A DNA stretch of 64,000 nucleotides, from positions 40,443-104,442 of the forward strand of contig SCTZ01000200.1 of NCBI GenBank assembly GCA_004297765.1. Reading direction: 5' to 3'. Below the pieces are notes generated by a model. That model did not search any database. It was not told the DNA's origin and saw nothing but the letters and a program-made list of their open reading frames with translations. Each line of letters opens with the position of its first letter. Within the stretch, counting starts at the first letter, position 1. A program made the translations under genes and the position numbers. Shown here piece after piece: positions 1 through 64,000 of the stretch. This DNA is from Chloroflexota bacterium. GTDB taxonomy: Bacteria > Chloroflexota > Dehalococcoidia > FW602-bin16.

Positions 1-78
1 GGTGAAAGGGCTCCTTTCCTCAAGTCGAGGAGAAGCAGGAGTTCGGCTGAGCTACCCCATGTCGCAGATTGATCCGGA

Positions 79-1566
79 GTGTGTGCAGTGAAGCTCGGAT
101 TCTTCTTTCGGAACAAAGCCGTGTATTGGCTGGCCGCATTGGTTCGGACGCTGGAGACGAACTACGATGTCAGTGCCAATAGCGGTGCGATAGCCAACGC
201 ATGGACGCTGGATGTGCTACGACAGGATTTCGCTGGCCGCTGTGATGGCTTCCACTACCTGCTTGAGTTTCTGCAGCGGAATTGGAGCACGTTCGATATC
301 AGTGCACCCAACTTAGAGCGTCTCGAAGCGATGTATGGCGGGCCAAACCTGTGGCTCGACCTCATGTCGGATCGGTATCTTTCCTCACGTCCCTATCACG
401 ACGCGCTGCGTATGATAGTGGGTCACCTGACATTTTGGGAAAGATACTACGACACAACAGGAGTCGAGGCCTTCCTGATGGAAGCCAATGACATGCTGTC
501 GACCTTAACTGCGTATCGCGTCGCTATGCAGCGAGGAATCGACTGCCTGACCTGGGTCAGCCTCCCCACCAATCCTCAGCGAGTGGGGTTCGCGCACAAC
601 CTCTACTACAAGCCGGACAGTGTGACAAGATGCTTCCATCGTTTGCAGGAGAGCCAACTTTCGATCGAGCAGCACCAGCGCGCGGACGAGCACGTGAATG
701 CGTTTCGCGCTCAGGCAGCCCGACCGATTTGGAATGAGGAGCACCTGAGAGCACCGAATCGGCCGACCGTTCGTGCCAGCAACCTACGCAGCTTCGCTTG
801 CCGGCTGCCCGCATACTACTTGCGAAATGGTAAGCTGGACTATACGGATCAAGGTCCATTTGCAGACGCCATCGATAGGCTCAAGTTCGTGCTGCGGGCC
901 CGACGTCTGCACAGCAGCGATCTTTTTGATCGACCAAGCCGTGATGATCGTTTCGTCTATTTCCCACTCCATTTTCAGCCCGAAGCAACGACGCTCGTCT
1001 GTGCCCCGTTCCACGTCGACCAACTCAACCTGATCGAGCAACTCGCGCGCTCCCTGCCCGTGAACATGCTGCTCTACGTCAAGGAGCACCCAGTTTCTCT
1101 CGGTAGGCGACCTATCTCTTACTATCAGCGCATCAAGAAGCTGTCCAACGTTCGGCTGATCAACGCGTCCGTGGACAGCCACGAGCTCATCCGCCAGGCC
1201 GCAGCGACCATTACCATCACTGGAACCGCTGGCTGGGAAGCGCTACTGTACGAACGCCCGGTGATATACTTCGGGAACGCCTTCTGGGATATCTTTCCGC
1301 TGGCGAAGCGGGTGACCGACATCGCGCAGTTGCCCTATGTCTTTCGTGATTGGCTTCCCACCTATCAGCCTGACTACGAGTTGTTGTTGAAACTGGTGAC
1401 TGCACTGTTCCAAGGGTCGTATCCTATTGAGGGAGGCTCACAGCCTGACGACCCCGACATGCCTGATGACGAAAGGATCGATGGCGTCGCCCGTGCAATC
1501 GCAGCGGAATTGAACCTCCAACCGAGAGGCAGGACTATAAGCGCCAGTGGCCTTCATAGCCATTAG
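79..1566 (+). CDS. capsule polysaccharide biosynthesis-like protein
   Basis: 495 aa ORF; C-terminal KEHP...ITGTAGWEALLYERPVIYFG resembles capsule polysaccharide synthesis (KpsS/LipB-like) proteins. Confidence 0.7.
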   Translation: MCAVKLGFFFRNKAVYWLAALVRTLETNYDVSANSGAIANAWTLDVLRQDFAGRCDGFHYLLEFLQRNWSTFDISAPNLERLEAMYGGPNLWLDLMSDRYLSSRPYHDALRMIVGHLTFWERYYDTTGVEAFLMEANDMLSTLTAYRVAMQRGIDCLTWVSLPTNPQRVGFAHNLYYKPDSVTRCFHRLQESQLSIEQHQRADEHVNAFRAQAARPIWNEEHLRAPNRPTVRASNLRSFACRLPAYYLRNGKLDYTDQGPFADAIDRLKFVLRARRLHSSDLFDRPSRDDRFVYFPLHFQPEATTLVCAPFHVDQLNLIEQLARSLPVNMLLYVKEHPVSLGRRPISYYQRIKKLSNVRLINASVDSHELIRQAAATITITGTAGWEALLYERPVIYFGNAFWDIFPLAKRVTDIAQLPYVFRDWLPTYQPDYELLLKLVTALFQGSYPIEGGSQPDDPDMPDDERIDGVARAIAAELNLQPRGRTISASGLHSH

Positions 1567-1620
1567 ACTGCCAACGCAACAGCCAGAGAGACCAGCCAAT
1601 CTACGTGCGGCAGATTAGGC

Positions 1621-2577
1621 ATGGGAAGTAGGAGGATCGTCAACGTGGACGAAGAACGGTTTCCGAATGCTGCACCGGAGTTCGGCTGCCCCATCTGCGG
1701 GCATTCGACCCCCGTGCCCGTTCTTGCCAAGAATGGTTATACAATCGCGTGCTGCGCGGCTTGCAGTGTTTTGCACGTGAGCCCGATTCCGTCCAATGAG
1801 ATGTTACAGGCTCACTATCAGGACCCCAGCTACTTCAGCGGTCCGGAGGAGCAAGGTTATCAGAGCTACTCCGCTATGCGAAAGGCTCTGATACCCCACT
1901 TCAAACGCCGTCTGGCCGTGGTCCGCAGTCAGGTTCCCACAGGAGGACGCCTGTTAGACTTTGGCTGTGCGGCCGGGTACTTCCTCGATGTTGCGCGGTC
2001 TGAAGGCTGGCAGATCGCTGGAGTTGAGCTGTCCCAGGAGATGGCTCGACGAGCATCTGACATGCTGAGCATTCCTATCGCTTCATCTTTGGACTCTCTG
2101 CCTGACGGGGATTTCGATGCGATCTGCTTATGGGAGGTGATCGAGCACCTACCCCGTCCCATCGCTGAGTTGCGCCTCCTCCGCGATCGCTTGCGTCCCG
2201 GCGGATTGCTTATGCTATCGACTCCCAATACGGGACATTGGCAGGCGAAGCGCCAACCGGATGGATGGATTGGTTATCGTCCTCCCTCCCACCTCGTCTT
2301 CTTCGACGAGCGAACGTTGGCAGATGCCCTCGCTCGGGCCGGATTCGACCGTGTGACAATCACTCGGGTTTCCCCTTTGCCACCATTGCCCAACTGGTTG
2401 CGCGATCTGACTGCCCCATTGCAGCGCGGCCTCAGCACAGGGCAGGCCAGAGCGTGGCCGGTGGCACTGATGGCATGGCGTGCCACCCGCCTTCTGGGCT
2501 GGGGATGGCAAATGCTACGGCATCCCGGTGACGATATCTTCGCAACCCTTGAAGCCGTCGCTTTTCGATCGGCATGA
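1621..2577 (+). CDS. class I SAM-dependent methyltransferase with N-terminal zinc-ribbon-like Cys cluster
   Basis: CPIC/CCAAC motif, then GGRLLDFGCAAGYFLDVA SAM-binding motif and LWEVIEHLPRP. Confidence 0.85.
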   Translation: MGSRRIVNVDEERFPNAAPEFGCPICGHSTPVPVLAKNGYTIACCAACSVLHVSPIPSNEMLQAHYQDPSYFSGPEEQGYQSYSAMRKALIPHFKRRLAVVRSQVPTGGRLLDFGCAAGYFLDVARSEGWQIAGVELSQEMARRASDMLSIPIASSLDSLPDGDFDAICLWEVIEHLPRPIAELRLLRDRLRPGGLLMLSTPNTGHWQAKRQPDGWIGYRPPSHLVFFDERTLADALARAGFDRVTITRVSPLPPLPNWLRDLTAPLQRGLSTGQARAWPVALMAWRATRLLGWGWQMLRHPGDDIFATLEAVAFRSA

Positions 2578-2598
2578 TTCGAAACTGGTGAGTGAAAC

Positions 2599-3402
2599 GT
2601 GGATCTTAGCATCATCGTAGTCTCATGGAACGTCGCTCCGCTGCTAGCCAATTGCCTGCGCTCTATCGCCGCTGGCGCGCAGGGGCTGGAGTACGAAGTT
2701 ATCGTCATCGACAATGCTTCGACTGATGGCACCGCGGAGATGGTTCAGCGGGAGTTCCCCGAAGCACGGCTGACCCGCAACACGGAGAACATTGGCTTCG
2801 CGCGGGCCAACAACCAGGGAATCCGCGTCAGTCAGGGACGTTACGTTCTCCTGCTAAACTGCGACACGATCGTCCCCCTGCACGGGCTGTCCGAACTTGT
2901 CCGGTTTATGAACGAGCATCCAGATGCAGGAGCTTGCGGGCCACGTCTTGTGCGTTCGGATGGCACCCCCCAGCCCTATTGTTTTGGCGGAGATCCGACC
3001 CTGCGCTACCTCGTGGCACGCGGATTGAACCAGATCCTGTTCCATCGCTACCTGCACGACTGGGGCACGGACAGGATACAGAGGGTGGACTGGGTTTCCG
3101 GAGCCTGCCTGTTGCTTCGTCAGGAAGCGCTCAGCCTGACCGGCGCGCTGGACGAGAACATCTTCATGTATTTCGAGGACAACGACCTCTGTCTGCGCTT
3201 GCGCAAGCAGAGATGGGGGGTCTATCTCTGTCCTCAGGTGTCTGTGACACACTTGGGTGGACAGAGCCTGGGGCAGAACCCGTGGGCGCGCGAGGAATAC
3301 TATCGCAGTCTCGACTACTTCTTTGCCAAGCACTACGCGGTCACCTCTCGCACGCTGATGCGCCCCGCGCTCAAGGTGTATAGGCTGCTGGTTGGCCGTT
3401 AA
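2599..3402 (+). CDS. glycosyltransferase family 2 (rhamnosyltransferase-like)
   Basis: DLSIIVVSWN...VIDNASTDGT...LLNCDT...GACLLLRQEAL...FEDNDLCLR. Confidence 0.9.
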   Translation: MDLSIIVVSWNVAPLLANCLRSIAAGAQGLEYEVIVIDNASTDGTAEMVQREFPEARLTRNTENIGFARANNQGIRVSQGRYVLLLNCDTIVPLHGLSELVRFMNEHPDAGACGPRLVRSDGTPQPYCFGGDPTLRYLVARGLNQILFHRYLHDWGTDRIQRVDWVSGACLLLRQEALSLTGALDENIFMYFEDNDLCLRLRKQRWGVYLCPQVSVTHLGGQSLGQNPWAREEYYRSLDYFFAKHYAVTSRTLMRPALKVYRLLVGR

Positions 3403-3534
3403 CTAGCCATCTGTTCCACACCCGTGTACAATGCAATATAGATCACCCATTAGAGGTGCCTCTCATCTGGGCCCGACCGGCGTGATCTGGTATCCCTCGG
3501 TAATTGCGACCTGCTTTAGCCATGGGAGGCGATT

Positions 3535-4260
3535 GTGACGCTGCAGCAGAAAGTCATCGTCATCATGCCCACCTATAACGAAGCGAAAAACCTACCCTTG
3601 ATGATCGAGGAGTTGTTGGCGCTGCCGCTCGAAGGGTACGAGCTGTCTGTCCTTGTCGTGGATGACAACTCGCCGGATGGCACCGGTCAGATCGCGGACG
3701 AGATCGCTCGGAACCGATCGGGGCGGGTACAGGTCATGCACCGCGCCGGCAAACAAGGTCTGGGCACGGCCTACGTAGCGGGTTACAAGCGGGCTCTGGC
3801 GCTGGACGCCGATATCGTGGTCCAGATGGACGCTGATTTCTCTCACTCCCCCTCGTACGTGCCCGGCCTGATTAAATTGCTCTCGACACACGACGTGGCC
3901 GTTGGCTCTCGCTACGTGTCCGGCGGCGGTCTCGACGAACGCTGGGGGCTCTCTCGACGCGTGCTCAGCAAGGGCGGGAACATGTACGCCCGCTTCATCA
4001 CCGGGCTCGGACCACGCGACGTCACGGCGGGTTTCAAGGCCTTCCGCCGGACCTCGCTGGCTGCGCTCGACCTCGATCGCCTCAAGAGCGACGGCTATGC
4101 ATTCCAGATCGAGGTCGCCTACGCCTGTCACAAGAAAGGCTTGCGCATCGCGGAGTTACCGATCACTTTCATGGATCGCACCTATGGCACGTCCAAGATG
4201 TCCCCGGCCATCGTGCTAGAAGCGATGTGGCGGACCTGGCAAATCAAGTGGCGGTACTGA
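3535..4260 (+). CDS. polyprenol monophosphomannose synthase-like GT2 (DPM1-type)
   Basis: MPTYNEAKNLP...VVDDNSPDGTGQIAD...MDADFSHSP...AFRRTSL; GTG start. Confidence 0.9.
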   Translation: MTLQQKVIVIMPTYNEAKNLPLMIEELLALPLEGYELSVLVVDDNSPDGTGQIADEIARNRSGRVQVMHRAGKQGLGTAYVAGYKRALALDADIVVQMDADFSHSPSYVPGLIKLLSTHDVAVGSRYVSGGGLDERWGLSRRVLSKGGNMYARFITGLGPRDVTAGFKAFRRTSLAALDLDRLKSDGYAFQIEVAYACHKKGLRIAELPITFMDRTYGTSKMSPAIVLEAMWRTWQIKWRY

Positions 4261-7200
4261 GTCTCTCCCGCCCTATCCTTTCCAGACTCGCGCAGCACGG
4301 TGACGCGCGAGCCGTGGCATGCCTGTTGTTACTTCCCCTGGTCTTCCTGTGGGCCTCATTGTTTGGGGGCAAGGTCCTCCTACCCATCGATAACCTGTAC
4401 TCCGCGCCTCCCTGGACCGCCGGAGCGGAGGCGATGGGAGTGGGGACTCCGCATAACCATCTTATCGGCGACATGATCTTTCAGAATTTTGGCTGGAAGA
4501 GCTTCGCGCGCGATTCGTTCGCACGTGGCGACGTCCCGTTGTGGAACCCCAACATCTTTGGCGGCATGCCGTTTCTGGCTGGCGGGCAGTCCGGCTCGAT
4601 CTATCCTCCTGGCGTGGTGTTCTACATACTGCCGGTAGAGCAGGCCTACGGCTGGTTTACGGCCCTCCATCTCTTCCTGGCCGGTCTTTTCACTTACTTC
4701 TTGCTGCGCGTCATCGGCAGCAGACCGCTGGGAGCCCTCATCGCGGGGATCACTTTCGCCTATAGTGGCTTCCTGGTGGTCAGCTTCCTGTGGCCCATGA
4801 TACTCAGCGCCGCCGTCTGGCTGCCCCTCTTTCTCGCGCTGATCGAGCTCACCGCTCGACGCGCCGAAGGGGCTGGTCGAGGCTGGCTGAGCCCATGGCT
4901 TCTCGTACCGGCGGGCGGGCTGACCGTCGGTCTACAACTCCTGGCCGGTCATCTGGAGATCAGCTTCTACTTCCTGTTCAGCGCGATGATCTTCGCCGTA
5001 TGCCGCCTGGCGCTGCTTCTCTGGCGCACAAAACGCCCGCTCCAGGTCATACCAGTGGGATCGCTCTTGCTCGCGATGGTCGTCCTGGGAGCCGGAATTG
5101 CGCTGGTCCAGTTGTGGCCGTTCTACGATCTGATCAAGGAGAACTTCCGGTCGGGGCTGGTCAGCTATCAAGACGTGGTCGGCTGGGCTCTGCCGAAGTC
5201 ACGGCTCATCACCTTCCTGGTGCCCGACTTTTTCGGCAACCCTGCGGTTCACGACTATCTGAGCCTGGTGGACGGGACGATCAAGTCGATCGCCGTCACT
5301 ACGCCCAACGGCAGTCAGCAGGCCTTCATCGAAGTGAACCCAGCCCGCTTCAAGAACTACGTGGAGGGGGCCAGCTACGTGGGCGTGCTACCGCTCCTCC
5401 TGGCCGTGCTCGCCCTTTGGCGACGTAAGCCTCAGGCGTGGATCTTCGCTGGCTACGCGGCTCTCTGTCTACTGCTCGCCTTCGGAGCGCCGATCTACCG
5501 ACTGTTCTGGGTCTTGCCAGGTATCGACCAACTGCACTCGACATTCCGCTGGATCTATCCCTATACTTTGTGCGTGGCCGTGCTGGCCGGCCTGGGGGCG
5601 GACGCGCTCGCCCGCGGTCTCGTGCCCCGCCGTGTCGCCACGGCGCTGGGAAGCCTGACCCTGGGCGCTGGCGCAATTCTTATGCTGGGGCTCGCGGGGA
5701 GTCGGGTGCTCTTCGAGCCCACGCTCTATTTAATCGACACGTTCTTCGCTCAGTTTCGGTCATTCGCCATGGCTTTCGGGGACGCCACGCTCTTCTACTC
5801 CTTCGAGACACGCAACCTGGCCGTCTTCGGAGCCATGCTGGCCCTGTCCGGCTTGCTCATCGTGGTCAGGCGCCCTATCCGTTGGTATGGCCTGCTAGCC
5901 GGCCTTGTGGTCGTTGATCTGTTCCTGTTCGGATTTGTGTTCAACTCCTCCGTCGATGAGAAGCTGCTGGGCTACGTTCCGGGCAGCGTAGCCTTCTTGC
6001 GCTCAGACCCGGAGCCCTATCGCGTGGTGAGCTTCGACCAGGGAGGGGCTCTTCAACCCAACACGGCCATGCTGGCCGGCATCCAGGACGTGCGCGGCTA
6101 CGACACCGTGATTCCCAGACAGTACGTCGAGTACTGGTCACTGCTCGAGAAGCCCAGCGGGCTGCTCTATAGCCAGATCGATAGGCTCATGGACCCACGC
6201 TCCCTTCAATCGCCTTTGCTCGACCTCTTGAACGTCAAGTATGTGCTAACTACAGCGAGCATCGGTCTTCCCAACCTGGAGGAGGTCTACCGCGGCGAGA
6301 TCAGCATTTATCGCAATACCCGCGTTCTGCCGCGCGCCTTTATGATAGACGATCCCGCCGGGGTCACGGTCGCACGGGACAAGGAGCAAGCCTTGGGACT
6401 CCTGTCAAAGCCAAGCTTCGATCCGCGCCGATCTCTCATCCTGGAAGGGGACGTTCCCTTCCGTTCCTGGGAGAAGCAGTTGGGACAACCTGCTCCAACC
6501 GTGGATCTGGAGTACCAGGGATCGAATCGCGTCATACTGCATACGTCGGCAGCGTCTGACGGGTACCTGGTGCTGAGCGACAGTTACTTCCCGGGCTGGA
6601 GAGCGTTGTTGGATGGGGCCGAGGCGCCGGTGCTGCGGGCGAACCGCATTTTCCGGGGCGTGTTCGTGCCGGCTGGCGACCACGAGGTACAGCTGCGCTA
6701 CGATCCACTCAGCTTCCGGGTGGGCTCATACATCTCGCTCCTCTTCGCACTGGCGGCCGGTCTGTCGCTGGCCGTTGGGCTCCGCAAAGTTCTTCCGTGG
6801 GGCCGAGGAGAGACATCCACGATCCAGCGGATCATGAAGAACAGCCTGATGCCCATGGCGGCGCAACTACTAAACAAGGCCATGGATTTCGGCTTCGCCG
6901 TGTATATGGCCTGGCTGCTCGGGCCGGAAGGTGTGGGCAAGTATACCCTGGCCGTCGTCCTGATTGGGTACTTCTATATCTTCACCGACTTCGGGCTGGG
7001 GACCTTGCTCACCAGGGAGGTTGCCAAGGATCGTGCGGTGGCCCGCGGTCTCCTCGGCCACACCCTCGCCCTCCGGCTGTGGTTGGTGATCGCCTGCACG
7101 CCGATCTTACTGGCCGTCGTGGGCGTCTACCGTTGGCAGCTTGGCATGACGAATGATACGGCCCTAGCCGTGCTGCTTCTAGCGGCGTCGATGTTGCCCA

Positions 7201-8294
7201 GCGGCGCCAATAGTGCCCTGAGCGCCGCGTTCAACGGGTTTGAGAAGATGGAGTTCCCGGCCTTCGTCACCATCTTGACGAACGTGCTACGCGTGGGGTT
7301 AGGCGTGGCCGCTTTGGTGGCCGGTTATGGGATCGTTGGGCTAGCCGCGACCACTATTGTCGTGAACTTATCGACGACGATCACGCTCTACATTCTGGTT
7401 CGACGCGAGCTATTCACGCCGGGCTGGCGGCACAATCGCCGTGCCGAATGGTCGATGGTACGAACGGCCTTCCCGCTGATGATCAACAACTTCTTGAGCA
7501 CCATCTTCTTCCGCATCGACGTCTTGCTTCTGAGTGTCCTTTCCGGGGCTGGCGCCAACGTGGCCATCGGCTGGTACTCCACGGCCTATAAGTTCATCGA
7601 TGGGCTCAACTTCATTCCATCACTGTTCACGCTGGCTCTCTTCCCAGTGATGTCGCGCTATGCGGACTCGGCCCCGGATTCGCTACTCCGCACCTACCGA
7701 GTCGCTCTCAAAGTGCTCCTGATTATCGGTCTGCCGATAACCATCGGCACGACAGTCACCGCGGACAAGATCATCCTGTTAGTGTTCGGTCAGGAGTATG
7801 CGCCATCCGCGCTTGCATTGCAGGTGCTGATCTGGTTCCTGCCGTTCAGCTTTGTCAATAGTGTGACACAGTACGTCCTTATCGCAGTCAACCGGCAGCG
7901 CTTTCTGACGGGGGCTTTCGTGATCGGGGCCGCGTTCAACATCCTCGCAAACGCCATCGCCATTCCGCTGTTCGGCTATCTCGGTGCCGCGGTCGTCACG
8001 ATCCTGTCTGAGATCGTGCTCATGGTCCCCTTCATGTACGCCGTGCACAAGCACGTGGGCGTCATCTCGCTGCCATCCCTCGCCGCCCGGCCAATCATCG
8101 CGGCGGCCGTCATGGGTGCGGCGGTCTGGTGGCTGCGTGCTGAGAGTCTCCCCATTCTTCTGCTCGCATCGGCTGTGGTCTACACGGCGGCCTTGCTTGC
8201 TGTTGGAATCCTGCGGGATGATGACATGGCCCTACTGGCCGAGCTCATGCCTCGCCGATGGAGGGTCCGCAGGCCAATCCCTCTCTCTGAATAG
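4227..8294 (+). CDS. YfhO-like membrane glycosyltransferase (GT-C) fused to Wzx/MATE-type polysaccharide flippase
   Basis: 1355 aa uninterrupted ORF; residues 1 to about 850 YfhO-like (SGSIYPPGVVFY, SDSYFPGWRALLDG); from residue 870 (nt 6834) a flippase-like MKNSLMPMAAQLLNKAMDFGFAVYMAWLLGPEGVGKYTLAVVLIGYF. Confidence 0.85.
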   Translation: MADLANQVAVLSLSRPILSRLAQHGDARAVACLLLLPLVFLWASLFGGKVLLPIDNLYSAPPWTAGAEAMGVGTPHNHLIGDMIFQNFGWKSFARDSFARGDVPLWNPNIFGGMPFLAGGQSGSIYPPGVVFYILPVEQAYGWFTALHLFLAGLFTYFLLRVIGSRPLGALIAGITFAYSGFLVVSFLWPMILSAAVWLPLFLALIELTARRAEGAGRGWLSPWLLVPAGGLTVGLQLLAGHLEISFYFLFSAMIFAVCRLALLLWRTKRPLQVIPVGSLLLAMVVLGAGIALVQLWPFYDLIKENFRSGLVSYQDVVGWALPKSRLITFLVPDFFGNPAVHDYLSLVDGTIKSIAVTTPNGSQQAFIEVNPARFKNYVEGASYVGVLPLLLAVLALWRRKPQAWIFAGYAALCLLLAFGAPIYRLFWVLPGIDQLHSTFRWIYPYTLCVAVLAGLGADALARGLVPRRVATALGSLTLGAGAILMLGLAGSRVLFEPTLYLIDTFFAQFRSFAMAFGDATLFYSFETRNLAVFGAMLALSGLLIVVRRPIRWYGLLAGLVVVDLFLFGFVFNSSVDEKLLGYVPGSVAFLRSDPEPYRVVSFDQGGALQPNTAMLAGIQDVRGYDTVIPRQYVEYWSLLEKPSGLLYSQIDRLMDPRSLQSPLLDLLNVKYVLTTASIGLPNLEEVYRGEISIYRNTRVLPRAFMIDDPAGVTVARDKEQALGLLSKPSFDPRRSLILEGDVPFRSWEKQLGQPAPTVDLEYQGSNRVILHTSAASDGYLVLSDSYFPGWRALLDGAEAPVLRANRIFRGVFVPAGDHEVQLRYDPLSFRVGSYISLLFALAAGLSLAVGLRKVLPWGRGETSTIQRIMKNSLMPMAAQLLNKAMDFGFAVYMAWLLGPEGVGKYTLAVVLIGYFYIFTDFGLGTLLTREVAKDRAVARGLLGHTLALRLWLVIACTPILLAVVGVYRWQLGMTNDTALAVLLLAASMLPSGANSALSAAFNGFEKMEFPAFVTILTNVLRVGLGVAALVAGYGIVGLAATTIVVNLSTTITLYILVRRELFTPGWRHNRRAEWSMVRTAFPLMINNFLSTIFFRIDVLLLSVLSGAGANVAIGWYSTAYKFIDGLNFIPSLFTLALFPVMSRYADSAPDSLLRTYRVALKVLLIIGLPITIGTTVTADKIILLVFGQEYAPSALALQVLIWFLPFSFVNSVTQYVLIAVNRQRFLTGAFVIGAAFNILANAIAIPLFGYLGAAVVTILSEIVLMVPFMYAVHKHVGVISLPSLAARPIIAAAVMGAAVWWLRAESLPILLLASAVVYTAALLAVGILRDDDMALLAELMPRRWRVRRPIPLSE

Positions 8295-8468
8295 TCACCT
8301 CCCTCCCCCCACGAGTAGTACGGTTGCCCCATGACTCAATACCCATTGTGATCCCACCAACTTGACGATAGGATTGGAGAGACAAGCTATCATCTGAGCG
8401 CCGTCTGCGGCGAAAGCAAATGCGCGCGGGGCAGGGGCACCCACAAAGGCCACTGATCGGGGAATCCT

Positions 8469-8879
8469 ATGTTCAGACGTTTCTTGCGACGATCGAGGCA
8501 GCAGCGCGGACAGAGCCTGGTCGAGTTCACTCTGGTTGTCCCCTTGTTGCTGCTATCGTTAGTTGGGATTAGCGATCTGGGGCGAGTGATGTACTACTAC
8601 GTCGCTATCTCCAACGCCTCGGTGGAGGGCTCGCGGCAGGCTAGCAATCCCCTAAGCACCGACACGGATATTCGCAACGCGGTGCACGACGAAGCCTCGC
8701 CCCTGATCGAGATCGCCTTCGGCGATATCATGATCACGCCCACTCCGATCCGCACAGAGGGCCAGCCCGTCTCCGTGACGGTAGTCTATCGCTTTGCCGC
8801 CGTGACTCCGCTCGTCAACCGGATGTGGAGCGGAGGATCGCTGAACATCCAGAGCTCTACCACAATGATGGTGCAGTAG
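8469..8879 (+). CDS. TadE-like pilus assembly protein
   Basis: RGQSLVEFTLVVPLLLLSLVGISDLGRVMYYYVAISNASVEGSRQ. Confidence 0.85.
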   Translation: MFRRFLRRSRQQRGQSLVEFTLVVPLLLLSLVGISDLGRVMYYYVAISNASVEGSRQASNPLSTDTDIRNAVHDEASPLIEIAFGDIMITPTPIRTEGQPVSVTVVYRFAAVTPLVNRMWSGGSLNIQSSTTMMVQ

Positions 8880-8913
8880 CGCTGTGTTGCTCGTGCCCTG
8901 ACAGGCGAAAACG

Positions 8914-8980
8914 TGTGCACCCCCCCGAATCCGACCGATCGGTCCGATCGGACCGATCGGTCGGATTCGGGGGGTGCACA
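8914..8980. repeat. near-perfect palindrome (hairpin/cruciform) between two tadE-like genes
   Basis: 42-bp perfect self-complementary core at 8927-8968 (gaatccgaccgatcggtccgatcggaccgatcggtcggattc) flanked by tgtgcaC7 / G6tgcaca with a 1-nt bulge. Confidence 0.95.
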
Positions 8981-9006
8981 TCAGTTCATCAGTCACAGGG
9001 CAATAG

Positions 9007-9480
9007 TTGAGAGGTAGGATGAGACCACCGACGTTACGATCAGGTGCATTAGGCGACCGATCAGCACGGCGCGCAAGAAGCGGTTGGGCTGGTATGGGGC
9101 AGGAGGGGCAGAACATCGTGGAATTCGCCTTGGTTGTGCCCCTGATCGTGCTGATGCTGGTGGGAATCGTGGAGTTTGGCCGCGGTATGAACGCGTTCGT
9201 CACGCTCAGCGAGGCCGCCCGAGAGGGGGCGCGAGCTGGCATCTATACCACCGCGACCGACGTCGCGATCCGCACCGCGGTGCGCAGCCAAACGGCCGCG
9301 ACGCTGGGACAGATTCCGGACGCGGATATCGCGATCAGTCCAGGTGAGCCACGCACGTCCGGCGATCGGCTGTCCGTGACGGTCAACTATGATTTCGTGC
9401 CGGCCACGCCGATCTTCAGTACCATCCTGGGAGGGGGCGTGCTCAACTTGCGCGCACAGGCGAAGATGAAGGTGCAATAG
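9007..9480 (+). CDS. TadE-like pilus assembly protein
   Basis: GQNIVEFALVVPLIVLMLVGIVEFGRGMNAFVTLSEAAREGARAG. Confidence 0.85.
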   Translation: MRGRMRPPTLRSGALGDRSARRARSGWAGMGQEGQNIVEFALVVPLIVLMLVGIVEFGRGMNAFVTLSEAAREGARAGIYTTATDVAIRTAVRSQTAATLGQIPDADIAISPGEPRTSGDRLSVTVNYDFVPATPIFSTILGGGVLNLRAQAKMKVQ

Positions 9481-9483
9481 GTC

Positions 9484-11202
9484 ATGCGGATAGCCGCACG
9501 ACTTCAGCGAGAGAGAGGGAAGCTATCAGAACGGCTTCGCGAGCAGCGGGGGCAGGCCATCGTGCTGTTGGCCGTGGCTCTTGTCTTCGTTCTGGGATTC
9601 CTGGCATTGACGCTCGACGTTGGTTATGCCTACGTGCAGCGACGGCTGGGACAAAACGCGGCAGACGCCGCCACAGCGGCCGCAGCCTATGTCATCGCCT
9701 CGAACACCCCGTGTTCGGGCACCTGCGCCGACGTAGATACGCGGGTTAGGAACGCCATCGACACCTACGCCCGTGCCAACTTCACTGGCGAACCCGATAG
9801 CCACCAGCCAGTCGATTGGTCTGGCGACCCTCCCGTCTACGTGGACTCCGGCGGACAGTATGCGGGGGTCGTCGGTGCGGGCTCCCTGCCCAGTACGGCA
9901 ACTGGGGTGGTGATAACAACCACCAACACTATTGCTTCTTTCTTCGCCGCCGTCCTGGGACACAGCACGATTCCTGTACAGGCCACCGGGAGCGCGGTCA
10001 TGGTTGGTGTCCAGATGTCTTCAGTCGCGGGACAGGGAGGTCTTATTCCTGTGGTGGTGCCCCAGTTGGATTTTCAAGAAAGTGGGCAAATCCTCTATGA
10101 TCTGTGGGGCCCACACTACGGGCAGACCTACGGCGTAGGATCCCAGTACAAGGGGCTGGCGGATTACAGCGACGCCAGCGGGCCGGGATACGTGCCAAGC
10201 CCGACCTGCAATGATGGCAGCCAAACGTGTGTGGGGCAATGGGCCCTATATGGCTTCGACGGTGTCATCGGCCTGGGCGACAATGTTGCGCTGATCAACG
10301 GCAACAAGACCGGCTGGGTCACCTCTGGCTTCCAAGCCTTCTGCAGTCGGCAGGGCACCTCTGATGCTGGCGGGGCATATGGCATCTTCAAGGTGCCGAT
10401 CTACGACAGCTTCAATGATCCATACGTCCACGTGGCAGGATTCGGGGCGTTCAAGGTGTACTGCAATGATATTGGCAACAGCATGTGGGGCAAGTTTGTT
10501 TCGTACGTGGCGCCGAACGGGTCCATAGACTTTGGGGCAAATCTTACGTTGCCCGGACCCCGGGTCATGAGGTACGTCCAGCCGTTTACCGGCGTCTCAG
10601 CGGGAGGACAGTCCACCGCAACGAGGACGCCCACCACGGCTCTCACTCCAACCCGAACGTCCACGCCGCCCGGCGCCACCGCGACAGCCACTGGCACACC
10701 TATCGGAGTCGGTCCGACTTCGACATCGACGGCCACACCCGCCGGATCGACACCCACGCCGACTCGAACGTCGACCGCCACGGTGCCCGCGACTGCCACG
10801 ACAACCGCGACTGCCACCGCGACCGTGACTGCCACGGCAACACGCACCGCGACTACTGCACCGATGTTAACGCCCACACCTCATACCATCACCGTGAATG
10901 GGTGGAACGCCGCGCATGAAGTCGTTAGTAGGAGCACGACAACCTTCACCTGCGGCGCGGGTACCGCTACGGTTGGCCCGATCAACTGGAGCTCTCATGC
11001 TTCGACCACGCTCTACTTCGTGATCTGGTCTACCAACCAGGCGGCCCCGTCGAGTGGACAGGTGACACATCAGGTTGCCACGGGCAACGGTTTCACCCAG
11101 ACTCTACCTGGAGCGGGTACCTATACGGTCTATGCCTACGATTCAGGTAACAACTCCAACAAAGATGCGACCATCTCCTCCTTTGCGGTGAGATGCCAGT
11201 AG
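9484..11202 (+). CDS. TadG-like protein with Thr/Pro-rich linker and C-terminal domain
   Basis: RGQAIVLLAVALVFVLGFLALTLDVGYAYVQRRLGQNAADAATAAAAYV; T/P/A-rich low-complexity stretch; about 95-aa C-terminal domain shared with the next gene. Confidence 0.8.
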   Translation: MRIAARLQRERGKLSERLREQRGQAIVLLAVALVFVLGFLALTLDVGYAYVQRRLGQNAADAATAAAAYVIASNTPCSGTCADVDTRVRNAIDTYARANFTGEPDSHQPVDWSGDPPVYVDSGGQYAGVVGAGSLPSTATGVVITTTNTIASFFAAVLGHSTIPVQATGSAVMVGVQMSSVAGQGGLIPVVVPQLDFQESGQILYDLWGPHYGQTYGVGSQYKGLADYSDASGPGYVPSPTCNDGSQTCVGQWALYGFDGVIGLGDNVALINGNKTGWVTSGFQAFCSRQGTSDAGGAYGIFKVPIYDSFNDPYVHVAGFGAFKVYCNDIGNSMWGKFVSYVAPNGSIDFGANLTLPGPRVMRYVQPFTGVSAGGQSTATRTPTTALTPTRTSTPPGATATATGTPIGVGPTSTSTATPAGSTPTPTRTSTATVPATATTTATATATVTATATRTATTAPMLTPTPHTITVNGWNAAHEVVSRSTTTFTCGAGTATVGPINWSSHASTTLYFVIWSTNQAAPSSGQVTHQVATGNGFTQTLPGAGTYTVYAYDSGNNSNKDATISSFAVRCQ

Positions 11203-13010
11203 TTGAAGGGAGTATGGTGGAGGCCGCCATGCGGTTGCTTAATCGAGTTCTGGTCGTGATTCTGGGAGGGCGCCTCCTGGGAGCGCGGGCGTCTCGCCCG
11301 CGCGAAACTCGCGCGGGCCAGACGCCCGCGCTCCCAGGGCCGGCCGCGGTCTGCGAGCACGTATGGTTTGGTCGGCTTCTGCGACAATCGACGAGACCGG
11401 TCCAACACCTCCGCCAGCAGCCAGGGCAGGCCATTGTAATGGTCGCCTTGTCCATGGTCTTCATCGCTGGATTTTTGGCCCTAACCCTGGATGCCGGGTA
11501 CGCGTACTCCCAGCGGCGGAAGATGCAGAACGCGGCCGACGCGGCAGCGCAGGCGGCAGCGCGCTTACTGGCGCTCAACTCGGCTTGCTACGGAACACCA
11601 TGCCCGCCATACAGCGACGGCGACATAACAGACGCCATCACGTCCTACGTCTCTCAGAATCAGGGCTCTGTAGATTTCACAAACGATCCGCCTGTGTATG
11701 TCGATTCGAGTGGGCACCTACTGACCGCGGTCGGAACAGGAACGATACCTTCGGCCGCGGCGGGGACCGTGATCACAACCACATCTACCTTCCCCTCCTT
11801 TTTCGCGGCTGTCCTGAGTCATACCAATCTGTCGGTCCAAGGACGCTCCAGCGCTCTGTTGGCTGTATCACAGATGCAATCGGTAACCAGACCGCGGGAT
11901 CTGGTGCCGTTGGTGGTGCCCTTACAGGATTTTCTTGCTAACCAGACGGCGGAATGGAATCTCTGGGGTCCACAATACGGGCAGGGCTACAACTTGCCCG
12001 CCAACTACAAGGCGCTGGTGAATCTGAACCTGGGCAGCGGGCCTGGGTACACGCCAGGGGTGTCCTGCCCTAACGTCAATGCGTGCCTGGAGCAGTGGTC
12101 CCAGTTCGGCTTCGACGGTACCGTCGGAAACGACAACATCATCCCCATAGTAAACGGCGATAGAAGCCTGATAACCGACGAGCTAATAGTCTACTGCCAG
12201 AGCCAGCTTCGAAGTGATGCGGGCGGCAGCTACGGTCTGTTCAAAATGGGGATCTTCAATAGCTTTGACCCGGCGAGCGGCAATGTCCACATCTCGGGCT
12301 TCGCCCAGTTCAAGGTGTATTGCAGTACCATCGGCAACAGCATGTCCGGGCGATTCGAGTCGTACATCGCTCCTGGGAGCCGGATCGTCGAGGGGGGGGA
12401 CGTCAGTGTGCCCGGCCCCAGAGTGGTCGTGTTTGTCGACCCGTTCAGCGGGTTGCCCGGCGGTCCGCTATTGACCGCGACGGCCACACCGCCTGGCGGC
12501 GCACCCACGGCGACACGCACGGCCACGCCCACCACAACGTCAACTAGCGTGCCGACCGGCACGCCGATCAGCACGAGCACCCCAACAGCCACTCCAGTCA
12601 GCGGGACTCCAACGGCGACGCCATCCGGGCCGACGGCAACCCCCACGATCACGAACACGCCGGGTCCGACCGCCACGGCGACACCACGGGCGTACACGGT
12701 TGTGTGGTGGGGGGACGCTCAGTACTCGACGGTCAGCAGAGGTGCGACCAACTTTGCCTGCGCAGCAGGTAACGCCACGGCCGGACCGATAAACTGGACA
12801 TCCCATTCTCCCACGTCGCTGTATTTCGTGATCTGGCCGGCCGATCAGCCTGCCCCGACCAGTAGCGAAGTAACGCATCTTGTCGACTCGGGCGAGAGCT
12901 TCGGTCAGTTCTTGCCCAGCGCCGGCACCTACACGGTCTACGCCTACGACGCCGGCACCAACTCGAACAAGAACGCGACGATCTCGGCCTTCACGGTGAC
13001 TTGCAGGTAG
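11193..13010 (+). CDS. TadG-like protein, tandem paralog of the preceding gene; start codon uncertain
   Basis: GQAIVMVALSMVFIAGFLALTLDAGYAYSQRRKMQNAADAAAQAA; same architecture as 9484..11202; the palindromic repeat is translated in its N-terminus. Confidence 0.8.
   Translation: MPVVEGSMVEAAMRLLNRVLVVILGGRLLGARASRPRETRAGQTPALPGPAAVCEHVWFGRLLRQSTRPVQHLRQQPGQAIVMVALSMVFIAGFLALTLDAGYAYSQRRKMQNAADAAAQAAARLLALNSACYGTPCPPYSDGDITDAITSYVSQNQGSVDFTNDPPVYVDSSGHLLTAVGTGTIPSAAAGTVITTTSTFPSFFAAVLSHTNLSVQGRSSALLAVSQMQSVTRPRDLVPLVVPLQDFLANQTAEWNLWGPQYGQGYNLPANYKALVNLNLGSGPGYTPGVSCPNVNACLEQWSQFGFDGTVGNDNIIPIVNGDRSLITDELIVYCQSQLRSDAGGSYGLFKMGIFNSFDPASGNVHISGFAQFKVYCSTIGNSMSGRFESYIAPGSRIVEGGDVSVPGPRVVVFVDPFSGLPGGPLLTATATPPGGAPTATRTATPTTTSTSVPTGTPISTSTPTATPVSGTPTATPSGPTATPTITNTPGPTATATPRAYTVVWWGDAQYSTVSRGATNFACAAGNATAGPINWTSHSPTSLYFVIWPADQPAPTSSEVTHLVDSGESFGQFLPSAGTYTVYAYDAGTNSNKNATISAFTVTCR
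11276..11338. repeat. 63-bp palindromic repeat within the 5' coding region of a tadG-like gene
   Basis: cctgggagcgcgggcgtctcgcccgcgcga-aac-tcgcgcgggccagacgcccgcgctcccagg; 30-bp arms with one mismatch. Confidence 0.95.
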
Positions 13011-13194
13011 CCTATTCTCTGATGGTTTCGTCACCCCCAGCCACAACGACCATGTCGCGGTTGTCCTCCACCGCGCTCCTGTCCAGATGTGTGCTCGCAC
13101 ATTGTGGGAAGGTGTGGATCTTGTGGTAACATTCCTCTTGAAGGACCGTTTGAAGGACCGTGAGCAGAACCGACGACAATAGGAGCCCTACTAG

Positions 13195-15858
13195 ATGGCG
13201 ATGAAGCCCTCGAGTCATAGGATGTCGACCCTAACAGCCGAAGAGACCTTCGGACTTCAGCATGAGAGCGCAGGGCGCATTGACCGCCTGCGACTTGATT
13301 CCGGCGCCTGGATCAGCACAAATCGCGACTTCGTTCTCCTGCTGATCCTCTTCTTCACCTTTCGCCTGATGTCGCTGGCCTTTACCAGTCAGGAGGGATA
13401 TCTATCCGACAGTAGAGCTCACGACTTCTGGTTCTACCGAGATTTCGCCGAGCTGTCACTGCACGGGTACTACCCTTTTGTGCAGTATTGGTTGGAGTAC
13501 CCGCCGCTCTTCGCGTGGGTCGTCATCGGTATCTACAACTTATCGCTTCTTATACCGGCCTTTCGAGATTCACTGTTTCCGTTCTACTTCGCCCTGGGCG
13601 GATTTCTGCTTCTGGCGGAGACCGGTAGCTTTGTCCTGATCTACTTGATCGCCTCACGCTTGCACGGTCCAACTGGGGGCATGCGCGTAGCCTACATGTA
13701 CGCCGGGCTATTCCTCCCCGTGTATGTCCTGGTCGGATGGTTTGATAGCTTGCCACTCTTCTTCATGCTCCTTGCCCTGTACGCCCTCATCCGCGAGCGT
13801 CCAGTGCTCAGCGCGGCCGCGGTCGGGATCGGCTTCATGACTAAGATCATTCCTGGGATACTGGTCGTCGTAGCGGTTCGGTCGTTCGCGAGATGGCGCT
13901 ATCGTCTGCTTTACCCTCTGGTTGCTGCCACTACGGCCGGGTTGATTGCACTGCCGTTTATCTTCCTGAACGCGCGGATGCTGTGGGCCAGCTTTCACGC
14001 CACCATGGCTCGATCCTCGTGGGAAACGATCTGGGCCGTCCTGGAGAACTACTACGAGTTCGGTGCGGTCGCTCCTCTCGCGGAGCGTTTCTGGCCAGAA
14101 AGTGCCGAGTGGCAAAGTCACCCACCCACGCTGCCATGGTTCTGGATCAACCTGGCTTTTGCCATTAGCTTCCTGATCATCTATGCCCTACGCCTGAACT
14201 GGCGTGGTCCCAAGGCCTTAGTGGCATCCACGGCCTTTGCCGTCAGTTTCCTATTCATCGCGTCGAAGGGTTACAGCCCGCAGTTCGTGGTGTACTGGCT
14301 GCCATTCGTCTTTTTCTTGCTGCCAAGCGCGTGGGGATTGGTCCTGGCCCTTATCTACAGCGCGGCCAATCTGCTGGAGTATCCGGTGTACGCTCTCGTC
14401 TTCCCCGAGGAGCACTGGGTCCTCTGGCTGACCACCATCGTGCGCACGACGCTGTTCGTCGTCCTGGCCGTCGAGGCGCTTGGTCAGCTCTCCGATCCAC
14501 TGGACGCTCTGCTGACGCGGATCAAGCGAAGGGCGCTCCGTCCTGCCACCATCGGGCTCGTCCTGGTCCTCGTGATCACAGGAGGCGCGCTGGCGCAGAG
14601 GTTTTTCGAGCGGAGCGAGTTCTTCCTACTTAGCCACTTCATCAAACCGATCTCCGCGCCAGGGCAGGCCACGGTCGTATCGACCAGAGAGCTGTTCTAC
14701 TACGTGCACCCTTATCTGCGCGGGTTCAGCGACTTCTACGTTGTCGACGACGATTGGGCCTCGCGGCAGGACGAAGTGGTAGATCAATTGGAGCAGTTTC
14801 TGCGCGATCGTCCCCAGGTCTGGCTGGTGATGGAGCCATATCGCCCGGATGATGGTCGAAACGGGTTCCTTCAACAGTTGTTGCGAAGACAGGGCACAGA
14901 ATCTACCAATAGGCTTTTCGATCGCTTTCAATTGGTAGGATTCGTCCCGCCCGAGAAAGCTATACCACTAGGGAAAGCGTGGAAAACCATCGGCGCGGAT
15001 TTCGCGGACCAATTGCGGCTCGAAAGCTATCAGGCGAGCGCCGATTCGGTGATGCCCGGTCAGCCCATCCGTCTAGCCCTCCGATGGCGTGCTTTGCAGC
15101 AGATGCCACAGGACTACACCGTGTTCGTCCATCTGCGCAACCAGGCCTACAGCATCTGGGGGCAGCAGGATAAGCTTCTGACCAACGTGGCAACGCCCAC
15201 ATCCAAGTGGAAGTCGGGCGACACGGTCGACGACATCTACGACCTGCTGGTGCTTCCAGGAACACCGCCCGGCCGTTATCAGCTCTCGGTGGGAGTCTAC
15301 GTGCTGAAGACCGGCAAGCGCCTGCCCGTGGCCGCCGGACCGAAGGATGGACCGGACTGGGTCACCTTTCAAGACATCACTATCGAGAAGGGACCGTACG
15401 TGGGCGAGCTGCGCTTCCAGCATCAACGAGCGCTCAACTTCGACAACAGAATTCGATTGCTGGGATACGAGGTGAATCAGTGGCTGATGCCCGGTGAGAC
15501 CGTGAACGCAACCCTGTTTTGGCGTTCGTCGCAGCGCATTCCCGAAGATTACGTCATCTCTATGCAACTCCTCGACCGGGACAAGCGGGTAATCACTAGC
15601 GTGGAAGGGCAGCCAGCGGACGGGACGTATCCGACCAGCCGTTGGTCCAGAGGGGAGATCGTCCGGGATCAGTATCATCTTCTGGTGGGAAACGACACGC
15701 CCCCGGGCGATTACCAGGTGATCTTCCGCGTCCTGGATGGTCCGGATGGCAGCCCGCTCGGGCTAATAGGCAATACGACAGCGCAGTTCGACGGCTGGGC
15801 ATCGATGGGCTGGGTGCGCATCCTGGATCGGTCAGAATCCGAGACGACCACACGCTAG
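13195..15858 (+). CDS. multi-TM GT-C/GT39-like glycosyltransferase with two C-terminal beta-sandwich-like modules
   Basis: hydrophobic N-terminal half; YYPFVQYWLEYPPLFAWV motif region; two related soluble C-terminal modules. Confidence 0.7.
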   Translation: MAMKPSSHRMSTLTAEETFGLQHESAGRIDRLRLDSGAWISTNRDFVLLLILFFTFRLMSLAFTSQEGYLSDSRAHDFWFYRDFAELSLHGYYPFVQYWLEYPPLFAWVVIGIYNLSLLIPAFRDSLFPFYFALGGFLLLAETGSFVLIYLIASRLHGPTGGMRVAYMYAGLFLPVYVLVGWFDSLPLFFMLLALYALIRERPVLSAAAVGIGFMTKIIPGILVVVAVRSFARWRYRLLYPLVAATTAGLIALPFIFLNARMLWASFHATMARSSWETIWAVLENYYEFGAVAPLAERFWPESAEWQSHPPTLPWFWINLAFAISFLIIYALRLNWRGPKALVASTAFAVSFLFIASKGYSPQFVVYWLPFVFFLLPSAWGLVLALIYSAANLLEYPVYALVFPEEHWVLWLTTIVRTTLFVVLAVEALGQLSDPLDALLTRIKRRALRPATIGLVLVLVITGGALAQRFFERSEFFLLSHFIKPISAPGQATVVSTRELFYYVHPYLRGFSDFYVVDDDWASRQDEVVDQLEQFLRDRPQVWLVMEPYRPDDGRNGFLQQLLRRQGTESTNRLFDRFQLVGFVPPEKAIPLGKAWKTIGADFADQLRLESYQASADSVMPGQPIRLALRWRALQQMPQDYTVFVHLRNQAYSIWGQQDKLLTNVATPTSKWKSGDTVDDIYDLLVLPGTPPGRYQLSVGVYVLKTGKRLPVAAGPKDGPDWVTFQDITIEKGPYVGELRFQHQRALNFDNRIRLLGYEVNQWLMPGETVNATLFWRSSQRIPEDYVISMQLLDRDKRVITSVEGQPADGTYPTSRWSRGEIVRDQYHLLVGNDTPPGDYQVIFRVLDGPDGSPLGLIGNTTAQFDGWASMGWVRILDRSESETTTR

Positions 15859-15904
15859 CTCTCGGGTCCTCGTCGGCTGGCATTTCCCCACTTCTTCCGG
15901 TATA

Positions 15905-17899
15905 GTGTTGCCGCCTACTTTCACCACTGCAACGGAGGAGCGTGTGCCCAAGAACCAGCGGAACATGCAGATCCGCGACGCCGTGGTGGTCTCAGCTTTA
16001 CTGTTGCTGGCATTCGGGCTACGCGTCTACCGTCTTGATGGGCAAAGCCTGTGGCACGACGAAGGGTTGAGCCTCGATTTGGCCTCCCAAAGCGTGCGGA
16101 CCCTGCTCTCCACCGGCTCGTCGCTGGATCATCCCCCGCTGTATTTCCTGATCTTGCACTTCTGGCTCAGGCTAGTCGGGAGCAGCGATTTCTCTATCCG
16201 GGCCCTCTCGTTATTTATGAGTCTACCCGTGGTTCCCCTCCTGTACATCCTGGCGCGACGATGGACCGGTCGCTGGGCCGCGACCGCCACCGCGCTGCTG
16301 GCCGCGGTCTCTCCGCTGTATCTCTACTATGCACAGGAGGCGCGCATGTACGCGCTGGCCACCACGCTCACTATGGGCGCGACGGTTATCCTCCTGTCCA
16401 AGCCGACCTCATCTTGGAAAGAGCGCTGGCTGCGGTGGCTTGCCTATGGGCTGTGCGCGGCGGGCGCACTGCTCAGCCATTACACGGCCGCGCTGGTCCT
16501 GGGCGTCCATTTCGCCTATGTCGCGGCAGGAGCCGTGCGGTCGCGACGAGAGTGGAATACCCTCTCCTTCCCGACAACTCACCTGCGCGGCTGGCTAGCA
16601 GTCGAGGCCGTGCTGATGGTCGGAGGCGGACTGTGGCTCGCGCTCACCAACGCCTCCTCGTCGATCTATCCCCGCTCCGCCAGCGGCAGCTCGCTCCCCG
16701 AAATCGCCAGATCGACCCTGGTCTCTTACATCTCGGGACACGGGCTGGAGCCAATCGTGGACCACGTGCGTCCGACTGCGTTGAATCTGGACGCCGCCAA
16801 CTGGGCGGCCGTGGGGAGTATCGCTCTCGCGGCGCTCGGTCTTATCGCCATCCTGCGCACCAACATCCGCTATGCCGGTTTCCTGCTGGCATACGTCTTG
16901 CTGCCAGTGGTGGGAATCTACGTGCTAGCGGCGGGGCGACACGATTTCACTCCCCGCTACCTGATGGTGTCCAGTCCGGCGTATATGCTGCTCCTGGGAG
17001 CGACGCTGGCCTTCGGGAAACGTACACGGGTTCTTGCGTGCGTGCTGCTGGCACCTTTGCTCGGCATCGCCGCCTGGTCCATGGTCAACTACTACACGGA
17101 TGCAGCCTATCAGCGAGATGACTTTCGAGCTCTGACGCGTTACATCCTGGACCAGAGCTTTCCGGGCGACCTGGTAGTCCTGAACGCGGGCTATACATAT
17201 CCCGTTGTGACACACTACCTGGGCTACGTGGGACAGAGCATGCCCTGGGTTGGGCTGCCGGTGGGACTTCCGCCGGACCAGGCCGCCACAGAACGACAAC
17301 TGGAAGAGGTCGCGGCCCGATACCATCGAGCCTGGCTCGTCTTGTGGCAGGACTACTACACCGACCCAACCGGAATCGTGAAAGGATGGCTCGAAAAGAA
17401 CGGGTGGCAGCGTGACGCACATAGCTTCCCCGGTTTGAGCTTGTATATGTACACTCTCGACAAACCTGTGCTCTCCGCTCCACCGGCACCTCAACACGCC
17501 CTATCGGCCGACCTTGGGCAGACTGTAGAGCTGCTGGGCTACGACCTGGACGAGAGTGCGATGGCAACGCAAGGGCGGCTACGCGCCACCCTGTACTGGC
17601 GCGCCCTGACCGCTCCGAAAGCGAGCTTAAACGTCTTCGTTCATCTGGTGAACGGCGAATATCGACCGGTCGGCGCGACCGATCATCGACCGGCCGGCGA
17701 TCGGCTGCCGACCGATGTCTGGGAGCCAGGAATGCTGGTCAGAGACGAGTACGAGCTGCAAGTGGCCGCGGGGACCGCTCCCGGCGATTACCGGTTGATA
17801 GTAGGAATGTACGATCCTACCAACTGGCAGTACCTGAAAGTCAATGGAACCGAGCACACCAGCCTGACGCTTCAGACCGTCAAAGTGGACGGTAGGTAA
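15905..17899 (+). CDS. glycosyltransferase family 39-like membrane protein; start uncertain (15944 or 15965 possible)
   Basis: LRVYRLDGQSLWHDEGLSLDLASQSVRTLLSTGSSLDHPPLYFLILHFWLRLVGSSDFSIRALS, typical GT39/PMT_2 N-terminus. Confidence 0.85.
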   Translation: MLPPTFTTATEERVPKNQRNMQIRDAVVVSALLLLAFGLRVYRLDGQSLWHDEGLSLDLASQSVRTLLSTGSSLDHPPLYFLILHFWLRLVGSSDFSIRALSLFMSLPVVPLLYILARRWTGRWAATATALLAAVSPLYLYYAQEARMYALATTLTMGATVILLSKPTSSWKERWLRWLAYGLCAAGALLSHYTAALVLGVHFAYVAAGAVRSRREWNTLSFPTTHLRGWLAVEAVLMVGGGLWLALTNASSSIYPRSASGSSLPEIARSTLVSYISGHGLEPIVDHVRPTALNLDAANWAAVGSIALAALGLIAILRTNIRYAGFLLAYVLLPVVGIYVLAAGRHDFTPRYLMVSSPAYMLLLGATLAFGKRTRVLACVLLAPLLGIAAWSMVNYYTDAAYQRDDFRALTRYILDQSFPGDLVVLNAGYTYPVVTHYLGYVGQSMPWVGLPVGLPPDQAATERQLEEVAARYHRAWLVLWQDYYTDPTGIVKGWLEKNGWQRDAHSFPGLSLYMYTLDKPVLSAPPAPQHALSADLGQTVELLGYDLDESAMATQGRLRATLYWRALTAPKASLNVFVHLVNGEYRPVGATDHRPAGDRLPTDVWEPGMLVRDEYELQVAAGTAPGDYRLIVGMYDPTNWQYLKVNGTEHTSLTLQTVKVDGR

Positions 17900-17906
17900 T
17901 GTACCA

Positions 17907-19532
17907 ATGCCGGATGTCTTCGCCCAACTCGGAGTGCTCCTGACCGTGGCATGGGCCGCCGCAGCTCTGGCGGTCGTACTGCGCGTTCGGCTCCCATCCG
18001 TTCCTGCTCGAGCGGCAGACGCGGTCTTCCACTTGGCGGCCATTGGCTACTGCATCATGCTCGCCACACTGGCTATCATGCGGCACGATAGCCTGCACAG
18101 CCACGCCTTCGACCTGGGCATCTTCGACCAGATCCTCTGGAACTCCGCCCGCGGCCACGTGATGGAGGCGTCCCTGATCTGGGATAAGGCAACCTTTCTT
18201 GGCAACCACATCTCACCAACTTTGCTGCTCTTCGTCCCGGCTTACTGGCTGGTCTCCGATCCACGCGTCCTCCTGATAGGCCAGGCCATCGCCCTGACGT
18301 CGGGCGCATTGCCGATCTACTGGTACGCTCGACGCGAATCGAGCAATCGGAGTTTGGCGCTCGTTCTCGCTCTCAGCTACTTCACGTATCCAGCGACCCT
18401 GTACGTCAATCTGTTCGATTTCCATGAGTTCGCCCTCGCCGTGCCTTTCATGTCCTTCTCCATCTACTTCATGCTCACAGGACGCTTTCTTGCCTTCGCG
18501 GTTTGTGCGCTACTCCTGCTGGCGACAAAAGAGGATCTGGGCGTCCTCGTCTCAATGTTGGGGCTGCGCGCGCTCTTGTTCCACCGGCAGTGGCTGGTGG
18601 GGCTGCCGCTCGCCATCGGCGGTGTGGTGTGGACGGCCCTGGCGATCTCGACGCTCATTCCAGCCAAGAATCCATCCGGCATCTATCCCTTTGAAGCATT
18701 GTATGCGTATCTAGGGGCCAGCCAACTAGACATCCTGGTGAATCTGATCACGCATCCCATGCGCTCTCTGCAAATCATCTTCGAGATGCCGAAGATCGAA
18801 TACGTGCTGCGCCTGCTCGTCCCGCTGGGTTTGCTTCCGCTGGCAGGACTCACCATGTGGCCCCTGGCACTGCCGACACTGGCGTATCTGCTGCTTAGCG
18901 CCGATCCCGGTCGGTACTCCATCACGACGCAGTACAGCGCCCCATTGGTACCGCTCTTCTTCTTCGCCGCCGTGGAGGGATGCAGGCGAATCATCCAACG
19001 CGATTTCGTGGCACAACGGGCCGTCACTCTCTCCTCGCTCGGAGATCAGCCTCACCCATCCACCGCTCGCCGTGTGAGGCTAATCACTCGCGTGGACAAC
19101 CGCAGAACCCTAACCGCCGGAATAGCCGCTATCATCGCCATTAGCGCCCTGGGCAGCTACGTGTTGCACGGACCAGGTCTCTTCGCCCAGGGCTTCGACC
19201 CCAAAGAGTTCCAACTGACCGACCACGCTCGCACCGGACTGCAGCTCATGAAGGAGATCCCCGCCGACGCCAGTGTGATCGCCCAGGGCGATCTCGTTCC
19301 ACAGCTATCCGGTCGTCGCGTCATCTATATGTGGCCATGGATCGGAGAGCTATCGACGATCGACTACATCCTGTTGGATCAGCAGGGCAACAAGTATCCG
19401 CTGGATGATCCAGAGGAGAACTACTTCCGGTCTGTCGAGGAGATGCGAGCTAACACCGACTTCGTGGTCGAGCGCGAAGAAGATGGCTACCTTCTCTTGC
19501 GGAACATCCAGACATCCAAACCCGCGAAGTAG
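17907..19532 (+). CDS. DUF2079 domain-containing membrane protein
   Basis: RHDSLHSHAFDLGIFDQILWNSARGHVMEASLIWDKATFLGNHISPTLLLFVPAYWL is DUF2079-like. Confidence 0.85.
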   Translation: MPDVFAQLGVLLTVAWAAAALAVVLRVRLPSVPARAADAVFHLAAIGYCIMLATLAIMRHDSLHSHAFDLGIFDQILWNSARGHVMEASLIWDKATFLGNHISPTLLLFVPAYWLVSDPRVLLIGQAIALTSGALPIYWYARRESSNRSLALVLALSYFTYPATLYVNLFDFHEFALAVPFMSFSIYFMLTGRFLAFAVCALLLLATKEDLGVLVSMLGLRALLFHRQWLVGLPLAIGGVVWTALAISTLIPAKNPSGIYPFEALYAYLGASQLDILVNLITHPMRSLQIIFEMPKIEYVLRLLVPLGLLPLAGLTMWPLALPTLAYLLLSADPGRYSITTQYSAPLVPLFFFAAVEGCRRIIQRDFVAQRAVTLSSLGDQPHPSTARRVRLITRVDNRRTLTAGIAAIIAISALGSYVLHGPGLFAQGFDPKEFQLTDHARTGLQLMKEIPADASVIAQGDLVPQLSGRRVIYMWPWIGELSTIDYILLDQQGNKYPLDDPEENYFRSVEEMRANTDFVVEREEDGYLLLRNIQTSKPAK

Positions 19533-19727
19533 AGTCCAACTTCGGCGGCATCAGTCGGTTGGTCGGCATCGACTTGGCGACCATGAACCGCACGCCCATT
19601 CTGAACGATCAAAGCGCTCGAATGGATACTCGCGTCAAGATCGAGGGTGTGGAGCTTGCATTTTGAGCGTCTTCCTTTTCACGAGCCGTCAGCAAATCGA
19701 TGGGGCAAGGGCATCGTCCGAAACATG

Positions 19728-19756
19728 TTGACCGGTCGCGCCTATGAGGATATAAT
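19728..19756 (+). promoter_or_regulatory. sigma-70 promoter
   Basis: TTGACC (19728-19733), 17-bp spacer, TATAAT (19751-19756). Confidence 0.75.
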
Positions 19757-19762
19757 CAGTCC

Positions 19763-19908
19763 GTGTATGGTTCCCTGACGCAGTCGACCCGTTGGTTTTC
19801 AGGAACGCGGCTCGCAATCGTGTTGGCGCGTGGAAAGGGACAGCTAGCAACATGTCGGAACCAGAGCAGCCGCCCTCTGAACACACATATAGAGGGCGGC
19901 TTTCTTTG
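19763..19908 (+). ncRNA. candidate orphan structured small RNA (about 145 nt)
   Basis: sits between the strong promoter and an intrinsic terminator; internal pairings TGGTTCC/GGAACCA and CGTGTTG/CAACATG; no convincing ORF. Confidence 0.55.
19869..19908 (+). terminator. Rho-independent terminator
   Basis: gccgccctct (19869-19878), 12-nt loop, agagggcggc (19891-19900), then tttctttg. Confidence 0.85.
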
Positions 19909-19966
19909 TGTATCAGGCTGAGCTAGTGATCTATCACATGGCGTCAGGGTGTTCTGAAAGCCGGTT

Positions 19967-20003
19967 CTTTGTCATTCTGAGAGCCGCAGCGCGAAGAATC
20001 CGC
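19967..20003. repeat. partial copy of the MITE-like repeat (see 25543..25719)
   Basis: ctttgtcattctgagagccgcagcgcgaagaatccg, nearly identical to part of the 25543 element. Confidence 0.75.
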
Positions 20004-20116
20004 ACCCCACGACCCGCGTGCTGTACGGGGTCCGGATCTTTCGACCTGCTCGCCTCACAGTAATGGCGAGGGGTGCGGGTGTGGATAACTGCCCGCGCTA
20101 CAGGGTGAGGTGACGG

Positions 20117-21511
20117 TTGATCGACCAATTGCATGAGGCCTGCGGTATCTTTGGCATTTACGCGCCCGGAGTAGACGTGGCGCGCACTACCTTCTTTGGG
20201 CTGTTCGCCCTGCAACATCGCGGGCAAGAGAGCGCGGGCATCGCCGTGGCGGGGGACGGAGTGCGCGTGCACAAGGGCATGGGACTGGTGTCCCAAGTTT
20301 TCACAGAAGACTCGCTGGCCGGACTACGTGGGATCAGCGCGATTGGACACAACCGCTATTCCACGACAGGCTCCTCACGCTACGCCAACGCCCAACCGAT
20401 CCTGACAGAAAGCCACCTGGGCCGCTTCGCCCTGGCCCACAATGGCAATATCTTCAACGCCGGCTACCTGCGCAACCGGCTTTCGGGCAACGGCTGCGAG
20501 TTCAGCTCCACTAGCGATTCAGAGGTCATCGCTCTGCTGATCGCGGCCTCCTACGGCCACGATTGGGTGAGCAAGATCCAGCATACTATGCCGCAACTGG
20601 CCGGGGCGTACAGCCTGGTTCTCTTAACCGATCGAGAGTTGATCGGTGTGCGCGACCCGTTAGGCGTGCGCCCCCTGTGCATTGGCCGTCACGAGGCCGG
20701 TTGGGTGCTGGCTTCGGAGAGCTGCGCCCTGGATACTATCGGCGCGCATCTGGTGCGCGAGGTGGAGCCCGGCGAGATCGTTATCATCGACGAGAATGGT
20801 CTGCACAGCGTCCTTGGTCAACAAAGCGAGCGTAAGGCTCTCTGTATCTTCGAGTACATTTACTTCGCACGACCGGACAGCCAGATCAACGGACGTCTGC
20901 TCTACGAGACGCGAGAAGCCATGGGTGCGGCGCTGGCTAGAGAGTACCCGGTGCCTGCGGATATCGTGATGGATATTCCCGACTCGGCCACCGCGGCCGG
21001 GATTGGCTATGCCCGGCAATCGGGCGTGCCGTTCAGCACCGGTCTGATCAAGAACCGCTACATCGGTCGCACCTTCATCCAGCCGGACCAGCGTATCCGA
21101 AAGATGGGGGTCGAGCTAAAGTTCAATCCGTTGCCGGGCGTCCTATCGGGCAAGCGCGTCGTGGTGGTAGACGATAGCATCGTGCGCGGCACGACGACCT
21201 TGCCGGTGATCAACCTGCTGCGCAAGGCTGGGGTCAAAGAGGTTCACCTGCGCATCTGCGCTCCTCCGATCACGCATCCCTGCTATTTCGGCGTGGATAT
21301 GGCCACGCGGGCCGAGCTTATCGCCGCGCGCCACAGCGTCGAGGAGATCGCTCGGCACGTGGGTGCCGACAGCCTGGGCTACCTCAGCCTGGAGGGCCTA
21401 ATACAAAGCGTCTCCTTGCCCCAGGAGGTGTTCTGTCTGGCCTGCTTCACGGGGCAGTATCCGATTCCGGTCCAGCTAGAGATGGACAAGTTGGCCTTTG
21501 AGCATGTGTAG
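20117..21511 (+). CDS. purF: amidophosphoribosyltransferase
   Basis: short propeptide then CGIFGIYAPG catalytic Cys; VVVVDDSIVRGTTT PRPP-binding motif. Confidence 0.97.
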   Translation: MIDQLHEACGIFGIYAPGVDVARTTFFGLFALQHRGQESAGIAVAGDGVRVHKGMGLVSQVFTEDSLAGLRGISAIGHNRYSTTGSSRYANAQPILTESHLGRFALAHNGNIFNAGYLRNRLSGNGCEFSSTSDSEVIALLIAASYGHDWVSKIQHTMPQLAGAYSLVLLTDRELIGVRDPLGVRPLCIGRHEAGWVLASESCALDTIGAHLVREVEPGEIVIIDENGLHSVLGQQSERKALCIFEYIYFARPDSQINGRLLYETREAMGAALAREYPVPADIVMDIPDSATAAGIGYARQSGVPFSTGLIKNRYIGRTFIQPDQRIRKMGVELKFNPLPGVLSGKRVVVVDDSIVRGTTTLPVINLLRKAGVKEVHLRICAPPITHPCYFGVDMATRAELIAARHSVEEIARHVGADSLGYLSLEGLIQSVSLPQEVFCLACFTGQYPIPVQLEMDKLAFEHV

Positions 21512-21514
21512 AGG

Positions 21515-22153
21515 ATGGACGTTGTGACCGTCGAACAGTTCCCCATCGGCGTCCTGATCTCCGGACGCGGCTCGAACCTGCAGGCGATCCTTGACGCGAC
21601 GGAACGGGGCGAGGTAGCCGCGCGCGTGGTGGCGGTCATCAGCAATCGCGAGGACGCTTTCGGCCTGGAGCGTGCGCGTTGCCGCGGCATCCCGGCGGTA
21701 ACTTTCCCGCGACGCGACTATGCCACACGCCAGGAGCAGCAGGCCGCCATGGCCGCCGAGCTACAGCGCCGTGGGGTACGGCTCGTGGTTCTGGCAGGAT
21801 TCGATCAGGTCGTTGGAACCGCTCTCCTGCGGTCGTTCCCCAACGCCATCATCAACGTCCATCCTTCCCTTCTGCCAGCCTTCGGGGGTGGGCTGCATGC
21901 GCAGCGTGAGGCGCTGGATCACGGCGTGAAAGTCAGCGGCTGCACCGTGCATTTCGTCAGCCAGGACGTCGACGCTGGACCCATCATTCTGCAGGCGGCC
22001 GTGGAGGTTCGCGACGACGATACGGAGGAGAGCCTCTCCAACCGCATCCTCGCCCGGGAGCATCGGCTGTTGCCCAGGGCCGTCGACCTGATCGCGCGGA
22101 ACCGAGTGCGCGTGGAGGGTCGGCGCGTCTTGATTGCACCCAACCAAGACTGA
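21515..22153 (+). CDS. purN: phosphoribosylglycinamide formyltransferase
   Basis: VLISGRGSNLQAI...IINVHPSLLPAFGG...GCTVHFV...DAGPII. Confidence 0.96.
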   Translation: MDVVTVEQFPIGVLISGRGSNLQAILDATERGEVAARVVAVISNREDAFGLERARCRGIPAVTFPRRDYATRQEQQAAMAAELQRRGVRLVVLAGFDQVVGTALLRSFPNAIINVHPSLLPAFGGGLHAQREALDHGVKVSGCTVHFVSQDVDAGPIILQAAVEVRDDDTEESLSNRILAREHRLLPRAVDLIARNRVRVEGRRVLIAPNQD

Positions 22154-22221
22154 AAGAACATAATGTATAATAGCCGTCGATATGACAGCACAAGGCTTGA
22201 CACGCGACCATGGAGGTTTGA

Positions 22222-23769
22222 ATGCGAGCCATCATCAGCGTATCCGACAAGACGGGTCTCATCGACCTGGCCAGCGGACTGGCCAATGAGGGATGGGAGA
22301 TATTCTCCACGGGCGGCACGAAGAAGGCCCTGGTCGACGCCGGGGTAGCCGTCCACAGCGTCAGCGACGTGACCGGGTTTCCCGAGATCCTCGAGGGGCG
22401 CGTGAAGACGCTACATCCCCACATTCACGGGGGCATCCTGGCCAAAAAGGACGATGCCGAACATGTCCGCCAACTGGCGGAGCACGGCATCGAAGCCATC
22501 GATCTGGTGGTAGTCAACCTTTATCCCTTCGCTCAGACCGTAGCCAGGCCCGACGCGACCCTGAGCGACGCGCTGGAGAACATCGACATCGGCGGACCAA
22601 CCATGATTCGGGCGGCCGCCAAGAACTTCCCCTCGGTCCTGATCGTGGTCGATCCGGCCGACTACCCCGAGGTTCTGCGCCGCATCACAGAGGGCAGCGT
22701 GGATCTCGAGATGCGCAAGATACTGGCGCAGAAGGCGTTTCAGCACACGGCGACCTACGATACTGCCATCGCTCACTACCTGCGGCCCGCGCAGCAGTTG
22801 TTCCCGCCTGAGCTAACCTTAGCCATGTCCAAAGTGACGGACCTGCGCTACGGTGAGAACCCGCATCAGTCCGCTGCGTTTTACCGTGAGAAGGGACGAC
22901 CGGTCACAGGATTGAGCGTGGCCGCCGCGACCCAACTGCACGGCAAGGAACTGTCGTACAATAACATTCTGGATCTGGACGCCGCCATCGGCATCGTGAA
23001 CGACTTCGGCGCACCCACGGTGGTTGTGGTCAAGCACCACAACCCCTGCGGACTGGCCAGCAACGCCGACCTGACCGAAGCGTACCGACGCGCACTGGCC
23101 GGCGATCCCATCTCAGCTTTCGGCGGCATCGTGGGATTCAACCGCGTAGTCGATGCTGTGACGGCCGAAGAGATCGCCCGCACCCACTACGACGTGCTGA
23201 TCGCGCCGGGTTACGAAGAGGCCGCTCTGGAGCGGCTGAAGCGCAAGCGCGACATGCGCATTCTGGCCGTGGGCGATGGCGTGACCGTGCAAGAGCCGAA
23301 CGAGTCCACACCGCGGCTGGAGGTCCGTCAGGTCTCCGGTGGGTACCTCATCCAAACCCGCGACGAGATCTCGGACGACGACATTCAACTCCAGCCCGTG
23401 ACCGCGCGGCGGCCCACGCTCGAGGAGATCACCGACCTGATCTTCGCCTGGCGGTCTGTGAAGCACGTGAAATCCAACGCCATCGTGCTGGTCAAAGAGG
23501 GCGCCCTGGTCGGCGTAGGAGCCGGTCAGCCCAACCGTGCGCTGAGCGTCGAGATCGCCGCCAAGCAGGCCAAAGATCGTGCCGTCGGCTCGGTCCTGGC
23601 CTCGGATGCCTTCTTCCCGTTCCCGGACGGCGTAGAGCTAGCCGCCCGAGCCGGCGTCACCGCCATCATCCAACCCGGCGGCTCCCTCCGCGACGAAGAA
23701 GTCATCCGCATCGCCAACCGCAATCGCCTGGCCATGGTCTTTACGAGCAGGCGGCATTTTAAGCACTGA
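22222..23769 (+). CDS. purH: bifunctional AICAR formyltransferase/IMP cyclohydrolase
   Basis: RAIISVSDKTGLIDLA...EGRVKTLHPHIHGG...DLRYGENPHQSAAFY...KHHNPCG. Confidence 0.97.
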   Translation: MRAIISVSDKTGLIDLASGLANEGWEIFSTGGTKKALVDAGVAVHSVSDVTGFPEILEGRVKTLHPHIHGGILAKKDDAEHVRQLAEHGIEAIDLVVVNLYPFAQTVARPDATLSDALENIDIGGPTMIRAAAKNFPSVLIVVDPADYPEVLRRITEGSVDLEMRKILAQKAFQHTATYDTAIAHYLRPAQQLFPPELTLAMSKVTDLRYGENPHQSAAFYREKGRPVTGLSVAAATQLHGKELSYNNILDLDAAIGIVNDFGAPTVVVVKHHNPCGLASNADLTEAYRRALAGDPISAFGGIVGFNRVVDAVTAEEIARTHYDVLIAPGYEEAALERLKRKRDMRILAVGDGVTVQEPNESTPRLEVRQVSGGYLIQTRDEISDDDIQLQPVTARRPTLEEITDLIFAWRSVKHVKSNAIVLVKEGALVGVGAGQPNRALSVEIAAKQAKDRAVGSVLASDAFFPFPDGVELAARAGVTAIIQPGGSLRDEEVIRIANRNRLAMVFTSRRHFKH

Positions 23770-23805
23770 GTGTGTCGTTCCGCAAATGAAGTATCCTGTC
23801 GGACA

Positions 23806-23842
23806 AGACCGCCGCGGTCGCCTCAGGCGACCGCGGCGGTCT
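23806..23842. repeat. perfect palindrome downstream of purH
   Basis: agaccgccgcggtcgcct-c-aggcgaccgcggcggtct; 18-bp arms, 1-nt centre. Confidence 0.95.
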
Positions 23843-23935
23843 CCGGCGGTCCACTTGCGTCGTCTCCGCAGTAGGGCGCTGACTCAAGGAGCGACACACC
23901 AAGCCTGAGACCAAACTAATCCTTTTCGCAAACCG

Positions 23936-23961
23936 GGGCGGACCGTCGAGTCCGCCCTTCG
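23936..23961 (+). terminator. possible terminator hairpin
   Basis: gggcgga-ccgtcgag-tccgccc followed by a short weak T run. Confidence 0.4.
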
Positions 23962-24078
23962 TGTTCTCAGAGACAATTGGCTACCGGACTACCAACCGCT
24001 ATTGACGTTCCCCGGCAGCGACAGTACACTGCAGCCATCAGAACAACCTGGCGAGCTGATATCTTGTATTGTGCGCCC

Positions 24079-24471
24079 GCCCGATCCTGTTGGTCAGGTT
24101 CGCGCCCAGTGGTCAAGGTCCATCCTTCCGCTGGGACGAAGGGCGGCGCTTCCTACTACAAGTATGCTAGCAGTCTGGTGTTCGAGAACGCCAAGGAAGT
24201 CCTGACTGAGGCAACGGTAATTATCGACGGGAGCGGCAGCAGGGAGTTCCCGCGGCAACTACAGTCCTATTTGAAGCGGCGCATCAACGATCCAGGACAG
24301 CGCGCTATCCGCAAAGTCAAGTTGCAGGACTCGTCCCGCAACAACCTGGTTCAGTTGGTGGATATGGTGGCATGAGCGATCCATCGCAGCTTCGGCTGGA
24401 AACAGGATGCCGACCTATACCGTCCTATCGTGAGTCACCGTGAGATGCGGGTACAATTCTGGCCCAAATGA
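24079..24471 (+). pseudogene. DUF3800-like gene remnant with internal stop
   Basis: YYKYASSLVFENAKEVLTEATVIIDGSGSREF...KLQDSSRNNLVQLVDMVA*AIHRSFGWKQDADLYRPIVSHREMRVQFWPK*; in-frame TGA at 24373-24375 within the conserved DMVAGAI region; 5' end missing. Confidence 0.75.
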
Positions 24472-24649
24472 GTCGACCTGCCCCCTAGCCCTTCCGCAGA
24501 AGGACACGCACACCGTACGGTGACAATTCGGGAGGCAGGTCATTTCCACCTCATATGATAGCCAACTTGTTTACAGTTGTCAACGGTCAGGCCGGCGCAT
24601 ATCCGGTCGAGAACTCCTGAAGGCAAAGCAAGAAGTCGCAGTTATCCGC

Positions 24650-25006
24650 CTACCGTACTTGCGACACGTAGTCCAGCCCATACTCGGAGATGCCTTCAGG
24701 ATGCTCGTTATCGTACCGTGCGATGGCTCTTGCGATCAAGCTGAATTGGTCACCGGGCATGGTGTACGGGACGATCAGGACGCCGGCGTGAGGTCGCTCC
24801 TGCTCCAAGAACTTGACGGTCAGCGCCACAAAGTGGTCCCGATTGCGGGTCACCAGACAACGGCCCTCGTTCGCGGCGAATGCCAAGTGAACGTCGTCGC
24901 CCGAGCCGACGTTTCCGCTCTCATGGGCCGTGATGATATCGACTCCCATTCCCCTGGCGATCTCCGCTATCTTTCCCGAAAGGTCCTCATCGAGATAGAA
25001 GCGCAC
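24650..25006 (-). CDS. DUF5615 family PIN-like protein (putative toxin)
   Basis: MRFYLDEDLSGKIAEIARGMGVDIITAHESGNVGSGDDVHLAFAANEGRCLVTRNRDHF. Confidence 0.85.
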   Translation of the reverse strand: MRFYLDEDLSGKIAEIARGMGVDIITAHESGNVGSGDDVHLAFAANEGRCLVTRNRDHFVALTVKFLEQERPHAGVLIVPYTMPGDQFSLIARAIARYDNEHPEGISEYGLDYVSQVR

Positions 25007-25008
25007 GC

Positions 25009-25464
25009 CTATCTCCTTTTCGGTGACATGAACGGATAGCGCTTCCAGACCGCTTCAGCAGTCCATTGTTCGTCTCTCCGGATGCGCTCCTCTATTTCTT
25101 CAGGATAGGCTTCAGCATAGGCCAGGGCTGACCTGAGTTGGGTGTCGGATAGCCAGTCGAAGGCTGCTTTCAGCCGATCCCAGGAGTTTTCCATGGACCG
25201 ATATGCTTGAACTACCTCGAAGACCTCGAGACCGGTTCCGGCGACGCGTGCCACACGACCGCCGGAAGGGCTGTCGGCGAACACCACACCCGGAATGCGC
25301 CGCATCTTGATTCCCTCCAGCAGCAGCTCGTTGGCGACGCTCGAAAAATCGCGCCTGGCCAGATGCGCTTCTTCTTCTAGGGGGAGCCTGACTTCATCGG
25401 GCATTCGGATCGTTTTCGGCACTGCAACCATCACTCGTACCTCCGCTAATGCGCTGTCATACAT
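25009..25464 (-). CDS. DUF433 domain-containing protein (putative antitoxin)
   Basis: FADSPSGGRVARVAGTGLEVFEVVQAYRSMENSWDRLKAAFDWLSDTQLRSALAYAEAYPEEI is DUF433-like; 2 nt upstream of the PIN-like gene. Confidence 0.8.
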   Translation of the reverse strand: MYDSALAEVRVMVAVPKTIRMPDEVRLPLEEEAHLARRDFSSVANELLLEGIKMRRIPGVVFADSPSGGRVARVAGTGLEVFEVVQAYRSMENSWDRLKAAFDWLSDTQLRSALAYAEAYPEEIEERIRRDEQWTAEAVWKRYPFMSPKRR

Positions 25465-25542
25465 AGCATATATGTCTTATGGGTCCGTGTCAACACGAAC
25501 GGAACTGTCGAATAGTCATGCGGGGTGATCCTTCGCTGCGGC

Positions 25543-25719
25543 TTAATACTACAACCGTACTTTGTCATTCTGAGCGCCGCAGCGCGAAGAATCCGTATCC
25601 CCAGGGCGCGGATTCTTCGGCGCCTGCCCTGAGCCGAGCCGAAGGGTGCGCGCCTCAGAATGACCAACGCAGGCGGTGCTCAAGATGAGAAGTTCGATGA
25701 ACTACGGTTGTAGTATTAA
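25543..25719. mobile_element. MITE-like element with 17-bp terminal inverted repeats
   Basis: TTAATACTACAACCGTA ... TACGGTTGTAGTATTAA at the ends; internal cattctgag/gaagaatccg subrepeats; similar sequence at 63880 and 19967. Confidence 0.85.
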
Positions 25720-25754
25720 GGATGACATAATGTTCTTTCGCGGCAGTTCCCTCG

Positions 25755-25830
25755 TGATTGGCCAGACCGAGTCGGTTTCGGAAACTGACTCGGTCTATTG
25801 GTCGCGATCGTGAGCTCCCTGATGGGAGAG
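25755..25830 (+). repeat. two-hairpin element, copy 1
   Basis: agaccgagtc...gactcggtct stem, then cgcgatc linker, then ctccc-tgat-gggag; related to 37370..37443. Confidence 0.6.
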
Positions 25831-25975
25831 AGCACAAGAGAAGCTTCGGTCGGGTTGAACGCTCAGAACCGTGGTGGTCAACTACGAGGTCGTCCCCACT
25901 CCCCCCTGGCGGACACGGCGGTCCGCCCCTACGTGGGCTTGGACGAGTGTTTGGACCGTACGAGATGCTGCAATC

Positions 25976-27730
25976 TCAGTTGCTTGTTCGCAGATCCTTG
26001 AGGTTGAGCTCCAACGTTCGCGTGCCGTTCCATTCGTTGGGTTGGAGGGTGTAGACGACGTCCAGCTTGCCGGTGATCTCTGATTGGCGGTCGCCCATGT
26101 TGAAGCCGATGGCGGCGATATCCTGGGCGCCGTCCGCCAGGCGTAGCTTGAGATGACCCTGCCCCACGATTCTGCTGTCCACGACGCGCAGACCTCTGGT
26201 CAGGAAGAGCGGCACGGGGTTGGCCGCTCCGAAGGGGGCGAGCTGGGAGATGACCTGATGGAGGCTCAGGCTCAAGGTCGAGAGGGGCACCTCGGCGTCG
26301 ATGTCGAGAACGGTCTCAGGATGCTGATCGCCCATCTCACTGGCTGCTACCTCCTCCAGGCGGTGGTACAGCGCGATCAGCTTGGGCGTGGGCGCCAGGA
26401 AACCGGCGGCTTGTGGATGTCCTCCGAAGCGTTTGAGCAGATCGCCACAGGACTGCAGCGCCTTCACCACGTTCAGGGTGCCGGGACTGCGGACGCTGCC
26501 CACGCTATCCTCGTCACCGAGAGCGACCACGACGGCGGGACGCCCGTATTCGTCGGCCAGCCTGCCCGCTATGAGGCCAATAATCCCGGGCTGATAGTCT
26601 CGGGAACTCGACATAAGGATGCGCGCACCGCGCGGGAGGCCGACTAGGTTCTCCTTGGCCGTGGCGATGGCGGACCGGGTGAGCTGTTGCCGCTCGACGT
26701 TCAACGCTGACAGCTCGTCGGCCAACATGCGTGCTTCGTCGACAGAGGTGGCCACCAGCAGGCGATAGGCGATGCCGGCGTCCCGCATGCGACCCGCGGC
26801 GTTCAAGCGAGGACCCAGGGCGAAGGCGAGACTATCTGTGTCTAGCTTGCCGAGCTGGAGACCTGCTTTGGTGATTAGCTCGCGCAACCCCAGCCGAGGT
26901 GCCGTGTTGAGGATGGCTAGTCCGCGATTGACGAAGTAGCGATTTTCGCCGACGAGGGGAACCACGTCGGCCACGGTGCCCAGGGCCACAAGATCCAGGC
27001 AGCTTGACTCAGCGGCGATATCGTCCCGACCCATTGCCGCGGCGATGGCTTGAGCTAGCTTGTAGGCGACGCCGACCCCAGCCAGATGTCCACCGGGATA
27101 CTGCGAATCGGGTCGGCGCGGGTTCACCAGCGGCGCCGGAAAAGCGGTTGATCCGGGCGGCACGGCGTGGTGATCTGTCACGACCACGTCCATTCCCAGT
27201 TGCGCGGCCAGGGCCAACTCGGGCAGAGCGCCCACACCGCAGTCGACTGTAACCACCAGTTTTACGTCCTGATCGCGCAGGTAGGTTAGGCCGGCCGCGT
27301 TGAGGCCGTAGCCCTCCTTCAACCGGTGGGGAATATACGTCGAAACGATGCCCCCAGCCCGTGCCAGGGACTCCGAGAGCAAGGCCGTACTGGTCACTCC
27401 GTCCACGTCGAAATCGCCGTAGACGGCGATGGGCTCATCCCCACGAATCGCTCGGAGGATGCGCTCGACGGCCGCGGGCATGTCCGGCAGAAGAGAAGGA
27501 TCGAGTTGCGATTCCCTCTCCGGGGTCAGGAAGAGGCTGGCTTGATCGAAGGTGGTGACGCCACGATTGAAGAGCAACTGTAAGAGAAGCGGATGAGCCT
27601 TCGGCAGTTGTGCGGAAAGCTCGGATGGTATGCGTGGCGCTATCTGCCATCGGTAGCGGCGCCGTGCAGGAAGGAGATCGGGCTCGCCCGAGCCCAACTC
27701 TAGCTCGTCCCAGGGGTCCTCTTCGATCAT
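25976..27730 (-). CDS. recJ: single-stranded-DNA-specific exonuclease RecJ
   Basis: VYGDFDVDGVTSTALL...VTVDCG...VVTDHH...LNAAGRMRDA. Confidence 0.95.
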   Translation of the reverse strand: MIEEDPWDELELGSGEPDLLPARRRYRWQIAPRIPSELSAQLPKAHPLLLQLLFNRGVTTFDQASLFLTPERESQLDPSLLPDMPAAVERILRAIRGDEPIAVYGDFDVDGVTSTALLSESLARAGGIVSTYIPHRLKEGYGLNAAGLTYLRDQDVKLVVTVDCGVGALPELALAAQLGMDVVVTDHHAVPPGSTAFPAPLVNPRRPDSQYPGGHLAGVGVAYKLAQAIAAAMGRDDIAAESSCLDLVALGTVADVVPLVGENRYFVNRGLAILNTAPRLGLRELITKAGLQLGKLDTDSLAFALGPRLNAAGRMRDAGIAYRLLVATSVDEARMLADELSALNVERQQLTRSAIATAKENLVGLPRGARILMSSSRDYQPGIIGLIAGRLADEYGRPAVVVALGDEDSVGSVRSPGTLNVVKALQSCGDLLKRFGGHPQAAGFLAPTPKLIALYHRLEEVAASEMGDQHPETVLDIDAEVPLSTLSLSLHQVISQLAPFGAANPVPLFLTRGLRVVDSRIVGQGHLKLRLADGAQDIAAIGFNMGDRQSEITGKLDVVYTLQPNEWNGTRTLELNLKDLRTSN

Positions 27731-27754
27731 GAAAGCCTATTAGCCTTTTGGTCG

Positions 27755-28999
27755 CTACTCGTAGCGGCGAAACACCAGCGCGGTATTGTGGCCGCCAAAG
27801 CCCAGGGAGTTGGACAGACCGACGCGCACCTCGGCCCGCCGCGCGACGTTCGGCACGTAGTCCAGGTCGCAATCGGGATCAGGGTTGTCAAGGTTGATCG
27901 TGGGATGCAGCACTCCGCTGTGTATGGCTAGCACCGTCACAACGGCCTCGACGGCCGCCGCGGCGCCAATCAGATGGCCGATCATGGATTTGGTCGAGTT
28001 GATGGCCAACTTGCGGGCGTGATCTCCGAAGAGCGTCTTGATAGCCATGGTCTCGTACTTGTCGTTCATGGGCGTGCCGGTTCCGTGGGCGTTGATGTAG
28101 TCCACCTCGTTCGGCTCGAGACCGGCCTTGCGTAAAGCCATCCGCATGGCGCGCACACCACCCTCGCCGCCTTCGGACGGCGCGGTGATGTGGAAGGCAT
28201 CCCCGGTGCTCCCGTAGCCCACCATCTCCGCTAGGATCCTCGCGCCCCGCTCCTGCGCGAACTCCAGCTCCTCCAAAATCAAGCTGGCGCCGCCTTCGCC
28301 CATGACGAACCCGTCCCGATCTCGATCGAATGGACGGGAGGCCCGCTGCGGCTCCGCGTTGAAAGTAGACAGAGCACGCGCCGAGTTGAAGCCCGCGATG
28401 CCGATGGGCGTGATGCAGGCCTCGGCCCCACCAGTGATGACGGCCTTAACGTCGCCGCGCCGGATGGCTTCGAACGACTCGCCAATGGCGTGGGCCGCAC
28501 TGGCGCAGGCAGAGGTCGTGCAGTAGTTGGTTCCTTTGGCGCCGGTGGCGATAGAGACCTGGCCGGCGCCCATATCGGCGATCATCATGGGAATCAAGAA
28601 GGGGCTCACCCGGCTAGGGCCCTTCTCGGTCAGGACACGGTACTGCTCCGAGAGCGTGATCAGTCCGCCGATGCCGCTGCCGATGATCACCCCGATGTCT
28701 TCAGCGTTGGACGCGTCGATGCGCAACCGCGCGCTCTCGATGGCCTCCAGGCTGGCACACACGACGAGCTGAACGAACCGGTCCATACGGCGTGCTTCTT
28801 TGCGATCCAGCCGTTTGAGGGGATCGAAACCCTTGACCTCTCCCGCGATCTGCGTCTCGAAGCCCTCGGGATCGAATAGCGTGATGCGATCGACTCCGGA
28901 TCGGCCGGCCAGCAGCGCCTCCCAGGTCGACGCCAGATCCAACCCCAGCGGGGTCACGGCTCCTAGACCTGTGACTACTACCCTCTTGAACGGTCCCAT
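27755..28999 (-). CDS. fabF: beta-ketoacyl-ACP synthase II
   Basis: RVVVTGLGAVTPLG...CTTSACASAAHAIGE...INAHGTGTPMND...NSLGFGGHN. Confidence 0.96.
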   Translation of the reverse strand: MGPFKRVVVTGLGAVTPLGLDLASTWEALLAGRSGVDRITLFDPEGFETQIAGEVKGFDPLKRLDRKEARRMDRFVQLVVCASLEAIESARLRIDASNAEDIGVIIGSGIGGLITLSEQYRVLTEKGPSRVSPFLIPMMIADMGAGQVSIATGAKGTNYCTTSACASAAHAIGESFEAIRRGDVKAVITGGAEACITPIGIAGFNSARALSTFNAEPQRASRPFDRDRDGFVMGEGGASLILEELEFAQERGARILAEMVGYGSTGDAFHITAPSEGGEGGVRAMRMALRKAGLEPNEVDYINAHGTGTPMNDKYETMAIKTLFGDHARKLAINSTKSMIGHLIGAAAAVEAVVTVLAIHSGVLHPTINLDNPDPDCDLDYVPNVARRAEVRVGLSNSLGFGGHNTALVFRRYE

Positions 29000-29026
29000 G
29001 TCATCACCTTGTCGTTTTGGTCAGAC

Positions 29027-30430
29027 TTACCGGCTCGACGTCGAAGCCCCGGTCTTCAGGTTGCCCATGGTCCGGATATAGGCGTCGGCGCTCGTCACAT
29101 CCGCCAACAGCCCGCGGACGCGCTCCAGCGTCGCGACTGGGAAGCGACCGGAGCGTATGCGCTGTCGAATGTCGCTCAGGCTAAGTGTACATGTAGTATA
29201 CAGCCTGGCCATGTTCTGGTAAAACTCTTCAATCGGAAGGCGTGTTGGTAGAACGGTATGCAGGAAGTCGAACACCTCATAGTTGTCGGTAATCAGTTGC
29301 GACCTCATCTGCTCGTAGAACTCGGTGCCCGGCAGCGGGGTCAGAACTGTGAACTGCGGGAAGGTGATCTTCATGCTGCGGACGTAGTCAATGCAGGCGT
29401 CGAAATCCTCGCGTGTCCACTGCGGATCGACGATGAACCCGCCCCACATCTCCACGCCGTACTGGCGCATGATCTCCATGCAGCGCTCGTTGGTCTTGAC
29501 CGAGCTGCTCTTGTTCAGGCTGTCCAACTCGTCCTCGCGAAACTTCTCGAAGCCGATCAGGATGGTGGTGAGCCCGATCGAAGCCCACTTCTCGATGATC
29601 TCCGGATGCCGAACGATGCTATCCGCGCGGGCCTGTATCCAGTACTTCGTCTGGTAGCCCTCGTCCTTGATGAGTTGGTAGATGCGTTCTGAGCGGCGGA
29701 TGTTCTGCAGAAAATTATCATCGACGAAGCAGATGATCTCGCGGTCGAGTTGCCTCAGCTCGCTCATCACCCGCTCCGGGGTCTTGAAGCGGCAGATCTT
29801 CTTGTGGAACTTCCACACGGAGCAAAAGGTGCACCGATAGGGACAGCCACGGGCCGTCTCTACCAGCGCCGGACGCGACCAGAAGTGGAAGTGATACTTC
29901 TCATGATTGCGCTCCGCCAGGTGCCGGGCGGGGAATGGCGTCGAATCCAGATTGGCGATCATCGCGCGGGTTTTCGTGGTGACTTGCTGACCGTCCTTGC
30001 GGTAGATGAGTCCGTCAACCTTGTCCAGCGATCGACCGTGCTCTATCGCATCGACCAACTCGGCGATGATTCTCTCGCCCTCGCCCACCGTGATGACGTC
30101 GACGTAGTCGCGATCGAAGTCGTGTGGCATGAGGCTGGCGTGGTAGCCGCCCACGACTGTCACCGTGCGCGGGTTGATCGACTTGGCGAGCTTGCACACG
30201 TTGTGCATGGCTGGCACGACGGTGGTGTAGCCCGTCACTCCCACCACATCCGGCTGGAAAGACTTGAGCTTCTCTTCCAGCCCCTCCTCCACACGCAGAT
30301 CCAGGATCTCTACCTCATGTCCGGGGAGGCAAGCTGCCAATATCTCTAGCACAAGCGGCTCCGGCCGGATGATGTCGCTGAAACCGATCATGTTCCGATG
30401 CCTTCCAGGCTGGACTAGTAGTATGCGCAT
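29027..30430 (-). CDS. B12-binding domain radical SAM protein
   Basis: N-terminal cobalamin-binding-like domain; radical SAM motif RGCPYRCTFCSVWKFHKK. Confidence 0.92.
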   Translation of the reverse strand: MRILLVQPGRHRNMIGFSDIIRPEPLVLEILAACLPGHEVEILDLRVEEGLEEKLKSFQPDVVGVTGYTTVVPAMHNVCKLAKSINPRTVTVVGGYHASLMPHDFDRDYVDVITVGEGERIIAELVDAIEHGRSLDKVDGLIYRKDGQQVTTKTRAMIANLDSTPFPARHLAERNHEKYHFHFWSRPALVETARGCPYRCTFCSVWKFHKKICRFKTPERVMSELRQLDREIICFVDDNFLQNIRRSERIYQLIKDEGYQTKYWIQARADSIVRHPEIIEKWASIGLTTILIGFEKFREDELDSLNKSSSVKTNERCMEIMRQYGVEMWGGFIVDPQWTREDFDACIDYVRSMKITFPQFTVLTPLPGTEFYEQMRSQLITDNYEVFDFLHTVLPTRLPIEEFYQNMARLYTTCTLSLSDIRQRIRSGRFPVATLERVRGLLADVTSADAYIRTMGNLKTGASTSSR

Positions 30431-30548
30431 CAGGAATCCTTTCTACTTTGGGATGGCTTGCTCTCGCCAGCCGGACCGGCACCATTGCCGGCTTAGTAAT
30501 CTAGCAGATCGGCCGGCTCCTGTCAAACCGAAAAGGCCGAATTCCAGT

Positions 30549-30578
30549 TTGACAAGGGCGCGGGGACTCGCCTATAGT
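30549..30578 (+). promoter_or_regulatory. sigma-70 promoter of the gcv operon
   Basis: TTGACA (30549-30554), 18-bp spacer, TATAGT (30573-30578); RBS-like aggaagggag before the ATG at 30603. Confidence 0.75.
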
Positions 30579-30602
30579 GAGGGATAGGAAGGGAGCAATC
30601 TT

Positions 30603-31712
30603 ATGGAAGATACCACGTCCAGCGGGTTGAGACGGTCCCCCCTTCTGCCCCTCGAGCTGGCGGCTGGCGCCAGACTGATCGAGTTCGGCGGCTGGGAGCT
30701 TCCTCTGCAGTACACCGGCGTCGTCCAGGAACATCGCGCGGTGCGCAGCCACGCCGGACTGTTCGACGTCAGCCATCTGGGACTGATCCAGGTGGAGGGC
30801 GTGGACGCCGTTCCATTCCTCCAATCGCTCCTGACTAACGACATTGCGCAGCTCCTGCTTGGCGATGCGCAGTATACCCTGCTTTGCAACGAAGCGGGGG
30901 GCATTCTGGATGACCTGGTGGTGCTCAGATTGGCTCCCGAGCGGTACTGGCTGGTGGTAAATGCCGCTACCCACCAGCGCGACTGGGATTGGCTAACAAC
31001 GCAAATGCGTAGCCAGCCTCGGTTGGTCGACCTGATGGACCTTTCGAACGCCACGGTGCGACTGGCCCTGCAGGGTCCCGCCTCGGCGGGGATCCTGCAA
31101 CAGCTCAGCCTGTTTCAGGTCTCCGATCTCGGTCGCCTCCGCGTCACGGAGGGTGTCGTATGTGGCGGAATCGCGGTGGTCTCTCGAACGGGGTACACGG
31201 GTGAGGATGGGTTCGAGATCGTCGCCTCCAGCGATCAAGGCACCAGAATCTGGGAAGCGCTCCTGGCCCAGGGCGTTGCCCCCTGTGGGCTCGGAGCCCG
31301 CGATACTCTGCGGCTGGAAGCGTCGTTGCTCCTGTATGGACAGGACATGGATTCGACCACAAATCCCATCGAGGCCGGACTGCGCCCCTTTGTGAAGCTG
31401 AACAAGGGTCCGTTCATCGGCCGGGACGCTATCCAGCGCGTGGCTGCCCAGGGGCCATCTAAAAAGCTCGTCTGTTTCAGGATGCTGGAGAGGGCGGTGC
31501 CTCGCCACGGCTACCCGATCGCCATCGGCTCCAAGATCACCGGGTACGTGACCAGCGGGAACTTTGGCCCTTCGGTGAACGCCTACATCGGCATGGGCTA
31601 CGTACCCTCGCACGCAGCCGCCGTGGGCACAGAGATAGACGTGATCGTGCGAGAAAAGGCGGCTCGGGCTGTGGTCGTCAAGAAGCCCTTCTACCGAGCC
31701 GCAATTCCATAG
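30603..31712 (+). CDS. gcvT: glycine cleavage system aminomethyltransferase T protein
   Basis: EFGGWELPLQYTGVVQEHRAVRSHAGLFDVSHLG...GYTGEDGFEI. Confidence 0.96.
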   Translation: MEDTTSSGLRRSPLLPLELAAGARLIEFGGWELPLQYTGVVQEHRAVRSHAGLFDVSHLGLIQVEGVDAVPFLQSLLTNDIAQLLLGDAQYTLLCNEAGGILDDLVVLRLAPERYWLVVNAATHQRDWDWLTTQMRSQPRLVDLMDLSNATVRLALQGPASAGILQQLSLFQVSDLGRLRVTEGVVCGGIAVVSRTGYTGEDGFEIVASSDQGTRIWEALLAQGVAPCGLGARDTLRLEASLLLYGQDMDSTTNPIEAGLRPFVKLNKGPFIGRDAIQRVAAQGPSKKLVCFRMLERAVPRHGYPIAIGSKITGYVTSGNFGPSVNAYIGMGYVPSHAAAVGTEIDVIVREKAARAVVVKKPFYRAAIP

Positions 31713-31729
31713 GGAAAGAGTCAGAAAGA

Positions 31730-32116
31730 ATGAATCCATCAGAGTTGCGCTACAGCGAGAGTCACGAATGGGTACGCTCGGAGAACTCTAGTGCCACGGT
31801 TGGCATCACCTTCCACGCGCAGGATCAGCTGGGCGACGTGATCTTCGTCTCGCTGCCCGAGGTCGGGTCGACTGTGCAGCAGTTCGCGAAAATGGGCGAG
31901 ATAGAGTCAGTGAAGACGGTGTCAGATCTCATCTCGCCCGTGAGCGGCGAAGTCATTGCCCGCAACGATCAATTGGAGGCGAGACCTGAACTGGTCAACG
32001 AGTCACCGTATGGCGAGGGTTGGCTATTGAAAGTAAAGCTCGGCGATACCGCCCAGTTGGACAAGCTCATCACGGCAGAGGCGTACGAGCAACTGGTCGG
32101 AGAGACCACCGAATGA
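31730..32116 (+). CDS. gcvH: glycine cleavage system H protein
   Basis: LRYSESHEWVR...GDVIFVSLPEVG...EIESVKTVSDLISPVSGEV lipoyl-Lys motif. Confidence 0.97.
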   Translation: MNPSELRYSESHEWVRSENSSATVGITFHAQDQLGDVIFVSLPEVGSTVQQFAKMGEIESVKTVSDLISPVSGEVIARNDQLEARPELVNESPYGEGWLLKVKLGDTAQLDKLITAEAYEQLVGETTE

Positions 32117-33420
32117 GCTACGTCCCCAATACCGATGCCGACCGGGCGGCCATGATGGAGGACATCGGTATCTCGTCGGTCGATCAGTTGTTCGAAGATA
32201 TCCCTGCGCAGTTTAGGAAGCCTCCCCTCAATCTGCCGCCGGCGCTGTGGGAGGGCGGGGTGCGCCAGGCGCTGCAAAAGCTGGCCGACCGAAACGTCAA
32301 TCTGACCCGTTACGCTTGCTTTCTGGGAGCGGGGGCCTACCGGCACTTCATCCCCGCGGTGGTGGGCTTCGTCATCAGCCGCAGCGAGTTCTACACTGCC
32401 TACACGCCCTATCAGGCCGAGATCAGCCAGGGCGTGCTGCAGAGCCTCTTCGAGTATGAGTCGATGATGGCCGATCTGACGGGGATGGATATCGTCAACG
32501 CTGGGATGTACGACGGCGCCAGCGCCATGGCCGAGGCCGCCCTGATGGCCGTGCGCATTACCAACCGCGATAAGATCGCCATGGATGCCGGCATTCACCC
32601 GGCCTATCTGGACGTCGTGCGAACCTACTGCCAATCACAGAACGTGACCATCCAGTTGGTCTCGCCGCCCTTCGACGAGCTTGAGTCCGAGTATGCCTGC
32701 CTCGTCGTGCAACAGCCGAGCTATTACGGCTTCTTGGAGGACATGACGCTGGCCGAGCGGGCCGCCCACAACAACGGAGCGCTCCTGATTGTCTCGGTCG
32801 ATCCCATCTCCCTTGGCATGCTCAAACCGCCCGCGGCCTACAACGCGGACATCGTCGTTGGCGAAGCCCAGCCTCTGGGGATCGGGATCTCATTCGGCGG
32901 GCCGTATCTTGGCCTGTTCGCCTGTCGCGAGAAGTACCTGCGGCAGATTCCGGGGCGCTTGATCGGACAGGCCTTTGATACGCAGGGTCGGCGCGGCGCC
33001 GTCATGACGCTTCAGACTCGCGAGCAGCACGTGCGACGCGAGCGGTCCACGAGCAATATCTGCACCAGTGAGACACTCCTGGCCATCGCGGCGGCCGTGT
33101 ATCTGGCCGTAGTCGGAAAAGGAGGGCTCAGACAGGTTGCCTCGCTCTGCTATCACAAGGCTCACTACGCCGCCGCCCGCATCGCCGAGTTGCCTGGCTA
33201 TAGCTTGCCTTTCGACCGGCCCTTCTTCAAAGAGTTCGTGGTCCGCTGTCCGCATCCACCGGCCGAGCTAAACCGGCGGCTGCGCTCGGCGCACATCATT
33301 GGGGGGCTCGACATCGGCCAGTACGCTCACGATTGCATGTTGCTCTGTGTCACCGAGATGAACAGTCGCGAGGAGATCGACCATTTGATCGACCAGCTCG
33401 CCAAGTGGAGCACACCATGA
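32113..33420 (+). CDS. gcvPA: glycine dehydrogenase (decarboxylating) subunit 1
   Basis: [31 protein letters not shown]; start overlaps the gcvH stop (ATGA). Confidence 0.95.
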
Positions 33421-34856
33421 TCTATCCGGAGAGACTGCTGAAAGAGCTCAGCTCTCCCGGCCGCCGGGGCGTGATCCTGCCGCAGATGGACGTCCCGGAA
33501 TCCCCTCTGCCGCCGGAGGAATATCTACGCGAGGATCTACCTCTGCCTGAGGTCAGCGAGCTGGACGTGGTTACCCATTTCGTGCGGCTGAGCAATCTGA
33601 ACTATGGCGTGGACACTGGCTTCTATCCCCTGGGCAGCTGCACCATGAAATACAACCCCCGGGTGAACGAGCAGATCGCCGGCATGTGGGGCTTCGCGGA
33701 CATCCATCCCTGCCAGCCCGAGGAGACGGTGCAGGGCGCCCTTCAGTTGATGTATGAGCTACAGGAATACCTGGCCGAGATCGCCGGGATGGACGCCACG
33801 AGCCTTCAGCCCGCGGCCGGCGCCCAGGGCGAGCTAACCGGCATCCTGATGGCCCGCGCTCACCACCTTGGCCGGGGCGACCACGAGCGCACCCACGTGA
33901 TCGTGCCGGACTCCGCCCACGGCACTAACCCCGCCACGGCCCACATGGCCGGCTATGAGGTTATCACACTGCGCTCCGACCCCGAGGGCAACGTGGACAT
34001 GCTCCACCTCGAAGAGATCATGGGCAAGCACGTCGCGGCCCTCATGCTGACCTTGCCCAACACCCTGGGGCTCTTCGATCCCCAGATCCTGAAGATCGCC
34101 GAGGTGGTCCACCAATTCGGTGGGATCCTCTACGGCGACGGGGCCAACATGAACGCCCTGCTCGGTCAGGCCAAGCCCGGACAACTGGGCTTCGACATCC
34201 TGCACTTGAACCTGCACAAAACCTTCAGCACTCCACATGGCGGGGGTGGTCCCGGAGCCTGCGCGCTGACCGTCAAGGACTTTCTGGCTGAGTTTCTGCC
34301 CGAGCCGGTGGTGGCGCTCCAGGAGACCGAGCCGCGCTACACCCTGACCCGGCCACACCAGAGAATCGGTCGTATGCTAGCGTTTCACGGCAATTTCGGC
34401 AACCTGGTGCGGGCCTATGCCTACATTCGCACCCTGGGTCCCGAGGGCTTGCGCCAAGTCAGCGAAAACGCCGTGCTGAACGCCAACTATATGCAGCGTC
34501 GGCTGCGCGACGCGTATCGCCTGCCCTACGATCGCCGCTGTATGCATGAGTTTGTCTTGTCGGCCGTGCGGCAGCGCGCGCACGGGGTGCGGGCATGGGA
34601 CATCGCCAAGCGCCTGATGGATTATGGCTATCATCCGCCCACGGTCTACTTTCCGCTGATCGTCGAAGAGGCGCTGATGATCGAGCCGACTGAGACCGAG
34701 GCTAAGCACACCTTGGATGATTTCATCGCCGCTCTGCTCGCCATCGATGCGGAGGCGGAGGGCAACCCGGAGGTCGTGCAGGCGGCACCGCAGACCACGC
34801 CCTACGGACGCTTCGACGAGGCCGCCGCCGCACGAAAGCCAAAGCTACACTGGTAA
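33417..34856 (+). CDS. gcvPB: glycine dehydrogenase (decarboxylating) subunit 2
   Basis: [16 protein letters not shown]...[15 protein letters not shown]...[20 protein letters not shown]-Lys motif; ATGA overlap. Confidence 0.96.
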
Positions 34857-34885
34857 AGAGCTCCGCAGTATGAGGAACCTAGCGG

Positions 34886-35530
34886 ATGAGCTGTAACCCT
34901 ATCGATCGTTACTGCCGGGTCCTCGATCTGAAGCCCGATGCCTCCTTGGATGAAATCAAGCAGGCCTATCGCGGCATGGCGAAGACCTGGCATCCTGATC
35001 GGTTTCCTGCCGACTCTGGCCTACGTAACACAGCCGAAGTCAGAATGAAGCAGATCAACGAGGCCTACGCAGCCTTGGTGGATTGGCATTCATCTCGCCC
35101 TGCAGCCCATCCGCTTGATAATGCGACGGGGAGCACCCCGGTGCCGACGAAGACAGCACCGCCCCGAACGAGATGGAGACCGCCACGCAGAAGGAAACGC
35201 CACTGGGGTGCGCCACCAGTTAGACGAAACAGGGGGCTCCACCTCGTTCCTGCCCTGCTGTCCGCGGCCGTTTTTGTCGCTCTGATGACGGGATGGGCGG
35301 CCCTGGAGAGCCCGTCCCTCGGCCAGTCGTTCTTCACCATCCAGTCGCTCTCCACCTTCAGATGGATAGATGCAGATGACCAGGGTAGTGAGATGAGCGC
35401 CACTCCCGCGGCCTGGGATAATCCCTACGCCCTACCAGCAAGCGTCAATCCAGCGTTCACCGACGATCCTCCAGCGAGCGCGGACTTCTCGCCGACCACG
35501 CAGCCAGGGTTTCTCCGTCCCCTTCGGTGA
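34886..35530 (+). CDS. J-domain (DnaJ-like) protein with one predicted TM segment
   Basis: YCRVLDLKPDASLDEIKQAYRGMAKTWHPDRF...QINEAYAAL; HPD motif; hydrophobic LLSAAVFVALMTGWAAL. Confidence 0.85.
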   Translation: MSCNPIDRYCRVLDLKPDASLDEIKQAYRGMAKTWHPDRFPADSGLRNTAEVRMKQINEAYAALVDWHSSRPAAHPLDNATGSTPVPTKTAPPRTRWRPPRRRKRHWGAPPVRRNRGLHLVPALLSAAVFVALMTGWAALESPSLGQSFFTIQSLSTFRWIDADDQGSEMSATPAAWDNPYALPASVNPAFTDDPPASADFSPTTQPGFLRPLR

Positions 35531-35548
35531 CCCCCCGCCTGAATCGTG

Positions 35549-36901
35549 CTACACCTTGGGCAGATGGGTGAGAGCCTCCTTTACCTTGTCCTCAGGGTAG
35601 GCGTAATCCTCCAACTGACCACGCAGGTATGCGTCGTAGGCGCCGAGATCGAAATGCCCGTGCCCGCTGAGGTTGAATAGGATAGTGCGGGCCTCTCCGG
35701 ACTCCTTGGCTTTGTTGGCCTCGTCGATGGCGGCGGCGATGGCATGGGCTGACTCTGGCGCGGGCACGATGCCCTCTGACCTCGCAAAAGTGAGGGCAGA
35801 CTCGAAGACTTTCGTCTGGTGTACGGCGGTCGCCTCAATCAGTCCAAGGTTATACAGGTGGCTGACCAGTGGGGCCATGCCATGGTAGCGCAAGCCGCCG
35901 GCATGGATTCCAGGGGGCTCGAAGGTGTGACCAAGCGTGTGCATCTTCGCGATGGGGGCCATCCCGGCGGTATCCCCGTAGTCGAAGGCGTAGATGCCAC
36001 GGGTCATGCTGGGACAGGCTTCCGGCTCGACCGCGACGAACCGCGCGCTGCGTCCACCGCGGAGCTTCTCTCCGAGGAAGGGGAAGATCAGACCCGCGAA
36101 GTTGCTGCCGCCACCCACACAGCCGATGACTACGTCCGGGAAATCGGCGGTCTTGCTCATCTGCGTCATAGCTTCCTGGCCAATGATTGTCTGGTGCAGG
36201 AGAACGAAATCGAGGACGCTTCCCAGCAGGTATTTGGTGTCCTCACGCTGAACGCAATCTTCCACAGCCTCGCTAATGGCGAGTCCGAGGCTGCCTAGCG
36301 CGTTCGGGTTGGCTTTCAGGGCCGCCCGACCGGCATTGGTATCTTCGCTCGGGCTGGCGACCACTTGTGCGCCCCAGATCTCCATCAGAGAGCGGCGGTA
36401 GGGCTTCTGGTGATAGCTGACCTTCACCATATAGACTTTGCATTCGAGACCGAAGTAGTTGCAGGCCAGAGAGAGGGCGCTGCCCCATTGGCCAGCACCT
36501 GTCTCCGTGGTGATCCGTTTGACGCCCTCTTGTTGGCAGTAGTACGCCTGTGCGATGGCTGTGTTGGGTTTGTGGCTGCCCGCGGGGCTGGTGCCCTCGT
36601 ACTTGTAGTAGATCTTGGCGGGGGTATCAAGCACTTTCTCCAGCCTGTGGGCTCTGTATAAAGGCGTTGGACGCCACAGACGGTAGATGTCGAAGACGGG
36701 CTCCGGAATCGGGATGTAGCGCTCGGGGCTGACCAACTGCATGATCAGCGCCATGGGGAACAGCGGAGCCAAATCGGCCGGTCCGAGAGGCTGGCCTGTC
36801 TCCGGGTGCAGGACCGGTGGCGGCGGCTCCGGCAGGTCTGCCGCGATGTTATACCACGCCTGTGGCATCTCTAGCTCTGAAAGGACGATTTTGGTCTCCA
36901 A
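35549..36901 (-). CDS. trpB2: TrpB2-type tryptophan synthase beta chain-like protein
   Basis: [46 protein letters not shown]...[13 protein letters not shown]; type 2 N-terminal extension. Confidence 0.93.
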
Positions 36902-37369
36902 ATTCTCCTTCCCCTCCTATGTACTACTGTACTACGCGTCGATAACGTACCCATTGAGATCGGTCAAAAAGACAAGCCACACCGTTGACTCTTGCGTGCG
37001 ACGTGCGGCATTCTAACGTATTTGCCGAGAGGTGTAAACTGTAACTTGATCTGAAGGCAAATCCATGCTAGTGTTAATATCCAGGACTGGGGCAAGAGCG
37101 AGCACGCCAGTCCATATCCATCGCACCCATTGGTTCGGCCCAACGTAGGGCCCCACCGGTGCTGCGAACTGCGCCATGTAGCTCATCAGCACGCAACCCC
37201 AAGGTGGACATCCGCCGCGTTCAAGCCATCAGCGCTAGCTGTCCTTCACGACGGCGCCCATAACCATGCCATATCGCAGTATGGTGTACTCCTGCCATCG
37301 CGCTAGAAAGGAGATGACTGGCGCCCAAAAATAAGATAAATCATACCCTTTAACACTAATACCTTCGGA

Positions 37370-37443
37370 TTGCCCAGACCGGGTCGGTTTGGGAAAACGA
37401 TCCGGTCCCGTGGCCGCGATCACCAGGTGCCCGATGGGGAAAG
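37370..37443 (+). repeat. two-hairpin element, copy 2
   Basis: agaccgggtc...gatccggtc stem, cgcgatc linker, ccc-gat-ggg; related to 25755..25830. Confidence 0.55.
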
Positions 37444-37533
37444 GGTGTGAGAGGGCAGCAAGAATCCAGCGTTTCATCGTCTCCTGGGTTGCGACGGCCC
37501 ACGAGCTTAACAAAAGAAGCGGAGGGAACAATC

Positions 37534-38682
37534 GTGGATCTTAGTTTGACGTCCGAACAGAAGATGATTCTACAGACCGCCAGCCGCCTTGCAACCGAGG
37601 TACTGGCACCGCGCGCAGCGGAACTGGACGCCAGTTGTGGCTTCCCGCGGGAAGGGCTGCAAAGGCTAGCTGAGGCCGGACTGATGGGGATCCTGATCCC
37701 ACCAGCGCTTGGCGGCGGAGGTGGGGACACGCTGTCTTTCGTGCTGGCTACCGAGGAACTCGCTAAGGCCTGCGGGTCCACGGCCCTATCCTATGTCACG
37801 CAAATCGCCTCCGAATTCACCATCCTGGTCGGTGGGACAGCGGAGCAGAAAGCTCGGTATCTGCCGGCTATGTGCAGCGGCGAGAAACTAGGTCTGCTTG
37901 CTGCAACAGAGCCCAACTCCGGCTCCAACTCCATGGTCATGGAAGCGTTCGCCGAGCGCCAGAACGATCACTATGTCCTGAACGGTACCAAGAACTTCAT
38001 CACCAACGGTGGAGAAGCGGCGGTCAACTTGGTCGTCGTGCGCACGAACAAGGCTCCGGGTCCGCAGAGCCTGTCGCTGTTCATCGTGGACCGGGATACG
38101 CCCGGCTTCACCATCGGCAAGAGAGATGTTCGCATGGGCTTTAACGGCGTATCGAGCAGCGAGCTCATTTTTCAGAACTGCAAGGTTCCGGCCGACAACC
38201 TGATCGGTCAGGAGGGTGCGGGGGCTATGACGGTGATGGCCGCGGGCGGACTCTCCACCCTGGGCGCGGCTGCAATATCGATCGGTCTGGCCCAAGCTGC
38301 CCTATCGGCCAGCGTCAATTGGGCCAAAGAGAGGGTCATTGCGGGCCAGCCCATCGGCGCCTATCAGGGTATCCAGTTTCTGATCACGGAGATGAGCGCA
38401 AGCGTCGCGGCGGCGCGTGCCCTGTTGTACTCGGCAGTCTACACGCGCGACACTTCCCCGCCTGGTCTGTCCGTGGCTTCGTTCCAGGCCAAGCTGTTCG
38501 CTTCCGAGATGGCGGTGGACGTGACGAACAAGGCCCTCCAGATTCACGGCGGACACGGTTACTCTAGGGAGCTTCCGCTGGAGCGCTACTTCCGCGACGC
38601 TCGCGGCGTGACGCTGCACTTCTCGCCTACCGAGCCTCTCAAGGAGCTGTTGGGCAAGGTCACACTGGGGCTTTTCCCGTAA
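37534..38682 (+). CDS. acyl-CoA dehydrogenase
   Basis: AATEPNSGSNSM...LNGTKNFITNG...QIHGGHGYSRELPLERYFRDAR; GTG start preceded by ggaggga. Confidence 0.95.
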   Translation: MDLSLTSEQKMILQTASRLATEVLAPRAAELDASCGFPREGLQRLAEAGLMGILIPPALGGGGGDTLSFVLATEELAKACGSTALSYVTQIASEFTILVGGTAEQKARYLPAMCSGEKLGLLAATEPNSGSNSMVMEAFAERQNDHYVLNGTKNFITNGGEAAVNLVVVRTNKAPGPQSLSLFIVDRDTPGFTIGKRDVRMGFNGVSSSELIFQNCKVPADNLIGQEGAGAMTVMAAGGLSTLGAAAISIGLAQAALSASVNWAKERVIAGQPIGAYQGIQFLITEMSASVAAARALLYSAVYTRDTSPPGLSVASFQAKLFASEMAVDVTNKALQIHGGHGYSRELPLERYFRDARGVTLHFSPTEPLKELLGKVTLGLFP

Positions 38683-38861
38683 GAGCATATTACTGCAAAC
38701 GGCGCTAGTGAAGCTTCGACAAGGGACAAAAATGGTCCTCCTAGAGACCTGATCTGGTCGCAGGGACGTAATTGCAGCGCCCCTGCGACCGGTTTGTTTC
38801 TTGCTTCGAAGGCATCATCCGATAACCAGGTCTAGCGATTAACCAGTCCGGCCAAGAGCCG

Positions 38862-40037
38862 CTAGCGTTGGAAAGCCAGCACAATCTCCCTGGCAACTTC
38901 AGGCTCTGGCTCAGTTCGTGCGGCCGTCTCCAGGGCCATTCGAGCCGAGGCGCCACCGAGCTGGCCGAGGGCCCACGCGGCATGGCTCCGAACGACCGGA
39001 TCAGGATCGTCCAGAACCTCGCGGAGAACAGGAACGGCCGCTCGATCCCCCAGATTTCCTAGGGCCACGGCAGCGTTCCTCAGTAATCCCTGCCGCCGCG
39101 CCCTAAGCACCGGGGATTCGGCGAAGCGTTCCAGGAATCCATCCTCCCGCAGTCGCAGCAGATCGGGCAGCGAAGGCAAAAGGGCTGCGTCGCTGCTCGG
39201 GCGAAGCTCGGGCCAGAGCGCCGCTCGAGACTTGCGATTGTGTGGGCAATACGCCTGGCAGGCGTCACAGCCGAAGATGCGCGTGCCCATGAGAGGGCGG
39301 AGCTCCAGTGGAATCGATCCCCTGAGCTCGATGGTGAGGAAAGAGATACAGCGCCGAGAATCAACTACGTAGGGCTCGCTGAGCGCACCCGTTGGGCAAC
39401 TCCTGAGACAGGCATCGCATCTCCCGCAGTCGCTCGGGGTCGGCGCATCGGGCTCCAGGTGCAGGCTAGTTACTATCTCCGCGAGGAAAACGAATGAGCC
39501 ACGTCCCGGCACGATGATCGAGCAGTTCTGGCCATACCAGCCTACTCCGGCTCCGTGAGCAAAGCCACGGTCCAGCAGGCGGCCGGAGTCGCTGGTGAGT
39601 TGGGCGCGCGGCTCCGCTTCATGCTCACGAATAAGTTGGAGGAGGGGTCTCGCATGGTGCTTCACGACCTGGTGGTAGTCATCTCCCCCGGCGTAGCGCG
39701 ATATCTGACCCCGTAGACCAAGCGCAGGAATCTCAAGCGAGGCACCGCCCTGACCGTATGCGACAGCAAGCGAGACAACGGAGCGTGCCTGGGGCCAGGA
39801 TTCCCGCGGCCGACACGATTTCCGGACCCGCTCCAGATCGAACCAGGGTAGACCGGACAGAAGGCCAGCCTGGACACGAGCCTCGACGATCGGCTCGAGC
39901 CAGGATAGCGGCTCGGTCGTGGTGATACCCACCGAGACGAACCCAAGCTCTAGCGCTAGCTCTTTGATCTCTTGTTCCAGGGATCCCATTTCATCCACTC
40001 CCACCGAAGTGTGCCACGAGCAACAGGACTCTGTCAA
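38862..40037 (-). CDS. queG: epoxyqueuosine reductase with C-terminal HEAT-like repeats; start may be internal
   Basis: CGRCDACLRSCPTGAL...GCDACQAYCPHNR double 4Fe-4S; LREVLDDPDPVVRSHAAWALGQLG. Confidence 0.93.
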   Translation of the reverse strand: MTESCCSWHTSVGVDEMGSLEQEIKELALELGFVSVGITTTEPLSWLEPIVEARVQAGLLSGLPWFDLERVRKSCRPRESWPQARSVVSLAVAYGQGGASLEIPALGLRGQISRYAGGDDYHQVVKHHARPLLQLIREHEAEPRAQLTSDSGRLLDRGFAHGAGVGWYGQNCSIIVPGRGSFVFLAEIVTSLHLEPDAPTPSDCGRCDACLRSCPTGALSEPYVVDSRRCISFLTIELRGSIPLELRPLMGTRIFGCDACQAYCPHNRKSRAALWPELRPSSDAALLPSLPDLLRLREDGFLERFAESPVLRARRQGLLRNAAVALGNLGDRAAVPVLREVLDDPDPVVRSHAAWALGQLGGASARMALETAARTEPEPEVAREIVLAFQR

Positions 40038-40142
40038 AGCGAATCGGGGTTCTCACTATTCAGGAGCTTGCCATGGGCGATGGGCTTCAACGCTCGCGAG
40101 GATAATCACATTGCTGAGGTATTACCGCGCTCCCGTAACAAA

Positions 40143-40171
40143 ACCGGGGCACCCGCGCTGGGTGCCCCGGT
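40143..40171 (-). terminator. intrinsic terminator of the minus-strand respiratory operon
   Basis: accggggcaccc-gcgct-gggtgccccggt perfect 12-bp stem; T run (TTTTG) follows on the minus strand. Confidence 0.8.
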
Positions 40172-40199
40172 CTACGTGCTGCGTATGGCGGGTGGATCG

Positions 40200-41597
40200 T
40201 TACTGAGCTTTGCTCTTCAGGTAGTCCAGGATCGCCTTGATGTCGTCATCCGACAGAGGTCCACCCTTGGCCTTGCCCAGAGCCGGCATGCCGCCTTTAC
40301 CATCGGCCGTGGCCTTGACCAGAGCGTCCATTTGACGGTCTGCGAAGAAGGACTTGCTCTCCATACGCGCAGTCGGCACCTGCGCTCCGGTGGGACCATG
40401 ACAGGCCGCACAGCGTTGCGCGTACAGGTCTGCCCCCGGCCCGACGGGCGGGGCAGCAGCGCCGCTCTGCTGTTGAAGGTAGCTCAGGACGCCCTCGATT
40501 TCTGCGCGGGTCAGCCGACCGCCATTGTCCTTGCCAAAGGCCGGCATGCCTTCCTTGCCCTGATCGACCGAGAAGTAGAGCAGTGGCACCGAGCGGGCGT
40601 TCCAGAACTCTGGCGACTGCAGGCTCACACTGGGGATCTTGTCACCCTGCTGCCCGTGGCAGGTCAGGCAGTTTCGATCGTACACCGCGGAGGGATCGGG
40701 CTTGTTAGCTCCTACCGCTTCGGTCTTCAGATAGCCCAGGATAGAACGTATCTGCTCATCGGTGAGAGAGCCACCGCGACCCGAGCCGTAGCCCGGCATG
40801 ACACCGCGCCCCTCTGAGATGGCTTTGGCAACCGCCGTATCCCCCAGCTTGTCCAGGAACTCCTGGGAGTGCAGGTTCGCCTTTTGGACGTTGTCCCCTT
40901 TTGGCCCATGGCAGGCCGAGCAGACACGCAGGTAGTAGACGCGACCGTCCCCCAGATATCCGGCCGAGGCGGGGGCTGGAGGTGGCGGTGGCGTGGCGGG
41001 AATGCTACTGGCATGACACTTATTGCACGAGTCCGTCACCGCGTGACAAGCCTGGCAGTTCTGCATCTTAGGGCGGTTCGTTTGCGGAACAGCGTTGTCG
41101 TGCGCTATGTCGGAGTGGCACAAGGTGCACGTTGCACCGCGCTGCAAATGCTTCTGATGCGTGATATCGATGGTGAGGAAGTTATACTTGAACCCCGCTG
41201 TGCCATTCGTCTGAGTGATGTTCTCGTGGCAGCGTACGCAATTGCCCGACACACGCTCAGGCTCTGCCATGAATCCGTTCAGGTAGCCCTCGAAAACCAA
41301 CTGCCCGGGCTTGGCGTGACAGTCGACGCAGGTTACTTTGTCAAAACCGGGATGAACCACCGATTTGACGCCTACGTCGGTCGTATCCCCTACCTGGTGG
41401 CAGGAGAGACAGAACTGGGAACTGCTGGTGGTGAAATTCGCCAATGCACCGATGGGCAAAATGGCCATCGGCAGCACAAACATGGCGACGAAGAACCAGC
41501 CCCAGCGGGGCACGGAACGTAGCCGGTCGATCAGTCCGATCGGCAGACCAGGCACGCGCTGGCGCTCAGGCAATGACATATTCTCAGGCAGTTTCAT
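40200..41597 (-). CDS. membrane-anchored nine-heme cytochrome c: six clustered N-terminal hemes plus three cytochrome c modules
   Basis: nine CxxCH motifs (CLSCH, CVDCH, CVRCH, CTLCH, CQACH, CNKCH, CSACH, CLTCH, CAACH); N-terminal TM. Confidence 0.9.
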   Translation of the reverse strand: MKLPENMSLPERQRVPGLPIGLIDRLRSVPRWGWFFVAMFVLPMAILPIGALANFTTSSSQFCLSCHQVGDTTDVGVKSVVHPGFDKVTCVDCHAKPGQLVFEGYLNGFMAEPERVSGNCVRCHENITQTNGTAGFKYNFLTIDITHQKHLQRGATCTLCHSDIAHDNAVPQTNRPKMQNCQACHAVTDSCNKCHASSIPATPPPPPAPASAGYLGDGRVYYLRVCSACHGPKGDNVQKANLHSQEFLDKLGDTAVAKAISEGRGVMPGYGSGRGGSLTDEQIRSILGYLKTEAVGANKPDPSAVYDRNCLTCHGQQGDKIPSVSLQSPEFWNARSVPLLYFSVDQGKEGMPAFGKDNGGRLTRAEIEGVLSYLQQQSGAAAPPVGPGADLYAQRCAACHGPTGAQVPTARMESKSFFADRQMDALVKATADGKGGMPALGKAKGGPLSDDDIKAILDYLKSKAQ

Positions 41598-41617
41598 AGC
41601 TTGCTCCTACCAGCGCC

Positions 41618-43900
41618 TCAGACCTTCTTGAGGGTGACTTTGGTATCCAACCAGGCCTGGCCGCCGCCCGCAGGGTCTATTAGCTCAGGGATCAGGTGGT
41701 AAGGATGCACCCCTTTGCCCTTCTTCTCCCACCACAGGAACTGCGTATCGGTGTCGCTACTCTTGAAACGCACGGACTGGGCGATCCGCCCGGATTCCCA
41801 ATGACCAACGCAAGCGCCCATTGCCACGACTTTGGGGTTGATTCCCTCCGTAACCCAGACCTTAGTGACGATCGTGCCGGCCTTCGAGTTGACGGCTACC
41901 CTATCACCACGATGGAGACCATGCTCCCTGGCGGTCTCGGGATGAATCCACAAGGGGTTGTCGTGGACGATCTCTGCCAGCCACTTGCACGCGGCTGTTC
42001 GCCCGTAAGTATGCACGTTGAACTGGAAGGTGAGCAGAGTCAACTCCTCTTTGCCCGCTTCTTCTTGCGTTGGTATGGGCTCGTAGGCGGGCAGTTGGGA
42101 GAAGCCACGCGCCGACAGCCGTGTGGAGTTGACCTCGTACTTTCCAGACGGGGTCGCGAATCCCGCGACTTCGTACGCTTTGTAGACGGGCTTCGCTTTG
42201 GTATCGTACCAGACGCCGTTGGCCTTCAAGTAGTCCAGTCCACCGGCCTGGCTAAGCCCCTCGATCTTCGCGACAACAGAACCAATGTAGCTTTCCATGT
42301 TCGGGAACTGGAAGTAGGTCTCCATCCCACCTCCTATCCGCTTCGCCAACTCGATGGCTATATCGGCGAAGGGGAGGCTCTCGCCCAACGGGCGGGACAG
42401 CGGCTGCATGATGCTTACAAAGGGCACCATGTCCCAGGCAGGCACCGACTGGACATCCCAGCTCTCGATGTAGCTGGCCACCGGCAGGACCAGATCGGCC
42501 AGCGCGGCGCTCTCCGTCATATACATGTCGGCGACGACCGAATACGGTATCAGCGTTTCGTCCTTCAGAATGGCTGTGCTGACGCCGGAATCCGGATTGA
42601 CATAAGCCGGGTTCGCCATGAACGTCATCAGGGCTGATATCTTCTGCTGACCCGAGCGCACAGCCGCAAACAACTGCCCGGGACTGCATGAGGCGCAATG
42701 AAGCGATGGGCTGGCCTCGGCCGCAGGGGGGGCCGGCGGTCGTGGCTCTGGCTCGCTGAGTCCGTAGACGCGTGGAAGACAGTAGCCGCCCGGCACGTCC
42801 ACGTTACCCGTGAGGACGTTCAACAAGGCGATGGCACGTTCACTCTGGGTCCCGTTCACATGCATGCTGACGCCATCTCCGGACATCGCCACGGCCGGAC
42901 GGATCGTTCCGAAGCTCACGGCCAGACGCTCGATGTCCGCGGCGGAGATACCGCTGGTCTCGGCCGCCATGTCTGGCGTGTACGTCGCGAGGTACTCGGC
43001 AAGACGGCTCAGTGGATAGTTGGTCCAACTCTCGACGAACGCAGTGTCGTACAGCCCGCGCTGGACGATAACGTTGGCCATGGCCAGGGCTACGATCGCG
43101 TCTGTCCCCGGGTTGATGGGAAACCACTCGTCGCTCTTGGCCGCGGTGTTCGAGAGACGCGGATCAAAGGTCACCATGAGCGCACCGTTGATGCGCGCGT
43201 CGATCAGCCGTTGGATCAGCGGCAAGTAGCTGGTATGGGCATCGTAGGGGTTGGACCCGAAGTTCAGTATCAGCTTGGTGCGCGAGAGATCGTAGACCTC
43301 CATCGCTGCACCCCAGGAGGACTCCTGCGCCGTCCATTTGTTGGCTAGCTGAAGGGCGCGCTCCTCCACGATGGAATTGGTGCCAAAGGCCCGGGCAAAG
43401 CGACTAGCCACTCCACCGGTGCCTTCCAGAATTCCCGCAGCAAAGACAAATTCGTCCCGCCGACCGCTGTCGCGGATTAGGCGGAGCTTGCTGGCAACCT
43501 CTGCGTAGGCTTCTTCCCAACTGATCCGCTTGAATTGGCCCGATCCGCGGGGCCCGGTGCGCCTCATGGGATAGACGAGGCGGTCGGGGTTGGTCAGATG
43601 GTTTATACCCGCCTGTCCGCGAGCGCAGAGTTTGCCTCGGCTGTTGGGATCTTTGGGATTGCCCTCGATTTTGACCAGTGCTCCATCCTCGATGAAGCCA
43701 AGGATGCCACAGCGCGCCTGGCATTGCAGACAGGTGCTGGGGATAGTAACGCGCGGGAGACCGGTCGTCCTGTTCACAGTGCGACCGCCCTTGCTGAGTT
43801 CCTGCGCACGACTCACCCCAACCACCCCGCCTGCCAGGGTAGAGACACCCGCGACTGCAGCGCTTGCTTTCAGGAAGCTTCTGCGCGATAGTTTCGGCAT
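41618..43900 (-). CDS. molybdopterin-oxidoreductase-family (CISM) large subunit, TAT-exported
   Basis: RRSFLKASAAVAGVS signal; CLQCQARCGILGFIEDG...GKLCARGQ FeS motif; C-terminal molydopterin dinucleotide-binding-like region. Confidence 0.92.
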   Translation of the reverse strand: MPKLSRRSFLKASAAVAGVSTLAGGVVGVSRAQELSKGGRTVNRTTGLPRVTIPSTCLQCQARCGILGFIEDGALVKIEGNPKDPNSRGKLCARGQAGINHLTNPDRLVYPMRRTGPRGSGQFKRISWEEAYAEVASKLRLIRDSGRRDEFVFAAGILEGTGGVASRFARAFGTNSIVEERALQLANKWTAQESSWGAAMEVYDLSRTKLILNFGSNPYDAHTSYLPLIQRLIDARINGALMVTFDPRLSNTAAKSDEWFPINPGTDAIVALAMANVIVQRGLYDTAFVESWTNYPLSRLAEYLATYTPDMAAETSGISAADIERLAVSFGTIRPAVAMSGDGVSMHVNGTQSERAIALLNVLTGNVDVPGGYCLPRVYGLSEPEPRPPAPPAAEASPSLHCASCSPGQLFAAVRSGQQKISALMTFMANPAYVNPDSGVSTAILKDETLIPYSVVADMYMTESAALADLVLPVASYIESWDVQSVPAWDMVPFVSIMQPLSRPLGESLPFADIAIELAKRIGGGMETYFQFPNMESYIGSVVAKIEGLSQAGGLDYLKANGVWYDTKAKPVYKAYEVAGFATPSGKYEVNSTRLSARGFSQLPAYEPIPTQEEAGKEELTLLTFQFNVHTYGRTAACKWLAEIVHDNPLWIHPETAREHGLHRGDRVAVNSKAGTIVTKVWVTEGINPKVVAMGACVGHWESGRIAQSVRFKSSDTDTQFLWWEKKGKGVHPYHLIPELIDPAGGGQAWLDTKVTLKKV

Positions 43901-43918
43901 TTTCAGTACTCCGATGGC

Positions 43919-44827
43919 TCAGCTGAGCGGCACGCTTTGCCCGCCAATCACCATCACGTAGCGCATTGCCAGCACTCCGATGACCGCGAAGAAGCAGGCC
44001 ACGGAGACCGGGAGAACACGCCGTGCGGTAGCAGGCACCATCAACAGAATGACCGGGATGACAGATCCCAGTATCAGCTCGACTCCTACGAAATACGGCG
44101 CAAACTCGCCCACTAGGATCAACCGAGCAGCTTCGTGCGCTTCCTGGTCGGCAGTTAGAAGCACCGCGATGTCAGAGAAAACCAGGAAGAGATCGAACAG
44201 AATGGTCGCGGACAGCATCTTGCCAAGGTCCGACACGAGGCTCATGTTGACCTGCTTCTCCTTTGCGAAGAAGCGGCTATACACCATCACCACCAGGACC
44301 ATCAGCGCGATACCGGAAACCATGGCTGAGACGAGGAAGTAGGTCGGCATGAGAGCCGTGTTCCACAAAGCACGCGCTTTACCCAGCGCTAGGATAAAGC
44401 CGGTGTAACCGTGCACCGAGATTGCCAGGGGAATGCCGATCAGACCAAATATCTTGGTAAGCTTGGCACGGCCCGTGTACATGAAGAAGCCGTAGATGAG
44501 ACAGTTTACCGGATAGAGCGATAGGAGGAAGCTCCCGTAGGTGATCGGTGACGTGGCATTAAGGTACGGAAAGAGGTGCCAGAACCGTAGCGGCTGTGAA
44601 AGGTCCGCGATCAGGTTCATCGGCGCCATAGCCAGGAGAAGAATGGCCATCACGACCCCGATCTTCCCCACCGGCTTGAACTTGGCCATGCCAAAGCCGT
44701 ATGCCAGAGTCGAAAGTATGAACGAGCCCGCGCTCATTCCGGTCATGTAGAAATAGATCGCGATCGGTACCCCGAGCGGGCGTTCGTGGAACACGTTGGC
44801 AACGATCTGTACCGCTCCCTCTTCCAC
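43919..44827 (-). CDS. NrfD/PsrC-like integral membrane subunit
   Basis: multi-TM; FYMTGMSAGSFILSTLAYGFG; follows the FeS gene and precedes the Mo-type subunit. Confidence 0.88.
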   Translation of the reverse strand: MEEGAVQIVANVFHERPLGVPIAIYFYMTGMSAGSFILSTLAYGFGMAKFKPVGKIGVVMAILLLAMAPMNLIADLSQPLRFWHLFPYLNATSPITYGSFLLSLYPVNCLIYGFFMYTGRAKLTKIFGLIGIPLAISVHGYTGFILALGKARALWNTALMPTYFLVSAMVSGIALMVLVVMVYSRFFAKEKQVNMSLVSDLGKMLSATILFDLFLVFSDIAVLLTADQEAHEAARLILVGEFAPYFVGVELILGSVIPVILLMVPATARRVLPVSVACFFAVIGVLAMRYVMVIGGQSVPLS

Positions 44828-44828
44828 G

Positions 44829-45473
44829 CTACTCTCCTCCCTCCTCGCCGGTTCCCATGGTATGCATGGCTACGCTGTCGGCCGCGATGTAGTAGACCTG
44901 CGGCGAGGTATCCCTGTCCGGCTTCAGCACGGTGACCGCGTTGGTAGCCAGAGCCTTGGATACCTCGCTCTGCGGATCGTTGAGGTCGCCGAAGATGAGC
45001 GCGCTCGTCGGGCAGGTATTCACGCAGGCGGGGGCCAAACCGGCATCAACCCGGTGATTGCACCACTGACACTTCTGGACGATCTTCTTGGCGGGGTTGA
45101 GATACCGCACGTCATATGGGCACGAGGCGATGCAGTACTTGCAGCCGATGCATCGATGAGGATCGACCATGACAATCCCATCTTCGCGCTGATAAGTGGC
45201 CTGGGTCGGGCAATTGCGCAGGCAGATCGGATTGCCGCAGTTGTTGCACATCAACGGCAGGAACGACCGCGTCACCCGAGGATAGGTGCCCTTCTCGATC
45301 ACTTTCAACCAACCGCGCCACACGCCCAGGGGGACGGCGTTCTCGCTTTTGCACGCCACTGCACAGGCCTGACAACCAATGCAGCGTCTCAGGTCCACGA
45401 CCATGCCCCATCTTACCTTGGACACCCTAGCCTCCTCTTGCTCAGTCCCGTCCAGGCTGGTGGAGAGCAGCAC
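44829..45473 (-). CDS. 4Fe-4S ferredoxin-type electron transfer subunit (PsrB/DmsB-like)
   Basis: DLRRCIGCQACAVACKSEN...CNNCGNPICLRNCPTQAT...HRCIGCKYCIASCPYDVR. Confidence 0.93.
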   Translation of the reverse strand: MLLSTSLDGTEQEEARVSKVRWGMVVDLRRCIGCQACAVACKSENAVPLGVWRGWLKVIEKGTYPRVTRSFLPLMCNNCGNPICLRNCPTQATYQREDGIVMVDPHRCIGCKYCIASCPYDVRYLNPAKKIVQKCQWCNHRVDAGLAPACVNTCPTSALIFGDLNDPQSEVSKALATNAVTVLKPDRDTSPQVYYIAADSVAMHTMGTGEEGGE

Positions 45474-45547
45474 TTCGCCCGCGTTTCGGATGGCGTTTCC
45501 CTGCTGCTCTCAGGACCAATGCGCCCGTTCCACTCGCTTAGTCGTAA

Positions 45548-46339
45548 CTATCGAGCGCTAGGAAGTTTACTCTCAGCGTCTGCCTGTTTGTTGTTGTGAA
45601 TCAGACTGTTGACTACGCCGATGATGTCTAGCGGCAACGGAATGATCGTGCTGTTCCGCTCACCGGCCATTTCGGTCAGGGTCTGGAGATACCGCAGTTG
45701 AAGAGCAGCCGGCTCTCGGCCGATGACCTTCGCCGCCTGCGCCAAACGCTCGGAGGCCTGATATTCGCCTTCGGCATGGATGATCTTGGCGCGCTTCTCG
45801 CGCTCCGCCTCAGCCTGCCGCGCCATCGCACGCTGCATGGACTCGGGCAACTGCACGTCCTTCACTTCGACGTGGCTAACTTTGACGCCCCAGGGCTCTG
45901 TCTGCGCATCGATAATCTGTCCCAGCTTCTGGTTGATCTCATCGCGATGGGCGAGTAGCTCGTCTAGCTCGGACTGACCGAGAACACTGCGCAGCGTGGT
46001 CTGCGCGATCTGGGACGTGGCGCGAACGTAGTCGAGAACCTTGATCACCGCCAGCTCCGGCTTAACAACCTGGAAATACACGACGGCGTCCACTTTGATC
46101 GTTACGTTGTCCTTGGTGATGACTTCCTGAGGCTCGACAACCATGGTGATAACCCGCAGGTCGACCTTGATCATGCGATCCAACACGGGCAGAATCAAGT
46201 TGAACCCGGGCGTCCGGATGCCGGCGAGCCGACCTAGACGCAGCACAACCCCACCCTCATACTGCTGGACGATCTTGATCGCCCACCAGATGAGCACCAG
46301 AACGATGATGCCCCCAACCACGTACGAGAAGTACTCCAA
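45548..46339 (-). CDS. slipin/SPFH (band 7) family protein
   Basis: [67 protein letters not shown]. Confidence 0.93.
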
Positions 46340-46418
46340 GACACGCCTCCTTATTCATCTAGCGTTCGGGCCAGAGTGCTACCGAATGGTTGCGCCAGAC
46401 GAGCTTCCTCATGCTCCT

Positions 46419-46507
46419 CCGTCGGTCTAAGCGCCGCACCGCGGCGGTCGAGGCATGTGGGGTCCGTCCCTTAGACCGGCGGGAGAGGATGCTCGTCCCA
46501 CATGCCT
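46419..46507 (-). promoter_or_regulatory. candidate structured leader RNA (pseudoknot-capable) upstream of the slipin gene
   Basis: two interleaved inverted repeats: ccgtcggtctaag/cttagaccggcgg (46419-46431/46470-46482, one wobble) and aggcatgtggg/cccacatgcct (46451-46461/46497-46507), plus hairpin cgccgc-acc-gcggcg. Confidence 0.5.
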
Positions 46508-46513
46508 GTGAGA

Positions 46514-46732
46514 CTAGTGGTCACTCTTAGTAACCTCACCTGCTACATCCGCAACGATGATGGCGATTAGGCAGATGGCCGCGAGGAGAACCAGCACAGC
46601 CCCGGCGTACAACAAGTCAGGCGGCTCCCAGTGAATGACGAGCGGGCTCAGGGTCATGCCCACCCAGCTCACGATAACGCCGAGACAAATAATGAGTAAT
46701 ATCCCCCGCTTCATCCAGTAACCGTTGTTCAC
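46514..46732 (-). CDS. small two-TM membrane protein
   Basis: 72 aa; two hydrophobic segments (GILLIICLGVIVSWVGM, LLYAGAVLVLLAAICLIAIIV). Confidence 0.6.
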   Translation of the reverse strand: MNNGYWMKRGILLIICLGVIVSWVGMTLSPLVIHWEPPDLLYAGAVLVLLAAICLIAIIVADVAGEVTKSDH

Positions 46733-46767
46733 AACTTCTCTCCTTAGTCAAGTTTCTGGATTGTACG

Positions 46768-46799
46768 CTCGGCCGGACGCCGTAGTGCGTCCGGCCGAG
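46768..46799. other. strong hairpin between the 12-heme cytochrome gene and the small TM gene
   Basis: ctcggccggacgc-cgtagt-gcgtccggccgag, perfect 13-bp arms. Confidence 0.85.
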
Positions 46800-46849
46800 G
46801 GTCTGGGGGCTGGCGAGCTGCCCCAGCCACCAGACCAGGTGATGTTCAG

Positions 46850-47806
46850 CTAAGTCTGCTTGCCTTTGAAATCATGGCAAGACTGGCAGACGGTACCGAC
46901 GTTGTGGTTCTTCCTCTCGGTGTGGCAGAGGGTGCAGTTATCCCTGCTCGTGATCTTCCACTCGTGTGGCTTGTGGCAGCTCTCGCAGGGAGTCGCATTA
47001 TGAGTCTTGCCCGCGTGCAGACCCTTGGTCTGCTGATCCTTGTGGCAGTTGAGACACTGGACGGACGACTTCTCCTGCTTATGCGGTTGATGGCACTGAC
47101 TGCACAGGAACCGCATGGGCGCATCGCTCGGCCAGGTCACCTTGGAATTCTCCTGTTTCTCGTGGCAATCTAGACACGTCTGCCGTGTCGGCCGCAGCGG
47201 GCTGTTCTCGGCCAGATAGTTGTGACAGTCGAGACAGTAGCGCTCGGCCATCTTCGTCATCTTGACCTTCTGATCCGCATGGCAGGCCAGACAAATCTCC
47301 GCCGGCGTCGCGAAACGGTGGACTGTCAGGGCGTGGCACTTGGTGCAGGCGAGGTTTTGCTCCTCGAAGTGCACCTTGTGTCCCGCCGTATCAGCGATCT
47401 GCGGCCACCTCGGATCGTTGCTCTCGTGACACTTCTCGCAGGCCTCGTCCGAAACGATAGCGTGCTTGCGCACCTCGTCAGGTCGGTTCATCGTGTACTT
47501 GACGATCTGCTCGGCGCTATCGATCGGACTGGATTCATGGCAAGCATGGCATTGGACCTTGCTATGCTCGCTTGTCGCCCAACGATCCCAGGCCTTGACC
47601 ATCGTGTGGCACGATTTGCAGAACTGCGGATCGTTTTCGACGTAGCTCATAAACTGCGCCCCGCTGTATGCAGCAAAGGCGGTGATCCCAAAGAACGAGG
47701 TGAGAATCCCCAGTTGGACTCCTCGGTGCAGGCCTGTGAACCTGCGACCGATGAATCTCAGGATCCCGATCAGTATCTTGATCATGGTTGCTCCCGATAT
47801 TCCCAC
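46850..47806 (-). CDS. 12-heme NapC/NirT-type membrane-anchored cytochrome c
   Basis: twelve CxxCH motifs (CKSCH, CHACH, CEKCH, CTKCH, CLACH, CLDCH, CLDCH, CSQCH, CLNCH, CESCH, CTLCH, CQSCH); N-terminal TM. Confidence 0.9.
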   Translation of the reverse strand: MGISGATMIKILIGILRFIGRRFTGLHRGVQLGILTSFFGITAFAAYSGAQFMSYVENDPQFCKSCHTMVKAWDRWATSEHSKVQCHACHESSPIDSAEQIVKYTMNRPDEVRKHAIVSDEACEKCHESNDPRWPQIADTAGHKVHFEEQNLACTKCHALTVHRFATPAEICLACHADQKVKMTKMAERYCLDCHNYLAENSPLRPTRQTCLDCHEKQENSKVTWPSDAPMRFLCSQCHQPHKQEKSSVQCLNCHKDQQTKGLHAGKTHNATPCESCHKPHEWKITSRDNCTLCHTERKNHNVGTVCQSCHDFKGKQT

Positions 47807-48136
47807 CCGCGTACCGCGAAGCCAGGCGCTCCTACCATAAGATGCGCGCCTCGTCAGCCTTCATCGGCTCGGATGTACTGTCCCGTGGTCCACCATCGGA
47901 CCCGGTTCCTCTTCCATGAGATATGGTACGTTCAGGTGTTTTGGTACCAGCGCTGGCTCATCAGCGGTCTGCGTCATCGGGGTCTGTGCGCGTCCGTCAT
48001 CAGACTGCCCTTGCCATTGCAGGTGCCCACACCTCGGTCACTATGTCGCGTCACAACCTATGCTTCGGCCCGCTGCCCTCTAGCGGACAGAGCGACGTCG
48101 TGCATCACGAGCCCCTGCACGTTGGGGCAGCGCAGC

Positions 48137-48577
48137 CTAGTCTTGCTTGGCACCCGCTTCGATCCAGAGCACGATGTTCTGAATACGATTGGGTGACAGC
48201 CGTGGTCCCTGATGCGGCATGCGGATCTTCTCCGATGCCTTGCCCTGAACAACCTGCGCCAGTGTGCTAGCAGGCGCCGATCCTGGAACAACGACCTTGC
48301 CGTAGGTGGTCCCCTTCATCACGTTATCGTAGGAATCGAGACGAAGGCCGTTCTCTGGGCGCTGTGCGTTGTGGCACTGCACGCAGTAGCTGTCGAAGAT
48401 AGGCTGAATATCCGTCGCGTAGTTTCCCGTCCAGCGCAGCTCACCTTTCAGCGACACATCCGCTTGTACTGAGGGGTTGGCGGGCACGGAAGCGGCCTGA
48501 CCAGCGGCAGAGCACCCTACGGTGCCGACCGCTAGAACCAAGCCAAGCACGATAGTTGATAGTTGGCCCCTTTTCAC
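48137..48577 (-). CDS. monoheme c-type cytochrome lipoprotein (planctomycete-type domain)
   Basis: lipobox-like VGCSAA; IQPIFDSYCVQCHNAQRPENGLRLDSYDNVMKG. Confidence 0.82.
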   Translation of the reverse strand: MKRGQLSTIVLGLVLAVGTVGCSAAGQAASVPANPSVQADVSLKGELRWTGNYATDIQPIFDSYCVQCHNAQRPENGLRLDSYDNVMKGTTYGKVVVPGSAPASTLAQVVQGKASEKIRMPHQGPRLSPNRIQNIVLWIEAGAKQD

Positions 48578-48589
48578 TTGGGCACCCCC

Positions 48590-48958
48590 TTATTTCAGGA
48601 TGGATCTTATGACGGCGAGAAGGTCATGATGGACCCTCTCCTTCGCGACGTAGGCGCTCGCCCCGCAGCCAGCCGCGGCTACGCGGTACTCTTCGCTGTC
48701 GTCGTCCGTCACGATCACCACACAGGTGCCGGGCAGCGTGTCTTTGATCAGGCTGGCCGTGATGAAACCATTCAATCCGGGCAGACCCGAGTCCAGAATC
48801 ACCATGTCCGGTTCGGCTACGCGCGCCATCGAGATGGCATCATCCCCGGTGATCGCTTGTCCGATCACCTGGATACCGGGCAAAGTCTCAAGGAACTGCG
48901 ATAACAATCGTCGCAGCGGCGGGTGGGACTCGACGATTAGCACGCGAATCTTGGACAT
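48590..48958 (-). CDS. single-domain response regulator
   Basis: RVLIVESHPPLRRLL...MVILDSGLPGLNG...ASAYVAKE. Confidence 0.88.
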   Translation of the reverse strand: MSKIRVLIVESHPPLRRLLSQFLETLPGIQVIGQAITGDDAISMARVAEPDMVILDSGLPGLNGFITASLIKDTLPGTCVVIVTDDDSEEYRVAAAGCGASAYVAKERVHHDLLAVIRSILK

Positions 48959-49289
48959 GTGTGTCCCCCACCAGGCCTTGAGACCTCAGGGCTTTCTGCC
49001 CCCTCTCGGCGTCAACTGTCGGGCTTCCCTTTGCCCAGCACCATTGTAGGCGGAGGACCGCCGTCAGCCTATAACCTGTGGCCGCTATTTCTGCGAGCGC
49101 AGGCAGTTATAAGCATATAGTGGTGAGGCAGTATCAGTAGCCCTGCGGAGTAACTACTTGATGGTTTCGGGCGGTGGTGCGCGCTTACGTGATCCCAGCT
49201 GAAGTGCGAGAATAGATGGGACGCACGGTCGCCTGGAGCAAGGCAAAACCAGAGCCAGGCCACCACGGTTGAATGAATGTGGAAGCGTA

Positions 49290-49946
49290 TCAGCCATCCA
49301 GGTCGATGAGGCCCTTCTTGATGGCGTATTTCACCAACGCAGCGCGATTGTGCAGGTCCAGCTTCTCCATGATGTGGGCACGATGCACCTGCACTGTGTT
49401 GATGCTAAGGCATAGATTGTCCGCGATCTCCTGGTTGGTTCTGCCCTCTGCGATCAGGCGGAGCACCTCCAGCTCTCGGTCCGTGAGACCGTCGGAGCTA
49501 GGGCGATCGTCTGGAGCGCCGCGTCGGACGAAGTCCTGAACCAGCAGTTTGGCCACGGTCGGGTACAGAAAGACATTCCCTTGAGACACGGTCCGGATGG
49601 CGGTGACCAGATCCGTCGGAGCCGCGTTCTTCAGGACGTATCCCATCGCCCCGGCGTTTAGCACTTCGAAGAAATACTCCTCGTCGTCATGCATAGTCAA
49701 GACCACGACGCGGATATCGGGTTGGCGAGCGATCAACTCACGCGTCGCTTTCATGCCATCCAGTTCCGGCATCGCTATGTCCATGACGACCACGTCCGGA
49801 CGTAGCTCGCCAACCTTGCGTACGGCCTCCCGCCCATTCGAGGCTTCGCCGATGACCTCCATGTCGGGCTCGCTGTCAAGAAGCGTCCGGATGCCGGCTC
49901 TTACAACCGTATGGTCATCCGCTAACAGCACTCGTATCCTGTTCAT
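49290..49946 (-). CDS. NarL/LuxR-type response regulator
   Basis: RVLLADDHTVVRAG...VVMDIAMPELDG...LTDRELEVLRLIAEGRTNQEIADNLCLSINTVQVH. Confidence 0.95.
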   Translation of the reverse strand: MNRIRVLLADDHTVVRAGIRTLLDSEPDMEVIGEASNGREAVRKVGELRPDVVVMDIAMPELDGMKATRELIARQPDIRVVVLTMHDDEEYFFEVLNAGAMGYVLKNAAPTDLVTAIRTVSQGNVFLYPTVAKLLVQDFVRRGAPDDRPSSDGLTDRELEVLRLIAEGRTNQEIADNLCLSINTVQVHRAHIMEKLDLHNRAALVKYAIKKGLIDLDG

Positions 49947-52314
49947 GAACAGGTATCTCCTTATCTAGGGGGACATGGACGGTCACAGTTGTGCCGTGTC
50001 CGGCATGTGACTGAACGTCGAAATGTCCACCCAGCAGGCTTACGCGCTCCTGCATGCTCAGGAGACCGAGACCGCGTCCCTTCGTCCGGATTCCCAGTAC
50101 CTCGGCCACCTCGAAGCCTATGCCATCATCCGCCACCTGCAGCGTGATCATAGTCAGTCCCAACTCCAGCCTCAGCGTCACATGGCACGCCCGAGCATGC
50201 TTGGCCGCATTGATGATCGCTTCCTGGGCGACTCGAAAGAGGACGGATTCTATCTGACTGGGAAGACGCCGCCGCGGTCCGGAGACCTGCAACTGGATGT
50301 CCATACCGAGCAGCTCGCTCTGCATCTTGGCGTGACGTCGCAGGGCAGGCACGAGGCCGAGATCGTCCAACACCGTGGGACGGAGATCGGAGATGAGGCG
50401 CCGAGTCTCGGCCAGCGTTCGCTCGGCCAACTCTTTCGCCTGAGCGAGCATTTCTCGCGACCGTTGAGCATCCGGTGGTAGCGCTGTTTCCACCGTGGCC
50501 AGGCTGATGGCGAGAGCAGTCAACGATTGCCCGGTTTCGTCATGGAGCTCGCGTGCCAAGCGCTTGCGCTCCTCCTCCTGGGCCGTAATGACCTTCTCCA
50601 GCAGTTCGCTGCGCACCGCCTCCTTGCGCTGCACTTCGTCATAGAGCCGTGCGTTCTCGACAGCTACGGCCACCTGATCGGCGATGGCCTGAACCAGCTT
50701 GATATCGGATTCAGCAAAGGGGCGATCCGAGTGACTACTTTCCAACATGAGGCTCCCCACAATTCCGGTCTTGGTGCTAAGAGGAGCGCACAACACAGTC
50801 AGAGCGCGATCGAGTTGTCCACGCGCTTGATGCAGGAGGACGATATTCTCAGGTGATGTGTTCTCCAGGAGTGTGGCGATCTCCTCGGGTCGCCGGCACA
50901 GAACGGCCGTGCCTGTCTGGAAGACCCGACCAGGAATGGACTCGCCAGGTCGCAATCGGAGATTGGCCAGAGTAGCCAGATCATAGCCGCAAGCGGAGCG
51001 CACCAGCAGCCGATCCAGCTCGTGGTCGTACAGAAAGAGCGCGCCAGAGTCAGCCGGCTCCAGAATGTCCACCAGCCGGACCACAATGGTCTCCAGCAGG
51101 TTATCGAGATCTAGCGTGGAGCTCGCCTTGGCCGCCTCGAAGAGCGTCGACAACTCGCGCGTGCGCTGCTGCACCCTCTCCTCCAGCCCCCTATTCCAGC
51201 GTTCGATCTCCTGGTACGAGGTCTTCAACCGGGAGCGCATCACGTCGAACGAGGCGGAGAGCTTGCCAATCTCATCGTTGCCATGGAAAGCGATCTCGAA
51301 GTCGAGATCACCCTGAGCGATTCGTTGGGAAGCCACGGTGAGAACCTGGACGGGCCGCAAGACACGGCGCGTCGTCAGCCAAGCGCCCAGCAAAGCAAGC
51401 AGAGTCAGCGGCAGAGCCAGGAATATCATATGATTGCGTGCTTCATTTGTCGGTTGCAGTGCTTCATCTTCCAACTGCCGCAACGCCACGGCCCATGGCG
51501 CCATGGTAAGAGGCGTGAAGGCGAGTACGTCGCGCTCTCGCGCGCTCGGACTTGCCACATCTCCGTGGCAGCGGTGGCACGACGTTACCAGCGATTGCCG
51601 GCCTTCGATCAATGTCTTGAACCCATCCAGGCGATCATCCTTGAGATACAATCTATCCGGCTGGGTGCTCGCCAGGACGGTCCCGTTCTCATCCACGATC
51701 TCGCCGTATCCGGTCCGCCCCAGCCGGAGGGGGCGCAGCAGGACGTCAAGATCCTGCTGGGACGGCTCCATTGCTCCGCCGACGAACCCGACGGCACGCC
51801 CGCCCTGTCTCTTGATAGGTGCCGCTATAAGCACTAGACGGCGGTTGTTCTGGGGAGACATCACTAGCGAGGACACCGTGGTACTGCCAGACTCCATGGC
51901 GCGCGGGATGGAAGGATAGCCGCTCATCAACGAGCCCCGCGGAATAGAGTCCTCTGTACTGCTCCAGATGACACGCATATCCGAACCCAGCAGAAAGAGG
52001 CCGTAGGATAGACTCTGTCCGGGACCGAACTGGCCGGCGAGAAACGTCTCGATTGGATGGAGATCGTCTCCCTTGAGCGTCTCTCCGGCGGAGGCGGATA
52101 GATCCTCGAGATGTCGAACAACGCCCCTGATCTGTTGATCCGCCTGCCGAGCAACCAGCTCCGTGACAAGAAGCCGCTCCCTTAAGCTACGCTGGGTACT
52201 CTCGTTGAGAGATTCTAGCCCCAGGTAGCCAAAGACCGCAAAGACCGAGGCCAGACCGAGAACAACCAGCAACTGGATCTTTGCTTGCAGGCTAACGCTG
52301 GACAAGAGATGCAC
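49915..52314 (-). CDS. sensor histidine kinase (extracytoplasmic sensor with CxxCH, HAMP, GAF, HisKA_3)
   Basis: SLVTSCHRCHGD heme-c-like motif; HAMP-like RRVLRPVQVLTVASQRIAQGDLDFE; ERKRLARELHDETGQSLTAL; overlaps the regulator gene. Confidence 0.93.
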   Translation of the reverse strand: MHLLSSVSLQAKIQLLVVLGLASVFAVFGYLGLESLNESTQRSLRERLLVTELVARQADQQIRGVVRHLEDLSASAGETLKGDDLHPIETFLAGQFGPGQSLSYGLFLLGSDMRVIWSSTEDSIPRGSLMSGYPSIPRAMESGSTTVSSLVMSPQNNRRLVLIAAPIKRQGGRAVGFVGGAMEPSQQDLDVLLRPLRLGRTGYGEIVDENGTVLASTQPDRLYLKDDRLDGFKTLIEGRQSLVTSCHRCHGDVASPSARERDVLAFTPLTMAPWAVALRQLEDEALQPTNEARNHMIFLALPLTLLALLGAWLTTRRVLRPVQVLTVASQRIAQGDLDFEIAFHGNDEIGKLSASFDVMRSRLKTSYQEIERWNRGLEERVQQRTRELSTLFEAAKASSTLDLDNLLETIVVRLVDILEPADSGALFLYDHELDRLLVRSACGYDLATLANLRLRPGESIPGRVFQTGTAVLCRRPEEIATLLENTSPENIVLLHQARGQLDRALTVLCAPLSTKTGIVGSLMLESSHSDRPFAESDIKLVQAIADQVAVAVENARLYDEVQRKEAVRSELLEKVITAQEEERKRLARELHDETGQSLTALAISLATVETALPPDAQRSREMLAQAKELAERTLAETRRLISDLRPTVLDDLGLVPALRRHAKMQSELLGMDIQLQVSGPRRRLPSQIESVLFRVAQEAIINAAKHARACHVTLRLELGLTMITLQVADDGIGFEVAEVLGIRTKGRGLGLLSMQERVSLLGGHFDVQSHAGHGTTVTVHVPLDKEIPVHEQDTSAVSG

Positions 52315-52532
52315 GAAAACTCCACGGCCGAAGCGAAGTGCGATCTACTGCGCTACCGCTCCATCATGCGCAGTATACCACTCGGACCTGACCATGTATA
52401 GTACGATTGCTGGGCAAGCGGGATCAGAATCGCCGTCAGCAAGCCAGCGCGGGGGGGATTGCCCCCAACGGAGTCGACATAAGTTGCCCACATGAGGATC
52501 GTTGCACATGCCTTGGAGCGGGGGCGAAAAGA

Positions 52533-52560
52533 AAAAGACCGGGTCCAAGACCGGCCTTTT
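52533..52560 (-). terminator. intrinsic terminator downstream of 52654..52971
   Basis: minus strand AAAAGGCCGG-TCTTGGAC-CCGGTCTTTT stem (one G.T) followed by TTTTTCTTTT-like tract. Confidence 0.7.
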
Positions 52561-52653
52561 CATTCCGCCGAAGTTATCCATGCCCCCAATGGGGCACCAG
52601 CGCTGCATGAAGATGTTGCGTTCTCAGAGGAGTTAAAAGCGAACGATCGCCGG

Positions 52654-52971
52654 CTAGCGCAGGACGAAGTACAGTACAGCGATGATGGCAAACATCGCGA
52701 CCGCGGTTATCGCGATCTGCCGCAAATCTCTCGCAACATAGCCGTAGTCGGTCGACAATGTCTCAATCGCCTGCTGTCCCCTTCGCACATAGCGTGGCAT
52801 CGCACTGGGCGTCCTAACTACCGTGGCGACCGGCGCGACGTCGGCGACGCTGCCCTCTGCGGACGTGGAGATCGGGAACACGGGCGGCCGCGGCGCGGCT
52901 TTTCGCTTGCCCTTCCTGGACTTGCTCATCTCGCCATACTTGGATGCAATAGACTCAGACCGCCTACCCAT
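52654..52971 (-). CDS. small C-terminal-TM protein of unknown function
   Basis: 105 aa; charged N-terminus, C-terminal hydrophobic QIAITAVAMFAIIAVLYFVLR; followed by a terminator. Confidence 0.5.
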   Translation of the reverse strand: MGRRSESIASKYGEMSKSRKGKRKAAPRPPVFPISTSAEGSVADVAPVATVVRTPSAMPRYVRRGQQAIETLSTDYGYVARDLRQIAITAVAMFAIIAVLYFVLR

Positions 52972-53039
52972 GCTAAACTCCTGACAGTTCTGTCGTCACG
53001 TCCGCAATTATACTCGAAGGCTCCACAGGTCGCAAAGGC

Positions 53040-54716
<1,677 letters not shown>

Positions 54717-54971
54717 CTTGATACCTCCTGGTCTGAGTATAGCACTAGCTGAAACGATCATGTCGGGCCTTCGAAAAATCCGCGACAATGGGGTTTGTGG
54801 CTTGCCCTCCGGCGTCCAAGCATCTGGTCGGTTACGCAGTACGAGGCTATGATATACTTTGTTCGATTTCGATCTTGTGATGTCTCGCCCGAGCGCCCCG
54901 TCGAGTGTGAATCGGCTTCAGGCTGCACCAAGATAGGTGAGGTCTGGTCATGATTGTGAGAGACGGTGCTG

Positions 54972-55006
54972 CCTGGGAGCGCCCGCCTCAGGCGGGCGCT
55001 CCCAGG
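54972..55006. repeat. perfect palindromic repeat
   Basis: cctgggagcgcccgcct-c-aggcgggcgctcccagg; shares cctgggagcgc ends with 11276..11338. Confidence 0.95.
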
Positions 55007-55060
55007 ATCGGCCGTCGCGGGATATGAACAACTCGACCTCGTGCGACGACAGGAGCCATC

Positions 55061-55735
55061 ATGTCTGGCCCACGGGTACTGGTCATAGACGACGACGAGA
55101 AGATTACCACCTCACTACGACGAGCGTTGGCGTACGCGGGTTATAGTACGGAAATCGCACATGATGGGGTGGAAGGGCTGTCCGCGGCCCGCGACAGTTG
55201 GCCCGATCTTGTCATCCTGGACATCCTGCTGCCCGGCATGAATGGTCTGGAGGTATGCCGTCGTCTGCGCGAGGGCGGTGACGTTCCGATCATCATGTTG
55301 ACAGCCAAGGATGATATCTCTGACCGTGTGGCCGGTCTGGATATGGGCGCGGACGATTATCTGGTCAAGCCCTTTGCGGTCGACGAGCTTCTAGCGCGCG
55401 TTCGGGCCCTCCTACGTCGCCGCGAGCCGAAGGACCAACAGGTACTACGCTTTGCCGACCTGACCTTGGATGCGGCCAGCCGTGAGGTCATGCGTGGCGA
55501 GCGCTCCATCGAGCTTAGCGCCAAGGAGTATGACCTGCTGCTCCTATTCATGCGACATCCGCGCCAAGTGCTGACCCGCGACCTTATCTTCGAGCGCGTG
55601 TGGGGCTACGACTTCGGGGGCGAATCGAACGTGCTGGACGTCTATATCGGATATCTACGCAACAAGCTGGAAGCAGGCAGCGAGAAGCGTTTGATACATA
55701 CGATACGGGGCGCCGGGTACGTGTTGCGGGAGTAG
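55061..55735 (+). CDS. OmpR/PhoB-type response regulator
   Basis: [18 protein letters not shown]...[16 protein letters not shown]...[12 protein letters not shown] winged helix. Confidence 0.95.
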
Positions 55736-55740
55736 AGCAG

Positions 55741-57129
55741 TTGTCCATTCGGCTTCGGCTGACACTTTGGTACATGGGCGTCATGGCTGTCACTCTGCTG
55801 AGCGCGAGCTTCCTGCTGTACGTGTTCCTTCAGCATAACCTCGAGCAGGACATGGACCAATCTCTCGCCGCCAAGGCTAGCGATGTGGCGGCCAACATAT
55901 CTCCCAGCGACCTTCCCTTCATCTTCGAGCTACGCAATTTCAACGCCTTTGCCTCGGCCGACACGTACCTCCAGGCGATCGATACGCAGGGTAGCGTCTA
56001 CCGCACGCGGAACCTGGGCGATACCACGTTGCCACTAAGCAAAGAGACATCGGCAGCCGCCCAGCGGCTACAGCCCAGCCACGAGACGGTATTCTTGGAG
56101 GGGCAAAAGCTACGTCTTTATACGACGCCGCTGCTCTTCAGGGGAACCGCCATTGGCTATCTGCAGGTCGCGCGCCTCATGACAGCGGAGGATGCACTGG
56201 TGCGCCTCCAGCAGCTTCTGCTGGTCGGCAGTGCGGTCGGCGTAGTGCTCGCTGGATTTGTCGGCTGGCTGCTGGCGCGGGCCTCTCTTCGTCCCATCGA
56301 CGCCATCCGCCAGGCGGCACACGCGATCGGACAATCTCGAGGATTGGAGGGGCGGGTCCCTTATCGCGGACCCACCGACGAGGTCGGCCGTCTTGCCGCG
56401 ACATTCAACGAGATGCTGGAGCATCTGGAGGAAGCGTTCGTGGCGCAGCGACGCTTCGTCGCTGACGCATCGCATGAGCTTCGTACGCCCTTGACGAGCA
56501 TGCGCATTAACGTGGACATTCTGCGTAAACAGGCCGATGGCAGGTCAACCGATGAGGCGGAAACCTTGGACGACATCGCCAGCGAGCTGGAAAGGCTGTC
56601 TCGGTTGGTAAGCGGTCTGTTGGACTTGGCCAGAGCCGACGCCGGTCAACATCTGGAACGTCGCTCGGCCGACCTCCGGAGCATCGTCGGAGAAGCTTGT
56701 GATCAGGCGCTCGTACTGGCTCGTGGTGTGACTTTGCGCGTGGTGGAGAGCGGTCCGATGGAGATCCTGGGTAGCCCTGATCATCTGAAGCAGTTGCTAC
56801 TCATCCTTCTGGATAACGCCCTCAAATATACCCCACAAGGGGGGACGATTACTGTGGGCCTCACAGCGGCGGATGGCTGGGTGCAACTCCGCGTCGCGGA
56901 TACCGGTATTGGCATCGCGCCCGAAGACCTGCCGCATGTCTTCGAAAGGTTCTACCGAGCGAACTCGGCCCGTCGCAAGCCGGGGACCGGTCTCGGTCTC
57001 GCCATTGCACAGTGGATCGCCACGGAACACGGTGGTCGGATCACGGTCGAAAGCATCCCGGGAGGCGGAAGCATCTTCACGGTCTGGCTGCCAACCACGG
57101 GACGGGTCAGCACGGTGGTCCATGCCTAA
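55741..57129 (+). CDS. HAMP-domain sensor histidine kinase (TTG start inferred within ORF 55600..57129)
   Basis: RRFVADASHELRTPLTSMRINVDILRKQ...DNALKYTPQGG...GTGLGLAIAQWIATEHGG; immediately follows the regulator stop. Confidence 0.92.
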   Translation: MSIRLRLTLWYMGVMAVTLLSASFLLYVFLQHNLEQDMDQSLAAKASDVAANISPSDLPFIFELRNFNAFASADTYLQAIDTQGSVYRTRNLGDTTLPLSKETSAAAQRLQPSHETVFLEGQKLRLYTTPLLFRGTAIGYLQVARLMTAEDALVRLQQLLLVGSAVGVVLAGFVGWLLARASLRPIDAIRQAAHAIGQSRGLEGRVPYRGPTDEVGRLAATFNEMLEHLEEAFVAQRRFVADASHELRTPLTSMRINVDILRKQADGRSTDEAETLDDIASELERLSRLVSGLLDLARADAGQHLERRSADLRSIVGEACDQALVLARGVTLRVVESGPMEILGSPDHLKQLLLILLDNALKYTPQGGTITVGLTAADGWVQLRVADTGIGIAPEDLPHVFERFYRANSARRKPGTGLGLAIAQWIATEHGGRITVESIPGGGSIFTVWLPTTGRVSTVVHA

Positions 57130-57194
57130 GTTGCCTTCGCGACCAGCTCTGCCCGTCATCTCCTTTGCCCAGTGGTCAATCTGCGAGATGGTTT

Positions 57195-57232
57195 CTTAGG
57201 CTACTCTTAGCTTTCTCTAAGCTTCGTCTTAG
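57195..57232 (+). promoter_or_regulatory. four CTTAG-type direct repeats at 11-bp spacing
   Basis: CTTAG 57195, CTTAG 57206, CTAAG 57217, CTTAG 57228. Confidence 0.75.
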
Positions 57233-57361
57233 ACTGACCTATTACAGTCGATAGGCTGATGCGAGTGGTGAAGCCTTCCTTTAGCTCGCCGTAGACCAGC
57301 AAACGGTGCGCCAGTGGCCGATGAATCGAACACGGCCAGATCCAACATTGGAGGTGAGGTT

Positions 57362-58564
57362 GTGTCCAGGAGACTCAAGAGCGGGCGTCTTAGTCTAGCA
57401 GCTATCCTTGCTGTGTCGTTCCTCTGGCTACTCTTTCCCATCGGGGCGTTCGCTGACGAATCGTCCGGCATCATCATGTCCACTCCGTTTCCATCCGTTG
57501 TCGCGGACAAGGGGAAGCAACTGACCTTCCCGATCGAGATAGTAAACAAGGGCCAGGTCTGGCAGCAACTGGATCTTCAGATAGCAGACGGAGGGGCCAG
57601 TTGGGGGGCTGCGCTGATCGACCGCGGATTGCAGGTGCGTAAGGTCATCCTGGCCCCCGGCAAATCGCAGTCAGTCGACTTCCAGGCAAAGCCGCCGACC
57701 GAGGCCCAAGCTCAGAGCTACGAGTTCCGTGTCCAAGCCGTGGGACAGAGCGGCGGTGTCCTGTCACAACTGCAACTGGACGTCACACTCCAGGACAAGG
57801 TCACCAAAGGGCTGGAAATGACTTCGCAATACCCCAGCCTGTCCGGACAAGTGGGAAACGCCTTCAGCTACAACGTAAATGTGACCAACAACGCGGATCA
57901 GGATCGGGACGTCAACCTCTCGGCCACCGCTCCGCAGGGCTGGCAAGTCAACTTCAAGCCGGCTTATGACACCAAGTTAGTCTCCACGATCCGCGTGAAA
58001 ACGGCCAGCACGCAGGGTGTGGACATAGAGGTCACGCCGCCGCAGAGGACCGAGCCCGGCGAATACAACGTTACCATCCAGGCAACATCCGGCACAGACC
58101 GCACCCAGGTAGCCTTGAAGGCGGTCGTAAACGGCACCAGCAAGCTCGCCGTCTCTACGCCTTCAGGAGACCTTAGCGCAAAAGCAACGGTTGATTCGGT
58201 CTCCAAGGTGGCCATCACTGTAAGGAACACAGGCACCGCGCCTCTGCAACGCGTCAGCTTCTCGTCGTCCAAACCTGACCAATGGGAGGTCACTTTCGAT
58301 CCGGCGACCATCGACGAGCTGCCCGCGGGTCAGGCCAAGGAGGTTGGCGTCCTTCTCAAACCATCCTCTAAGGCCCTCGCAGGTGACTACATGGTGACGG
58401 TCACCGCCTCCGCCCAGCAGGGCTCGAATCAATCCGCCTCTGATAGCAAGGATCTACGAGTGATGGTCGATACTCCAACTGTCTGGGGTTGGGTGGCTGT
58501 CGCAATCATTGTCGTGGTGCTTGGTGGGCTAGCTGGGCTTATCGGGCGACTGAGCCGGCGTTGA
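57362..58564 (+). CDS. NEW3/COG1470-like repeat protein with signal peptide and C-terminal TM
   Basis: repeated beta-domain pattern (VTNNADQDRDVNLSATAPQGWQVNFKP; VRNTGTAPLQRVSFSSSKPDQWEVTFDPATI); GTG start likely. Confidence 0.8.
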   Translation: MSRRLKSGRLSLAAILAVSFLWLLFPIGAFADESSGIIMSTPFPSVVADKGKQLTFPIEIVNKGQVWQQLDLQIADGGASWGAALIDRGLQVRKVILAPGKSQSVDFQAKPPTEAQAQSYEFRVQAVGQSGGVLSQLQLDVTLQDKVTKGLEMTSQYPSLSGQVGNAFSYNVNVTNNADQDRDVNLSATAPQGWQVNFKPAYDTKLVSTIRVKTASTQGVDIEVTPPQRTEPGEYNVTIQATSGTDRTQVALKAVVNGTSKLAVSTPSGDLSAKATVDSVSKVAITVRNTGTAPLQRVSFSSSKPDQWEVTFDPATIDELPAGQAKEVGVLLKPSSKALAGDYMVTVTASAQQGSNQSASDSKDLRVMVDTPTVWGWVAVAIIVVVLGGLAGLIGRLSRR

Positions 58565-58631
58565 AACTGACGCTCAACATGTGCCGGTATTCCTGTGATG
58601 TAAACGCGCTCACGGTGGAGGTTCGTGCAGA

Positions 58632-59630
58632 ATGTCTACAGTGAACACCGAGGCGAGTATCCTGCCATCTGGCGCCGTGGACGTCCGACCCACCGCGGGG
58701 TCGGTGTCCGTGGTCGAGACGAACGGACTCACCAAGCGATACAGCGATCACACGGCGGTCGACGGTCTCAACTTTCGCCTGGAGAGCGGACAGATCTTCG
58801 GTCTGCTCGGACCGAACGGCGCCGGCAAGACCACCACGATCCTGATGATCATGGGGCTGACGGAGCCGACAGATGGAACGGTTCGCGTGCTGGGGTACGA
58901 TCCGGCCAGGGAGCCGTTGAAAGTGAAGCGGCTGGTAGGATATTTACCAGAGCATGTGGCCATGTACGATCAACTGTCCGCGCGGGAGAACCTGCTCTAC
59001 ACGGCTGACCTAAACGGTCTGCAACGCAAAGAAGCCAGAACCCGGATCGATTGGGCTCTCGATCGCATGGGGCTGACCGCCGTGGCGGAAAAGAGAGCCG
59101 GACAGTTCTCACATGGCATGCGGCAACGGCTCGGCATCGCCGACGTACTGGTCAAGAATCCCAAGCTAGTCGTTCTCGACGAGCCGACACTCGGACTGGA
59201 CCCGGAAGCGGTCAATCATCTCCTGGACCTGATCCTGGAGTTGTGTCGCGAGGAAGGTATCACGGTGCTCCTCTGCTCACATCAGTTGCAGCAAGTGCAG
59301 CGCATCTGCAGCCGGGTGGGGATCCTGGTGAAAGGTAAGATGATTGCCGAGGGAACGATCGATCAACTGGCGGAGCAACTGGCCGGTGGTGTACGCACCC
59401 TGGAGGTCATGGCGACTCCCGGGGGGGGCGAGCTGGCGAAACTGCTGAGAGGGATCGAAGGGGTCGTCAGCGTCGACCAGGAGGAAGGCAACTGGATTGT
59501 CCGGTCGGCGGGCGACGTGCGTGGCGCCATCGCGAAAGCCGTGGTGCAGCGAGAATGGTCACTGCTGCACCTGCGGGAACGCGACTACGGTCTGGAAGAG
59601 ATCTACCTCAGGTACTTTCGAGAGGGGTGA
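58632..59630 (+). CDS. ABC transporter ATP-binding protein
   Basis: GLLGPNGAGKTTTILMIMG...FSHGMRQRLGIADVLVKNPKLVVLDEPTLGLDP. Confidence 0.97.
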   Translation: MSTVNTEASILPSGAVDVRPTAGSVSVVETNGLTKRYSDHTAVDGLNFRLESGQIFGLLGPNGAGKTTTILMIMGLTEPTDGTVRVLGYDPAREPLKVKRLVGYLPEHVAMYDQLSARENLLYTADLNGLQRKEARTRIDWALDRMGLTAVAEKRAGQFSHGMRQRLGIADVLVKNPKLVVLDEPTLGLDPEAVNHLLDLILELCREEGITVLLCSHQLQQVQRICSRVGILVKGKMIAEGTIDQLAEQLAGGVRTLEVMATPGGGELAKLLRGIEGVVSVDQEEGNWIVRSAGDVRGAIAKAVVQREWSLLHLRERDYGLEEIYLRYFREG

Positions 59631-59633
59631 GCC

Positions 59634-60581
59634 ATGCCAGGACTACTTGCCATCTACCGGAAGGAGTTGGCCGATCATTTCGGCAGCCGAAGATTCATCA
59701 TTCTCTACCTGCTGGTCTGTCTGGCCTCGCTCTCGGCCACATACACGGCCGGCGAGTCGGTTCGCAGCGCGCTGGCGGGAAACACGGTACCCGGCTTTGT
59801 GTTCCTGTACTTGTTCACGGCATCCAGCGGCACCCTGCCGCCCTTCATCACCTTCATCGGCTTCCTGGGACCGCTGGTGGGCCTGGCCCTGGCCTTTGAT
59901 TCGATCAACGGCGAGCAGAACCGCGGCACCTTGAGCCGCTTGCTCTCCCAGCCCATCTATAGAGACGCGGTCATCAACGGCAAGTTCCTGGCCGGACTCA
60001 CGACGGTGTCCGCCATGTTGGTGAGCATCGTGGTGGTCGTCTCAGCTCTGGGCATTCGGATTCTGGGAGTTCTGCCAACCTTCGACGAGTCGGTTCGCCT
60101 GCTGGCCTTTCTGATCGTCTGTATCTTGTACGTCGGCTTCTGGATGGCGCTATCGACGATGTTCTCTCTACTGCTGCGGCAGACGTCGACGTCCGCACTG
60201 GCCGGCATTGCCACTTGGATCTTCTGCACCTTCTTCGTTACGATGATCGCGAGCACGGCGGCGAATGCAATCGTCTCTGTGGATCAAGCGATGGATGCCC
60301 AGACGGTCATCCGGAATGCCGAGCTCGCGCAGATGATTTCCCGCGTATCGCCCAACACCTTGTTCGACGAGGCCAGCACGGCGATCCTCATGCCCAACAT
60401 TCCCACTCTATCGCCGATGGTCATGGTCAGCCAGACCATTGGCAGGCTTCCCAATCCCCTGCCGCTGACGCAAAGTCTGCTGCTGGTCTGGCCTCAGGTC
60501 GTGGGGCTTCTGGCTCTAACTAGTGCCTGCTTTGCCGCAGCCTACGTGAAGTTCATGACACAGGAGATTCGCTCGCTGTAG
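59634..60581 (+). CDS. ABC transporter permease (ABC-2 type)
   Basis: LLAIYRKELADHFGSRRFIILYLL...DSINGEQNRGTLSRLLSQPIYRDAVINGKFLAG. Confidence 0.93.
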   Translation: MPGLLAIYRKELADHFGSRRFIILYLLVCLASLSATYTAGESVRSALAGNTVPGFVFLYLFTASSGTLPPFITFIGFLGPLVGLALAFDSINGEQNRGTLSRLLSQPIYRDAVINGKFLAGLTTVSAMLVSIVVVVSALGIRILGVLPTFDESVRLLAFLIVCILYVGFWMALSTMFSLLLRQTSTSALAGIATWIFCTFFVTMIASTAANAIVSVDQAMDAQTVIRNAELAQMISRVSPNTLFDEASTAILMPNIPTLSPMVMVSQTIGRLPNPLPLTQSLLLVWPQVVGLLALTSACFAAAYVKFMTQEIRSL

Positions 60582-60623
60582 CGCCACCTGGACATAGCAT
60601 GCAGGCGCAGCGACAGAAGGTGC

Positions 60624-60654
60624 GGGCGCATGGGGGAGACCTCTCCATGCGCCC
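60624..60654. terminator. hairpin downstream of the ABC permease gene
   Basis: gggcgcat ... atgcgccc with inner gg(a)gag/ctctcc pairing. Confidence 0.5.
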
Positions 60655-60691
60655 TCTCATCGCCCAGACCTCCTGTCATCCCTGATGGTTT

Positions 60692-60729
60692 CTTAGCCTA
60701 CTCTTAGCTTTCTTTCATACTTTCCTTAC
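60692..60729 (+). promoter_or_regulatory. CTTAG-type direct repeats, second copy of the box
   Basis: CTTAG 60692, CTTAG 60703, degenerate 60714, CTTAC 60725; shares gatggtttcttag-ctactcttagctttct with 57187-57215. Confidence 0.7.
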
Positions 60730-60837
60730 CCTCGCCTTGTACGATGATTATAGAGAATCAGGAGAGAGGCAAGATGGCATCTTCCAGTCGCCCCTCTCGC
60801 CCGGGGCTCTCAGACTAGCGAAGGCAGGCATTTACCC

Positions 60838-61248
60838 ATGGCCCAACTTGTGCATCGGCACAGCGGCGGCACAATCCTGGTGGTGGACGACGATGCGGTG
60901 ATGTGCCGCACGCTGTGCCGGCTACTGAAGGGACATGGCTACGAGGTGCACTTTGCTTCGGACGGATCACAAGCTATCAATCGGGCTGAATCGGAGCCGC
61001 CAGACCTGGTCCTGCTGGATCTGAACCTCCCGGACATAGACGGCCTACTGGTGTGCCAGGCGCTGAGGGCTGACCCTCGTACGGCGCATATCCCGATCAT
61101 AGTGTTGACGGCCCGCGATGGAGTCGAGAACGAACGGAAGAGTCGCGCGGCCGGAGCCAGCGAGTACGTGTCGAAGCCGTTCGACGTGCACACGCTGCTC
61201 GGGCGCGTCAACTTGTACATAACCAGCCAACGTGTAGGAGGCAACTGA
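60838..61248 (+). CDS. single-domain response regulator
   Basis: TILVVDDDAVMCRTLCRLLKGHGYEV...LVLLDLNLPDIDGL...AGASEYVSKPFD. Confidence 0.92.
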   Translation: MAQLVHRHSGGTILVVDDDAVMCRTLCRLLKGHGYEVHFASDGSQAINRAESEPPDLVLLDLNLPDIDGLLVCQALRADPRTAHIPIIVLTARDGVENERKSRAAGASEYVSKPFDVHTLLGRVNLYITSQRVGGN

Positions 61249-62474
61249 TGGAAGAGTCAAGCAAGGGACCGAAAGGTAAGTGGATCCTGGGCTCGGTGGC
61301 CCTGTTCGCATTGGTGATCGGACTCATTGGCGGTGTGCTGCTCACCAGCGCAGCCGGCGCCACCATTAGCTCGGTTGGCGCCGCCCTGCGCTCTGTTTCT
61401 CTCATTTCACAGTCACAGTCCAGGCAAGCGGCGACTTCACCTGTTTCAGCAGGAGCGTCCAGGGCATCGAGCCAAACGGAGACCATGTACCCGACCGTGC
61501 AGGCAGCTCAAACGGCCGGACCGGCCGTGGTGACGGTGGTCAATTCAATCGCCCCGTCCCAGAGTGGGCAAGGCGGATTCCGCCATCCGGGCGGCGTCAT
61601 CCCTCAGACTCCGCAACAGCAACAACCGACGGCTGAAGGCTCTGGAATCATCATCGACAGTGACGGCCACATCTTGACCAACGCGCACGTGGTGGACGGT
61701 GGCAGCAACTACCAGATTATCTTTGCCAACGGCACGAAAGCCGACGCGAAGCTGATCGGCAAGGACACCTACAGCGATCTGGCGGTGCTCAAGGTTGACG
61801 GCACGATGCCGGCCGTCGCGACGTTCGGGGATTCCTCGAAGCTGCAGCCCGGAGAGCCGGTCATCGCCATCGGCAGCGCTCTCGGCGATTTCCGCAATAC
61901 GGTAACCAGTGGGGTGGTCAGTGCGCTGGGACGCAAACTGGATGGACAGAGCGGCACCCAGCTCACGAATCTCATCCAGACGGACGCCCCGATCAACCAC
62001 GGCAACAGTGGTGGGCCTCTGGTCAACATGCGGGGCGAGGTCGTGGGCATCAATACGGCGGTCGTGCGTGGTTCCAGCATCACGGGTGACGCGGCCGAGG
62101 GACTTGGCTTCGCTGTCCCCAGCAACACGGCCAGTTCCACGGCCCAGGAGTTGATCAGCAAGGGCACCGTGACCCGACCATACCTGGGTGTCTCCTACCA
62201 ACAGCTCAATCCGCAGTTGGCCTCGTTCTACAACATCTCGGCGCAAGAAGGTGCCCTGATCATGGAGGTGATACCTGGAGGCCCGGCAGACAAGGCGGGG
62301 CTCCAGAAGAATGACGTTATCCTGGACGTGAACGGGCAGAAAGTGACCGAGGATGTCACCCTGAGCGAGGTCCTATTAAAGTACAAGCCAAACGACAAGG
62401 TCGGGCTGACCATCGACCGGGAGGGCAAGCAGAACTCGGTCGACGTAACGCTCGGCGAGCGTCCCAGCAACTAA
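61248..62474 (+). CDS. HtrA/DegP-like trypsin-type serine protease with PDZ domain
   Basis: GSGIIIDSDGHILTNAHVVDG...TDAPINHGNSGGPLVNMRGEVVGINTA; PDZ GGPADKAGLQKNDVILDVNGQKV. Confidence 0.96.
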   Translation: MEESSKGPKGKWILGSVALFALVIGLIGGVLLTSAAGATISSVGAALRSVSLISQSQSRQAATSPVSAGASRASSQTETMYPTVQAAQTAGPAVVTVVNSIAPSQSGQGGFRHPGGVIPQTPQQQQPTAEGSGIIIDSDGHILTNAHVVDGGSNYQIIFANGTKADAKLIGKDTYSDLAVLKVDGTMPAVATFGDSSKLQPGEPVIAIGSALGDFRNTVTSGVVSALGRKLDGQSGTQLTNLIQTDAPINHGNSGGPLVNMRGEVVGINTAVVRGSSITGDAAEGLGFAVPSNTASSTAQELISKGTVTRPYLGVSYQQLNPQLASFYNISAQEGALIMEVIPGGPADKAGLQKNDVILDVNGQKVTEDVTLSEVLLKYKPNDKVGLTIDREGKQNSVDVTLGERPSN

Positions 62475-62498
62475 GACTCAAGACCTAGCCTGCGAAAA

Positions 62499-62563
62499 GA
62501 CGAAACGGTCTGGACGGACGGTCCGGTTCGCTGGACAGTCCGTCCACGGCGTAACGTTTCGTC
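62499..62563. other. bipartite inverted repeat (terminator-like) downstream of htrA
   Basis: gacgaaacg (62499-62507)/cgtttcgtc (62555-62563) enclosing tggacggac (62511-62519)/gtccgtcca (62538-62546). Confidence 0.8.
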
Positions 62564-62824
62564 CTATCGCTCGTTTAATCATGTGCGACCCGTATCCCAG
62601 ACTCGATGAGTTGAGTAGTTGCCGGGTACAGAGTAAGGGGCATGCGGCTTTCCTAAAGCGAAGGCCAGATCATCCGCTGGTGGGGTCGATGTGAGGCCAG
62701 TACCCGAGCAATCTCCAGACGTCATCGATCCTTGCGATGCGGGCTGCAATCTGCAGGCGCTCGCAAAGGCTCCGCGGCCCTGCAGGCATACATAAGCAGG
62801 TGACCCGGCGAGGAGGTAAGTGAG

Positions 62825-63829
62825 GTGACAACAGCGCTCAAGGAGCTTCGATACATAGACGAACCGAGAGGCGAGTCGCAGCGTTCTCCAGTTCAGCTCG
62901 ATAGTGGGAGAGACGAGACCGCACCGGTCGATGATCACGAGAGACTCTACATGCAGGAGATTGCGCGGGTTCCGCTGCTCTCACTGGAGCAGGAACGGAT
63001 GCTCACCCGGCAGGTGGCCGAGGCAAGGCAAGCCGAAGCTCTGCTCGAGTCCGGAAATGCCCACGGTCCGCAGCGCCAGGCGCTGTTGGATGCGGTAGCG
63101 GTAGGGCGCGAGGCACGGGTCAAGCTCGTCGAAGCCAACCTGCGTCTGGTCGTGAGCGTCGCAAAACGCTACGTAGGCCGCGGACTATCCCTCCTCGATC
63201 TCATCGAGGAAGGAAACATCGGGCTCATCAAGTCCATCGAAAAGTTCGACCATCTCAAAGGCTTCAAGTTCTCGACGTATGCGACGTGGTGGATTCGACA
63301 AGGGGTCACGCGTGCGATTGCCGATCGGGCGCGGACCATCCGCATCCCGGTTCACATCGTGGAGTATCAGACACGCCTGGCTCGTGTCATGCATGAGCTC
63401 GAGCAACAGCTAGGGCGATCTCCCAGCCCGGCGGAGGTTGCGAACGCTCTGAGCGTGAGCGTGGAGAAGATCGAGGAGATTCGGAAGACTTTCCAGCAGC
63501 CTGTCTCGCTTGATTCGCCCCTGAGCGACGAGACCGGAAGCCAGCTGAGCGACCTGATCCCCGACAACGATGCGCTGCAGCCCGTGGACGTCGTGGCAAA
63601 GCGTGCGCTACGCGACCACATGGCGGAAGCGTTGGAAGGGTTGACCCCCCGAGAGCGAACCGTTCTGGAGTTGCGCTTCGGACTGGGAGAGGGAACCTGC
63701 CAAACCCTGGAACAGATTGGGGTCCGGCTCGGGGTCACACGCGAACGGGTCAGGCAGATCGAAGTCGAGGCGCTCGCGCGCCTACGGCAAGAAGGTTCAG
63801 TGCGCCAATTGCGAGCGTACCTGGACTGA
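62825..63829 (+). CDS. RpoD/SigA-like sigma-70 factor
   Basis: [63 protein letters not shown]...[18 protein letters not shown]. Confidence 0.96.
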
Positions 63830-63879
63830 TGCTCGGGTAGACCGGTTGCGTAGCGATGCAAATGTGGCAGGCTGCTTAG

Positions 63880-64000
63880 TACTACAACCGTAGTTCATCG
63901 AACTTCTCATCTTGAGCACCGCCTCTGTTGGTCATTCTGAGGCGCGCACGCCGAAGAATCCGCGCCCCTCGCCCCCGGAGGTACGGATTCTTCGCGCTGC
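63880..64000. mobile_element. second MITE-like copy, inverted relative to 25543..25719 and truncated by the window end
   Basis: tactacaaccgtagttcatcgaacttctcatcttgagcaccgcct...ggtcattctgaggcgcgcac...gaagaatccgcgcccc matches the reverse complement of the right half of the first copy. Confidence 0.85.

Follow-up and report, generated by a model that had tools for sequence, protein, structure and literature searches.

Upstream of purF in the genome of a Chloroflexota bacterium, a near-consensus promoter is followed by a strong intrinsic terminator, and the question raised by this locus is whether it encodes an RNA of its own or belongs to the gene behind it. A sequence-only reading of the window (the whole stretch of 64,000 nucleotides that was analyzed) had described positions 19728 to 19908 as a candidate orphan noncoding RNA, either a free small RNA (sRNA), possibly a divergent relative of 6S RNA, or a purine-operon attenuator. 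We conclude, with a probability of roughly two in three, that the element represents the promoter and 5′ leader of the purF-purN-purH operon in a Dehalococcoidia-like Chloroflexota bacterium, with a terminator that is best read as stopping transcripts early in a constitutive or weakly regulated manner. The “orphan” RNA is most likely a prematurely terminated 5′ piece of the purF leader; it is not a new RNA class, and the finding is a modest one.

The gene for amidophosphoribosyltransferase, purF, occupies positions 20117 to 21511 of the forward strand and begins with TTG (NCBIfam TIGR01134, 519 bits); purN (21515-22153; TIGR00639, 226 bits) and purH (22222-23769; TIGR00355, 641 bits) follow it, and all three matches are above the respective cut-offs. 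The sigma-70-type promoter, on the same strand at 19728-19756, consists of TTGACC (19728-19733), a 17-nt spacer, and TATAAT (19751-19756), and matches the consensus at 11/12 positions. Within 4 kb, two sites score at least 9/12, compared to a mean of 1.2 in shuffled sequence, and this promoter is the top scorer; the near-consensus promoter of the sequence-only reading is thus upheld, above chance and at the place given for it. Exact copies of TTGACC-N16-18-TATAAT number nine in the organism's own 5.6-Mb genome, compared to none for the reversed pattern, which indicates that this is a genuine promoter type in this genome. In the 450 nt before purF of the window there is no second promoter of at least 8/12, and the sole good one is that at 19728-19756, 360 nt upstream of the gene.

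Relatives indicate which gene such a promoter serves. We fetched loci by PurF orthology; of the 107 distinct purF upstream regions obtained, almost all belong to Chloroflexota of the same class. The exact motif TTGACC-N16-18-TATAAT is present in 51 of the 107, always on the purF strand, and in none of the reverse-complement or reversed controls of these regions. It lies 3 to 210 nt before purF, and in 49 of the 51 cases within 80 nt, although promoter-to-purF distances are rough estimates, the start codons having been placed by extrapolation from protein alignment. Using a threshold of at least 10/12, a promoter is found in 88 of the 107 upstream regions (27 in the reverse-complement control), and in 66 of these 88 it is within about 40 nt of purF. 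The promoter of the window shares with the class purF promoters (TTGACC-N17/18-TATAAT) its hexamers, spacing, strand, and place upstream of an orthologous gene, but it is 360 nt from purF, whereas most of theirs are 3 to 80 nt away. Given the strand of the motif in relatives and the lack of a second candidate of at least 8/12 within 450 nt upstream of the gene, we read the promoter at 19728-19756 as most likely that of purF(-purN-purH), a reading drawn from sequence comparison.

A recurrent purF promoter of this type, often close enough to the gene to produce a leaderless mRNA, is a testable statement about a little-studied class. The −10 hexamer lies 3 to 12 nt before the purF start codon at loci L037, L039, L119, L123, L125, and L137, and such spacing would leave the purF mRNA without a leader in many members of the class. 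Our literature search found no report on leaderless transcripts in Dehalococcoides.

The terminator of the window, at 19868-19908 on the forward strand, is formed by arms AGCCGCCCTCT (19868-19878) and AGAGGGCGGCT (19891-19901), which make 11 Watson-Crick pairs in a GC-rich stem around a 12-nt loop, followed by the tail TTCTTTGTG, T-rich to 19908. Its folding energy is −21.7 kcal/mol (z = −6.9), and its pairs form with probabilities of 0.89 to 1.0 when the whole leader is folded. An automatic terminator scan with a loop limit of 8 passed over this hairpin. Each strand of the window contains a single hairpin with at least 10 perfect pairs and at least 5 T in 8, and ten shuffles of 64 kb yielded none. 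The perfect GC-rich stem and T-tract reported earlier are therefore real, with a stem of 11 bp in place of the 10 first counted, and the T-run does end about 210 nt before the TTG start of purF at 20117. By the same criterion, the terminator is absent from the promoter-bearing purF leaders of relatives, and nothing resembling either it or the sequence between promoter and terminator was found in their upstream regions. This terminator and a repeat insert set the purF leader of the window apart from those of the class.

Sequence comparison shows that the promoter corresponds to purF promoters of relatives in type, strand, and order, and it also shows the terminator, the inserted repeat, and the lack of a comparable terminator where relatives have a promoter-bearing leader; from these we propose the following course of expression. 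Transcription would start near 19763. The terminator would release a share of the transcripts, stopping near 19905, as a leader RNA of about 140 to 150 nt, and polymerases that read through would cross the inserted repeat into purF, so that both short and long transcripts would be made. The terminator would then act mostly as a fixed ceiling on purF expression and not as a metabolite-sensing switch. Premature intrinsic termination is reported as one route by which 5′ UTR RNAs form in Escherichia coli (PMC7815308). The likeness to those cases lies in a promoter, a short leader RNA, and premature termination before a downstream gene; the leader RNA of the window differs in being predicted from sequence alone and in having no known regulator.

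Several observations weigh against this leader model. Unless something relieves it, a strong terminator that separates a promoter from the only target known for it is costly, and no relief mechanism was found. Only the promoter corresponds to those of relatives, as the body of the leader shares nothing detectable with their leaders. Furthermore, TTGACC promoters exist elsewhere in the genome, so sequence type is in itself no proof of orthology, and purF could instead have a cryptic promoter located past the terminator.

The alternative that survives best is that the leader is a regulated attenuator, in which a purine-related signal (a ligand, a protein, or translation) toggles the terminator at 19868-19908 and so controls purF. 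We consider this rather unlikely. It gains from the fact that the first purine-synthesis gene has a strong terminator placed in its leader, and from precedent, as purine genes elsewhere are attenuated by guanine and PRPP riboswitches (PMC5912903). What the locus shares with those systems is limited to a purine-synthesis leader that contains an intrinsic terminator, since the leader in the window has no detected aptamer, antiterminator, or conservation. On the candidate strand, no aptamer family of purine, PRPP, ZTP, or other known riboswitches matches up to an E value of 5. A weak SAM-VI match was set aside: it falls within purF on the opposite strand and reaches 17 bits, where the cut-off is 57.5.

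The body of the leader (19763-19867, forward strand, its start predicted from the position of the promoter) has an unremarkable structure and folds no better than dinucleotide shuffles of itself (z = +0.8 to +1.1). Duplexes between the body and the two terminator arms, the possible antiterminators, were equaled in 444 and 473 of 1,000 shuffled bodies and, stated as a range, in 44 to 49% of shuffles; this test covers RNA pairing, and relief that depends on a protein or the ribosome is outside its reach. The earlier proposal that purines regulate the locus is thus unsupported, with neither a known aptamer nor an antiterminator better than chance. Relief of the terminator mediated by a protein or the ribosome is possible. 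Translation of the leader itself finds little encouragement: an open frame from the GTG at 19763, the predicted first base, runs for 52 codons through the terminator, but 12% of shuffles are equally open, and we rejected it as a leader peptide or leaderless upstream ORF given codon usage that is not coding-like. The relatives' promoter-bearing leaders, which are free of such a terminator, also count against attenuation. A more specific version, in which an undescribed cis-regulatory leader restricted to this order or family (an attenuator or dual-function sRNA) senses purine status and gates purF, is in our view quite improbable; dual use as an sRNA or regulated attenuation is possible but unsupported.

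The two internal pairings cited earlier as signs of an RNA structure both exist but are weak evidence, given the positive z-scores of the body and the probabilities of the pairings themselves. TGGTTCC at 19768 pairs with GGAACCA at 19857 with a probability of about 0.5 and is matched in 29 of 2,000 shuffles under a definition chosen after the pairing had been seen, and CGTGTTG at 19819 pairs with CAACATG at 19848, including one G-U pair, with a probability of about 0.02.

An independent sRNA gene, some 145 nt long and equipped with a promoter and terminator for itself while purF is transcribed from another promoter, would have to possess a promoter of the class purF type, and no other promoter of at least 8/12 is available to purF. 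Its body is no more structured than shuffles, and neither a homologue nor a second copy was found. We regard this explanation as decidedly improbable, despite a promoter-to-terminator spacing typical of sRNAs and a terminator that lies 210 nt before purF. No homologues of the body were detected beyond chance in 393 genomes of the class or in the 107 purF upstream regions; DNA matches to the candidate region are only 18 to 30 nt long, the level expected by chance for this number of genomes. The genomes compared are, at their closest, of the same class, with a best PurF identity of about 70%, and this distance is the main weakness of our verdict where conservation of the body is concerned. As to the original choice between a free orphan sRNA and a purine-operon attenuator, the second fares better, as a strong terminator does lie within the purF leader, whereas orphan status is weakened by a promoter that has the type and orientation of class purF promoters and has no good competitor before the gene. 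More generally, a promoter-terminator pair seen in one genome can mimic an orphan sRNA, and relatives can reveal that the pair belongs to the gene that follows, as its promoter and leader.

That the element is a divergent 6S RNA is very improbable. Its length is similar to that of 6S RNA (RF00013), and the pairing of TGGTTCC with GGAACCA could serve as a closing helix; however, it matches neither Rfam 6S nor a class-specific model, and a true 6S RNA is present elsewhere in the genome. The Rfam scan that had been proposed as a check gave no match at gathering thresholds anywhere in the region, nor up to an E value of 5 on the candidate strand. The canonical 6S RNA of the organism is at G000:C227:21772-21948 (70.7 bits), downstream of an aspS-like gene. 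We trained a class-specific covariance model on four 6S RNAs from the class. It scores 150 to 172 bits on these source sequences, as its construction leads one to expect, but no more than 8.2 bits in the candidate region, on 43-nt palindromes. Bacterial small SRP RNA (RF00169) likewise has no match in the candidate region, and the SRP RNA of this genome is at G000:C60:36651-36750 (75.2 bits); this agrees with the earlier statement that no SRP signature is recognizable here. With assembly contamination estimated at 9%, the contigs carrying the 6S and SRP RNAs are likely, not certain, to derive from the same organism. Using strict filters, Rfam 6S was found in only 4 of 294 genomes of the class, this one included, and 6S RNA may be divergent or missing in the class.

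It is scarcely credible that the terminator belongs to the upstream glycosyltransferase-like gene (17907-19532) and sits past the purF promoter by coincidence. Although that gene is on the same strand and scans found no other terminator between 19532 and the promoter, the hairpin follows both the stop codon, by 335 nt, and a near-consensus promoter, and would thus act on purF transcripts anyway.

The purF leader of the window owes about a quarter of its extra length (94 nt) to an interspersed palindromic repeat, REP- or MITE-like, inserted at 19964-20057 (no strand assigned). This repeat, of the type GTCATTCTGAG...CGAAGAATC, has about 70 further matches in the genome, most of them 77 to 95% identical. 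The insertion does not explain where the 105-nt body or the terminator came from. At one relative's locus (L050), an insert-like palindrome likewise lies in an unusually long purF leader of 210 nt. Another stretched leader, of 164 nt, is that of L131 (genome G137), which contains a long GC-rich hairpin (CCCCCCATGA...TCATGGGGG).

Beyond the purine genes, the window contains an Rfam match to the DUF3800-IX RNA (RF02968) at 24471-24541 on the reverse strand, with 59.7 bits, above the cut-off. Near it, a 132-amino-acid open reading frame on the forward strand (23977-24375) may be a putative DUF3800-like remnant.
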